DNA from: Paramacrobiotus metropolitanus
Lineage: Eukaryota; Tardigrada; Eutardigrada; Parachela; Macrobiotidae
Direction of reading: 5' to 3'
Assembly: GCF_019649055.1 (NCBI RefSeq)
Contig: NW_026570233.1
Location: forward strand, 62,001 to 126,000
DNA length: 64,000 bases
A program made the translations under genes and the position numbers. The notes under the pieces were generated by a model that had not been told where the DNA came from, searched no databases, and saw only the letters and a list, made by a program, of their open reading frames with translations. This document shows, piece by piece, positions 1-64,000 of the stretch (the first letter of the stretch is position 1; the number at the start of each line of letters is the position of its first letter).

Positions 1-153
1 AAATCCACACATGCAGAATAACGTGTGCGACAACTAAAACAAACTAAATCTTTAACAAACAACCGGAAACAAACACTGAAGCACCCATATGCCAACAACT
101 TCCAATAAATAAAACCTTAAAACTCGACATTAAAATCACCACACGACCGACTG

Positions 154-3100
154 TCACGCTTCTCGCTCAGCCCTGACCGTCATAATCCCCTCGCGCTCCT
201 TCCGCCTCTGAATATGCCGATAGATGTCCACCACGGCGTCCTCGATGACGGCCGCGAAGGGCTGGCGGGTCTGTGCAAAGTGTCCGCCCTTCTGGAAGAC
301 CATCCCGCGCACATACTGGGTGTCGTTCACCACCGGGCGGCCGCGGTGGACGATCTGTCCCTCGCGGTTGTACACGGTCAGGTGGTCGCGCGGCACTCCC
401 ACCACCTCGGCGTAGTCGTAGGCGATGGAGGCGTCGATGAATTTGTCGTCTTCGCTGAAGGTTAGGAGCAGAGGAAGCTGGCTGAACGGCAGTTCAGCAG
501 AGACTTTCTCGTACTGGAAAACACATCGCTCTACTAAATAATGAGGATTATTCCAATTCATTTAGCTTATTTTAAGAAAAGCTCATATTACTAAGAATTA
601 TTTTATTAAATAGTAAAATCATTTTAATAATTATTTTGATGTGGTTTTACAATATGCCGACAAAAGTCCAGATAAAGGGGGAAAAAGAAATATTATTTTA
701 GAACAATGTATTCACTTATAATGTTATATCACACCGTTTACAGACAAGACAGTGAAGACACACCTTTTATCTTAAGTCCCCTTGCACTACAAAACTACTC
801 GTGTTTTACAAGCTTATGTAACACCGTCACTAACACGTACTTTAAGACAATAAGCATGACATCCAAAAAATACTGGACACATTTAAACCACTGTGCTGAT
901 TGTCAACAAAGCGACGCTTAAATTTATGTGCGGTAATAGAATTTTAGTACTTTACTTATCAGTCGCTCCTCTTCGTAGTGCTTGTAATGTAGAACTCAAT
1001 AATTGCATTCACCAGGGAACATAGGGAGGCTCCCCCTTCAGAAAAATCTGAGTTTTTGTAGAAAGGTAGTATACCTACGTAGTGTTATTAAAAAAAATAA
1101 TTTCAGCTGCTGTAATCAAGATGGGCGTGGTCAAGCGCAAATTAAGGAGTGACTACAGTCATACTGAATCAGCTTCGAGATAAACTATATTTAAACTTTT
1201 AGTGTCAACGATCTGATCATGCACGACGCCTTACGGTTAGAAATACTATTTCTTAACAGACTTTCTCCAGGGATTTGGAGTTGATTCGTCAACTTCCGGT
1301 TACATTGCAAATTTTGGGCCATTAACTTCCGGTATGATTTACGCATAACCTTTTCCAGAATGTCTTGCGCTTCAGATACGCGCTATGTGCCAGCATTATA
1401 GATTGCCAACATTTTACAATAACTTACGTTATCAAAAGGAACACCAATCCCGGTCAAACCCATGATATAGGTGTGCTCAATGGATTGTATGGCTTTCCAT
1501 CCGTCATTCCGCATCACCAGCTGATTGATCGGCGTTAAAAGACGGCGCACCCATTTGCGCGTCATGGCTCTGATCAGCGCCTTCTTCAACCAGAATGGTC
1601 GCATCACTCTGCATTCAAACAAACAAACAGCAGGCATTAAAAATGTTCAAAAGATACACCACGAATTTATATTCGCTATCTGTTGATCAGGACTATTACT
1701 ATGTACTTCCACTGAAATCGAAATAGAATGATCTCAAACTTCAGTCAAACTTTTTCTTAACCTTCACCACGCAAAAGTTTCAACAAGCAAAATAAGCAAT
1801 CTACGTAAAAAACAGGCTGGCTCAAATCGTGCAGGACTGTAATATATGCTAATAATTAAAATATATCTCAAGATTTCATTTAACACGCACCTGCCAACAC
1901 GATGACCCGGCAGTTGGATTAGCGCCAGTCCGCCGACCGGATACTCGGATTTGATGGCCAGCGGGACCGCGGGATATCCGCCAGCACTGAACGCCACGAT
2001 TAAATCCACTTTCATCACCCCCAATTTCACCAGGAAATCCAGGAGAAAATTACAGTTTTCAATGAGAGAATGGGAGTAGGCCATATCCTCATCCATCGGC
2101 GTCGGGCCGTAACCTGACACGAAAAACCATTAAAATAATAATTTTTACAGCAGTAAAGTCTGTAAAGATGTGCTAGTATCAGTTGTACTCTGTATGTGAG
2201 CTGTATTTTAGTACACTCCAGATTTTCATTACACTGCCACATTTTCTTAAAAAAACAACCCACCGGGAAAATTCGGACAGAGAACCCGGGCTCCGTCGCA
2301 TGCCAGCGCCTGAATAATCCCGCCCATCTCCCGGTGCGTTCCGCCGGCGCCATGCAGGACCAAGACGGTGGGACAATCGCCGGAAGCGGCGCTGGCTTGG
2401 GCTCCACCACCTGACAAGTAGTCCAGAAATCTTTCTTAAAGCTAAAAAAAACTGATGCCAATGCATAATTTAAATCTACGTATACCTATTAGCTACTAAC
2501 AGCAACACTGCAGTCGCGTGCATGCTGATTGCTAGCACCTGCTCCAGTCATGCCACTTCACTACGATAATGCTCGAACAGTGTTCTTCGCCGGGAATTAT
2601 GGTTCTGAAAATTAATTTGACTCGTTTTCTCCGAACCCAGTACTTCGTATTACTATAACCACAAACAAAAATGCTGAAGACTTATAAAACATGGAATATA
2701 AAAATGGAAGAGTTGAAAACTAACTAACTTTTAATGTCTGCATTCAAAACTCAAGACGAAAACAGTAAAAATATGAGAAACAAAACTGAAAGCACAACAC
2801 TGTCGACGATCATTTACGGCATAAGCGAAACAAATTTTTAGCGGCGTTCGGCTGAATTTCACGCTCGGTGTTTGAATAGTAATCGATAATTCTTCTCACC
2901 TGCATCGTTGCGCCGCGGATCGCCCGTATCAATGTATCCCACATCCAGGAGGATGCCTTGCGGAGGCACCTTCAGCTGGTAGTGATGAACAAAATGCATG
3001 TACAGCTGACGCAGCGCGACGAGCTGGAGCCGCTGCACGGGATATGGGAAATCATCCTGTCCAGGCGCAGATCGAGACGGGGATACTGCGGATTTTGGCG

Positions 3101-3174
3101 TCGTTAGTGCGGAGTCCGCGGATCGTCTCCACGGACTTGTAGTGTGGATGCAGCGTGCACTGTGGGTTATGCAT
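154..3174 (-). CDS. Alpha/beta hydrolase, DUF1057-like (5 exons, exon 1 frameshifted)
   Basis: Spliced exons on the minus strand are 2900-3174, 2264-2434, 1891-2113, 1428-1608 and 154-513; every junction is GT-AG and exons 1-5 join in matching phase. The fold is read from an oxyanion-type HGAGG motif in exon 2, a nucleophile elbow AFSAGG in exon 3, an acidic loop FSEDD and a final GGHF histidine in exon 5, giving a Ser-Asp-His triad. This resembles the nematode DUF1057 alpha/beta hydrolases; the substrate is unknown. Exon 1 needs one base less to keep its frame: the reading from the ATG at 3174 ends near 3055, while the frame that splices to exon 2 is open from there on. Translation could instead start at a Met inside the second frame. 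No signal peptide is evident. The exon structure is well supported; the N-terminus is not. Confidence 0.72.
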
Positions 3175-3893
3175 GGTGCAGCGTATGAGGGGGAGAATGC
3201 TGATGAAAAGTATTTGAAGATCCCGGTGGCAGGACGACCAGATAACGTGGAAGAAGACGAAGAATTCAGATGTAGTAAGACGCGGGCGCAACCGCGCGCA
3301 GTAACTGCAGTGTTCCGCATTACAGCGCAGACTGCTAGCAGCTAATGTAGCTCACTGCTTAGAACACGGATCTGCGGATAAAATTACAAATCACAGATTC
3401 ACAATCAGTCTGGTTATTACGGCTATGACGCCATAAAGGGAAAACTTAATCTGAAAACCTGTGCTGAAACAGTGGAAAGTGTTGCTAGAAGTAGACTCGC
3501 TACAAAACTGTACTGCCTAAAAAGTAAAAACCAAAAAGAATGCCAAAGCTGGATTGCGTCGGACCGGAAATAACCACGGATTTTTTCGGGGCGTGACGAG
3601 CTGAAGTACTCTAGCAATAAGTTGTGTATACTTTATGGGCATTTGGCAAATGGTACACTTACAGTACTTACTGTGTTGAAGTGAAGTTGAAACTGGCTGT
3701 GAAGTGTTGGGACATCAGGTTTAATACAGACTTTTTACTTTTAGAATTAGTAAAAGCCTTTTACAGTACTAATTATTTTCGAAACAGTCTTTGATGCGAC
3801 TTACTTCCTTCACTTGGACCAGCTAAAATTTCTTGACTTTCTCCTTATTCTGCTTTCGTTACGAATTACCGTAATACCTTAAAGTCCCCGATC

Positions 3894-4957
3894 ATGCCCG
3901 TGTTGCCCGTTGGCGAATCTCCCGCTCTGGTTTTGTTGTACAAAATTCCCACGGAACAGTTTGTCCAGACTCCGCCAAGCAACGCACCCACACCAGGTGA
4001 ATCGACCTACGCTGTTGATATTGCTGTTGAAGGACAGCCGAATTACCCCGACATTCTTCCATCGGTGTGGACCGTGAAATTGACGATCTCGGAGAAAGAT
4101 GGCGCAGCTACAACTAGTGCAACCGTTAGCCCTAAAGAAGCCAAAAGTAGCAGCACGATGATGGTAGAGTACGCTGTCCGGTACGTACTGGTAATTAAAA
4201 TTATTAGGGTACTAGTAGCTTTTTATCATGTTACGTATTACTTATCAAGAAAAGCTTCGTAAACCAGTAAACCTGCATAGATCGTTGGTGAACTGGCTGC
4301 GGTTTCAGGAGTCATGGATCGTGCGATTTTAAGGTGGAATTGGAGCAATGTGTGGCGACGGGTTACAGCACACGCAGTACGATGGGATGCCTGACCGTCC
4401 CTGTAAATTTTTTTGCCGGATTTGGACAGCCACATCATCGTCTGAAACAAAACGCCCATGTGTTTGTCAGCCTGATCTTTTATCCGGAGAAGCCGACCAA
4501 GGAAGGCAGCAAAGACCGTCTGGATTTGAAGCGCTTGTGGGAATCCCAAACGCTGTCCGACTGCACACTGGTCTGCGCTGGTCAAGAGTTCCCTGTGCAC
4601 CGCGCCATCTTGGCTGCCCAGTCGCCGGTCTTCGCCGCCATGTTCCAGAACGATATGTTGGAGAAGTCGTCGGGAGTCTGCAAGATTGACGACATTGGTG
4701 CGGATGTACTGGAGATGATGCTTAATTTCGTTTACACGAGGGCACCTGTCGAAGCGGATAATTTGACGGACTTGTGGCGTGCCGCAGACAAGTACGACAT
4801 GGAGGATCTGCGCGCGGAATGTGTTCATCGGATGACCAACTCTATCACGGCACACAACGCTCTGCAGTATTTCACTTTGGCTTGTGAACGCGGCTTGACC
4901 AAGCTGAAAATGGCTGCTGGAAAGTTCATTGGTCAAGATCCCCTCAGCATCACTTGA
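3894..4957 (+). CDS. BTB/POZ domain protein, SPOP/TDPOZ-like (2 exons)
   Basis: Exon 1 is 3894-4180 and exon 2 is 4309-4957 (phase 2 junction, donor GTACGT, acceptor TTTCAG), giving about 311 aa. Residues from about 187 on form a BTB domain: LSDCTLVCAGQEFPVHRAIL, then SPVFAAMF, then the helix FVYTRAPVEADNLTDLWRAA. A short BACK/3-box-like tail follows and the protein ends at the usual place for speckle-type POZ proteins. Such proteins are substrate adaptors for cullin-3 ubiquitin ligases. The N-terminal 180 residues occupy the position of a MATH domain but lack motifs I can recognise as MATH, so substrate recognition may differ. It is convergent with the fax gene. The ATG at 3894 is the first in frame. 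Confidence 0.8.
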
Positions 4958-5288
4958 GCACGGTCCGGAAGGGCGAGGATGTTTTTTAGGCCCATTTGTT
5001 TGTGTGTGCGTAGCGTAGGCCACTAATTCTTGTGTGGCATTGGTACAAGCGATGTATTTCAGTGCGTGCAGTCACTTCCGTTGGAATTTCTTTTTCGTGG
5101 CAGTGCGCTTCTGGCAGTTTTTAACATCTCGCTTGCCTCCCGGTTTCTAATTATTTTGCGTTGAAGAAATCTCGTTTGTGATTTTATAGTCTTTTTTATA
5201 ATGTGATCATTGCACAATGTTTCCGTATTAATATTAAAATTGCTTGAATGACAAGCCGTAATGCAAGGTGTATTGTAGAGCTTAAAAG

Positions 5289-5299
5289 AATAAAATAAA
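5289..5299 (+). terminator. Poly(A) signals of the BTB gene
   Basis: Two overlapping AATAAA hexamers lie about 330 bases after the BTB stop codon, in AT-rich sequence, as expected for a 3' end. Confidence 0.55.
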
Positions 5300-5410
5300 G
5301 TATTTCTGATAATTATAAAGAACCTACAATTGTTTTATCGATTATTTCGTTTATTCGCGCATTACTTACGGGCGGTGACTGACAAGTGTACCACGAAACA
5401 GAATTGGTCC

Positions 5411-5416
5411 TTTATT
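5411..5416 (-). terminator. Poly(A) signal candidate of the fax gene
   Basis: AATAAA on the minus strand, 320 bases after the fax stop codon. A second copy lies at 5350-5355. The convergent genes share a short intergenic stretch of about 700 bases with no other feature. Confidence 0.4.
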
Positions 5417-5731
5417 GGTCAAACCACATACAAAAAACCCAGTGTAAAAGCATAGAAAAAAGCTGAACGACATGCAAGACGGGTATGTAATGTAATACGG
5501 TACATGTAAACCCACAATGAAGGATGATCGCCACAAAGTAAAATAAAAGCCACCATCAAAGACCATCAGTACATCCATCCCCGCAACACCACGCATATAC
5601 ATGCACTACAACAGAAGCCTAAAGTGCTCCGCATAAAAACGCATTATACACATATAAAAAACCATTGCAAAAGAAAACAAGAACTAAACGTCATGGCCTC
5701 CCGCATCCACATAGCTGCACAGATTCTCCTC

Positions 5732-8700
5732 CTAACTGGCCGGCACCGCTTCCGTGTGCACTTCCCCCACGATCCCGTTCTCCTTACGGTACATCTCCTG
5801 CTGGACTGTCTCCACGTGATCGCCAGCACTGCTGTCGCTGGTGGTCGTCACCGTGATGGTGGTGGTTTTGGCCTCGAAGACCGCGTCCGGATTGGCCGTG
5901 GTGATGACGGCGGACTGCACCAGCGGCTCGTTAATGATCTCCTCGTGGTGGCCGTTGACCGTGCCGTTCCCGTTCATCACCGCTACGGTCTCGTTGGTCG
6001 TGACGCTCTTGGAGTGGCCGGCTTTCTTGTGCTCTTTCTCCGGTTTGATCGCCACCGCGCACACTGCGTCCCAGTTCTCCCAGAATTCCGCTTTCATGCG
6101 ATCGCAATATTCCACAATATTCGGGTATTTGTCTGCAAGAAAACGGTTAAAATCAGCAACGGTTTACATGTTTATGTCACATAACAGAAATAACCCGAAA
6201 AAACAGCAATCAATCTACCCAAAATCAATACACCGCTAACCTGCAGCTAACAGTATTGCAACATACAAAATTTTTTCAAAATTCGCTGGAAAATGCCAAA
6301 AATATTTCAGAAAACACATATCCGGAATACCAAAAAACTGCAATCACGGTGACACTATTTCATAACGAAGACATTAAACAGATATTAAAAAAACCTCAGG
6401 CAATATAACAATATTGTTTTCCCAACTGAACTATTCTACAGGTATCAATAAGCAATTAAAACGCTGATTAAACAGACTACATTTTTTCATTAGCTAAATT
6501 TCGGCACTGTACAAAGCCAAAAGTTAAGTGTTACATCAATCAAGGATTTGTGCAAATGATTTTTATTTCGATTTCGGGATGACACCCGTGTCTAATCCCC
6601 TGGGATCCGCTGCCAAATGACTGGGCCATTGATCATCCGGCCCACTCATTGTGATACACAGTACCGTGCCGATTCGGCCAAGTGTCGACTCACCCTTGAT
6701 AAAGCCGGTCAATGGGCAAGTAGTGCTGGCATAGAGAAACTGCGCCAACAATCCAAACAGGCTGCAATCGATATCCGTCGGCAAGTCACCCATGAAATAT
6801 TTCTTGTTGCCTGCAATCCACAACAGCACAAAATATTACTTTTCCAATACGACCCAGAGATTTGCGCCATGTATATACTAAATCTTTCGGCACACAACAC
6901 TAGTTTCCCTGGAAAATGGCATTCTTCCAAATTGATTGGCGCCATGTGAAGAGAAATGCCTGCGATTATGGCGATAAAATATTTCCATCAACTGTAACTT
7001 CCATTTTGCACATGACCGCTTTTCATGCAATTTATAAACAAAATTATGAATGGTTGCTGACTCTTGTAACTCTTGTTGACTGACGCCCTAAATTTACTCC
7101 GGAGAATTTTAATCCATTTTGAAATCAATTCCATCAAGTTAATACCTTTGCAATTTGTATTAAGCAAAACATAAACAACAATTTCATCCGATAATCAAGT
7201 ACCAGAATAATTCAATCAAATTTATAAAGCTGGATAATAATATGGTGAAAATAATTAGCAGAATAATGAGACTATTCAACCAAATTTTTCTTGTATAAAG
7301 CTGAACAATATTATTGTGCTAAAAAATTGATTTAAAATCACTCCTAGATTCTTATAAATAAAACCGATTACTATAAATAAAACCCAAAAATTAACAAACC
7401 GGAAATAATTCGCTGAAAATTGATACAACGTGAAAAATGCTGCGATTACCACCCTCTATAAAACCCTTTCACAAAAACTTCAATTAGTCGCATAACAAGA
7501 GTGAAAAGATTACTCAACATCCATCTGGCCGCTCAAGCACAACCTAGTAATTTTATTCGAAATCGTGAATCAGCGGAAAAACGAAGCCTTTTCGCGCATG
7601 ACTGCCCGGTTTCCATTAGCATCCCTCATCGTTTAATCGCTGCATCCACTCCCCCCAATTCACTTACCCAGATACTCGCCAATGGCCGTCACATCATCCT
7701 CGCCCATCTTCATCACTTCCGGGGCCGTGAAGCGTCCAATTCCATGGGCATGCGCCTGCGCCTTCAACCGGCTGCGGATGATCTTGGGCAGGATCAGGCC
7801 CTTCAGTTTGCTGAACGGGAACTGCTTGACCACGGTCTCTTCCTTGTCGTAGCTCCAGCGCCATAACACCAGCACCCTAAATGAATCACCAAAAAATTAC
7901 GCTGTGAAGTTCTGAAACTAGAACGTTACAATCTATCGCGCTAAATATTCGAATGACGTCACAATAAGCGAGAAATGCATCATGTGAGAATGTAGTGAAA
8001 GAGAATAGCGCCATTTCACTACATGTTTCACAACAAACGAAGCCGGAAAAGCAAACCTTACACAGTATATCTATATGCGATACTTTATATGTACGCTTGA
8101 TAAATGATGATACAATTTCCTACAAATGATAATGCACATAATAAGCTAATTTCACTGTCTTTATCCTAAAAGCAAGTAGTAATCCATCGGATACACTTAT
8201 AAATTATAAACATTACTTTAATTCAATTTAAAGAATTACAGATTATAACAAAATTTAAAGCATATTCGTGTGATTTATTCGAGTTACACAACAGGCAATA
8301 GTATTTATGAAGGAATTCCATGATCCTTAATTCCCTCATTTTTTGTTAATTCAGTAGAGCGATGACAACAAAAACCATAACAAAATTTACGTTAATTTAT
8401 TCGAGTTTTTTTGTTGAAGCACGGCCGATGCATCATGCAACGCTGCACGAATTGCTTTAATCATTCAATATGCCCGCCTCGAACGTCTCTAAATTCTCGA
8501 GATTGCTCATTGCGGCAAATCGAGAATGTCAAGGTTAGTGCGAACATCGTCGAACAAAATTTCATGGCTGACTTTTGGCTTACATTTGTGGGGGTTATCA
8601 AGACAAACAGCGCTGATGTGTAAACGTACGTCTGGCAGAATGTGATATGTTATTAGTTAGCGCAGCGTAATCGGCCCGGGCAAACTGACCTCTGGCCTGA

Positions 8701-11700
8701 GCTCGCTTGCAACATGCTGATAACGGAGCATTTTTTAGCGCTGACAGACAAGTGTGCAAACGTTGTCACAAGGTAAACATCCATCAAAATGTTGCCCTAA
8801 TGCAAGCGATATGAAAAATGATACAACAGAGCACTAGTGCACCAAAGATATCTGGCGACGCGCAGCTGCTTTTCTAGGGCGTCGTGATCATCACAAGCAG
8901 CCCAAGAATGCAGCCAGATGCCAAACGCGAGAAAGCAAAAAAACGTAACATTCGCGCCAGATAGCAGACGGTGTCGCGACTCGAACTACCACAAAAAAAC
9001 TACGATTATTTACATTTTATTCAGAAGCGAAAAAGAAATCATTAAACAGATCATTCATGTTTCTCAAAAGTATGTTCAAAAGAAAACGCGCAAATGCAAT
9101 TTAATGAGAATCTAATGCAAAGAGTGCGGAATGGTATAAAAATAAAAACTTTCGTTTTAACCTAAATAAACCACTTTCAAATTATCGTTCATAAAATTTA
9201 TTTAAAAAATTTATACTTTTAATTTTGTAGCGCATTTTGATATCCATGTCATGGAAGGATGACTGACACGACTCTGCAATTTCCCAACAGAGAACAGCAT
9301 AGAGTCGCCGACTTTTGACTGAACTGTTTATGCAAGGAGATTTATTCGCTTTTCAAGTGACCGGCCTGTGATCAATCACAACATGGACAACGGATAAATC
9401 CAATTATAAAAACACGCACGATTTAATTTCACGCTCCTCTCTACCGTTTCATCATCTGAACCATTTACTAACATCACGACCGATTTACAATTTTACAGTC
9501 GGAATTGCCAATTTTTCTATTATCATCCAATTTAGTCGATCAAACATGATATTTGACCGGGATCGCGTTTCTAATTTAAAACGCGTGAAAATGGAAATGC
9601 ACTGGCATAGTAAAAGCACTAGAACACCGTACAGACAGAAGTCCAAAACTTCACAGAACATTCAAGAACAAATCAACCCGGCAATAGCTATGCGAAGATT
9701 TTACGCCTACAAAATGTAGGTTACAAATTAAACCTGAGGCGCTCATAAATAAATTGCGTCGTTTTGATACTCCATTATCTACTTATTTACTGCCCGTTTA
9801 TTATTACTTTTTCAGCTCAATTAAACAATAATCAACACGCAGATGAACTTAATTAAAATGCATTTAATATTTCGGGACAACAAATTTCCAAAAACACTTT
9901 TAGCACTGCATTTTTTTCATGTTTGGCTTCTTACACCGACTAATCTCAATAATTTCGACGTATAAAAATAATTTTTTATAGATATTCAAAGTACGAAATT
10001 GATTATTTTAACTTAGATTGTATGTAAATAATTTTCCTGTTACTGCGTAGTGCGTACTAATTAAACCACTGAATTTTTCAACCTGATAACCTAACCCAAA
10101 CGCCACTCGGGTGTTTTGCGGATATGCGTAAGCGGTCAAACATTTTCTCCACCGAGCACCTTATCAGTCTTAACGCTAGACATAACGAGAAAAATTCCAT
10201 TACACAAGGACAACACGAGTGATGCACACGGAAACAGGATGAAAGAGACCTATTTAAATAGGGCGCATTACAAAAGATTTTCCGCATACGGGGCTTGCCC
10301 GGCATATTTTGTCAGTGACACACAAGCGCATCATGCGGCTGATGATTGCGCGGCAATTTATCGGAGCACAAATCGTAAACTGCCATAAAACGTGATGTTT
10401 TAAACTGCTGGATACAACAGAGTGCACGCTAAACGCGCTTTATAGACAATTAAACCCATCAAAACTCAACACCGTTAACCGCAAAAACGATTTAATCACT
10501 TGTCCCATTACAGCAATCACAGATACTACAAACTGTACGATCGGCATAAAAATCCATTTGATTTTAGCGTTTCGCATTACGCGACGTATACTTACTTGTC
10601 AAGCGTGCTATATATTTTAACGTTTTTCAGTACTGTCGATACAAATTAATTTCAATGAGTAAAAACGTTAAAAAAAGTTCTAAAAATTCTAGAGTCGACA
10701 AAACATTATCACAAGTACTGTAAAACATTATCACAAGCAAAACAAAAAATTATCACATGTCATACAGAAAGTATTACTGATTTTCCAGCTAAATAAATCC
10801 CAAAAATAATTATTGTCGCACTTAAGCGATGAAGAGATTAGGATAAGAAAGCGGCATGATAAAGTCAAATATTTTATATGGAAATTTCGATAGAATTTCA
10901 CTATAAAAAGAAATTCAGACGATGGTCCTAAGTCGATGATGCATCCCTACCACAAAAGGAACATGTTTTTAGTGAAAAAGAGCGAATTACGGAGGCCTAG
11001 TTTTGATTGGGTGTAATTAGAGTTACAATTTGTTCAATGGATTTTCCATTGATTGCCGAAGCAAAGTGCCAGGCAATGAAGAGTAAAATAGGTTAGAAAT
11101 TCAATAATGGGAAAGATAATTACGGGAGCTACTGCCCGTGTGTGTGGACAGCGGCGCAGATGTAAATTGAGTGTGACTAACCAGTAGAGTTCCTCTTCCA
11201 CCAGCTTCTGGAAGGCCCGACTAATTCCCTTTTCGCTCGGCGTCAGCGTACTGTTCAGATCCAGTCCGGTCTTCAGTTTCAAAAAGTCAATGCACATGGA
11301 TGAATCGCTCACATCCTGTCCGGCGTACGTCAGCCACGGCGCTTTGCCCGTCTTGCTCGACTGCGGCTTCGCGAAATCGTTCTGAAAATCAGAAACACGC
11401 AAATTTACTTCTATTGTCGCAGACAAAAATTGCACAATTTACGCAAAATGCAAAATTATACTGTATACGATAAACACAGATTATATCCTCGTACCGCATA
11501 CAACGTACGTACAAATTTTTCGAATTTGTTTTATCCGTGCAAAACGTTAAATCTAAATTAATTCAATCAAAAAGCACCATTTCATGATTTTTATTCTCGA
11601 ATTAACTATTCATTTTTTTTATTTCTGGGAATACTTTTCATACAAATTATTATGCGCACACCATTTATTTATTTCATGTTTTGGGAGAGTAATCACTAAT

Positions 11701-13092
11701 TTTCAAAATCTTTATGGATATACCGATACCGGCGCAGTTTGCGGAGAACCTGATATTGCTTCACCGATTTCGCTAATGCATGTGAACATGATTCCCGCTA
11801 ATCGTTGGTAATTAATGGTTAAAAGCCCGTTTTGTGGAGATAAGCAATAAAAGCGAAGACGAGCAACTAATGCAGCGATGAGCGAGCAGAGGGAGCCTGT
11901 GCACGTGGGCGCCGGTCTGTCCAGACTGGTCACGTCTGGACATTACCGATACGCCAGCTTTCGATAATTCATCAAGACATCCAAAGGGATTCGCTTACAA
12001 AAATCGATTTCCCCACCAATAACATTTATCCTATCAATTCTCCCTTTTTAAATACTCCATGACATCTACGGTTTCCCGAATATACGAATATCCGATTCCG
12101 GGTCAAACCCACAAAATCATAGAATACCAATTATCGCGATTCGCGGATGCTGCATCCGTTATTGACATTTTTCTAATTTAATTTCGGACTAATTTTCCCA
12201 TTTTTATTTCCAAATTAAATGCAATTATTCTTACTGCAAAAACTAATTTAGTACAAGTTTATTACGTACGGTTCATATCAGTTATATTTTACGGTTTATA
12301 CAAGAACTTATGAATTTCATTTCTTTTTAAATCACCAACAATTTTACAGATTACAAAAACCATAAAAGCTGGATTAGCTGCTCGTGGCTGCGCAAGTTCA
12401 ATTACAAATTCAGTCAATAATCTCGTGACAGAATGCAAATTTTTGGCATGAGCATTGAAATCTGAACTGATGATTCAAATGCCGGATGGGAAAGCGGCAT
12501 GATTCACAACATGAGACTTCCTGCTATGCTCTGCCAAAGTGATGCCGCGCCATATTACCCCTCATTATAAAATTTCCCCCCATTGTTTCATAAAAATAAA
12601 AAATCCCAATCAAACTAAAAATTGTTCAAAATCTGAATTCACTGCAGTTATCGTTAACGCTGTTTATTATCGCTAACTGTTTACTATTATTGAATATTGA
12701 TGTTTAATTAATTTCCTGTATTACATACTCTGTAATTCCCGCTTGCGATTTATCACTTCAAAAATTAATATTTGTCCATTAAGAATTCTAAAAAAAATTC
12801 TAAGAAACCCGATAAGCTAGAAAAATTCTCATTATTTTTTGAATTCTTCTGTAAAAATCAAGATAAGGTAATGAAGCCCTCTTCTTACTTCAAAATTGAC
12901 TTTGGTCATGCGCAGATAGGTCTCCAATTTGAGTCCGAACGGCGACACGTCGGGCACCACCGCCGTGCGTCCGAAATGATGAAGAACCACGTCCGGCGTC
13001 GTCTTGGGTGCCTCCGTTGTGGTGGTGTCCACCGTTGTGGTGGCCGTCTCCGTTACCACGCTGCTGTCCATTACCGGCGTATCGGCAGCCAT
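5732..13092 (-). CDS. fax: Failed axon connections homologue (5 exons)
   Basis: Exons on the minus strand are 12889-13092, 11182-11381, 7668-7876, 6694-6810 and 5732-6132; all sites are GT-AG with matching phases, giving 376 aa. Residues 1-37 are a Thr/Val-rich leader. A thioredoxin-fold GST-N module follows, with the family signature PDVSPFGLKLETYLRMTKV, then KAPWLTYAG and SSMCIDFL. A GST-C module contains HAHGIGRF, NKKYFMGDLPTDIDCSLFG and IVEYCDRMKAEFWENWD. This order is diagnostic of FAX/FAXC/metaxin-like proteins. The Drosophila protein is a neuronal factor that interacts genetically with Abl in axon growth. The last 105 residues are a disordered Thr/Val/Asn-rich tail. No canonical GST catalytic residue is evident, as is usual for this family. 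Introns of 0.6-3.3 kb make this the longest clear gene here. Confidence 0.9.
7877..11181. other. fax intron 2 (3.3 kb), no gene seen
   Basis: AT-rich intron sequence without a credible coding region. Two islands are less AT-rich and look more complex: about 8640-8900 and about 10080-10390. A TGACGTCA palindrome sits at 7954-7961. They could be regulatory, but nothing in the sequence proves this. Confidence 0.4.
11382..12888. other. fax intron 1 (1.5 kb), no gene seen
   Basis: AT-rich; no ORF with coding character, no repeats or tRNA signals noticed. Confidence 0.4.
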
Positions 13093-15069
13093 GTTTGAAG
13101 GAGATTTGTTGAAATAATGTCAAGAAGGTCCTTGTCGCTGCTTGAACAGATCGTGTGCACACAACAGTACAATGAAATTCGACCTCTTTCACACTGATCG
13201 GCTGCGGCTCAGAATTTAAATTTCCACACAACTTGTAACCGATTTGATGAAAGAATCAAACGAGAGGAAAATGTCAGACGCTTTTCGATGATGTGGCGCG
13301 CGGGATGCGAGTCAAGAGCGCAGAGACAGAGAAACTAGAAAATAGCTATAGCGTATGCGCTCGAAAGAGAGAACGGAGAGATTTTTCAGTCAATGCATTC
13401 GCGAAAATTCCTAGCACTGCACACAAGCGCTGCTGTCTGTTGACCGAAGAAATCTGGACAATGGGCAGAGCAACGAGCCGTACAGCCAATCACCGGTGCG
13501 AAGGGGTGGGCGTAGGTGCAGCAGTCCGCACGCTGATTCGTCCGGCCAGAAGAATGGGGATTATAGGCTGAGATAGGCGGTTTTGTCTGGACTGTTTATA
13601 GAGAAAGCCTCTTTATCATGCCATCCGATCAGGTTATTTTTCAGCCACATGCTGGATCAAAATTCCGCGAGAATAATGGACCATATTAAATCAACAATTT
13701 TCGGGGCTTTTCGCTGAAAAGAGGGCACAGCATGGTGATGGCGATGAGTTACATGGAATTAAAGCGTATGAGCGGTATGACTGTTGCTAAAGCGATAGCC
13801 GGCCGAAAAGTGCATATTGCGCATGGTACTAAATTATGAAAATCGACTAGGCCGATTTTGCATTAAAGCATGACTCATCCAGCCTGTTGTTGTCGTCATA
13901 ATCGATCGCAGGCGGTCATTAACCCAGTACGCTATGGGCAATTATGGATGTAAGGGGTTAATGTAATTGAGGCCAAACTGTGCAGTGGGGGGATTATGCA
14001 TGGGAGCGGGGACAGTTTGATTATGCAGCGGCGCATCATCCGCACGCAAACAGGCACTCGATATGTGTATATCATAATATATGCCTCGTGTAAACAGGGA
14101 GTCCGCGCGGTCCGGCCGGCTGCAGCTCCAAAATGTCAGGGCTGATTACATCGCGATCGGACGGCGGTTTCGTGATGCGTATACTTTGGGAATGACCTGG
14201 GAAGACCATTGACATGGCCCCGCATCGGCCGCAACGGACGGCGTTTGCGCCGATGGTGACGGATGTGATGCGGGCATCAAAGCGGGGGATTTACGACGGC
14301 GAACCGGCAAGTGACCGGAAGTTATCGACAGATATTATGGCTGGGTGATGACGGTGCCCGTTTTATCGGCGATAACTCATATTTGGTCGTTGCCACAAGA
14401 CAAAAAAAAATCCACAAAAAATAAAAAGAAATTTAAACAGAACCAACTGTTTTCTGTACTATTTAATTTGTAACCGTTAAATTTTGCATCTAATCAGTAC
14501 GATTGCTGCACTCTTGTAACATTTGTTGCACAATATTAAAATTTACTCTATGGATCTAAATTCTGTTCATAAATTATTGCCGTACTCGTATGTAATTGCG
14601 GTACAAATAAGGCGATTAACTGTATTTTCTGGAATTCTCTGTATAAGTTTTGAAAAATGCTGTAGAAGTTTCAAGTATGCAACGGGTTAATGCGGATCAT
14701 TGCTGTGTCCAGTGTTATCTCTGGATAATGGATTTAAAAACTTTTAACGTTACGTTTGATAGCCTATCTGTACATGATACATACCCATACAATTTGTACA
14801 GCAGCCAGAACTTGCAGAATGTTAACACGGTACTAAGTGCGATGTGCAATACATAATTAATTTTTGCAGTATGTAGTAAACTCATGAAGGAGCGGAGCGC
14901 ATTTATACCGTGTACCGATGTACGTAAAGTAGAACAAGCCCAGCACGGATGAATAATGTCTTAAGATTTTGTAAGAGGAGAATCCTCTTTACACACAGCA
15001 GCCGCCCATCCGCCGCCTACCTGGTTGGCTCAAGCTCAAGCACAAATATCTTGATCTTCGCCAACAGCG
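13093..15069. other. Upstream region of fax, possible regulatory block
   Basis: No coding gene found. About 13300-14400 is distinctly richer in GC and in unique, non-repetitive sequence than the flanks, and it lies directly upstream of the fax start codon. It contains homeodomain-like TAAT cores and long stretches without simple repeats. I read it as a promoter/enhancer region of the neighbouring developmental gene; this is inference from position and composition only. Confidence 0.3.
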
Positions 15070-15137
15070 GCGATGGCACAGTGGCTGTGCTACGTGGATC
15101 TCACTCGGTAGCCAGCGGTTCGATTCCGCTCCATCGC
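15070..15137 (+). tRNA. tRNA-like Pol III unit (short or degenerate tRNA)
   Basis: A perfect 7-bp acceptor stem (GCGATGG with CCATCGC) encloses an A box TGGCACAGTGG, a B box GGTTCGATTCC inside a perfect 5-bp T stem (AGCGG/CCGCT), and is followed at once by a T5 Pol III terminator. The unit is only 68 nt. The D and anticodon arms do not fold canonically: instead CTAC/GTAG pair around an enlarged loop, so no anticodon can be assigned. It is either a tRNA pseudogene, a tRNA-derived SINE head, or an unusual tRNA-like RNA. Transcription signals look intact. Confidence 0.5.
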
Positions 15138-15792
15138 CATTTTTCGGAATTTCCTCAACAGACAGGATCTTCATCTGACCGCCCTCCCTCGCTGAGATCA
15201 TCACGGACAGCCGACTTATGGCTGCCTCTGTTATAATTTCGAGCATGTAAAAAGGTTAATTGCATATGTAATAAATAATGGCACGATGTTTATTACATTA
15301 AGGAGGCACGAACAAAATAAACAGGCATGAGCAGAATCTGTTATTTTGCTTATTCGCGGTTCGCTAATTTCAATGACAATTCGATGTAATAATAATAATT
15401 GTAATATAATCTGGGGATTCACAAACAGCCCATGTTAAGCTAATGGCCACCATGGTAACAAGCTTTTGAGTGACCACTGGACTGTGGGGATTGGGCTTTC
15501 CAGAAAATTGATGATGCAGGAACACTCTCGACACTGAGAGGATTCTGTAGCACTTTAGAGCGTGCAGATTGGATGTGTAGAACGGGAGAACATTGAGCAA
15601 CGGCAAAGTGTCGAGGACCCTTGTTACTTAGTTAGTATTCATATAACAAAGAAGATTACAGTAGTGTCAACTGTCAAGAAGCATTTTATTCCATTCTTCA
15701 TAAAATAAGATCACCAGCTGGCAACTGATAAAGGAATAAAAAGCGCGCCGATTAAAATTAACAGTATTTAACACTAAATTCGAGACCAGAAG

Positions 15793-15800
15793 TGACGTCA
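15793..15800. promoter_or_regulatory. CRE-type palindrome TGACGTCA upstream of glutaredoxin-3
   Basis: A perfect ATF/CREB consensus about 370 bases before the start codon of the glutaredoxin gene, in the expected promoter region. The same octamer also occurs at 7954, 23936 and 50370, so its occurrence alone is weak evidence. Confidence 0.3.
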
Positions 15801-16162
15801 TCGCGGTCGCCTGATTGTTGTCATCATTGCAGAAGCTTCCGCTGGCCTGTACTGAAAGAGCGCGTACAAAGAACTTATAAACTGCGCCTCTGAAGTTTTC
15901 ATATTGGTGGCAACGGCTTTAAAATTTTCGCAATCTGATGACTTTTGTGGTACAAACTACACGGTAGTAGTGCCGGTACACAACTGTTGAATTTTTTACT
16001 GCGTGTGTTCAGTTTTTTATTTCAGGTTTTCAGTTCTGTATTTTTTTTGCGTTGCTCTTCGGTGCTTTTCCATTTCCCCTGGCATCGCTCCTTGTTCAGT
16101 GGTATTCAGAGAGTTTTTTCTTTTTATTAAGACCCCCTCCGCGCGTGTTGGATAAATAGAGA

Positions 16163-19100
16163 ATGTCCCGCGTGGAAATCAAGAGCACAGCGGAATTTGA
16201 TGAGTTCTTGAAGAACCATGGCGAGTAAGCTACAGCTGATCATGATGGGTTTTTGCTGCTCTTCTGCACTGAACTGATGCTTTATGGCTCATCATTATGA
16301 ACGCTTACACAGTGGTATGTTTTAGGAATTTATCTGTGGTGTACTTTTGGGCATCGTGGGCCGTACAGTGCCAGCAGATGAGCGACATCGTCGACGAACT
16401 GGCCAAAGACTCCCGACTCTTCACCGTCAAATTCCTCGCCGTGGAAGCGGAGAAGCTGCCCGTCCTCTGTCAGAAATACTCCATTGACTCCGTGCCCGCG
16501 TTTATCTTCATACGGGTGAGTCGTACTTGTATCGTGTTGGCAGGTTTATCGTGTTGGCTGAGCAAATTTGTAGCATTCATGAAACTTTCAAACTCTCGTT
16601 CTTCGCATTTTCAAAAGCTGACGCATTGCGTTTACATCTAGAACGGCAAGGAAATCGACAGGTTATCGGGCGCCAATGGTCCGGAACTGAATCGGAAAAT
16701 ACGCTATTTGGTGGATAATTATGTTCCTGATGCATCTATTGCCAAAAAGGTACCATGACTTTCTCAAATCTCACAAATCAGTATTGAATATTCACTATTA
16801 AGTTGCATTATAACACATACCTAATAGTCATCATAAATTTATTATACTCGCAGCACATAGCTTGTAGATAAGTTAATATTTGATACTAAGTTCCGACTGT
16901 TGGGGAAATTATTAACAGGAGGCTTTTATGATACATTTGATACGGAAAAAATTGTTATGTTATCAGTTATGAAGTTTTTTTCTTTGAATTGTTTAATTCT
17001 TGCTATGTATGTGTCGCATTTCATCCTGGAGGAAGCTATTATTGACTCACTGCACTACGATTTCTGTGATGGTAAATGTGCTGCATATTGCAGGATTTGG
17101 ACAGTCGACTTCGGGATTTGATCAGTTACGATAAAGTGATGCTGTTTATGAAGGGAACACCTGCCGAGCCCCGCTGCGGTAAGTTTTTCATCTCCTTCGA
17201 GATGGAAATTTTGTTTACGCCACATTGCCTGAGAACAGTGAAATTTTGCAGATATGATTTATTAAATTAAAAATTTTGCGCTCTTTCTTGGCTTCAGTTT
17301 ACTGCTGTTTACTATATTATTTTTTATGTACAATTTCTCAACTTTTTGTGTTTACAATCGAACAACTTCCGTCTGTTAATATCAAGTCTGTTGCTGTTGA
17401 CGGTTTCTGAATGGATTGGTGATTCTTACGTTGTATGTACTGTACTTCTAAAGAAAATTCACAGCTGAAATTTATTCCGATTTCGCGGGAGTAGAATGGT
17501 TTGTACATTGATTTTGTCGATCAATAGCTGTGTAAAAGATGTTACAATTCTTTACGTGTAAAATACAGTTATATGTGTAAGAACGGTAGATTACTAAATT
17601 GTACGTCATAATTGCAACGTTAACTTTTTACGGTCTCTCCAGGTTTCAGCCGACAGATCGTTGCCATTCTCAATGAGCATTCTGCTAAATACGGCACATT
17701 CGATATCCTGTCGGATACTGATGTTCGCGAGGGATTGAAAAAGTTATCAAATTGGCCAACCTATCCGCAGTTGTATATTAATGGCGAACTGGTCGGTGGC
17801 CTGGATATCGTGAAGGAACTACAGGCTTCCGGTGAACTGGATCAGATGCTGGTCAAGACCGAGAGCTTGGAAGACAGGTGCGCGTAAAATGTTTCATGGT
17901 TTATATATCGATTATTGCTTCGTAGATAGCTTTTTCCGGTTCTCTACGAACAACCGTTAGAAAGTTTTTTTGGATGATTGAGCATGTTTAATTTGCGAGC
18001 TCCTTTAGAGTATCGCACACATCGTATTCATTCGTAGATAACGAGGGTCTGTATTCCGATTTCGCAGATCTCAGAAAATTGGCCATAATTTGGTTGTCCT
18101 ATTGAATTTGTGCATAATGATTGGTTTTGCATTCATTCTATGATATTATCATTATCCAAGATAAATTCATTTTGACAACTTGCAAAAAACTCGATGAAAA
18201 CTAAAATGCTAAACTATTTTTCAATACCAAAACGGCCAGATTTAACAGCCCATGAATCTTTCTACGAGCATTTAAATTTTAACACAGGCGCCTATGGAGT
18301 TTAAGTAAGTAACAGCTCGCGCAGGGTACACCAACGGCTCCGTAAGCTTTGCATGCTAAATTCACATGGCTGCAGGATAGTTCGTTTTCAGATAAACTGC
18401 ACTCGCTTGGTATCAAAAAATTTCTTAGAATTTTATTTATCTTATAATATCCTTTTATGATGAATCAAAAACAATTAAAATCTACCAGAACAATTTTAAA
18501 GTTGCATGATTTGGCAGCTGCACAGTGCACACGTTGTGCTTCATGCCACTGCCACTGAGGGTGGTTGCTATATCGCAGATGTCGACGGTAGGCATTACGA
18601 TATCTCAGCCTTCTACCGTCAATCCTACCGTCAAACGGTCCGGTAAGGGTACGCCGTAATGACGTAGAAGAGCCTACCGTATGTCGTACCGTCTATCGTA
18701 GGTCCATTTTGTGTTGCGATAAGAATCTAATGTGCGGTATCTTCGGTCACTGTTCGGGGTAATCATATTGCATTTTGATCGTAGTTATAATTTTGACGTA
18801 ACTTTATTTTTATTATATTTTAGCTCTCAGCCGAATTTTCTTTACAGGCTGCGCCAGTTGACGCATAAGCAACCTGTGATGCTGTTCATGAAGGGCAATC
18901 CGGATGTACCCAAGTGTGGATTTTCACGACAGATTATTCAGATTCTCAATGATACCAAGTAGCAACACTGATTTTTATTTGTGACATTTCATAATAGTAA
19001 TGACTGCGTGTGTTAAATGGTGCAGGGTGCATTATGGGACGTTCGATATCCTGGAAGATCAGGATGTACGGGAGGGATTGAAGAAGTTCTCCAACTGGCC

Positions 19101-19485
19101 CACGTATCCGCAGCTGTACGTTAAGGGACAGCTGATCGGGGGTTTGGATATTGTTAAGGTGGGTACAAATCATAGTAGCAAAAATGCCCCATTAATTGCT
19201 AATTGGACGCGGTGAAGGATTTTACTTCCTATCACTTGCACCGCGATTGTTATTATACTTGTAATTGGTTTTGTAGTGCACAGGCTTTATATGAAAGCCA
19301 CTAAAGGAATGTCCCGTTTATGATGCCTTTGTAAAACATATTGCAGGAAGGGTGTTAATTATACTGCACGTGGTTTTAAAGTTTTAGCGCGTTTCTTTTT
19401 GCGATATTTCAACGCTCAGCGAAATTTCTATTTGCAGGAACTGGTGAATTCGGGCGAACTGGAGTCGACTTTGAAAGCCGCATGA
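16163..19485 (+). CDS. GLRX3: Glutaredoxin-3 / PICOT (8 exons)
   Basis: Exons are 16163-16224, 16326-16515, 16642-16749, 17094-17178, 17643-17877, 18824-18958, 19026-19158 and 19438-19485. All phases match and give 331 aa, close to the usual 335. The order is an N-terminal thioredoxin-like domain with the degenerate site WAVQC (one cysteine), then two monothiol glutaredoxin domains, each with MLFMKG, a CGFS active site split by an intron in the first, and [10 protein letters not shown] with GGLDIVK. In the family, multidomain CGFS glutaredoxins bind glutathione-ligated [2Fe-2S] clusters and act with BolA2 in cytosolic and nuclear iron-sulfur delivery. All cluster-ligand motifs are present. 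Intron 5 (946 bases) contains a cluster of TACCGT motifs. Confidence 0.95.
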
Positions 19486-19720
19486 GAGTTGATCGATCAA
19501 TGCGCTGATTGGGTTTCTTATCAGATTTCCTCACACTGTCTTTGCTTGGAACGTGTGTTAAGTATTCGACTAGTTCTTGTGTACTACGACGTTATGATTT
19601 AAATTTGAGTCGCAGATATTCGAGGGATTTTTTACTAAATTTTTAAACGCGATTGGATATGTTTGCCTTTCTTAAACGATTTGCTAATCCAGTGTCGACG
19701 ATAATGTTTTACAAAAATGC

Positions 19721-19726
19721 AATAAA
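19721..19726 (+). terminator. Poly(A) signal of glutaredoxin-3
   Basis: AATAAA 236 bases after the stop codon, in AT-rich 3' UTR sequence. Confidence 0.5.
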
Positions 19727-19960
19727 TTGTAAACGGAAACGGATGTTTTTAATGGTATAGAATACCAGTTTGTTTGGTATCCTGTTTGGTATTTATTGTG
19801 CGGGATTTTTTTCCCGAATACACGAACAAAAAGTCAAAACTACCGTTACATAAATAAGTTAACTAGCACATGCCGAAACCAGCGGCAAAATCCGGCGCAA
19901 CCAGCGCCGGGTGAGATTACTGTACAAAGCAGACGACCGTGCCTGTGCACACCCACAAAA

Positions 19961-20370
19961 GGTCACGGTCAAGCATTCAGCTGCACCCAGCTTCCGTATA
20001 ACCGGAAGACCAACAGGAGATATGTCAAAATATCTACAAAAGTTTATACGGCAAAGAATCACTCAGTGTACACATTCCCAAAGTCTTTGCCATGTTGTGC
20101 TTCATGTACAGTTGCCTCGTTGATGCATTCTTGCGTTTCCGGTCATTGTCATCCCAATCGGATCAGGTCACGGTCAATGCCGCACCCAGCTTCCGTATAA
20201 CCGGAAGACCAACAGGAGATATGTCAAAATATCTACAAAAGTTTATACGGCAAAGAATCACTCAGTGTACACATTCCCAAAGTCTTTGCCATGTTGTGCT
20301 TCATGTGCAGTTAATTGTCTCGTTGATGCATTCTTGCGTTTCCGGTCATTGTCATCCCAATCGGATCAGG
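19961..20370 (+). repeat. Tandem duplication of a 200-bp unit
   Basis: The segment starting GCACCCAGCTTCCG at 19983 recurs at 20182 and both copies end at AATCGGATCAGG. The copies differ by a few substitutions and a 4-base insertion near the end of copy 2; a short GGTCACGGTCAA precedes both. Reading frames cross both copies, but show no recognisable domain. It is a recent local duplication; function unknown. Confidence 0.8.
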
Positions 20371-20833
20371 ATGGGTCCGATGATCTGGTCGCGTTCTTTG
20401 ATACGCGCGTTGTTCTTGCTTTTCCCATCCTCCATTTCGTCTCGTAGTAAGAAGCGGAAAATGCTTTGTAAGGGCGCCGGCGGCGCGTACCGTTTTGCTA
20501 AAAGAAACAATAAGCTCTTAGTTTATTGATCATTCAGTTAACGGCAGTATTACACAGCAGATTATTGTAATTAATACTGATTTGCTTTGCATAATTTATC
20601 ACAGCCGCCTTGTGCATGATCAGTCAATTCCCAGTTAAGTGCAGGAGGAGCAGATCAAATATAATAATATTACAGTAGTCACTGAGCAGTGTATTTTACG
20701 TACCGTAATTGATAATCTGACATTGTTTATTTACTTATATGTGCTTTACTTTATTAAATTCGTGGGCAGGAAAATCAGCAAAATTCAAGTCAGGCAACAT
20801 AAAGTAAACGGAACCGTAAATCTAAAGAACAGT

Positions 20834-21475
20834 CTAAATGCAGAACTGCTGTACTGCATGCTTAAATATGCCGTAAAAAAACAGCCGTAGCTGTTGGAGA
20901 AATTCTATAGTGAAGTGGCTTTGTCGACCTGGGGTAATCGGTTCCGCATTTGCATTTTGAATTAAGAAAAAAGCGCGAAATATAACACAAACTGCGTTTA
21001 ATTTTTTGATAAATTTCATCGTAATGCAGTATACAGTGTCATGATCTGTCATCCAACAACTTCCCAGACGTTTCATTCGATTTCCTGCTTCATGTTTTGC
21101 ACATGTAAACCGACAAATCCGATCGATTGCACACTTTTAATTATACGATATGGCTAATGAATAATTTTCCTTACTCTGGTTTCGTTAACAGCTATCACTA
21201 CAAAAAGCCGGTAAAATTGTTATTTGGCACTTAATAAATTTACCTCTCATCAGCAGATGCCGCTTATCGTTGTTTTCCTTCTCAGTCGGCTGCACAGAGC
21301 CTTCTTCCCCGCTGCCACTATGTAGAAGTGACGTGGTTTCCGGTTGGCGATTGTCTTCCACAATGTTATCACTTGTTGATTCCAAGGCCAGCAGGATTGA
21401 TTTACCGTGTATACTGTGCGCCAGCATGAGAACAGCCGATGCCAATGTCACAAATAAGCCGTTCGAAAATTTCAT
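20834..21475 (-). CDS. Secreted peptide precursor (2 exons)
   Basis: Exon 1 (21244-21475) starts at a true ATG and encodes a signal peptide (MKFSNGLFVTLASAVLMLAH, cleavage likely after IHG), then an acidic, Ser/Glu-rich spacer ending in a dibasic NDKR site. A donor GTAAAT follows in phase 1. A phase-matched acceptor after CCCCAG at 20929 gives exon 2 (20834-20928), adding about 30 residues to a stop, 108 aa in total. Without splicing the ORF ends at 21185 with three cysteines. AATAAA signals on this strand lie 80-110 bases downstream. The layout is that of a neuropeptide or secreted-peptide precursor, but I do not recognise the mature peptide. Confidence 0.5.
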
Positions 21476-22552
21476 TTTCCAATGAAACTGTCAAAATAAT
21501 TAACCCGGCAATGGTGACCTTTATCCAAAACCAAATTGCATCAATAACGGAGTAGGTTCAACTGTTGATCCAAATTTGTAAATTGTCGAGTTTGAAGCTG
21601 TAGAGCGCTGAACATGTGTTGCACGGATTGAGAATAATCACGTATGCAAGTAAATTAGCGGAATGAAATCATAATGCGGTTGACATGCGGTTATATACGG
21701 GGCTACCACTGCGCTGCTTATCACGCTGGTATACCGGTAGTGATATCATTAATACTGCTAGTTCTATGCCGTTTTGTGCTGGCACTTATCAGGTGATAAG
21801 CCACCGGCGTAGTTCAACAACTCAGGAAAAGATTTGGGTAACTGTTATGTATTATCCGCGCCTCTATGTGCTTTTGTCGGATTAAAACAAAAGGGAATGT
21901 TTGCAAACATTTCCATAACACCACTAACTAATGAGGTGACGGTAAAAGAGAAACCTTTCTTTAATGTAGGTTGCGTGCGTTGTGATTATTTTGTAAAATT
22001 AGGCCAGGAAAGTAATTACTAACAAATGAAGCTATTTATTTTAAAGGCGTGCTTGTGCATATAAGGTTACATAATTATAGTACAGCAAAACGAAGATAAA
22101 ATTAAGATGACGATTAATTACATAATATGTTATAATATGTGAATTGAACCGTAGATTTGCATATGCCATGAAATCATATGCAAATATGTACTGAAATTTA
22201 CGCACTCTACTTTTAATACGTCTTAAATTTAAACCGTACTAAGGTTTAAAACACCAACGTACAAATTGCCTTAGATATTGAGTTAGTCAGTTAACGATGG
22301 CAACAGTACTAATCCTATCTGATTTTCTTTGCCACTAACTTTCCAGTCGAATAAATCGACGTACCGGCCTGGATCCCAGTTTTCTTGACATAATTACAGT
22401 TATGCCAGAAAAGAAAATTAATTACGTAGATAAACTTGTGCCCACTTGGCGAAATGTTTATCACGCCATTTCGCACATGAAAGACATACCGCTTGTCAAA
22501 GGTCACCTTCCAGTTTCGCAGCACCTAATTTCCCCATGCACACGAAACGGTG
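21476..22552. other. Intergenic, nothing recognised
   Basis: AT-rich sequence between the secreted peptide gene and the first large repeat; no coding or RNA feature that I can support. Confidence 0.4.
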
Positions 22553-25060
22553 CTCAGCTTGACGCTCTTTAATCAGTTATTGGTTTTTCTCGGAAAGACA
22601 TTATATGTTTAATTGTTAATAGATAAGAAGCTTTTGAAAAGTACTCGTCGAGGTGTTTATACAGCATGTTCGTGGCACAAGTGGTAATACTTGTAAGTGC
22701 GACAACCACGATGCCCGCTGATGGGTGCTCTGGATGTTTGCTTTACCAAAGGTCGCTCAAATAATTTTGGTAATTCAGCAAATACGATGCCGGCAAAGTA
22801 TGGCCATGCACCATATTAAGCGATTTGTATGGCATTATCAGTTACCGGCTGATGAAACTTATTTACTGATTTGTATCTGTACATCGCTTGCATGCATAAA
22901 AATAATTGTACAAGTACGTTTGAAAAAGACCCATATGCATGAACAGAACTGTAGATTATTTATTGAATATTAAAATAAAAAAATATTAATAAATGTACGC
23001 TGTTAAACAAAGGCTTCTGCCACAATTAAAGTTTAAACTAGTTACAAAAATGTGCCTAATAATGATGAATCTTAATCGTCTGTTAATCTGTTAAATAAAC
23101 AAACTGTCACTAGTATGCACAGTTTTATTCATCGAATTATTTGTCTAATTTTTGATTTTTCCATGTCAGAATGAATTGCTAAAAACGTCGTATAATTTGC
23201 AGGGTGTGGTTACAAAGTCCACCAAACTTCGAAAATTCCGCTGAACTATAGCACATGGTCCGCCACTGTGTATAAAAATATGTTTACATTATGAGATCAC
23301 AAAATCTGAATAAAAATAGCGGCATTGTGAAAATGCAAACTATTGTCACATTAATCGCCATGCTGCTAGTTCATCTTTTCTGGGATTGTTATTGTATCGA
23401 AGTACACGAATCAGGAGAGCGATAACGGTGGAATGCATTTAACCCCCGCCAACCCAGTGAATTACTGACAGCGGGTATAATTAATATACCACAATATTTC
23501 CATGAAATATTCTTACGATGACTGAAATGTTTCTCCAGTGGCGATGAACGCGGCGATTGTTCTCTCATTATAATTAGGAATTTCTGGCATACTTGGCACA
23601 TTGCGATTTTGCCGGTAGCGTACGATAAAGTGGGTACACAGCGATAAAAACGCAAAAGCGGTGCTTAATAAATTTAACCTATAATTGTCAATTCAATGGG
23701 GATCTACAATATCAATTCTATTCACTTATCGATTAACATGCTGTCATTACGCTAGCACTTCCGGTGGATTTCTCCGGCTATCACACCGTGATTTATGCAT
23801 ACAGGTATATCACTGCATATATGTTGCCGGTTATGTGCTAAACCGTGTTAAAACTACGAGGAAATACATATGTCTGCCGGAAATGCTGCGTTTATTTATG
23901 ATAACGTAACGGTGCTTCTGTGCTTCGGTGCTGCGTGACGTCATTTCCGTCCATTTTCTATATTCTGACAACACCACGATTAATGGAGTAGTAATTAAAT
24001 TTTCAGCCATTAACGATTTATCCAGGGTAGTATTGACTGATCAAAGAGGTTATGTTTAACGAAGATAAGCAATTAATTGGTTAAATGGTGTTAATCATGG
24101 CAAACTGAAAAAGTGGTTGTGTAAAATATTTGTGACGAAATTACATCGTCCCGCTACCGAGAAATTACTGGCCGTGTGGCCTCGGAAGACATGTGCTTAG
24201 ACATAAGATATTTTATGCAGCGTGATAAAAATTCAAATGCAATGAATGGAGCAATCGTGCAGTGGGAACGCTGCGATAAAATCTATTTTTCTCTATTGTC
24301 CGCGGTGACATTACGGTGGATCTTCGTTAGACAGAAGCGCCTGGACTTCCACATGTGCTGCAAAATTTTTCTATTGTACATTAAAAATGAGTTGTCATGC
24401 ACCGAACGACCTCTTGTCTGCCGGTGCCTGCCGACCACGATCGAATACGCAGTAAAATTATTCGCTCCTTAGGTGCCTTTACTTTTATAAGGATTGCAAA
24501 ATAATTATACAATAAAAGTATCACTATTAATTGATGGACATATGGAAAAGTTCTCTATTAGCAATTATAAAGCGGTAACAAATAAAAAACGAGTTCGGGT
24601 AAAAGTGTATCAAGTTGGTGAATATTCGCGTACGTAATATTTTTATGATTAACTTAACCAAAAGTACACCATGTTGAATTGCTGAATAGCTACGAATATT
24701 TTGCGGAGAGATTGTACAGTTAGTAGTACTGTAGCAATTATTGTAGCAAGTACTGTAGCAATTACTATTTGCAATTAGGAGTACTGTAGCTTTCTTTAAA
24801 TAAAGTTACGCAGTAAAGCAGCGGATCAGAATTCACACAGAGGAAGTTGCATGATATATTGCTCAATCTCAATAGCACATTATTCAATTGTGTGTCAATA
24901 TCGCAGAGATATTGTACGGCCACGCATGCAGATATAACAGGCTCATCTAACTTCCGGTCAGTTAAGGAAGTAGGTCTACGATTTCTACGGCATCGTCGCC
25001 ACTTCGATGACGTTCGATATAGCGATATGGCGCGATGACGTAGCCGTGTGATTACAGTAA
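22553..25060 (+). repeat. Dispersed repeat A, copy 1 (2.5 kb)
   Basis: Colinear in the same orientation with 48914-51416. Similarity begins at GCTTGACGCTCTTTAATCAG and is strongest from about 23735 to 24330, where long stretches are identical. The shared core holds a TGACGTCA palindrome (23936), a 22-codon ORF beginning MSAGNAAFIYDNVT in both copies, and a longer shared reading with SEDMCLDI and RDKNSN. No transposase or reverse transcriptase is recognisable in this copy. I read it as a nonautonomous or decayed retroelement. Confidence 0.7.
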
Positions 25061-25879
25061 TATTACAATTGTTACAGATATGTACCCACTACTTACCGCA
25101 CTCTAGCTGACGCTATCCTGCAGAATGTCGCTTGATGAGCAACTACGTCATTTTTACAATAAAATCGATAAAAAAAATTCAGTAATTCTTCCTCTAGCGA
25201 AAATCGCAGTCGTAACATTTCCAATCGTAAACGGCTGAGCGAATGCGGCATGACTCCATAAGTCCATAGAGAACTGGATTTTGTTAGTAATCTTGCATAC
25301 AACTGACCTGAATCAGTTATACACTAAAGTAGAAAAACGGTTCAGGATTTGGTAGTACATGCTGTAAAACCACAAGAGATGGAACAACACAAAGTTACAA
25401 ATAACAACGTTAAGTGATGTTAATATTAGATGGAGGTTGTGTGCTCCCGCTTTTCCCCTTTTCGCCGTGTTCGTGTGTAGCCAGTTGCTTGTGTTGGTGG
25501 CGATGCGATTCGCTGTGGCCGCTTAGAACAATGCGGCCGCCGGCACTCACGCGCTTGCTGTTTGCGCTCGGCACTGTTTCTGTGCCCGCGTTGGGTTCTG
25601 CATGTCTGGCCGATGTTCTTGGCATTTCTTGTTCGTGTGATTTATACTTTACCATCCGCCACACCCTACGGTTTTCTTCTGCTGTTAATTCGCACTTACT
25701 CAGTAAAGGAGCCTGTGTTTGCGCAGGGCACTGTTTACTCACTTCCGCCGACCCCCGGTCGGCCGGCTTCTCGCTGACCCACGGTCACCGCTTACAGCCG
25801 ATCACGAGAGCACCAGCCGCCCAGCAGCCGGGGTTCCAGCGTCCACAGTGGACACTGAAAACGGTAACATTAAGTAACA

Positions 25880-26110
25880 GTTTTGCTGGATTAGTGCAGC
25901 CGGAATTCAAGAGACAAATGGTGTTTTGTAAAACTCGCATCTGCTGAATATAGATAGTAATTATTATTATAAGAACAGATAAGTACAGTAGTAGATTATA
26001 CGAATCATACGATGGCATGCACTGCCGTACTGGTAGCCTATGTCGTTTGCGTTGAAATGCTTTTGCAAAACGAGAATAAGCCGAATTATTGTGCCCAACT
26101 CCAATGTATT
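25880..26110 (+). repeat. Repeat B, left part flanking the recombinase element (copy 1)
   Basis: Motifs GTGTTTTGTAAAACNC, ACTGGTANCCTATGTC and GCGTTGAA occur here in the same order as at 48660-48770 and 52597-52680. Here they are followed by the 3.7-kb coding block instead of the right half of the repeat, which resumes near 29800. Confidence 0.55.
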
Positions 26111-27092
26111 TTATCGATAAAACGTTGCCGCGCATGGGGGGTGGATTTTATTAATAAAATCCGTGGTGGACGAATTTGTCCACCGGAAACGAACAAACAA
26201 CTGCACTGTAACCAACAACTGCATAGCGCAAACGACAAACGAACGCCTGCACAGGGCAGGTACGCCTCCAAACCCCCAAATCACTCCCGCGATCCGACTG
26301 CTGCCATACATTGCGCGAATTCCTCTCGTCTGCGATTATCCAAAATGACATATTTCTTATAACATCTGCTGCCCCAATTGCCTTGCGCTTTAATTACCGC
26401 TGCCGATGCTCCGAATTTGGCTGCTGCTGTGGCGCCTCCTCGCCGAAACGAATGCGTGGATAACTTACTGCCGTCGATTCCGGCATCTGCCAGCGTTTGC
26501 TTTAAACAACGGTTGAACAAATGAGACGTCATGGCCACCATCTGCCCGGCTGACCGGTACGATAGAAGCGGGTCGTTTCCTTTCGCTTTCGTTGTCGCTA
26601 ATAATACGTACTTCCACTGCGGTTGCTGGACACAGTACACTGTTGCTGCTCAGTTTTGGAACAACTACATGTACTTCCGCGCCCGCGTAGCGGTTGCTTT
26701 TTAGCGCTGGCGCTGATATTTGCAGCCCCATCTCGATGCGCTGCACATTCAAAACTTTAACATGCGTACTGCCCTTTTTGAACGAACAAAACAAATTGGA
26801 TGCCCGCAATAAAGAAAAGAATGTCAATAAGCCAGCGGCCCAGAAGGCCTTCCTGCGTGCTGCCTGCACTGCATGCAAATGCTTGTGGATAGTTAACAAC
26901 AGGTCCACATCTACTGCTGCTCGCTTGTTCGGCAACTCCTCGCGGAGGCGCTGAACACGTGCTAATGCTTCCTTTACTGCAAAATGCGTTAGATCTGGCG
27001 CCGCCATGCTGTGCTCATGGTGAAGAGAAATTAAACTGCTGACATAATTCTGATTTGTTGTATGCTGCAAACTGCGTGCAAGCTCTGCTATA

Positions 27093-27099
27093 ACTACAG
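27093..27099. repeat. Target-site duplication, left copy
   Basis: ACTACAG, identical to 29324-29330. The two copies bracket the reverse transcriptase element inside the recombinase gene. Confidence 0.65.
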
Positions 27100-29323
27100 G
27101 GTTCCAAGCTGGATGACCATAGCGGACCCTTTTGCGAAGCCATTGCCTCTGTACTGACGCTGGGATTACAAGGCAAGGTACCCGCTGACATACGGCCGAT
27201 ATTCTTTGGAGGTCGACTACTGGCGTTGCGCAAGAAAGACGGCGGACTGCGCCCCATAGCGGTAGGACTGTCGTTGCGTCGTCTACTAGCCAAAATCATC
27301 TGTAGCAGAATAGCGGACCGGGCTACCGCTTTGCTTACTCCTCATCAGTCTGGCTTCAACGTTCGGGGGGGAGCCGAGGCCATCGTCCACGCAACTAGAC
27401 ATTTCCTACAGTCGAAACCTGAGAGCATTAAAGCACTGCTAAAGGTTGACTTTCGCAATGCCTTCAACACTGTATCCCGTGAAGTGGTTTTAGATGTTGT
27501 GCATACACACTTTCCTGAATACGATGAATTCTTTTGGTCGGCGTATGGGCATCATTCTTCTTTGTTCATTGATCAGACAGTGCTGTCGTCTGAGTCAGGG
27601 GTACAACAAGGCGACCCGTTGGGCCCGCTGCTATTTTGCCTGGCCTTGCTTCGTGTAATTGCCACGCTGAACACAGAATTTAACGCCTGGTACCTTGACG
27701 ACGGAACCCTGGGCGGTACGCCGGCGTCAGTAGCGGAAAACTTCAGACGGGTTATCGAAGGCGCGCATGCTATCGGCCTGGACATAAACGAGTCTAAATG
27801 TGAACTATTTGTATCAGGAGGAACCGAGGATGAGCGGCAGGAAGTTGTTGACGATTTCGTTTTGCACCACCCACAACTTCGTGTTATGTCCAGCTCAACT
27901 TTAACCCTGCTAGGCGCCCCGGTCCTGGACGACGCGATTGGTGATACCCTCGCTGAGAAATCAAGCGCCATAAATACAGCCTGTGAAAGGCTACAACTCC
28001 TTCCCCGCCACCATGCTCTGTATCTTCTCAGATACTGTTTAGGCGCCCCGAAGATAATTTATGTGCTCAGATGTTGCAATGCCTGGAAACATCCTAAACT
28101 GCTTTATCAAATCGATGAGTCACTGCGTACATGTTTTCAAGAACTTAGTAACGTTCGGGTAAACCATGACGACTACCCTGGCTGGCGACAAGCGACTCTT
28201 CCGGTCAGTCGAGGAGGTGTCGGCATACGTCGTGCGGAGGAATTAGCACTCTCAGCCTATTTGGCTTCGATTCACTCCGTATCTGATTTGCTATTGTCGA
28301 TACTGCCTCACCTTCCGGCAGTGAACGCCTCGGAAGCAGTGGAGTTGTGGAAAACCAAATCCCATTTAGCAGAAGTCCCTGAAGCTGGCATGCGTAAGCT
28401 CCAAAAGACATGGGATTTACCGCTTTGTAATGTGTCGGTCTCTATTTTATTGGATTTGTTTCGCGGTGACATCGTAAATACAGCCCGCTTTCTTGCGCAG
28501 TCCCGTCCCGAAGCCGGTATTTGGTAGAATGCGCTTCCTACCGCCCACATCGGCAACCTCCTTGACGACGAGACTATTAAAATTTCGATCGGCCTGCGTC
28601 TTGGAGCGGATATTTGCGAACCGCATAACTGCACCAAATGTCAGAAGCACGTTGATAAGTTAGGACACCATGGTTTATCATGCACCTACTCGGCCGGTAG
28701 ACACGCGCGCCATGGAGGATTAAACAACATTATATGCCGGGCTTGTGTTTCAGCCGGCGTTCCCGCTAAGCTTGAACCACGCGGTACATCCTCCACTACG
28801 GACCAACGCCCTGATGGTTGTACAACGTTTGCTTGGAAAAGAGGAATGTGTTTGGCGTGGGATGTGACGTGTGTCGACACAATGGCCCTTTCTCACATAC
28901 CGTCAACTTCGGTTGCGGCCGGAGCTGCTGCAGCGCAAGCAGAAGACAGAAAGTCCAGACTGTACGAGTATCTGGTGGGACGCTACATCTTTTCCCCGAT
29001 CGCATTTGAGACGATGGGACCTTGGGGGCCGGCGGCTATCGCTATTGTAAAAGAATTGGGAAAGAGATTGCAACAGCACACAGGAGAGCGTCGCACGCAT
29101 GAATTTCTGCGTCAACGACTATCGCTGGAGATTCAGCGCGGAAACGCGGCATCCATCCTGGGCACGATGGAGGGAGTGGATAGTTTAAATGAAGTTTTGC
29201 TGTTGTAAAGAATATTGCATGTTTCTTTTCTGTACCAGAACTATGTGTTAGTATACACTTGCGACTGATGCATGTCCTTCCATATTTGTACATTAATTAT
29301 TCAACCACCGGTAAATAAAGGTC
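27100..29323 (+). mobile_element. 5'-truncated non-LTR reverse transcriptase element with C-terminal endonuclease-like domain
   Basis: An open frame runs from about 27095 to 29208, broken only by a TAG at 28525-28527. It begins inside the reverse transcriptase palm/fingers region (PADIRPIFFGGRLLALRKKD), with motifs KVDFRNAFN, GVQQGDPLGPLLF and the catalytic YLDD, then LTLLGAP. After the stop the same frame continues with a Cys/His cluster (CEPHNCTKCQ...HHGLSC), a basic RHARHGGLN segment and RPDG...WDVTCVDT. The last matches the PD-(D/E)XK pattern of restriction-like endonucleases of R2/CRE/NeSL-type LINEs. Missing N-terminus and flanking 7-bp ACTACAG duplications indicate a target-primed insertion that was truncated at the 5' end. 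AATAAA lies near the 3' end (29313); there is no poly(A) tail. Exact family is uncertain. Confidence 0.75.
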
Positions 29324-29330
29324 ACTACAG
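29324..29330. repeat. Target-site duplication, right copy
   Basis: ACTACAG, identical to 27093-27099, immediately before the recombinase reading frame resumes on the minus strand. Confidence 0.65.
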
Positions 29331-29799
29331 ACTGACGGTATGTACCGACGCCGGTAATGCTTCCAGCTTATACGCCGCGCAGAATTTCATGTACCTGCTC
29401 CATTGTGCCTTTCTTGTTTCCTGCGATGAACTGGCTGTGGCAGACTGCCGCAAACTTTTCAGTCGTTTCTCCAGATCCATCAAGCGGGTATGCTTGTCCT
29501 GCCATTGCCGGTAACGGCGCTCCGGGAAAACTACGAAATACAGACCTGAATTTTTCCGCGTTAGTGAAATCCACCTTGTTAAACGGCTCAAGGCATCGGC
29601 CGCTACGTTTGTTACTCCCGGAAGATGAACTGCGGTTACGTAAAGGTCATAGCGTAACTGCTTGCTGCTGCTGCATGCAACTGGAAGTTGCCGGTATGCC
29701 GCGCTCTTTATATATGCGCCACCGATGACTGGTGGCCGGCTGAGAGGAGGAGTGGCTATCCGTGTAGGCCAGTAATTAAACAGATTCTCCACAGAGAGA

Positions 29800-30670
29800 A
29801 TCTTACTCATTTTGGACGCATCACCATTGTCGTACAGAACACATGTAGAAAAATCGTATGTAAAATCGTATGTCGTATGTAGAAAAATCAATACATTGTA
29901 GTTTGCGTGTACACAAAGGAGTAGTGCAAGGACCCTTTATGTGCCATTAATATGACTACTTACTGTCATTATTGTAAATACGAGTATTATTGTTATTAAT
30001 ATTATATTATTAATTATCACTACATCGTACAGAAACCGAAGCTGCATGCTTATGCTCGACTCCAGAAAAGCTACAGCGGATCACTTCGAAATTTGATACT
30101 GAAAGTACAGAGAGTTTTCTGCAACTGAACTTTACAGTCATAGGTGATTGTACAAATTACGGGAAATAATTTACCTGGATTCTTGTAATTATATTCATTT
30201 GCTCAGCTAAATTCTCCACTATCATAACGATTCAAGCTTTATTAGAAACTCATACCGTTAAAACCTGCGCTGACATACAGTAATGTTTATACCGCATACA
30301 TTTTTTGTTTAATTCTGCGACCTTAATTTTGTCATAAAGGATATAATACAAAGTAAGAGGTAACAGTCGTTCATTTATGACAAGCTTACTGTCAGAGTTG
30401 TCAGAACTTCTATGGCTGACAGTAGTGAGTGTCACAAATGAGCGCATATGGATGTATTGTACTGTACTTGTACAATTGCGCTCATCCTGACATTTAAAAT
30501 GCTGCAAATAACAGGAAGATCACGCCATTGAATAACAGGAAGATCCTACATTCAACACACGTCTACGATTACTGTACCGGTACGGTATTTGTAGATACGT
30601 TTCAAAAGAAACAGCTCTTCCTCCCTGGTAGCGATTAACCTGCTACGCTGGAAGATGTCCTAATTATTAG
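29800..30670 (+). repeat. Repeat B, right part (copy 1)
   Basis: From GACGCATCACCATT onward this resembles 48795-48850 and 52692-53165. Shared landmarks are GAAACCGAAGCTGCATGC, GAGTGTCACAAAT, CTTGTACAA and AATAACAGGAAG. It completes the repeat whose left part is at 25880-26110. Confidence 0.55.
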
Positions 30671-31770
30671 TCATCCTAAATTGTTCAACTTTTCACTACC
30701 CTATACAAAATATGCACATATTATATGTAGATGTTACGAGGTACATACGTAGTGCTAATAGGAGGTATCTTATTTTCGCTAGATTTTACTGCAACCTGAG
30801 TCTAACTAACCCAGTAAAACTGAAAATACATAAAGTTCTCAAAATCGCGATCGGATTTCCTTAAAATACTGCTAGACTAAAGTTTTAAACAGGTGAGTCG
30901 GAAGCTGGTCAATCATTTAGGCATGTTACTGCAGTCGTCACAGGACAATTTCACGCGAAAGAATTTCCCCCGGCGAACAAGATATAAATATAAATATGTT
31001 ACTATATGTTACGGCTCTACGAGATACCATGTATGTTACTTTCCTTTAGACCCACAGACGATACGCGCGCTATGCGTGTAATCGATACCCGGTCAGCGAA
31101 GACTAAGGGATACAGTTTCTCAGTTCTACCTTTTACCTGGATAGAAATGTCCAGGGAACCAGTGTATGCTACGAGATAACTGCGGTACGAATGATGCGTT
31201 AAGCACAACATGTCTGCATCAAACACAAAGTTACAGCAGAGTAAACAGGAATAAAAACAGCCAGCTAATACAAGATCAAAATGTAATCATGAAAAATATA
31301 TAAAATTAAAAATTTATCTGTGGTTTCCATGCTGTTTAAATAAACGGAAAAGAAACTTTGGCAATCGATTGCGCGAAAATTAACAAATCACGAAAGGTTG
31401 CAAAATAAAAAAAACAGGAACATGAAGAAAACCAAAAAGCGAAAGCGCAAGATAATCTGAGCAAGATTCGGAGGTCAAGCGCGCTTTACGTGCATGTCTC
31501 GAACTAAGGCTCAAATTATTTTCGTCCAGGAAATGGTATCGTGTAAAGCACGGTCTATGCCTCACAAAGCGAATATTTCGTTGATTCCGTAAATGGCCAG
31601 TTTACTAAGAGTCGACACATTAAGCAGCCGCAAATCCATCTTCCACCAATATCGTGGGCTGCCGTCTGCATGGAAACCGCTGAACCTACAAAGCAAGGGT
31701 AAAATGAAGTTCAAGAGACGGAAGTTTGGACTACCGCAACATGGAATGCATTGGCACTAGTCAAGTCTGC
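30671..31770. other. Intergenic and 3' flank, nothing recognised
   Basis: AT-rich; no coding region that I can support. The right end is probably the 3' UTR of the minus-strand gene that stops at 31771. Confidence 0.35.
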
Positions 31771-34510
31771 TTACACTAAAAGATACATGCGAATGGTCTG
31801 CCATTCATCCGGATACTCCAGATTGCGCACCCAACGAGCATGCACAGCAGTGACCTTTGCTAGCATATCCGGGGTGACCGGCGGGAAGTTCTCGTTGACA
31901 GCGCACATGAAGCGGCTAGTCATGCGCATTCTGCCCTCGCTGCATTTGAGAACTAGCCGCGGAATGCTGATCTGCAGCTTGTCAATGTCCAGTGCATGCG
32001 ACTCCATTTTGAGGGGTTTCATCAAATTCTGCTCGTGCTCTGGCAGGAGACGCATACTGTTATCGTATCTAATCTGTACACCCTGAAACAGTTGGGACGC
32101 TGTGAACCCGAACAGGTCGGCCACTTTCCAGTTGTACAGCACGACGGATTCGCAGTAGTGCTTGTAAGACGTCGGCTCCCAAGCTGCAGCGTGCTTCAGC
32201 CGATGCTCGTTTTGTCCCACAATGAGGCTGGGTTCGGAGACAATCTGGTCTTTAAAGACTACCAACGGCAGCCGGATCCCCATTGCTGTTAGCAACATTT
32301 CTATATAAGACGATGGATAAAGGAAAAAGGCGTTGAGGAAGGTGAGGCATTTGGTGGTGGAACTAATGGAGCGGCTCACCAGCTTCAGCAGTTTGTAGCA
32401 GTTGCCACTGTCTACCAGTACCTTCGGATGCAGCCAATTGTCCACATGAATAATGATGTGCTCCGTCATGCGCGGACTGCTTAACAGGAGCGACCATAGC
32501 GCGCATACCCTGTGGAGCAGCGACGTTGTTATATAACTGCCCCAGTAAAAACCACTACTGCAGCCGCCCGATCAAGCTGCCCTTGCCTTCCCTGTGTTGA
32601 ACATCGAGCAGCGTGTGTAACGTTGTCCCATAAACCAGACTCTGGATGCAACCTGATCGGGAGGCTGCTAGTACGGTCCGACACTACCACGCCACAGTTC
32701 CAGCTTTCTCTCATACTTGCGCCACTCCTCGGATTTTGTCGTCCGGCCAAGTTACACTCTGCAGTTTTTCCCAAGAGCAGACTGCCGATGACCTTTGCCT
32801 CGCCACATTCGGTCAGCTCATGACGAGCCTCATTGAGAGTTGGCTCGCTATAGAGCTACGTGAGGGCGCGAGTACCACTTACCGTTTGGCCGTCATTTGT
32901 GAGTACAGATCCAAATGGGCCAGGATGAAGTCAACGAGCCACGGCGTCAGCTGACCTATGTGGGCACCGACAGCTTGGTGCAGTGCGTCACTTTCCCAGC
33001 CTGCGGACAGATGTGTCATGTCAGCTGAATTACTAAATTCAAAATACGCTATAAAGATTGCGTTACATAGTTGCAATTTTTAAGAAGAGGTTAGGCAATT
33101 TGCCGCATTCTGTAGTACGCCCTGCAAAATTCCAGGCATTTTCGACAGTGAGCAATTTTCTTGCCATATGAAACTACGAGTAAGTGCATACAGTAAAAGC
33201 AGGCAAGATGACAGGCAAACTTTAAAAAAACATTTGCTAATTTATGGACATCCGCAATGACGCAATCCCCTTGCATGTTACGATATTATTTGTACATTCA
33301 AATTTAATAGAGAAGTGTTGATTGTGTTGCGATATTCTGTTGGCCGACATAATCTGAAGAGCGGTCATCAAATTAATGCATATAATACTGTAAAACACCG
33401 TCGCACTGATATCGGTGAAAGATCCTACACTGTTACTCCATCTTTACACCTGACCATGATATGACGTTGACCTCGGACCGAGGTCCTCGTTACAGAAGTT
33501 GTGAATTCTTCAGTATTTTGTGAAGGACTCACAACTTCATTACTGAAGTCAATAAATCTATACAGGTAATCGGGACAGCCGTTCATACTGCTCGGCTTGC
33601 CTTGTTAATACTCGTAATAATGTATTATGACTACAAGCTACATGTATAAAGTGTAAAACTAACCGGTGTCGCCAAGGATAACTGCTCTTGCGGGACCTAG
33701 TGCAAAGGCAATGGCCGGCAAATCAATCCGGCTGGCCAGATGTTTGTCCAGCACTTGCGCCAACATCGTCGCCATCCACTGTGCTGTCTCCGCGTTGGCA
33801 GTATTTATCGTAATAAACATGCACCCATCCCGCTCGATGCGCATATGAAAACGACAGCAGTTTCTCCTCGGATAAAAGAATTCCCTTTCCTGCTCAAAAG
33901 CATCGCGAAGGTGCTTGATGATGCGGAATTTGTCGGAGGCATCGCTCAGAACACTCTGCGCCCGGGTAAAGGGAATGAAATGTTTGGTGTAGAGAAAGGC
34001 GCTGCGGCGCTCCAACAACGGTGGACCACTGGGCGGCAACTGCGCGGCCACTTGCCCGGCTGCCACCAGTTCAGCAGGAGCGGCGCATGCCAGGCCGTTG
34101 GGGTAGGGCTCCGCAGATTTCAAATAGAACATTCCACAACTTTCAGTTGAACAACCATGCAACGCATCCAACAGGACGGCAGGTCGGAAGCGCAAGGGGC
34201 CGTTGTTTTCACTACGCAATGCAACGTACACCGCGCAACCTCGGGGTTGACCGTGTACAAGGTCTTCACAGTAGAACGGCAGCAGCCAGATGCTTGCCAT
34301 GTGGATCCACCGAGCGGTGACCTTTGCCGAGTCAAAGTGGATGAGTGCGTGGTCGCCGTCCATGTCTTGAATGTATCCCAGCCACCAGGAGTCGTCAGTG
34401 TTGCGAACGGCGACCGTGTTCTGGTAGCTCATTTGGTTGATATCTACCAGCAGCGGCCGGTATTGCACCATCGCTCCCCAAGGCGAATCCATAACGACCG
34501 ATGAGACCAT
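31771..34510 (-). CDS. 597-aa protein with Tudor-like N-terminal module (4 exons)
   Basis: Exons on the minus strand are 33664-34510, 32883-33000, 32758-32847 and 31771-32509. All four use GT-AG sites in matching phase. Near residues 10-75 a small aromatic-rich beta module reads WWLGYIQDMDGDHALIHFDS then ARWIHMASIWLLPF, which has the spacing of a Tudor/agenet or MBT-like barrel. A region with KHFIPFTRAQ, SDKFRIIKHLRDAF and a likely alpha/beta segment follows, and the last exon is a Leu-rich helical region (TEHIIIHVDNWLHP, VLYNWKVADLFGF). No signal peptide or membrane segment. I do not recognise the full-length family; it may be lineage-specific. The small exon 3 rests on phase and site quality, so its borders are less certain. 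Confidence 0.68.
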
Positions 34511-34698
34511 CAACCTATAAAATGCACCAATGTCTAAGTCTCACTTATGCTTACAATTGTTAGTTATTATGCGTATCGAAGAAAACTACCAACCTATATT
34601 TTAAACACCGCGTCCGATCCACTTCGGTGTCTGTTGCGTCACACTTACGTGTCTCCGAAATGACATGTGTTTTTCCCGGACAGTTTTTGGAATTTGTC

Positions 34699-34974
34699 TC
34701 AGTCTTCCCGCCAACTTTTCGTCAAGTTCCAAATGCCATTATTCTCTTCCCTTATCACAGTGTCCAATATAAAACGATTTAATCGTACAGCTTTTCTAGC
34801 GAAATCGGGAATGTCGACTACTATGTGCAAAAAGCAAAGCAGCGAATCAGCATCTATGTACACCAAGCAGTTTTCATGTCTGCCATTTTCATAACCGCAA
34901 TTTTCCTCAAAAACATTGTTACTGTCAGGGAAATTCGAAGTTTCTCGGTATCTTAAACACGCTTGACTTGCCAT
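34699..34974 (-). CDS. Small ORF (91 aa) upstream of the Tudor-like gene
   Basis: An ATG-started frame with mixed composition (acidic N-terminus with YENGRHENC, then FLHIVVDIPDFARKAV). It lies in the same orientation, about 190 bases upstream of the neighbouring gene's first exon. No recognisable domain. It may be an independent small gene, an upstream exon or chance. Confidence 0.25.
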   Translation of the reverse strand: MASQACLRYRETSNFPDSNNVFEENCGYENGRHENCLVYIDADSLLCFLHIVVDIPDFARKAVRLNRFILDTVIREENNGIWNLTKSWRED

Positions 34975-36619
34975 GAATAGTTCGTTTTACTGATGCAAAA
35001 TATTGAATTCACAAAACTCAAAAGCAAGAAAACTGAAAACGGAAATGTTGGTGTCATGTAAAAAAAAAATTGCTCTTCTTAAATTGTAAACTTTTGAACT
35101 TATACAATGTAACGCAATCTTATCATCAGTCTTATCATTTATGAGTATTTTCTGGCTCCACCACCGATAACATCCTAACACGGATAACCCGTTCAGCTCT
35201 ACGTGCTTCAAAGGCCCTAATACTCACAGGCGCTGTATCACACTTCAAAGTCTTCACAATAGTTATAAAGAAACGGTCCAATTTCCAGTTCAAACAATTT
35301 AGCGTGGCTCAGTTGCGCATTGACGGTCCCGTAGCTCAAAAATTATTCTGTCGTCGATTCGGCAGACATTTTTGGGGTAGTGTACACTCTCTCTGTACAC
35401 TGAAAAATTTATTAGGAGCCAAGGATATTCTGGAACAAATGTGCGCAGTGTTAAGCTAAAATAACACGAACTCCTTAAAAAACCACAGAAAATGCTGTTT
35501 GGTTATTTAATTCTGATCATAGCGTGGGATCATGATCAAGGAACCATGCTGCACCTAAATACTAGTACCTCTCTGATGTCGGGCAAACGCAAACGCACTG
35601 AGGAGTGTGGTAAAAGCCTGAGAAAGGTAAAAATATTGCATATACCGACCACTGAGCACTGAACGACTTAGTAACCGCGGTGTCAAAGTTATCCTGTGCA
35701 GCGTTCAATAGGGAGACAGTGGGACGCGCACACGTGCATAGCAGCGTCGCACTAATGCCGGTTCATGGATGGCACCTAGAGACTAGAAGCCGGTAATATA
35801 CTTACGTAATTTAACTTTTTTGAGCGATTTCACATGAGCCGGTTATTGCGCGCACATTTTGAGTTTAAATCGGTTTAGCTCAATGTTCTGAGCGCTGAAA
35901 GCAGTAACGTACACTATGGAACTGTTTACGAGCCCGTCATGGCTTTTTTTCTAGCAAAAGGGGTGCAAACCAGTAGTAACTCCGCTTAATTCGAATTTAA
36001 AATGATGATTATTTATTAATAACTTTCTTTTGGTTTCGGAACAGATGTAAACAGTACGTTTCCCAAAAATTTACCGTTATGATTAATTAATAATACTACA
36101 CAATTTTGGTTCAACTATACGCTAAAAATGATTTAAAAAATGTTGACAATTTTAACGTTCACTATTGTGCCCAAGAGTACCTTATATTCGGTTAAGAGAA
36201 CTTCCACTGTATCTAAATAGTTTTAAATATTCTGATGTTTGCCTAATTAAACACTGCATTAAAACAACGACCCGAGACCGGAAGAGGACAAACAGTAAGG
36301 GTTTTTTCCAACAGCAGTCCCAGAACCTCAATACACCGCCACCGATTTGCAAATAAAGAACGAAAACCGACGTAATTAATCCCAGTCTAGAGACAGATCT
36401 CGTTGTTTTTGGTAAAAAATTAATTTTCATCAAAGGTATATGTCAAAATGCACTACTACAAGTCTACAACGTTAGAATTACAAGAAAGACGCCCAAGGAA
36501 AAACAATTGCTCATCTTTCTGAGAAAGAAGCTTAAAACACAAACTGCTGTTAACTGACAAATGGCCGTGGCGTACTACAAAGTAACAGTCTAACATTGAA
36601 CCTTAAGGTAGGAAAAGCG
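34975..36619. other. Intergenic, nothing recognised
   Basis: AT-rich, no supported gene. The part near 36000-36600 is probably 3' flank of the SAP/RRM gene; a minus-strand AATAAA lies at 36012-36017. Confidence 0.35.
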
Positions 36620-39600
36620 TTAAGCATTCGCGAAGGCTGGGTCATCTTTCACGCCGATATTCACGAAATTTCCCAACTCCTTATTGTTTTTCCAATAATT
36701 CCTAAAATCGATCAGAAATTCACAGCAATATTTGGGCGAACGCTAATGCTACAACATTTCACCAAGTACAAAACGCCACAGTCCACCACAAAAAATAACT
36801 AACACACTACAAAGCATCTTGCTGTCGATACTACATTTTAGGGAAATTACTGGCCACTGGACGAACCAAATTCCGCTAATTACATATTATAAATTATGTG
36901 ATCAGAATATTTCACATGAAAATGAAAAATACTACTGCAGAAAAGTTTTCACACGCGGCAGTAACACTTACCGAAAACGGTTCTTCGCCAGTTGACGTTT
37001 GTTAAACATCCCTTTAAAGACGATCCGGTTGACCCGAACCGGTGGATCCTGCTGTGTAGTCATCTCGATTCGCACCGGAACGGTCTTATCGTAGCAGTTT
37101 TCAAATGCCTCTTCACCATTCAGGGCATCCGGCCCCATAACTTCTACTGGATTCGGATTCAGATTACCCAGCTTCTCGGCCAATTTCTTGAATCTCCCAT
37201 AGTTATCCGGTTCTATAAAAAAAAACAAATGCAAATTTGAAAAAAACCGAACCAATCTAATACTTTTAATTTATTTTCCTTTAGCCCATTTTTGGCTAGG
37301 ATCTAGCATGGGGTCTACAAAATAATTTCAGGTGTCGTAACACAACACTTAACAGAGTTTTATAAAACAGCGCACCGAGATGCAGATGAATCACAAACCA
37401 AGCACCTGGTGAAACTTAATTGATTAACCCTGAAACTACAATCGGGAAGATGGCACCCGCTACTCAATCTAAGCGACACGTGCAGTACAAAATCCTAAGC
37501 GCTGCCGCATGCACTCCTTCGTCTCACTGAACCCTTTGAACGTGCCGCCCTGGCCCTGCACCACCGCCTGATCGGAATTAAAATGCACCGCCGCCGCGTC
37601 CGGAGCCCAGACTATCATCATACTTATTTCCATACAAATCGACGGTAATTTAAACATTACTACTGCGACCGGAAGCAGCTGTGCAGCAGACTGCTGGCGA
37701 TCACCAGCACCACCGCCCTCATCACCATCAAGGCCAAACTGTTCCCCCAACCATTCTCACAACCAAAGTCGGGTCATGAGAGTGGAGGCGAGCGTCGGAG
37801 AAAGCGGGAAAATGGCGCGCCCGGGCTGGCGCTAGAAAATGCGACTGGCCCGAGCGCCGGAACCGCTCCACTTCCCTGTACTCGGCCATGGTCCTGCAAG
37901 AGGGTCTCCTCGGGGAAAAAGAGGTTTTTGGGCGTCAGATTGAGAAGCACAATGGAGGAAGTTTTCGGGATAATGACATCACACTGCTAAGGACTGCGGA
38001 GCTAACGGACTTCAGGGCGGTGCCGTGGAGGCCGCGAGGGAGGTGGTCAGTGGTGTATACGGGGATTGGCAAATGGATGGAAGAGGCGGGGGTGGTGCGG
38101 AGGATGGAATCCGGAGATTCTTCGGTGCACGTGCGCTGAATCCAGTTTAAGGCCGGCAATCATACAGGTACAATACCAGAAAATGTCGGAGAAAACGCAG
38201 TCTTTCTTTCCACCGAATCGTCTGCAAGACAAACAAAAAGGCATATCGGTAAATATGAATCGCAGCATTTTAACTGCAGCTCAAGAAACGTAGTAAATGT
38301 ACTGTAGATTTGTAGGCAATGGACATTAGTGATCGAAATCAATGCTAGAAAAGCAATGCTGCAATATCAACCCCATTTTTTTCTTATCGGAAATCTCAAA
38401 ACCAAAGCACGTTTGTACTATCCTGCTCTAGTCTAGAGAGAAACAAATCAATATTTTTCTTATCTTAGTTTTTATCTTCCGTTTCTAACAGGTCGCCAGT
38501 GAATTATATAATCGTTAAATTAAGGAAATTTAAAAAATGACAGCAAAGCATCATTCAATAAAAAATTTGAAAAGAGGACTGTGATGGCCGTTATTAATCA
38601 AATGATTACGGCACTTAGCCAGATCAGTAATTATGTCCCGGCCCCTCTTTATAACAAATAACTACGGCAATGCCGCTTAATGACCGCCGTCCACTTCCGG
38701 CCAGTATGTACGCTCCGCGGTGGACGTAAAGCGCACTATTAAAAAATAATTTAATTTTCAAATTCTCGTTTCTCCCGTTCCAAGACCCGCCAGCTAAAGT
38801 GTTGATTCTTCTCCAAAAATCCAAATCTAATTAATCGTCGAATTACAAGTGGGAAATTTCTGTGGCAAGATGTGATGTTCTACTTCTGACCAAGTGGCAA
38901 TTTCTACCAGTGATGAGAGAAAATCAAGCACGACAACGCATTAGAAATTCGCGATTCCGAAAAAATAGTAGGGAATTCCGTGCAATATCTCTTACGGATA
39001 CAATGCAAAAATAGTGTTAAAAAAAGGGAAAGACGCTGTCACGTCGTGAAGCACCAGATTTACTGCGCTTCTTGCCGGCGAGATCCTGGCTAACTAAATG
39101 ATAATACACAAACTACAAAGAATACCGCATAAGGTTAGGTCAACCAAAAAAAGCCATGCAAATATTTTAATGTTGCTGCGCGCAACAACTTTATTGCGCG
39201 TAGCCACTACAGTACAGTCACGCTAGTGGTTTATTAGTGCGAAATCCATATAGCTGGTAATAACAACGTAAACCGGAAGTCGCAAAATGAAGCAGAGTTA
39301 TACGAAACGAGTTATCTACGAGAATTATCGGTACCTAAACCGCAGTCGTTATTACAGAATGATCCAAAGGGTCAAAACAGAAAAATATAAACACTAATTA
39401 AACTTACATATTAATTTAAACTATTGTTCAACAGAAATTAAACAATAATTACGAGTAAAGTCAAGATGTAATAAAGACATTCAAAAACTATTTAAATAAT
39501 TATTTTTAATTCTATTACAGCAACCTTCAATTTCCCTTTGAAACAAAAAAAAATTTTTTGGCACATAAACCGTAACTCGAACATGATCGATCACGCTGTT

Positions 39601-42600
39601 CACATGTACTAATGTTTTTTCTTAATTTTCAACAAAATAAATATTTTCGGCAATTAGCAACCAGTAATTCAACAATACTGTTTTTAATGTCCATTCTATA
39701 TTCGAAATTCATTATTTTAGAACTCCTTGAAAATGCTGCAAGAGTTTTCCTACCTTCATTCGATCCAAGCGACATTACTCTTCTCGGCGCGCGCTTCATC
39801 CATGCCCCGCTGCCCCACGTCCGCAGAGCACTTTCCCACGTTAATCTATCACAAGCCTCCGTCAGCAACCCACAGTCCGTAAAGAATCCCGCGGCGCAGG
39901 ATCTCCGTTATCCGGCCATACCTGCAGCAATTCGCACAAGCGCACGCACACCCCCGGCTCCGCCCACAGGACGACGCATCACCGCGCTCCGCCTACATAC
40001 ACTCCCCGCGGGCAGCACACCCAGTACAAAATCCTCCCCCTTCCATGGGCGGCAACGCCTGCTCAGCACTGATCTCTCGCCACGCAGCGCCCCAACTTCC
40101 ACTGCGCTCTGATTCCACATGAGAATGACCAGCAGGCACACACTGCCCAGTATGCGGGAAACCAAACATTTTCGGAAAACAGAATAAAATTAACGCAAAA
40201 ATTCTTAAAAATAAATTTAACTTAAAAAAAATTTAAAGAATAATTCTGGTTTTTTTGATAACTTTGCGAACTGGTAGCGTTAAGCATGTATTTTCTAAAG
40301 CCAATAACAACCTGCTCCTGCTGTACTGTAGTCTGTACCACATAATTATGTACTACCGTCTTACGCAGCACGCTTCATTGAATGACAGCAAAGTACTTAT
40401 TTTGATCAGAATAAACTGCAGTAAACCTTTTGCAGTGTTTAAGTATTGCCGGATACACAAAATAAAAATTAAGAGTAGAACCGTAACCGTAAGTAGCAGC
40501 GTTTATTCTACTTACTGATATCGAAATACAATAGAAAGTGCGGCGATTCCGGCTTGCGTCGTTTCGGTGGCGACGAAGATCCGGAGCGTGGTTTCTCGGC
40601 AGACCCAGGAGTTTCTGAGTAGAAACGTTTTAAATTTGTATTAGTTTTTAAAAGATGCCTACATCAATATTAAGAATATTTTAACCGTTAAAGCGCTCGT
40701 TCAAAAAACATGTAAACTTTCGGCAAGTGCAGGATAACAGTACTTGTACATAAATAAAACTGCTGCATTTTAAGAAATCTGAAAGTGAAAAAGAGATAAG
40801 AAAGAAGCGAAATAGTACAATATTAAATATAGTCGATTTAAACTTTAAATTACTGTGATCATCATAATTTACTCATTGCCTACTATAGAGATGGCAGCGG
40901 CTGGCTGAAAGCCGGCTGAGCACATTTGGGAGCCGTAGCCCACGACAGGCCGGCTAAGGATTCCAGCCGGCTGAAGCTTAGCCGGCGGCCACTTCGGCTT
41001 AGCGGCTTTTGCGGCTGCATTGTCAAGCGATTGGCGAGTATTATTGTGGCTTTGCAAATTAAGCGATAGTAATTTCGATAAATCGCAAAATATTCGAGTT
41101 TGTGGCCGCAGTTTTAAGTTTTTTTATCAGTGCCATAAACGACTATAACTATGCCATTCGGAGGCATCACGTTAGTGCAAGAAATGGCAACAGATGCAGC
41201 ACGGTATGATTATCAAACCGCGGACAATGAAGATGATGTCCTGCCACCAGCGACCCCAGGGGGCCGAATCTAGGCCTAGACTCCAACTCTGACTCTGACT
41301 CTGATTCTTACCACTCAAACTCTGACTCTGACTACTCAAAGTCTGACTCTGACCGCTCAAAGTCTGACTCTGACTCTGAAGGTTTCTTAGGTTTCTTGAT
41401 AGTTTTTTTAGGTTTCTGAGGTTTCTTAGGTTTCTTAGTTTTCTTGGGTTTCTTAGGTTTCTTAAGTTATTCTTAGGTTATTCAGTCAGAGTCAGAGTCA
41501 GAGTTTGGACAGTCAGAGTCAGACTTTGAGTAGTCAGAGTCAGAGTTTGAGCGGTCAGAGTCTGAGTCAGAGTCAGAGCTTGAGCGTGGGCCAGGAATCT
41601 ACGATCCAAGCGTTTCTTCTGCACCGGTCGCCGACACAGGAATTCCAGCTAGAACATTATTATTAATTGTTATACGGTAAATGGCTTAAACGGCTTAGCC
41701 GGCGATAGCCGGTATCGCCGGCTGGAAAAATTGGTCAGCCGCCTTAGCCGGCTGGGACTTCCAGCCGCGTTCAGTTAGCCGGCTAAGGATTTCAGCAGGC
41801 CGTCAGCCGAAAGGTCAGCCGTTTAGCCGGCCGTTGCCATCTCTAGCCTACTAAACCTCACTATACTGTAACTATAAGAAGAATAGAAGATCAATCATAT
41901 TCAATAATATTACAGTAGCGAAAAGAAAATAAAGTTAGAAAATACCGGTATAAAAATAGTAACTATCGCTAAATTTCAGTAAATTATGCAAAATTATTAA
42001 TTGAGAAATAAATTGAGCATATCCGAATTCAACGTAATTTTTCAGCTGCAGGACAGCGGAGAGCGTCGCCTGAGATACGACGACATCGACAAAATCAGAT
42101 AAAAACAATCCTAATTCGCGCGTGATGGAACAGTAGTTAGAATCAACTGCACGTTATCTTGATTTACATAAATTAATTTGAGCAAACATATTGCCACAGA
42201 GCAACAAAACTTCAGCAAAGAAATTAGGGTGAAAGCTCTGAAATTGCCAACTTACCGCTCTTTCCGCCAATAATGCGTGTAGTAGCAAAGAGATCAAACT
42301 GTGACGAGGCCAACTTAATGCCGATATTGTTGGCGGTCTGCATGGCCTTCAAAGCCGAGTCATGATTTTCGAATACGATCAGCCCGCTGCGCGATGAAGC
42401 CATGTTCTTAGAAATGATCAAGTCCTTAACGCTGCCTAGGTTCTGGAAGGTGGCTCGCATCTGTTCCGCGGTGACATGCGCGGCAATTCCAAGAAAGCAC
42501 AACGGGTAGCCGGCGAGTTTTTCGTCACGGGCGATCACAAACGGCACGCCGCTGCCAGACGGCAGACTTCCGTCAGAATGGTCCATGATCGGTATGCTGT

Positions 42601-43767
42601 TTGGATAAGCAGCTATCTGCAAGCTAAGAGAAAACGATATCAGCAAAGTAATTTATTCACAGAAAGCTGTTCACAAAACAAGTGCCCAGCTGCGCTTGTT
42701 CTGAAGAGAAAAAATAAATGTTATAAGGAACATCAGAAGTACTCGTATCAATTATCAGGTGCGGTAGCCACAATGTCCCGTAGATAAATCGCAAGCTGAT
42801 AAGTGATAACCAACAAAATTTCTTAAATCCGGACATTTTAATTCATCTTTTGCGACGAGGCAGCTTGAAACCAAAACAACCAGCTAGATTCTTCCAATTT
42901 TTTTTAAATATAACGCATTCTAATGTTTACACTAAACGGCAGACAGAGCGGCAAAGTGCGTTAGTATGCACTGAATCGAAGAACTCTAGAGGCAACGCTG
43001 AACAGTGAAAAGTCAATACAAACTATCAATCAGACTGAAACAGAAACAGTCAGCGTCCCATTTAGTAAAGGATATTTTGTAACTCTGAATATTTAAAATG
43101 CTGATACTACTTGTAAAAATAAACTGTTACTGCTTGTATTAAAAGTGAAATGCTTCAACTACTCCAGTAAAAATCCAATTTTTCTCGCAGGACCCACATG
43201 GATCACCACGTCGATCTGCTCTCATGGTCAGAGAAACTTGCACACAATACGGCTAGAAGCAGGTACAGTAGCAGACAAGACGGTTATTACGTACCTGCGA
43301 TGGATATAAGGAAATGCTATCAGAGAGCAGAAATAAGCTATCAGAAAGTAGTCCGCTATGGAAACAGCAAAGGAATGCACAGGAAGAAAGCAGAAATAAG
43401 GGAAAAACCCCGAAAACGAAACGAAAAAACTCTCCTGCGTGATGTGGCAGAATCGTGACGAGGTGCGAACGGATCAGCAACTCATGGTCAGCTGAGCGGC
43501 CTAAGCCGCAGACGGGCGCAGAGCATGGCAAGGCTTCTGGCTTCTGGTCTCGGGCGGTCGGGCCCTCACAAAAGCAGCAGCAGTGCAGCGATAAAAAAGC
43601 ACAGCAGAGCAAAGGCGCCGGTGATGTGGCTGCCATATGCGTGCGGGCACCAAACCGAGTGCCGTTACGTGGTCATTGCGAACGCCTTCCTCATTAATCC
43701 CGGCTTTCCGGCATTCCTCCTTGAGCTCCGGAACCTTCAGCTTCTTAAGTGCAGATTTGGAAGACAT
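36620..43767 (-). CDS. SAP- and RRM-domain nuclear protein (5 exons)
   Basis: Exons on the minus strand are 43669-43767, 42256-42616, 40516-40614, 36972-37212 and 36620-36701. Junction phases agree throughout and give 293 aa. Residues 1-33 are a SAP motif (LKKLKVPELKEECRKAGI), which binds DNA at matrix-attachment-type sites. Residues about 60-145 are an RRM with RNP2 LCFLGI and RNP1 RSGLIVFE. A Ser/Pro-rich linker carries a basic KRRK nuclear localisation candidate. The C-terminal 120 residues (DNYGRFKKLAEKLGN, VRVNRIVFKGMF, FRNYWKNNKELGNF) look folded but match no family I know. The SAP-RRM order recalls SAFB/hnRNP-type proteins. Exon 1 is joined by phase and a GTAACG donor only, so the SAP exon is the least certain part. 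Confidence 0.62.
37213..40515. other. Intron of the SAP/RRM gene (3.3 kb) with a GC-rich island
   Basis: About 37480-38150 and 39780-40110 are much richer in GC than the rest and hold several open frames on the minus strand, none starting with ATG and matching a known domain. They could be exons of a nested gene or CpG-type regulatory islands. The remainder is AT-rich without features. Confidence 0.3.
40878..40885. repeat. 8-bp target-site duplication, left (hAT element)
   Basis: GCCTACTA, identical to 41846-41853. Confidence 0.85.
40886..41845. mobile_element. hAT-type nonautonomous transposon (960 bp)
   Basis: Terminal inverted repeats TAGAGATGGCAGCGGC and GCCGTTGCCATCTCTA are flanked by the perfect 8-bp duplication GCCTACTA, the hallmark of hAT transposition. 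Both subterminal regions carry many copies of the palindrome AGCCGGCT or close variants, typical of transposase-binding arrays. The core has a CTCTGA hexamer array (about 41280-41380), a GGTTTCTTAG decamer array (41384-41470), and the mirrored GTCAGA array (41485-41590). No transposase frame is present. It sits in an intron of the SAP/RRM gene. Confidence 0.9.
41846..41853. repeat. 8-bp target-site duplication, right (hAT element)
   Basis: GCCTACTA, identical to 40878-40885. Confidence 0.85.
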
Positions 43768-44009
43768 TATGTAACGTGAGATAAACGGCCGTAAAAAGGC
43801 AACAAGCAATCAAAACGTTACGTATTAACAAAAATTTCAAACCAAAGCAAAAATTTTTGGTCAAAAATACTGCAACCAAAGTGTCAAAAGACCGTTTGGC
43901 TATGGCAGTTATACTAAAAGAGGAACTGTAGGAAAATTCACTCCAGCAGCGGTATTTATACGGTCTTCCCGTGGGCCGGGCATAGTGCCGATTACACACC
44001 GCTGACCAA

Positions 44010-44016
44010 TGGCTAA
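44010..44016. repeat. Candidate target duplication, left of foldback element
   Basis: TGGCTAA, repeated at 44663-44669. The left copy is separated from the start of good inverted-repeat pairing by CACCAT. Confidence 0.55.
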
Positions 44017-44662
44017 CACCATGGGCTCCACGAGACCCCTGACGACCTCGGGACATTTTTTAGAGCAAATCTGACCTCGGGATAATTTTCAGCGAATTTT
44101 TCTGATATAGAAACCATTTTTCAAAATTTTTTTCGGAATAAAAAATTTCTGACTGCCGGGGCCCCATACGCCCCTCAAATATCTTGGGCGGTTGCAATGG
44201 CGCCACGAAACAATCTCTTGTTTTCGGGTTTTGAACACTTGTTCTAGGTAAATCGATATCGCTGATTCTGAATATGCTATCAGAAAAATAGTTCAATTCG
44301 AAGAAAATAATTTTTTTTCGATAAAAACAAAATTTTGCAACATCTATTCAAAAATTTTAAAACTTAAAATTCTTCCTTCGAATAACTAACACAAATTTTC
44401 TGACAAAATATTCAGAATCAGCGATATCGATTTATCTAGAAAAAGTGTTCAAAACCCCAAAACAAGAGATTGTTTTGTGGCGCCATTGCAACCGCCCATG
44501 GTATTTGAGGGGCGTATGGGGCCCCGACAGTCAGAAATTTTTTCTTCCGAAAAAAAATTTGAAAAATGGTTTCTATATCAGAAAAATGCGCTGAAAATTA
44601 TCCCGAGGTCAGACTTGCTCTAAAAAAATTTCCCGAGGTCGTCAGGGGTCTCGTGGAGCCCC
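44017..44662. mobile_element. Foldback element with 253-bp inverted arms
   Basis: The arms 44023-44275 and 44408-44660 are long, near-perfect inverted repeats around a 132-bp AT-rich spacer. Termini begin GGGCTCCACGAGACCCC and the element is bracketed by TGGCTAA. No coding capacity. It lies about 250 bases upstream of the SAP/RRM start codon, so its hairpin could affect that promoter. Confidence 0.85.
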
Positions 44663-44669
44663 TGGCTAA
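44663..44669. repeat. Candidate target duplication, right of foldback element
   Basis: TGGCTAA, as at 44010-44016. Confidence 0.55.
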
Positions 44670-44913
44670 TACGCTGCCAATAATAGGGCAGGTTACGCAA
44701 TAACTTTTGGCCATATTCAGTTGAAATGTTGAATACCGAAACAGCCGTTCAAGCTGCAAAATGAACATGGTCTTCTGAAAGCGAAAAAAGGCTGCGCAGC
44801 CGCGGATAATCATACTCGTACGTCGTACATACGTATCAATATCAGCAATCTTTATAATAATAATATTATCAGCCACTACAGTACTGGCGTGTTTTCGTTT
44901 TGCATGTACTGTA

Positions 44914-45205
44914 CGAGGAGGGAACAAGCATCTTCGGTAGCGCATTCGAATAGTCAAGGCACTTTGAACACTCATGTGGCTGCAAATCTGTCTTAACCGT
45001 CAACCGCGGAAGGCTGACAATCCACGTTTAACTTGGCCACTGTCAGTCAGGGCACCCATCCACGGTTGACGGTGAGGTGCACGCAGATGGGCAACATTCC
45101 ACGGTTGGCTGTTAAGTGAATCATGCTGTTACACACTTGACGCACAGTGTTCAAACAAAGAGTCTTGACTATTCGAACGCGCTACCGAAGATGATTATTC
45201 CCTCG
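44914..45205. mobile_element. MITE with TA target duplication, copy 1 (292 bp)
   Basis: Inverted ends CGAGGAGGGAACAAGCATC / GATGATTATTCCCTCG are bordered by TA on both sides. Pairing continues inward through TCTTCGGTAGCGC and GAATAGTCAAG. The interior has CCACGGTTGA-type motifs also found in the element at 53641-53918. The TA borders suggest the Tc1/mariner superfamily. Noncoding. Confidence 0.7.
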
Positions 45206-45776
45206 TACTAATAGTTACAGAACTTACAGTAAAGTATCCTTAGTCACTATCCTGTGCAACTATTTGGTCAGGTTGAAAATCCCACGCTGAAATTAAAATA
45301 ACATCCTACTCCCAGTTTAAAATCGACAACCTAGTCGGATGTGGGTCACGTGCTCTGCTACGAAATGAAAACTACATACTTACATCTAAAAAATACATAA
45401 ATGCACAAATAAATGTACGTACTTTTAGCCTTTACATACTGGTCGTGATATTAAGGCCGGTGCTATGATGCAATAAGTACTTTAATTAAAGGATCCAGTT
45501 GTGTCGAAAATGCGACGAGAAAAAGTCGAATTTCAATGGTGCATCGGTAGCATATTAATATTTTGCTTTCACTGCATTTCCGCGATAACTGTCGAATGTC
45601 GAACTCTTATATATATACACACAGCGGGATTTAATTCCTTGAATGCTTTTTCGCATTATCATCCTTCCGGTTGCATGCTGCTCTCACGGTGATCATTAGC
45701 TGCCTTCCACAATTTTGCTTGCAAATGATGCAAGAAAATATCACTAAACGCAACTGTGCGCTCTTTCCGGCCCACT

Positions 45777-47915
45777 TTAAGGACGTGGTAAATTCCCATT
45801 TGTCTCACATATTTGGCCTCCTTCTAGTCGTTCACACCGCCAACAACGGGATGAAGAACAGGCTGACTGGCCATAAGGATATCCGCTGCGCGAAAGATGT
45901 TCTCCGGCTGCTCGGGGAGCACCTCCCGTGGATGCGCTCATGCGCATACAGAAGACCGCTAACTCCCGCGCCCCGCTCACCACTGCCGGACGCCAGCCTT
46001 CTAGTTCTTTCACGAATATCTTTTCTTTATGCAGGAATTTCAGATTTCCGACACGGATGACCGGGGCTCCGCGGGGTAGAGTGGGGCAGCGTTCTTTGTA
46101 ATGGTGAATCGCCATTAACGCTGATGCCTCCAAAAATCCAATCTACACACACAAATGGTTTACATGATAATTGCAAGTTCGGGTACAACGTAAATTAATG
46201 TTGGGATAATAAGTGCAACAGCCATAAACGTGCAGCCATAAATGTGGATTGCGACCTTAAGCTGCTTGAAATAAATCAAATTTAAAACTTACGAAGACAT
46301 CCGACATTCACATTTAGAACTCACAGGGTTTCTTGGTACCACATCAACCACGCTTCCTCAAATTTATTAATTCCATTCGCAAATTTTGCATGCCAAAAGC
46401 TACCAACCTTTATTAAGGTTTTACCGACTTACGTCTGCCGGCAAGTCAGCGACGTGCGCGATTGTCAGGAGTCATGACTGGGAAACGGATCAGGTAAAAC
46501 ATTTCTCCCAGAATACCACACCGGTTAATATGGGAAGGCTCCCAGTTGCTCCGAATGCGGGCAGCGAGGGCCCATCTGCAAAAATAACCGAATCAGCAGC
46601 TGCGGTAACGCCTAAGAGCACCAAGCTGCCCTGGGCTTGGCAACTGCAGATAAGTGACAGTTTGTCCATAAGCTTATAACAATGCAGAATGCAGGATCCA
46701 GAGCACTAAATCTACAGTATCTGCCACGGGCGGAGCGAAAGCACCACCAGCTTTCCGGTCACTGCCGTTATCTTTATCAGTTCTAAAATGTCACAGTTGC
46801 GCACCCTACGCAATAACACGCCAGGTTCAATACGTTTTGCACATCTTTGCATAACGGGACTGGGAAGTACAGGATGTGTACTAGAACTCACTGGCTCCTT
46901 CCAGTTTTCCAGAAAACCCAGAACGGCGTTGTTTTGGTAAGAAAGGATGGAGAGTCACCCGGGCCGGGCAAATAGGAATTCTACAAGAACAAAACTACAA
47001 CTTGAGAAAACATTCCACATAAAGCCTAAAAAACTTCAAAAGCAGCTAAAGGCAAAGCTAGTATTATGTTCTGAAAAGAAGATAAAAAATTTGAAAAGAT
47101 AAACTCAACAAAGTTTAGTGTGCAACCCCGATATATTTTCTTCCGTACCTGTGCATAGCCAGCCCAAGCCAGGCAAATGATGCTCTCGTCGACAAACAGC
47201 GTAACGCGTTCCAGAATGCGGCGCAACGTAGTGGGCTGCAATTCAGTGAATCGTTGCGGCTTTAGGATTCGCTTGCAGTGGACGCCCATGAAGTGCAGAC
47301 AGGTTTCCACGACACTTCCGTAACCAACAGCCATGCCAGCGCCAACACAAAACAACCGGTTAAACCATTACCAGCGGGACTGTGAAGTTGTGAACAGACG
47401 GCCAGATGTACGTTTTCCAGATGCCGTAAGAAGTGGTCACGTGGATCAACACTGCCGTTGCACGCGGCGAGATCTTTCCCGAGAAAACCGAAGCAGAAGT
47501 CGGCCAGCAGCGGCAAATCGTACTTGTGAAGCGCGCATCATCGTCAGGAAAACGTCTTTGGCCGATAAATTTCGCGCATCGGTACACACATACCTGTACT
47601 AACATGCCACAAATCGATCAAACTGCAACGAAGGTCGCAACATCTGCTTACTTCAGCATATTGTGGAAGGCTTCAGGAAGGATATCTGGTATGTCCATGG
47701 TACCGTCGCCCTTCACCGGCAGACCTCCCGTGGAATATGGTGTAGAAGACATCGCTGGCGCTGCTGAGCACGAATCTGGTGTAAAAGGACCGATCATTAG
47801 AAAGCAATTTAGGACAAGCCGTAGGGATAACGTCAACCCACTTGTGCGCTGTGAAAATCTTCACTGGTCCAAAAAAGCGTCCAACGGAACTAAATAACCG
47901 GATCCAAAAAAGCAA
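45777..47915 (-). pseudogene. BTB-BACK protein pseudogene (BTBD-like)
   Basis: Minus-strand pieces in the right order resemble a BTBD-type protein. They are BTB helix RFVLSSASDVFYTIFHG (about 47770), GTMDIPDILPEAFHNMLK with a donor GTAAGC (about 47660), then YVCTDARNLSAKDVF and KYDLPLLADFCFGFLGKDL (about 47500-47590). BACK pieces RFTELQPTTLRRILERVTLF (about 47200) and LGEMFYLIRFPVMT (about 46500) follow. Splice sites are partly kept, but one-base shifts break the frame near 47715 (in a GGG run) and 47533, with another disruption near 47370, and a stop ends the last exon. The 45777-46133 frame may be the 3' remnant. I cannot exclude that some shifts are assembly errors. Confidence 0.6.
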
Positions 47916-48900
47916 CCTACGTTCGGATTTAAGGAAGACACCAATGCAGGCAGGTATTCATCGAATCGCCCGATCGGATAAAATCATAAAAGTACCAATG
48001 CACTATTACATGCATTTGCGAACCCTGCGTTCCGGTCAGCTGTTTTCGTTGTTTCGACTATTCTGGCATTCTTGTTTCTGGAAGTAAGTTGCTGCGCTGT
48101 ATTGAGTTTCGTTAGTGGAAACGGTGGTAAAAACCAACCTGAACGGTCATGGGATTTAATGCAATGTTGCTCTAACACAACCGTGAGGCATGAACGTTCG
48201 TTAGTATAGACATACTTGACAGTTAACTGATCCGGATTCTGCTGTCAGGAGCGCTATTGCATGGCTGACGAGATTAAAAAACTTTTCTTACCTGGTCAGC
48301 CGTGCAGTTCTGGAGCGGGGTTATGTTCTTAAAAAGCCAACCAGTTTTGGAATGTGATTAACAGAACCAGCAGTATACCACGCAGTACCTCACGGTCAGT
48401 TTCGTGACCTGGGTGCTGCTAATCTGGAAGTTTTGAAAGCTTTCAAATAATCCTGTTTATACGTTTTTCTGATTCCGATGGCCGTTTTTTCTCAATGGAT
48501 CCATTGTTTGATTCTGTGGGCGGCAGTCGGCTTGAAACAAGTAGCAACGTTTCAAGGTTTGGTTCTGGTGTGGAAATTCAAAGTGGAAATTCAACAGAGG
48601 GAACAAAAAAAGTTGTCAGTTTTGCTCGATTTAGTGCAGACGGCATTCCGTGTGCAGTCGGTGTTTTGTAAAACGTACACCTGCAGCATGTGGGTGCCGG
48701 GCGGACGGGGCGGTAAGAATAGATGCGGTTTCGCTGCCGCACTGGTAACCCTGCGTTGAGTTGTTCTACTATAGGAAAATGAGAGTCAGCCGTATTTTGA
48801 ACGCATCACCATTTTCATAACAGAAACCGAAGCTGCATGCTCATGCAGAAGGAGAGCTGCAAAAGTTTTCGTCTTATTGTTAGTTTACTAAAAATATTAA
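47895..48900 (+). repeat. Repeat B, copy 2 (coding core absent)
   Basis: Colinear with 51745-52740, from GGATCCAAAAAAGCAACCTA through ACCAACCTGAANGGTCATGGG, GTTGCTCTAA, TCTCAATGGATCCATTG and TGTTTTGTAAAAC to GAACGCATCACCATTTTC. Copy 1 holds 3.7 kb of recombinase and reverse transcriptase sequence at the point where this copy reads straight through (about 48775-48800). Repeat A copy 2 begins directly after it. Confidence 0.65.
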
Positions 48901-48913
48901 TTTTTTGGTTCTC

Positions 48914-51416
48914 AGCTTGACGCTCTTTAATCAGTTGTTGGTTTCTCGGAAAGACATTACTAGCATATGTTTAATTGTTAACAGATAAGATCATAAGAGC
49001 TTTTGAAAAGTATCTGTACGCATCGAGGTATTTATACAGCGCGTTTATACAGCGCACAAGTGGTACAGTAATACTTGTAAGTGCGACATCCACGATGCCC
49101 CGCCGATGGGCATCGTGGATGTCGCTAAATGTTTAATTGCTTTACCAAAGGTCGTTCAAATAATTTTAGTATTAGCAAATACATATGTTGCCGGCAAAGT
49201 ATGGCCATGCCTCAAGCGATTTGTATGGTACTGTATCATCAGTTACCGGCTAATGCAACTATAGTTTCTTCTATCGTTTCCTGATTTACAACTGCCACAC
49301 CTGAACTCGTTGAATTACCTCGGCGCACCACTCCACGATGACGCGGTTGCGGGCACCCTAGCTGCTGAAACCGAGAAGATCGCCAGAATGACTCCGCGCT
49401 TAAACCTGCTGCCTGCCCACCTCGCGATGTACTCGTATCTTTTGAAATGCAGCATGGGATGAAATGTTCTTTGTGATTAGGCCGCCTGTTTCCGTAGTCG
49501 GCTGAGGCTGTGCATTCAGTACAAATCTTTCACTTTTATAGCAAACTTGTGACTGTATCGTTTCGCCAATCTGAATAAAAATCATGCAACTTATTAAAGA
49601 TTTGTATCTGCACATCACATGCGTGCTTATAAATAATTATACAAATACGTTTGCAAAAAGACCCGTTAATAAAATTCAAAACAATAACAAATGTACGCTG
49701 TTAAGCAAAGGCAATCTGGCATAATAAAAGCTTTAAACTAATCACGAAAATATGCCTAATAATGATCAATCTTAATCGACTAGTGCTAATGTTAGATAAA
49801 GAAACTGTAACTCGTATGCACAGCTTTATTCATCGAATTATTTTTCTACAATTTTGATTCTTCCATGTCAGAATGAACTGCGAAAACGTCGTAATTTGCA
49901 GGGTGTGATTACAAAGTCCACCAAACTCCAAAAATTCCGCTGAACTATAGCACATGGTCCGCCATTGTGCATAAACATATGTTTAGATTATGTTCTTTCA
50001 TTATAATTAGGAATTTCTGGCATACTTGGCACACTGCACGATTTTGCCGGTAACATGCGATAAAGTGGGTACACAGCGATAAAGACACAAAAGCGCGGTG
50101 TTTAATAAATTTAGCCTATAATTGTTAATTCAGTGGGCATATACAGTATACAATTCAATTCACTTATAAATTAACATGCTGTCATTACGCTAGCACTTCC
50201 GGTGGATTTCTCCGGCTATCACACCGTGATTTATGCATACAGGTATATCACTGCATATATGTTGCCGGTTATGTGCTAAACCGTGTTAAAACTACGAGGA
50301 AATATGTCTGCCGGCAATGCTGCGTTTATTTATGATAACGTAACGGTGCTTCTGTGCTTCGGTGCTGCGTGACGTCATTTCCGTCCATTTTCTATATTCT
50401 GACAACACCACGATTAATGGAGTAGTAATTAAATTTTCAGCCATTAACGGTTTATCCAGGGTACTATTGACTGATCAAAGAGGTTATGTTTAACGAATAT
50501 AAGCAATTAATTGGTTAAATGGTGTTAATCAAGGCAGACTGAAAATGTTGTTCTGTAAAATAATTGTGACGAAATTACATCGTCCCGCTACCGAGAAATT
50601 ACTCCGTGTGGCCTCGGAAGACATGTGCTTAGATATAGGATATTTTATGGAGCGTGATAAAAATTCAAATGAAATGAATGGAGCAATCGTGCAGTGGGAA
50701 CGCTGCGATAAAATCTATTTTTCCCTATTGTTCGCTCTGACATTACGGTGGTTCTTCACTAGACAGAAGCGCGGACTCCCACACGTGCTGTGCATTTTTT
50801 GTATTGTCCCGTGAAAATGATTTGTCATGCACCGAATGCCATCTTGTCTGCCGGTAACTGCCGGCCACGAATGCGATGTAAAGTGTAAACTTATCAGCTC
50901 CTAGGTGTCTTTTTTGTAAAGATTACGGAATAAGTATAAAAGTATTATTGTCAACTGCTGGATATTTTAGAAAAGGTCATTGTTAGCCATTATGCATATG
51001 TAACAAAAACGTGACGAATTAAGATGAGAGTTTATTAAGTAAGTTAGTTAGTTCATCAAGTAAGTAAGTATCATATGCATAGTGTTTGTATCATCGTAGA
51101 AGGTTATTATTAGTTGTACTATAGCTTAGCTAAATAAAGTTACGCAGTAGTGCAACAGATAAGCATTCATATACAGAGGAAGTTGCATGATATATTGCTC
51201 AATCTCAATAGTGCATTATTCAATTTTATGTCAACATTGTACAGATATTTTACGTCAACGCAATCATGCATATAACAGGCTCATCTAACTTCCGGTCAGT
51301 TAAGGAAGTAAATCCACGATTGCTAAAGCATTGTCGCCACTTCGATGACGTTCGACACAGCGATACGGGCGCGATGACGTATCCGGTGCATAAACAAACA
51401 ACCGTCGTTGATTACA
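48914..51416 (+). repeat. Dispersed repeat A, copy 2 (2.5 kb)
   Basis: Colinear with 22553-25060. It differs by carrying a perfect 18-bp hairpin at 49083-49125 (GACATCCACGATGCCC and its complement around CGCCGAT) and a reverse transcriptase fragment at 49310-49462. The core near 50170-50760 is almost identical to copy 1, including TGACGTCA at 50370-50377 and the SEDMCLDI reading frame. Confidence 0.7.
49310..49462 (+). pseudogene. Reverse transcriptase fragment
   Basis: A 50-codon frame (LNYLGAPLHDDAVAGTLAAE, then MTPRLNLLPAHLAMYSYLLK) aligns by eye with the 27.9-28.05 kb part of the intact element (LTLLGAPVLDDAIGDTLAEK, LQLLPRHHALYLLRYCLG). It is a short, diverged piece of the same reverse transcriptase family, ending at TGA. 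Confidence 0.7.
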
Positions 51417-51580
51417 GCATAATTGGTTCCAGTGCGTAGTAGAGCTGATCTGATTCCAGTGCGTAGTAGAACTACTCGAAATTAAAGAGCATGCGAATTG
51501 TGGAGAAAGACGATTTCGATATTTGCTGCTCTGCAGATCCTGTGTTCCGGGATATTGACGGTACGGTTATTCAAGATAAA

Positions 51581-51671
51581 GTTTTTCTGGATATTTTTCT
51601 GGATTCACTATGTGTTGTTTCGAATTCAGTGACACAACACATAGTGAATCCAGAAAAATATCAAGAAAAAC
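51581..51671. repeat. Perfect 28-bp hairpin inside a longer stem
   Basis: 51591-51618 is the exact reverse complement of 51634-51661 around a 15-nt loop, and the pairing extends about 10 bases outward with one mismatch. Confidence 0.9.
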
Positions 51672-51744
51672 AATTTGTTTGACCAAGTGCCGTTAGGCCA
51701 TCGTTCACTTTTTGCGGCTTGGTTTTGTCAAATTGTTAAATATA

Positions 51745-53165
51745 ATCGGATCCAGAAAAGCAACCTAATTTCAGATTTAAAGAAGGCCGGGTAAGCAGGC
51801 ATTCCTCGAATCATCCGATCGGATAAAAGTAACAATGCACTACGGCATGCATTTGTGAACCCTGTTCCGGGCAGCCATTGAATGGTTGTGTTTTTCGACC
51901 ATTCTGATTTCTTATTTTCTGGACGTAAGTTACTGCGCTATATCGAGTTAAGTTAGGGTCTTTTGACTCTTTTCCTGGTGGAAACGTTCGCAAAAACCAA
52001 CCTGAAAGGTCATGGGAATTTATTTCCGTGACCTTGCAGGTTTATTTTTGCGAATGTTTACGGCTGCATTAGAGCAATACTTGCATTATAATGCAAATGT
52101 TGCTCTAATGCAACATGAACCTGAACGTTCGTGAACACATATTTGATTGATAAGGACTCTGTCTTGAACGCTATTTCACGACTGATGAGCTAAGAAAACT
52201 TTTACCCTTGCAATGTACTTTTCTTACCTCGTCAGTCGCGTAGTTCTGAAACGAGTCGGGTTTTCTTCAAACGCCAACCAATTTCGGAATATGATTAACA
52301 GAGTTAGTAGTATACTACGTGTACATCAGTCTCGTAACCTAGTGCTGCCCCTGTGGAAGTTTTGTAAGATTTCGGGTTGATCCCATTTATATGTTTTACC
52401 AGCTTCCGGTGGTTGTTCTTTCTCAGTGGATCCATTGCTTGATTTTGTAGACGTCAGGTGACCTGAAGCAAGTAGCACAACGTTTCAGCTTTCAGGATTT
52501 GCTGTTGGTACATGGTGTCGAAATACAGAAGATGGAACAAAAAACGTTGACAGTTTTGCTTGATTTAACGCAGGCGACCTTCCGTATGCAGCTGATGTTT
52601 TGTAAAACGGAATCTGCTGTATATGGATGGTAAGAATAGATAACTGGTAACCTATGTCTGCGTTGAATGTTTTTAGGAAAATGAGAGTCAAGTATTTTCA
52701 ACGCATCGCCATTTCCGTACCAGAAACAAAATTCCGCCACTACGTATTCCATTAAGCTTCAAGCCTTATCAGAAACGGATTATGGTTAAAACTGGTAAAA
52801 CGTTTTCACAATACCTGAGTCCACATACATAATGTTCATACCGGCATTTGTTTATTTGTCAAAAAGTATGATTGTAATAAGAGCTAAGAGCCGCCTGCTT
52901 GTGACAAGCATAGTTAGACTTGTCAGAACGTAAACGATCATGACAGTACTGAGTGTCACAAATAGGCGCATGTACGGTACTTGTACAACTGGGCTCTTCC
53001 TGACATTTAAATTGCTCCAAATAACAGGAAGGATCACGCCTTTAAATATCAGGAAGATCCTGCCGTCAAATACGTCCGCAATTACAGTATCGACATGGTA
53101 TTCGAGGTGTATTTTGAGACAAATAGCGATACTACGGTTGAAGATGTCCTGATTATTAGCTATCC
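51745..53165 (+). repeat. Repeat B, copy 3 (most complete short copy)
   Basis: Shares its left two thirds with 47895-48850 and its right third with 30250-30670. Like copy 2 it lacks the recombinase/reverse transcriptase core. Between 51982 and 52111 it gained three hairpins. No coding frame of note. It looks like a nonautonomous derivative of the element family seen at 25.9-30.7 kb. Confidence 0.65.
51982..52111. repeat. Cluster of three inverted repeats
   Basis: 51982-52018 pairs with 52024-52060 (imperfect stem of about 35 bp). GCATTAGAGCAA at 52066 pairs with 52100-52111. Between these lies the perfect 16-nt palindrome TTGCATTATAATGCAA at 52081-52096. Copy 2 of the same repeat lacks the first duplication. 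Confidence 0.8.
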
Positions 53166-53370
53166 TTAATTTTTAAACTTTTAAAACGAAGGTTACGCAC
53201 GTCAAGATGTGCGTGAATCTTGGATTTCCGTGTTTTTATTTTATTAAATATCACCTCGCCCTGAACGAAAGCTTTCTTGCAGTTAAAATAAGCGAGGCTA
53301 GATGAAGAATTATACTTGGCGTTGACGTCAATGGATGAAGAAAGCCGTAGTTAATCACCCTCGACGTATA

Positions 53371-53378
53371 GTGGTGGT
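53371..53378. repeat. 8-bp target-site duplication, left (second hAT element)
   Basis: GTGGTGGT, identical to 54369-54376. Confidence 0.8.
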
Positions 53379-54368
53379 TAGTGATGTGCTACTAAATAAA
53401 ACTAAATAAATGCTATTTAATTAGTAAAAGCTTCCCTAAAATTAAATGTGTAGTAAACAGTAAAGTTTTACAGGCAAGATTAGTAAAAGTAAGTAAATAT
53501 TCAGCTACAATAGTAAATAGTAAGATTTGGCTTTTGCTAAAAGAAGTTATTTACTAATTCATTTACTAATCGAATTTTTTCGAATAACCAGAAGACTCGT
53601 TGCTGTACTAGGGCAGGTTCATCATTAACGGTGATGCATACGAGGAGGATTATGGTTGAGTCGGCAGCGCAAAGCTGCAGTGAGTTAAACTGAACACCAG
53701 TTCCGCAAGCTACTGATGTAACAATCAACCGTGGATGGTTGCACTTCGAACAACTGCGCAACAGTCAGCCGTGGGGGGTGGCATCATTTACTTACCAACC
53801 GCAGCTGTTGGTTTGTGGAACCATCCACGGTTGATTATTACGTCAATAGCTTACGGAACTGGTGTTCAGTTTAACTCGCAGCAGCTTTGCGCTACCGACT
53901 CAACTACAATCCTCCTCGTAGTCTAAATTAAAGTTGGTGCCTTAACATACGGTGGTATTGCTGTTCACGTAAACGCAATGTACCGCCGACCCGAAACTGC
54001 GGTTACGTAAAGTACTTATAATTATAGGATTTGAAACATTGCAATGCAGCAGCAGCCTGCCAAGCAGATTGTGCAGCATAGTTGTTCTGTTAGATTCTGC
54101 CTTTACACCATAGATTCGCATAAAATACAGTATATTTTGATTCCTTCATGAAATGCACAAGCGTCCCAAAAATGATAATAACATTAAGTTAGTAATTAAA
54201 TTAAATTTATTTAGTATAATTAGTAAGTAATTGGTTAGGAAAAATGTGAATAGTAAGTAATAGTATTTCAAAAATTTTTGGGTTAATAGTAAGTAATAGT
54301 AAGTAAAAGTTTTGGAAGATTAGTAAATAGTAAGTAAGGTAGCCTGAAGCTGTAGTAGCACATCACTA
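53379..54368. mobile_element. hAT-type nonautonomous transposon (990 bp) with nested MITE
   Basis: A 16-bp perfect terminal inverted repeat TAGTGATGTGCTACTA/TAGTAGCACATCACTA lies inside the 8-bp duplication GTGGTGGT. Subterminal regions are dense in AGTAAA/AGTAAG repeats on both sides. No transposase. The TA-flanked MITE at 53641-53918 is inserted in its left half. Confidence 0.88.
53641..53918. mobile_element. MITE with TA target duplication, copy 2 (278 bp), nested
   Basis: Inverted arms of about 100 bp start CGAGGAGGATTATGGTTGAG and end CTCAACTACAATCCTCCTCG, bordered by TA on both sides. The arms contain AACCGTGGATGGTT-type motifs shared with the element at 44914-45205, so both belong to one family. 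Confidence 0.8.
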
Positions 54369-54376
54369 GTGGTGGT
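54369..54376. repeat. 8-bp target-site duplication, right (second hAT element)
   Basis: GTGGTGGT, identical to 53371-53378. Confidence 0.8.
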
Positions 54377-57371
54377 AAATTAAGCAAGTAAATTAATCTC
54401 CTACGAACGGTACGGTAAGGTCAATCCAGCATGCGATATGACGCTGATTTTCACTTACGTATGTTGTTGTAAAATATTTCAAACCAAAAGTAGCTTTAAC
54501 AACAAGCCAAAGTACAATCGATTCCGGTACAATAATGATGAAGCGTGTATAGTGTATCGTAATGGTTTATGTCTACATGTTCGTGCCATAAACAACTTTA
54601 CACATAACTGCCGCTCATTAGTAGCCCATTAAACAGTGCAACCGGTTCACTTGATTACCGGCATTTTTCCTCTTTCTCTCCTGAAGGCCAAACGTAAAAC
54701 GGCCATTCACACACTACACCGTACAGGTGCATGTACACGTAGTTGTATAAGCGCCCACAACAGGAACCACCCTTGACAGGCTTATCGGACATTTTTTGTG
54801 TACACTGGACTAATGCGCACTATACATGCAATTTAGCCGCGTGCAGATGCGCAATGGCACGCAGATGGCCATTAAGCCCAGCGTAGCATGACGATCACGC
54901 AAACGGCCCGGCCTCCGGCCGCCTCGCAGCCACTACAGAACACAGGACCGCCTCCACACCAAGCAGGCTCCACTGCTCAATCGATCGGCTAGTTGTGTAT
55001 AATGCCTGTGCACATCGAGCGATAAACAAGCGCGGCCTGGACGTGCACAGCATACGGCGACCAGACATTTTCAGTTGTTCTGTTTTCGCGCTTGATGCCA
55101 CCACCGCTGACAACTGCATCCCACCACACTGACAACGCCACTACGCAGCACTTGACGGTGCTCTTTGTTCAAGCGGATTGTTTGCCGACCACGGATCGCT
55201 TTACCGGCTGCGCTGTTGTGACAACGACCGTTGGACAACCGGAAGTGCATACTCAAGGTAAGACGCTGCATGACAATGCATGCTAATTTTAAAAAGGGTA
55301 ATGTGTAATGTTATTAAAGAGATCGGTTTCGTAAAGGAATTTTGCCGGTATAATGGGAAATATTAGCCGCGGGATTTGTCAACGCTCGGCTTGTCATGCC
55401 GAGACAGATTATATGACCAGCACACATTTTACGAGTCAAGTCTCATGTTTGTTTTAACAAGCTTTACTTGTCCAAAAGGAAATTATGGTTTATTTACCAA
55501 CTGCCATGAGATACATATTGCATCCAAATGGTATAACGTCTGTTTATTTTATCACAATATCGCTTTTCACGTTGACGCGTTGGCCGCACAGTTAATTTGC
55601 TGTCCTGACATGCTACGGGATGTTTGAAAAGGAAAACAGGGTCATATTATGCATACCGTGTCAGATTGCACATAGATAGCATTGTACATTATTTAGGCAG
55701 TAGCTTTTCAAATGCATCTACCATGACACCGTTACATGGCCGAACGGCACGCTAAATTATGCATAATCGAAAAATCTGTGTAGAATATGATTTCTAAGAG
55801 GAAAAAACCTGGAGCATATTAACAGCTTAAACGTAATGCAGTAATGAGGTGGTTTCCAGCAAAAAAAATGCCGGATCAATGGCGTAAACAGATTCTTCAT
55901 CCCGCTCCCAGAAATAAATCTTCCCGCCCTGTCTTTGCCGATTTACGTTCACGGCATGTAAATTCCCGATCGATAACCGGGCGCCTGCATTTTCTCTTCC
56001 CTACTGCGCAATTAAAGATGTTTCTCAATTCTCCTGTATATTTTCACTGGATGCACGCTAGGTGCAGCATGCACAGCGGCATATTATAGTGGCCAGACAT
56101 CCAAATGATCCGTCCAACGGGATGTTGATGCTTGGTCACGACATTGCCTTATCGATTTTCCCCCCAGAGAGTCCCTATGGTTCCGGGTGCAGATGATTGT
56201 GAAGGATGCAAATAGGGCGAAATAGGGACAGGCTGTCTGGGATGGGAGATTGGCTGTGGAAATGTTTCCCTACCCGGTTACAATGTGCCGGCACATGCAG
56301 ACACGCCATCAATATCAAAACCTACGCCGTATAAACTGCAGTGAATGCACACGACCTACCAGTCTACCACTGCACACTCTGCACTTTATATACATATAGT
56401 GCAGTAAATGTTGCCAAAGAAAAGTTTTTACCTATGCGATAGGATATTTTACAACCCAATCAAGCGTTGAGAAATAATTCACCGGTGCGGAATCGTTAAT
56501 TCGGCGTTCTGTTCTGTGTATGACGTTTACGATGGTGATGACCAGCGCTGCAGTGTAGCGTAGGTGTAGTTGTAAGTCAAACTTTTATGGGCGAATCAGT
56601 CAAAATCATACAATACATTGCAATGGAAATCTGCAGTACTCGTATAATTCACCTGTAGCGCAAAATCATGGATGATTACATTACTACCTTCACTGTATTA
56701 TTTTATTGCAAATCATTCAGAGACTCTAGTTTAGATACAATATATCGTAAACCTATTTAAGTTGCACAATAACGATTCGTGACAGCACTGTGAAAGTTTG
56801 TTCGTTAAAGCGTTTTTAAGTTTTATCAGATTTAAAATGAATTGGCAAAACTTTGCGTGAGCTTTTTTAATTTTTTAGGTCCTATTTTTTAGCTTTTTAA
56901 AATCATTCCTTTTCCGGTTCACAGAAAAAAAGCTAAAAATTCCTTGGCAACAACGTCCATGTGGCTTGTCGTGGGGTTTTACCGCTTCCCAGACCATCCA
57001 CAATATTTTGTACCGTCCAAACAAAAATGTTTGGCAAAACTAATTTATCTTACATGGCTCGATAAACCATCGCTGATCAATAATTTCTTGTAGTTTATTT
57101 CCCGTTAATGGACTGATTTACACAGGAATGGTTATTGATTTATCGGGCCAGAAGTCGGCCATAATGATGTCAGCTTTTTTGCGCATGCGTGCCTGTAGTT
57201 GCCAGCGGTCTAACGCAGTGTCTCCCCAGTGTGTTGCAAAAAGTAATACATTACTTTTTTATGTACGACTAGTCACTGCAATCAATAAACGAGTGAAGGA
57301 GCAATGAGGACCACTCAGCACTTGACACTGACGAATGACACTCTTTTTGTGGTTACAGCATAAACAAAGAA
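54377..57371. other. Upstream region of the MscL gene, no confirmed gene
   Basis: No coding gene I can confirm. About 54890-55290 is GC-richer, with an open frame ending at a good donor (AAG followed by GTAAGA at 55259). It could be an upstream untranslated or coding exon. About 56090-56330 looks like unique regulatory-type sequence with an octamer ATGCAAAT near 56208. An NRF1-like GCGCATGCG lies near 57181. A probable 3' splice site (GGTTACAG, ending at 57359) lies just 13 bases before the MscL start codon. Confidence 0.35.
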
Positions 57372-57947
57372 ATGGCCGAAATCCGTGAACGCACCAAGAT
57401 TGTGGGCGGCAAAGCCGTTGCCAAGGTGGAGGGCTTCTTCGCCGACTTCAAGAACTTTATCAACCGCGGCAATGTGGTGGATCTGGCGGTGGGTATCATT
57501 CTGGGCGCGGCCTTCGGAGCCATCGTCCAATCCCTGGTCAACGACATCTTCAGCCCGATCATCGGCTTGGCGGGCAATGCCGCCCTGGGTGACCTTTTCG
57601 TCATCATGCGCTACGGCAACGCCAATGACAGCGCCGCGGGTGCCACCTACCCGACGGTCCTGAAGGCCAAGGAAGCCGGTGCCATCACACTGAACTACGG
57701 CAACTTCATTAACACCATCATCAACTTCCTCATCGTGGCATTCGCCCTGTTCCTCTTCATTAAGGTCATCTTCCTCTTCAAACGCAAGGAGGTCGCCAAG
57801 GCCCCCTCCACTGATTGGCCCTGCCCCAAGTGCAAGGAGCTGGTAAAGGAGGGTGCAATTCGCTGCCCGCATTGTACGGCCGAACCCATCGGCCCGGTGC
57901 TGAAGTACGTGGATGACATCAATGAACCGCTGCTGAGCAAGGCTTGA
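57372..57947 (+). CDS. mscL: Large-conductance mechanosensitive channel, bacterial type, with zinc ribbon
   Basis: 191 aa in one exon. MscL opens under membrane tension and releases solutes during hypo-osmotic shock in bacteria. Residues 32-49 (RGNVVDLAVGIILGAAFG) are the nearly invariant N-terminal/TM1 pore core of bacterial MscL. TM1 spans about 34-60, a periplasmic-type loop 66-111, and TM2 about 112-135 (NFLIVAFALFLFIK). A charged KRKE follows TM2. The N-terminus is about 18 residues longer than in E. coli. A C-terminal CPKC...CPHC zinc ribbon (C151, C154, C165, C168) replaces the usual helical bundle, as in some bacterial MscLs. No frameshift. Good context ATG (AAAGAAATGG). Flanked by animal-type sequence with a likely 5' UTR intron and poly(A) signal: an apparent horizontal acquisition. 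Target membrane cannot be read; no clear targeting peptide. Confidence 0.93.
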   Translation: MAEIRERTKIVGGKAVAKVEGFFADFKNFINRGNVVDLAVGIILGAAFGAIVQSLVNDIFSPIIGLAGNAALGDLFVIMRYGNANDSAAGATYPTVLKAKEAGAITLNYGNFINTIINFLIVAFALFLFIKVIFLFKRKEVAKAPSTDWPCPKCKELVKEGAIRCPHCTAEPIGPVLKYVDDINEPLLSKA

Positions 57948-58278
57948 GGATGAAAGTGGAGAGCATTGTCACTGGCTTACCGCTGCTTTTTCATTGGATC
58001 TGAATCTGCTTTTGTACTTGTAACTCGTTCGGCTCTCTCTGGCTGCCAGCTATCGCTCATTAATCAGCTCCTTCACGTTTTTTTACGATTTCCTAAGCAT
58101 TTGTGCTAGTATTGCCATTGAACCGCATTTACCTTGTTTTGTTATGTCTGTTTTAAAGTTTCTTCGTTATTTTTCTTCTAACCGTTTTTTTTTTTATTTT
58201 TGAAAGTTTTTGCAGTCTGCTCTAATTTAGGCTTTTCTAATTAGCTGTGTGTATTGTACGTTTGTGTGCCGCTGGGAA

Positions 58279-58284
58279 AATAAA
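58279..58284 (+). terminator. Poly(A) signal of the MscL gene
   Basis: AATAAA 330 bases after the stop codon, following T-rich 3' UTR-like sequence; a eukaryotic type of 3' end. Confidence 0.5.
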
Positions 58285-58576
58285 ATTTATCAAAATCAGA
58301 TTAACGATAAGCTGTACTCTGTAGTACTCGTGCACCTTGTTAAAGCAAAACAGCGCTATCTCTTAAATACTAGTAATTTTTATTACACAGTGACATTTCC
58401 GTTTCTTGTTGCGTAAGCCACAGTATAGTTCTCGGACTGTTCATACACGAAACAAGCAAATCCAATACAGCCCATGAATATCTGAAAGATTTCAGACAAT
58501 CTTAATGTGAGGCAGTACCAAATAATTATTGCATCTACAAATATTGCAAATATTGCATCTACAAGGGTATATACAA

Positions 58577-58900
58577 TATTATAGGGGGCAAAATCAAATG
58601 TGTTCCACCGTTTCCGGCTACTGCTGATGTTAGCCTGCTGGTGGTTTATGTTGTGGCTGGGCAGCGTTTCATGTCCAGCGATGCTGTTAAGGTTGGGTGG
58701 CATTGACGGTACATGTATGATGTGGTATTAGCTACACTAGGCTTACAGTTACAATATACCTCAATTTTACTGCAGTTTACCTAATGTATCTGTACGTACT
58801 TGTAAACGTAGTTGATGTTTTATGTAAACCACCAGGCTCGCATCAGTAGTAGCCGGAAACGGTGGACCACGTTTACTGTAGTTTTGCCCCCTATATGTGT
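58577..58900. repeat. Inverted repeat pair (MITE-like)
   Basis: Arms of about 70 bp (58577-58650 and 58825-58900) start at TATAGGGGGCAAAA and contain CCACCGTTTCCGGCTACT, with a 175-bp spacer. Possible TA or TATA target duplication. A 106-aa minus-strand frame at 58383-58703 overlaps the left arm and is probably not a gene. Confidence 0.65.
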
Positions 58901-59261
58901 TAAATGTCTGCAATTCGCAAACAACAACTTACGCCGGTTAAAATCCCGCGATCCATTTCGACTGTGGACAGCAGCAGCAGACTGCGCGGCATGGACTCCG
59001 CGCGACGAGAGATACTTGCCAAATAAATGCCCTCATCGAAGTCACATTGCTAAAAGTTGTTAGCTTAAAACCATTTTGAATTGTACAGCTTAAAAACCAT
59101 GCTTTACGGTAGAAGCAATAACAAAGCTCCAAATTAACAGATTACACTGGCGCCGAACTTCATAATTGTGTTTAACTACCCATAGCCAATAACGCTATGC
59201 ATAGCGGGAAGCACCATTTTATTCAAGTCCTTTCTATCATTGATCAGATTCAGCTGAATAC

Positions 59262-60377
59262 TCAGCTAAAGGGTTTACCTTTTCTCTTGTCAGCTGACGC
59301 ATAACAATCAGTTTGTTCGAACTTCGAACCGTTTGGGAACGCTAGCAGAACAATAGCTAGTATGAAAAACATCTTCGAAGATTGTTGGTGAAAAAGCATT
59401 ACCTCACGCGTTACTCTAAAGACGGTTTCCACAAGGACTAGCAGCATCCAGAAAGAGGAGATTACGTGAAAGTAAAACAGTATTTCAGCTAAACAATCGT
59501 ACATTAAATGGGCGAGGAACACCCGACACCATAATGCCGCCAATACAAACAGAGTACCCATCAGGAGAGTGATTAACAGGAGCGATACGGCTTGACTCAA
59601 CAGTGCCAAGCGTTCGTCGGATGCTTCGTCATCAGCTCGAAGCAGTGCTGCCGATTGAGTGAAGCTGTCTGACGAGATCCTCCGGGAATTTTTCATGAGC
59701 TTAATTTCAGTGTCCAACGCGACGTTTAGGGATTGGGTAAATTCCACATCAGTATCACACAAATGGATGCAGAGTAACAATATCGGCAAAATAACCATCT
59801 CGTTCAGAAACACTGCACTGTACGTGTACCATACAATAAACCCTTCTGGCAAAGCGAAAACAAAATACTTGCCAACATTCCACACTTTGTGACCTTTGAC
59901 ATAAAATGCGGTGTTATAACCGGCCAAATAGCGCAGAATGAGTACTGTAACGTGGATAACGATAAAGAAGAAAACCGGCTTTCGCATCGAAGATGTATGG
60001 GTTCTGTGCACAGTGGATAGATAGTCGGTGACCTTGTGAAAATAACCAGGCCACATAATGGCCAGAAGAACGGCGGCTGCACGGAGGCCTTTAGTCTGAC
60101 TGATCCCAAAGGCCAGATTGGTGATGATTGGACTGTTGTAGCCGGTGTGCTTGGAAAAGTATCCGCCGCTGGCATCGATCCAGTCACCGAGGTCGATTGC
60201 TACGTAGACCAGGATAAATCCCAATAAAATACACCGCATAATTGTGACGCATTGCTGCAGGTGCTGCTTGCAAGGAGATGGTGCAAGGCGCTTGCTTTCG
60301 AAAGGATTAGACTGTGCCAACCAATATGTATAGAATCTACACTGCTGACACTGTCCAGGCAAATCCACAGCGCCCAT
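59262..60377 (-). CDS. Multi-pass membrane protein, possible chemoreceptor-like
   Basis: A single long frame of about 371 aa from the ATG at 60377; the frame stays open slightly upstream. It has about seven hydrophobic spans: CILLGFILVYVAIDL, AAAVLLAIMWPGYF, PVFFFIVIHVTVLILRYLAG, FVFALPEGFIVWYTY, MVILPILLLCIHLC, SLLLITLLMGTLFVLAALW and FWMLLVLVETVF, with an eighth near the C-terminus. A charged Ser-rich intracellular-type loop (KNSRRISSDSFTQ) lies in the middle. There is no DRY or NPxxY motif, so it is not an evident class A GPCR. The architecture and size recall invertebrate gustatory-receptor-like proteins, but the diagnostic TYxxxxxQF motif is absent. An upstream exon is possible. Confidence 0.55.
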   Translation of the reverse strand: MGAVDLPGQCQQCRFYTYWLAQSNPFESKRLAPSPCKQHLQQCVTIMRCILLGFILVYVAIDLGDWIDASGGYFSKHTGYNSPIITNLAFGISQTKGLRAAAVLLAIMWPGYFHKVTDYLSTVHRTHTSSMRKPVFFFIVIHVTVLILRYLAGYNTAFYVKGHKVWNVGKYFVFALPEGFIVWYTYSAVFLNEMVILPILLLCIHLCDTDVEFTQSLNVALDTEIKLMKNSRRISSDSFTQSAALLRADDEASDERLALLSQAVSLLLITLLMGTLFVLAALWCRVFLAHLMYDCLAEILFYFHVISSFWMLLVLVETVFRVTREVMLFHQQSSKMFFILAIVLLAFPNGSKFEQTDCYASADKRKGKPFS

Positions 60378-61660
60378 GTTTTCCGTTGTCGAAGGGCCGG
60401 AACATCGAAGAGGAGCACTTGTCAATTACTTCAGTAACAAATTAACAATCCCTAATAAAAAAATAAGCGACTCGCATTTCCATCCTCATAATATATATTA
60501 AACCTGCATAAGACCAATAAACAGTCAATTTCGACACCTCAAGAAACAAGCTGTAATAAATACGGATAAAGTAAGGTGCGGTTCGATGCCGCAAAAAATT
60601 CAGATGATCCAATGCGTCCGTCGGGACTCTTGTTGCCCAACGATCCAGGCTTCCTAAAGCCCAAATGGTGACGTAACTTTTGATACAATATTGGTTTCAC
60701 CATTTTATATGCAGTATTGATGTGTCACCAATACTGTTTGACCAGTTATTGATTGTTCTACAAGTTTTTTTTAGCTTTTATTATCTGCTTTTATTACTAA
60801 ACCTTGCTCATAAAGGACCACACATTAGAGCGTTAAAAGATAAGCAGAAGTGTAATGAACTTGACCAACCACTTCGCTCCGTTAATGGATTTCGTTCCAC
60901 CATTTTGACGGCATACGAACGCTAGTGTTTGTGCAATATCTTCTTCAGAGCCGACGTGCTTTGTGTTAGTGTTTATTTGTCACGCTAATTTGCACGCCCT
61001 CGAAGAAGACTTACGGAGCACGTCACTGTTGACCTTTTATAAGTCGGATCCATTTTACAGAAAGGCGCATCTGAACTGATGCTTAAAGTGCAAGGAATGA
61101 ATTTACTGTATGAATCAATAGTAGCATGTTTTACGCTAGGGTGGCCTTAACCAAAACACTACATTCTCCTCACGTGAGTCTTGATCTTTTGTCATTGGTT
61201 ACCTAACAGATGCTGGCCTAACATCCAAAAGTGTTATTGAAATGTCGATAAAAATTCGCCTCGCAGTGACCCGGCTTCCAGTTCTTTATTATTATTTCGT
61301 TCAGTGGTTGCGATAAATGGCTAACGCAACTCCCGGCCCACCTGTACCGAAACCTGAAGGAGATCACGCCAGTCGTAATTCTGAACGAGCCATACAAAGG
61401 AAATCTGCGATAAATCACGGCATAATCACGTTGGACAAGTGCCCTTGAATGGGGCCACAGATGTCGCGACTCATTTAACTTGTGCCTCGAAATAAAGGCA
61501 TTCCCTTCCAGAAAAGAGAACACGTAAACAATTTTTCATCACGTAAGCGGAGCTTTACTAAACGTCCTCAATCGCTGCTTGACACTTTTGGGATAAAAGG
61601 CATAAACACAGACGCGGGTTTAGTGTCCTGCAAACTACAAGAAAACTACATAAATGCAAA
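60378..61660. other. Intergenic between divergent membrane-protein genes
   Basis: Holds the upstream regions of the minus-strand multi-pass protein and the plus-strand GPCR. An 81-codon plus frame at 60680-60925 has no recognisable domain. Nothing else seen. Confidence 0.35.
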
Positions 61661-62967
61661 ATGTGCAACTTTAACATGGAAAGCAAAATCAACGTAACGT
61701 ACTCCAATATTACCCAACCAGCTTGGACAGTTTACGAAAGGTCGTTATTGCTGTGGAGTATCTTGTCATTACTCCAGTCTTACCTAGGCACTTTTTTCTT
61801 CGTAATACTGATTTGGGTGATGATGGAAGTCCGTGAATACAGCAGCGCGTCCGGTGTCTTACTATTACACACCGTCATCGTGGACACCACAGTGTGCGCT
61901 GTACATTACCCCATGAATATCTTGACCATCTTCCTCAACGGCCGCTATCATATACTGAGTCCAAAATACTGCCCGGTCGTTGGATTTTTCATGACGATCT
62001 TTAATGCGGTGACCTTTGACAACAACGCTTGTTTGGCAATTAATCGTTTTGTGGCTATTGTTTTTCCGCATCATTATAAGAAATGGGCAACGAAACGGGC
62101 AGTTGCGTTAATGGTAGGTTTGAGCAAGCGGTCTCACGTATGCACATAATATAACTATAGACTTTTGGTTAAGCTTGTATGTTTTACGTTATTCATATTT
62201 TACATTAAACAATTTGAATTTCTAAAAGAAAATGAATCGTCATCTTAGAAAATCGCAAGTATACTTTGTGTTTGGTATACAATATTGGCACTGTACTTCT
62301 AAACTTGCGTACCTTGCGAAAATGTAAGCGCATTACTCTGGACGGTTGCAGATAGGCGGCGCGTGGCTCCTGACCTTTAATCTCTATACACCCCCCTTCT
62401 CTTTGAAATTGGTGGCTCATACGGCTTGTCAAAGCCATGGAAGGCATGTGGATTTCATGTCCATCCCAGCGATCCAAATGCGCGCTTCTATCCTTTGGTC
62501 ACATCACTAGCAGGTCATATTCCGAATGGTACGCAAATGGTCCTATACATCGCCATCCTCGTCAAATGCGCTTATACATCCCGCAAGACTTCAATCGCGG
62601 AAAGCTCTCTGGATCAGAAGTTTCAACGACGGCGGCAAATGGCATACGCGCTCTTTGGTTTTTCCTTGTGGAATTTTCTCTGCTTGTATCCGTTACTGAT
62701 CCTGGGCGCTTTCGATATGGCGGCCTACCGACAGAATCCCATGCTGAATTTATACGTCCGGAACGTCAGTTTGTCGGCGTATACCGTATCACCAGTAAGA
62801 TAAAAACTGCTCTTCCCTTCTTTGCTATTCAATGACACTTTGAGTAAGCGATAAATGTTGACATTTCATGGCAGATTATATTGTTGGCTCTCAACGAAAG
62901 ATACCGTGAGGCTGCTACGGCAATCGTGAAACGAATATGGTGCGTGTTGACTTCGTCACACAGTTGA
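61661..62967 (+). CDS. Rhodopsin-like (class A) GPCR, 3 exons, one apparent base missing
   Basis: Exons are 61661-62113, 62352-62794 and 62875-62967. N-glycosylation sites (NVT, NIT) precede TM1 (SYLGTFFFVILIWVM). TM2 follows, then TM3 with CLAINRFVAIVFP, where NRF replaces DRY. TM4-5 are IGGAWLLTFNLYTP and NGTQMVLYIAILVKCAY, TM6 is MAYALFGFSLWNFLCLYPLL and TM7 is SAYTVSPIILLAL, where SPIIL replaces NPxxY, followed by the usual NERYREA helix 8. Exon 2 is one base short: the frame changes at a C6 run at about 62388-62393 between TM4 and the second extracellular loop. With that base the protein would be about 329 aa. Ligand unknown. It is a pseudogene or an assembly error. Confidence 0.75.
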
Positions 62968-63632
62968 CCCTTCCCCAATAAACCGAAAAGGAAAGAAACC
63001 ACAACGCCGTGGCTGGTCGACAGCCGTCAAGTCCTTGGCATGCGACGATGCGCACAACAACTTAGTATGTCTAGTTTGGTGGTTCTGACTGCAATATTAA
63101 AAATTCACCAAAAGACAAAAATATCTATTCACCTATACTGCTACCTATATTTAGTTTAATGCTATACCTTATAGCACTATATAAGTGTCGGCGGTATGAT
63201 TTTGTTTACGATCTTAAATTTAAGATGTTTAGTTTATTCTTCAGCAAAATTATTTAGAACCACAATTTGTATTGTAATTTTTGCAGCTGCATAAATAATA
63301 ATGATATATAATTGAGTTTTCGTTCGCTTTGCGCAAAAATTAGCATGTTAGTTTACAGCTTGAATAACGATGCTCTCGAATGAATGAGGACAGAAAGTGT
63401 GAATCGTAATTGTACTCGTATCTTCTGAATCGTTATTACATCTACTCGTGCACGCAGTATATTGTAAATTGTTAAATCGGAAAATTTGCTGTCGAAGAAT
63501 TGATTGTCGCTACTGACATGCAAATATCTTGCCAGCACGCTTAATCGTGGCGCAAACAATTCGAAATCAATCAAAATGTAAAACGTGTAAAAAGAAGTGT
63601 TAAATTTGATTCCTATAGCAAACATTAAGCTA
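62968..63632. other. Intergenic, nothing recognised
   Basis: AT-rich 3' flank of the GPCR gene; no supported feature. Confidence 0.35.
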
Positions 63633-63848
63633 TTACCGTAGAATGTGTGCAATACTGCCAGAGAAGTTTTTAACAAACATTTCAGCCGGAAGTAAAGCGG
63701 CATGCTCCGGATTGCCGGCTTTCCAGATGGTTAATGCGAGTTGCCGGTGTCCATCTACCAGAACAAGCGCACCGCGAATGTGAGCAAAAGCAGCCCGATG
63801 GTTTTTTTTAATTTTGCGCAACGATGCCACGACCGCACGTTTATTCAC
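63633..63848 (-). CDS. Possible exon of unknown gene
   Basis: A minus-strand frame with coding-like composition (KRAVVASLRKIKKNHRAAFA, then LVLVDGHRQLALTIWKAGNP) follows a possible 3' splice site (GGTTTAG) and ends in a stop. A short ATG-started frame MPRKPVKKLTSKHGL lies just upstream at about 63890. No domain recognised; the window ends before more context is visible. Confidence 0.3.
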   Translation of the reverse strand: MNKRAVVASLRKIKKNHRAAFAHIRGALVLVDGHRQLALTIWKAGNPEHAALLPAEMFVKNFSGSIAHILR

Positions 63849-64000
63849 CTAAACCATGCTTGCTGGTTAATTTTTTGACCGGCTTTCTTGGCATAACAAA
63901 TATCACAAATTCTAACTCTTGTACGACATTGCGAATAATCACTATCCGATTGGCGCAAATTCTGCTCATTTGCGGTGGCGTTCTTGCTACGGTAACGTAC

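What the first reader, a model, noticed from the sequence alone, without database searches (positions are those of the whole stretch)
57372..57947. Intact bacterial-type MscL channel with zinc ribbon in an animal genome
The protein keeps the nearly invariant RGNVVDLAVG..GAAFG core of bacterial MscL and a C-terminal four-cysteine ribbon. It is uninterrupted, and it lies within DNA full of spliced animal genes and animal transposons. A probable 3' splice site lies 13 bases before the ATG and AATAAA follows, so it appears to be domesticated into a eukaryotic transcript. MscL is known from bacteria, archaea and some walled eukaryotes; I do not know of an established role in an animal. A tension-gated osmotic release valve would be of obvious use to an animal that swells and shrinks, such as one surviving drying.
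Basis: partly seen in the sequence, partly recalled or inferred. Interest (0 to 1): 0.88.

Follow-up and report, generated by a model that had tools for sequence, protein, structure and literature searches.

The report
Tardigrade MscL channel of fungal-type kin
A water bear genome carries an intact gene for MscL, the pressure-relief channel usually found in bacteria, and its closest relatives appear to be in another water bear and some fungi, so it looks like a real borrowed gene rather than contamination.

Summary
Window 57372-57947 (+) encodes an intact 191-aa MscL (Pfam E 2.6e-35) with a C-terminal four-cysteine ribbon. It is the only copy found, 119 kb inside a 1.84 Mb contig of an assembly whose size and longest contig nearly equal the published Paramacrobiotus sp. 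TYO tardigrade genome. A repeat dispersed in that genome lies 0.65 kb downstream. Hypsibius exemplaris has three annotated MscL proteins (63-73% identical) on 373-907 kb contigs, which argues strongly against contamination.

The ribbon is not special: at least 45 of 80 bacterial loci have it. A direct bacterial donor is not favoured: trees place the tardigrade proteins with anaerobic rumen fungi and unnamed environmental sequences, sharing an STDWPCP ribbon found in 0 of 80 GTDB loci. By plain identity, however, bacteria (up to 56%) are nearer than those fungi (46-48%), and AU tests do not exclude separate origins.

Most likely this is a horizontally acquired, non-selective, tension-gated pore that may relieve swelling on rehydration. 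Gating, location, transcript and role were not tested. Codon composition (GC3 0.80) is an outlier among sampled host ORFs. None of the paper listings or passages I saw describes a tardigrade MscL.

The parts
57372..57947 (+). MscL coding sequence, 191 aa, single uninterrupted exon
   Evidence: only copy found in the genome by protein and by Pfam family
57372..57464 (+). N-terminal extension, residues 1-31: predicted helix whose second half is amphipathic (moment about 0.5) and holds F26 and F29
57465..57572 (+). RGNVVDLAVGIILGAAFG gate region and TM1 helix, residues 32-67
   Evidence: alignment to a solved MscL chain; model with mean pLDDT 82
57696..57797 (+). TM2 helix, residues 109-142, ending in the basic cluster KRKE (137-140)
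57807..57890 (+). W-type zinc ribbon STDWPCPKC-x10-CPHCTAEPI, residues 146-173 (C151, C154, C165, C168)
57359..57371 (+). possible end of the 5' UTR after a 3' splice-like site that ends at 57358
   Evidence: sequence and generic splice matrix; no transcript data
58279..58284 (+). AATAAA, candidate polyadenylation signal
58596..58874 (.). MITE-like element: 47-nt inverted repeat arms 58596-58642 and 58828-58874, 87% complementary; stretches of it match 31 other contigs of the same genome in the listed rows
59262..60425 (-). neighbouring ORF of 387 aa, gustatory-receptor-like by my reading only; three weak paralogous matches elsewhere in the same genome
   Evidence: no Pfam family
61583..62149 (+). 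rhodopsin-family GPCR exon

Best explanation
This is a native gene of a tardigrade, almost certainly Paramacrobiotus sp. TYO (P. metropolitanus). It encodes a member of the MscL family of tension-gated channels. Its lineage most likely obtained it horizontally from another eukaryote with a fungal-type MscL, before the split from the Hypsibius line. By family knowledge (recalled) five subunits form a pore: a membrane-lying N-terminal helix senses bilayer tension, TM1 tilts and opens a wide non-selective gate, and solutes leave the swollen cell. The four-cysteine ribbon would cap the cytosolic end in place of the helical bundle of the E. coli channel. Shown here: family membership, intactness, single copy, genomic residence, kinship with Hypsibius proteins. 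Favoured by trees but not proven: kinship with fungal MscL. Inferred: pentamer, gating, zinc binding, membrane location, use during osmotic swelling or rehydration, timing and direction of transfer.
For: Pfam MscL 2.6e-35; best solved MscL chain 1.8e-19. The gate core R32 G33 N34 V35 V36 D37 L38 A39 V40 G41 and the phenylalanines F26 and F29 before it align with that chain. AlphaFold2 monomer, mean pLDDT 82: N-helix, TM1, hairpin, TM2, ribbon strands. Three H. exemplaris proteins named by NCBI as putative MscL, 73, 69 and 63% identical, on contigs of 906,959, 373,103 and 598,910 bases. The gene is at 119,372 of a 1,839,722-base contig. A host repeat family lies 0.65 kb downstream. The assembly nearly equals the published Paramacrobiotus genome in total size and longest contig. 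Eukaryote-type rows against bacteria: 99/98 in 92 rows. Tardigrade plus unnamed plus anaerobic-fungus rows: 100/99.6 in 81 rows without the other fungi and two long bacterial rows, and 100/94.5 with the ribbon cut off. The ribbon motif STDWPCP (with small variants) is in 31 of 208 proteins; the 7 of these with an organism name are all eukaryotes (3 Hypsibius, 4 anaerobic fungi). It is in 0 of 80 GTDB loci.
Against: By plain identity the bacterial hits listed in the plain search (48-56%) are nearer than the named anaerobic fungi (46-48%). With all fungi in the tree, tardigrade group plus anaerobic fungi has only 78/89. AU tests do not reject arrangements in which the tardigrade group and the fungi have separate bacterial kin (p 0.077, 0.153, 0.199), nor all fungi as one clade with the tardigrade group outside (p 0.184). 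GC3 of the gene is 0.80, while all 75 ORFs of 150 aa or more in 200 kb of the same genome lie below (median 0.50, maximum 0.72), as do five tubulin exons (0.46-0.67) and five GTPase ORFs (0.45-0.56). This suits a later arrival or strong codon selection better than a long-settled ordinary gene. No expression data. No Ramazzottius protein is named in the listed hits, though I could not show that its proteome is in the database. The closest sister group (P0006, P0008-P0014) is unnamed.
Confidence: 0.65

Rival explanations
1. Direct transfer from a bacterium to tardigrades. The likeness to fungal MscL would be parallel descent from related bacterial donors.
For: In the plain search the best organism-named matches after Hypsibius are bacterial, 49-56% identical, above the named anaerobic fungi at 46-48%. 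Bacterial MscLs also carry a four-cysteine ribbon. AU tests of separate origins are not rejected.
Against: Tardigrade, unnamed and anaerobic-fungus proteins form one clade with strong support with and without the ribbon. The W-type ribbon is in none of the 8 proteins with a bacterial organism name among the 208 and in 0 of 80 GTDB loci. A clade of the tardigrade group with eight of its best bacterial hits is rejected, p 5.4e-5, but that test also forces those bacteria away from their own kin, so it weighs little.
Confidence: 0.22
2. Old vertical inheritance: MscL was present in the ancestor of fungi and animals and was kept by tardigrades while almost all other animals lost it.
For: The eukaryote-type clade holds named members of several fungal groups and a tardigrade.
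Against: No animal other than a tardigrade is named among the listed hits of two protein searches, so very many losses would be needed. Only the top 120 of each search could be seen.
Confidence: 0.1
3. Contamination or a chimeric contig: a microbial or fungal gene assembled into the tardigrade contig.
For: High GC (0.578 against 0.377 and 0.389 in the flanks) and high GC3. No read data could be checked.
Against: Three Hypsibius homologues on large contigs of another species. The single-copy upstream flank and the downstream flank with a host repeat are contiguous in a 1.84 Mb contig. The published assembly combines Nanopore and Illumina reads.
Confidence: 0.03
4. A resident but non-channel role: an MscL fold kept for an organelle membrane or as a scaffold through its ribbon, with no part in osmotic relief.
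For: Location and gating are untested. Eukaryote-type members share an N-terminal extension and a distinct ribbon.
Against: The gate core, TM1 and TM2 are conserved.
Confidence: 0.15

Closest known systems
Hypsibius exemplaris putative large-conductance mechanosensitive channels (P0003, P0004, P0005)
   Same: Same domain order, same STDWPCP ribbon with AEPI, 63-73% identity
   Different: Three proteins against one; P0003 has 39 residues before the window protein's start
MscL of anaerobic fungi (Piromyces P0121 and P0122, Neocallimastix P0131, Anaeromyces P0134)
   Same: MscL core plus STDWPCP ribbon and DPI, N-terminal extension
   Different: 46-48% identical to the window protein; an acidic tail after the ribbon; DLATGVVIG in place of DLAVGIILG in the gate
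Bacterial MscL with C-terminal zinc ribbon (for example P0057 Longimicrobiales, P0114 Zixibacteria, P0169 Deltaproteobacteria)
   Same: MscL core, four-cysteine ribbon, 52-53% identity for these three
   Different: No tryptophan before the ribbon, no (E/D)PI after it; P0057 and P0114 start near the core, without the extension
E. coli and Mycobacterium tuberculosis MscL
   Same: RGNVVDLAVG gate and two TM helices (in part recalled); solved MscL chains match
   Different: By recall they end in a C-terminal helical bundle, with no ribbon

Membership tests
MscL channel family (PF01741) | Match over the curated Pfam cut-off over nearly the full profile | tested here: met
   121.9 bits against 27.4, profile 1-116 of 123
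MscL channel family (PF01741) | N-terminal amphipathic helix, TM1 with RGN..DLA.G gate, loop, TM2 | tested here: met
   Alignment, helical moment and hydropathy, model of mean pLDDT 82; a structure search could not be run
MscL channel family (PF01741) | Homopentamer | not testable with these tools
   Only a monomer was modelled
MscL channel family (PF01741) | Opening by bilayer tension, large non-selective conductance | not testable with these tools
   Needs electrophysiology
Eukaryote-type W-ribbon MscL group (named here) | STDWPCPxC ribbon followed by (E/D)PI | tested here: met
   31 of 208 proteins match the W pattern and 31 the (E/D)PI pattern; 30 match both, the window protein among them (P0007 lacks the second because its frame leaves the family there, P0014 has NTEWSCP)
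Eukaryote-type W-ribbon MscL group (named here) | One clade apart from bacterial MscL | tested here: inconclusive
   100/99.6 and 100/94.5; 78/89 with the other fungi in; AU tests leave separate origins open
Horizontally acquired gene domesticated in the host | Resident in host DNA with a relative in a sister lineage | tested here: met
Horizontally acquired gene domesticated in the host | Host-like codon composition | tested here: not met
   GC3 0.80 against a maximum of 0.72 in 75 sampled ORFs
Horizontally acquired gene domesticated in the host | Expression as a host transcript | not testable with these tools
   No RNA data held

The most novel reading that the evidence does not exclude
Eutardigrades gained, from a fungus-like eukaryote, a working MscL emergency valve and have kept it, with three copies in Hypsibius. 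It would be the first MscL known to act in an animal, venting solutes when dried cells are flooded on rehydration.
Probability: 0.25. Interest if true: 0.85.

Novelty: new member of a known kind. Interest (0 to 1): 0.6.

Why it matters
MscL is the textbook emergency valve of walled cells; a review seen in passages lists its homologues as bacteria, archaea and fungi only (PMC4204436). A resident MscL in a wall-less animal that survives repeated swelling would test whether such a valve is compatible with, and useful to, animal cells. Cultured tardigrades make a knockout and a rehydration assay direct tests. If the fungal kinship holds, the shared W-type ribbon points to gene traffic between eukaryotes rather than from bacteria to animals.

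Tried and rejected
Zinc ribbon as a novelty: rejected. A four-cysteine pattern is in 206 of the 208 proteins listed by the two searches (chosen by likeness to a ribbon protein, so no census) and in at least 45 of 80 GTDB loci.

Viral carrier: a scan of IMG/VR with the eukaryote-type alignment gave 27 pattern matches and no relative.

The fungus Sorochytrium milnesiophthora as donor: its MscL (P0136) has a different ribbon and sits away from the tardigrade group. That it parasitises tardigrades is recalled, not looked up.

Host check by the neighbouring receptor-like ORF: the protein search found nothing, not even the ORF itself, so it could not show which tardigrade proteomes the database holds. 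Absence from Ramazzottius stays untested.

The trehalose-synthase family search, meant as a second check of species, did not complete. The Hsp70 search, meant for codon comparison, did not complete either. The test of the unnamed group as one clade did not finish.

Literature, all ten searches: tardigrade with MscL, 2 papers, of which one has no MscL in its main text and the other is on halophilic protists (passages); tardigrade with large-conductance mechanosensitive, 1 listing, on a bacterium; tardigrade, mechanosensitive channel, horizontal, 30 of 1183 listed; MscL with metazoa and gene transfer, 3 listed; Paramacrobiotus genome and horizontal, 20 of 48 listed; anaerobic fungi with mechanosensitive, none; MscL homolog in fungi and eukaryotes, 8 listed, three seen in passages; tardigrade osmoregulation terms, none; MscL with rotifer or nematode terms, 12 of 56 listed, MscL in none of the 12; Hypsibius with large conductance mechanosensitive, none. 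The main text of the Hypsibius-Ramazzottius genome paper PMC5531438 has no 'mechanosensitive' (passages). Supplementary tables of tardigrade gene-transfer papers could not be read, so the gene may stand in such a table.

Full report
What is there. Window 57372-57947 (+) is one uninterrupted ORF of 191 aa that matches Pfam MscL at 2.6e-35 and solved MscL chains, best E 1.8e-19. The conserved gate region RGNVVDLAVG and the phenylalanines before it are intact. An AlphaFold2 monomer from 75 aligned sequences has mean pLDDT 82 and shows an N-terminal helix 2-31, TM1 35-67, a small hairpin, TM2 109-142 and two short ribbon strands. A first run with 16 sequences gave 66. A structure search could not be run.

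Which genome. The window is contig C13, 62001-126000, of an assembly of 169,799,020 bases in 533 contigs whose first contig is 4,484,719 bases. The published Paramacrobiotus sp. TYO assembly has 170,483,395 bases, 684 scaffolds and a longest scaffold of 4,484,941 (PMC8277472, passages). I take it to be that genome, slightly trimmed; a second paper, on P. metropolitanus, also gives 170 Mbp (PMC11191345, passages). The contig count differs and no record name was seen.

Is it resident. The gene lies 119 kb inside a 1.84 Mb contig, with no N in the window. The 1,000 bases upstream match one place in the genome. The 1,313 bases downstream hold an inverted-repeat element (arms 58596-58642 and 58828-58874). 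The 80 rows reported for that flank include the flank itself and two matches within it; the others lie on 31 other contigs, and only 40 of 163 candidates were scored, so this is a lower bound. The window also holds a receptor-like ORF with three weak paralogous matches in the same genome, a GPCR exon, a BTB protein and a reverse transcriptase. MscL itself was found once. Three H. exemplaris proteins, named putative MscL by NCBI, are 73, 69 and 63% identical and lie on contigs of 907, 373 and 599 kb. Contamination would have to strike two species in the same way. Two unnamed proteins, P0002 and P0007, group with them and are counted as tardigrade below on that ground only. P0007's frame leaves the family after CPKCK and runs into unrelated sequence, which would fit an intron; its DNA was not seen.

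Kinship. The plain search lists 120 of 7089 hits, the profile search 120 of 7976. I used 61 of the 208 distinct proteins and 31 of 80 GTDB loci for the first tree. Group labels for unnamed rows rest on similarity: in the anaerobic-fungus group P0121, P0122, P0131 and P0134 are named and seven rows are not; among the other fungi P0145 and P0195 are unnamed. In the careful tree of 92 rows (bootstrap not fully settled) the eukaryote-type rows are one side of a branch at 99/98, the tardigrade rows at 100/94, tardigrade plus unnamed sisters at 98/97, and these plus the anaerobic fungi only at 78/89. Without the eight other fungal rows, P0135 and two long bacterial rows (81 rows) the last group has 100/99.6, and with the ribbon cut away 100/94.5 (bootstrap not fully settled).

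The W-type ribbon motif is in 31 of 208 proteins. The seven of those with an organism name are Hypsibius or anaerobic fungi; the eight proteins with a bacterial organism name and the six named from other fungi lack it. It is also in 0 of 80 GTDB loci, of which at least 45 have a plain four-cysteine ribbon.

Results against. By plain identity the bacterial hits of the plain search (48-56%) are nearer to the window protein than the named anaerobic fungi (46-48%); several fungal rows have long branches. AU tests do not reject fungi plus the nearest bacteria without the tardigrade group (p 0.077; anaerobic fungi alone p 0.153), the tardigrade group plus those bacteria (p 0.199), or all fungi as one clade (p 0.184). 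The clade with eight of the best bacterial hits is rejected (p 5.4e-5), but that test is partly unfair because it also breaks up bacteria. So kinship with eukaryotic MscL is favoured, not proven, and the direction is open.

Composition. GC of the gene is 0.578 against 0.377 and 0.389 in 1 kb flanks, and GC3 is 0.80. In 20 stretches of 10 kb, 75 stop-to-stop ORFs of at least 150 aa have median GC3 0.50 and maximum 0.72 (this set may hold chance ORFs and transposons). Five tubulin exons give 0.46-0.67 (five of eight fetched, the three with stops inside left out) and five GTPase ORFs 0.45-0.56 (five of six fetched, the one with stops inside left out). In the window the BTB ORF has 0.66, the GPCR exon 0.56, the receptor-like ORF 0.51. 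The gene is an outlier. Either codon selection is strong, or it came later than the Hypsibius copies from a related donor; the tree alone cannot exclude the second.

Transcript signals. A 3' splice-like site ends 13 bases before the ATG. It is within the best 33 of 3282 AG sites on this strand by a generic matrix, but three nearby sites score better. A short upstream ORF starting at 57304 would be removed if that splice is used with a donor farther upstream (sequence). AATAAA is at 58279. No RNA evidence was available.

How it most likely works. From established MscL knowledge (recalled): a pentamer, N-helices on the inner leaflet, tension-driven tilting of TM1 and TM2, a wide non-selective pore. 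The parts needed for that are present in the sequence. The ribbon probably replaces the cytosolic helical bundle. The use in rehydration is an idea consistent with the animal's life, without direct evidence. A role in drying would be weakened if Ramazzottius, a drying-tolerant tardigrade, lacks the gene; no Ramazzottius protein is named in the listed hits, but I could not show that its proteome is held.

Known or new. MscL is a known family. The H. exemplaris proteins already carry the name in NCBI. A review lists homologues in bacteria, archaea and fungi (PMC4204436, passages). In ten literature searches none of the listings or passages that I saw describes a tardigrade or other animal MscL; supplements and most subscription papers were not within reach. 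Hara et al. report 112 genes transferred after the split from Hypsibioidea (passages); whether MscL is listed was not checked.

Noticed in passing
window 58596-58874: MITE-like inverted-repeat element downstream of MscL; stretches of it match 31 other contigs of this genome.
   Followed up: partly
window 59262-60425 (-): Receptor-like ORF of 387 aa without Pfam match; weak paralogues on contigs C29 and C45 (L083, L084).
   Followed up: partly
P0121, P0122, P0131, P0134 and unnamed kin (proteins, no locus): Anaerobic rumen fungi carry a W-ribbon MscL; its free-living relatives and its source are unknown.
   Followed up: partly
P0006, P0008-P0014 (proteins, no locus): Unnamed environmental MscLs are the sisters of the tardigrade group; their organisms could not be named.
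   Followed up: no
window 26465-27070 (-) and 27226-28527 (+): A reverse transcriptase ORF (RVT_1) beside an ORF that looks like a tyrosine recombinase by eye (no Pfam hit), perhaps a DIRS-like retroelement.
   Followed up: no
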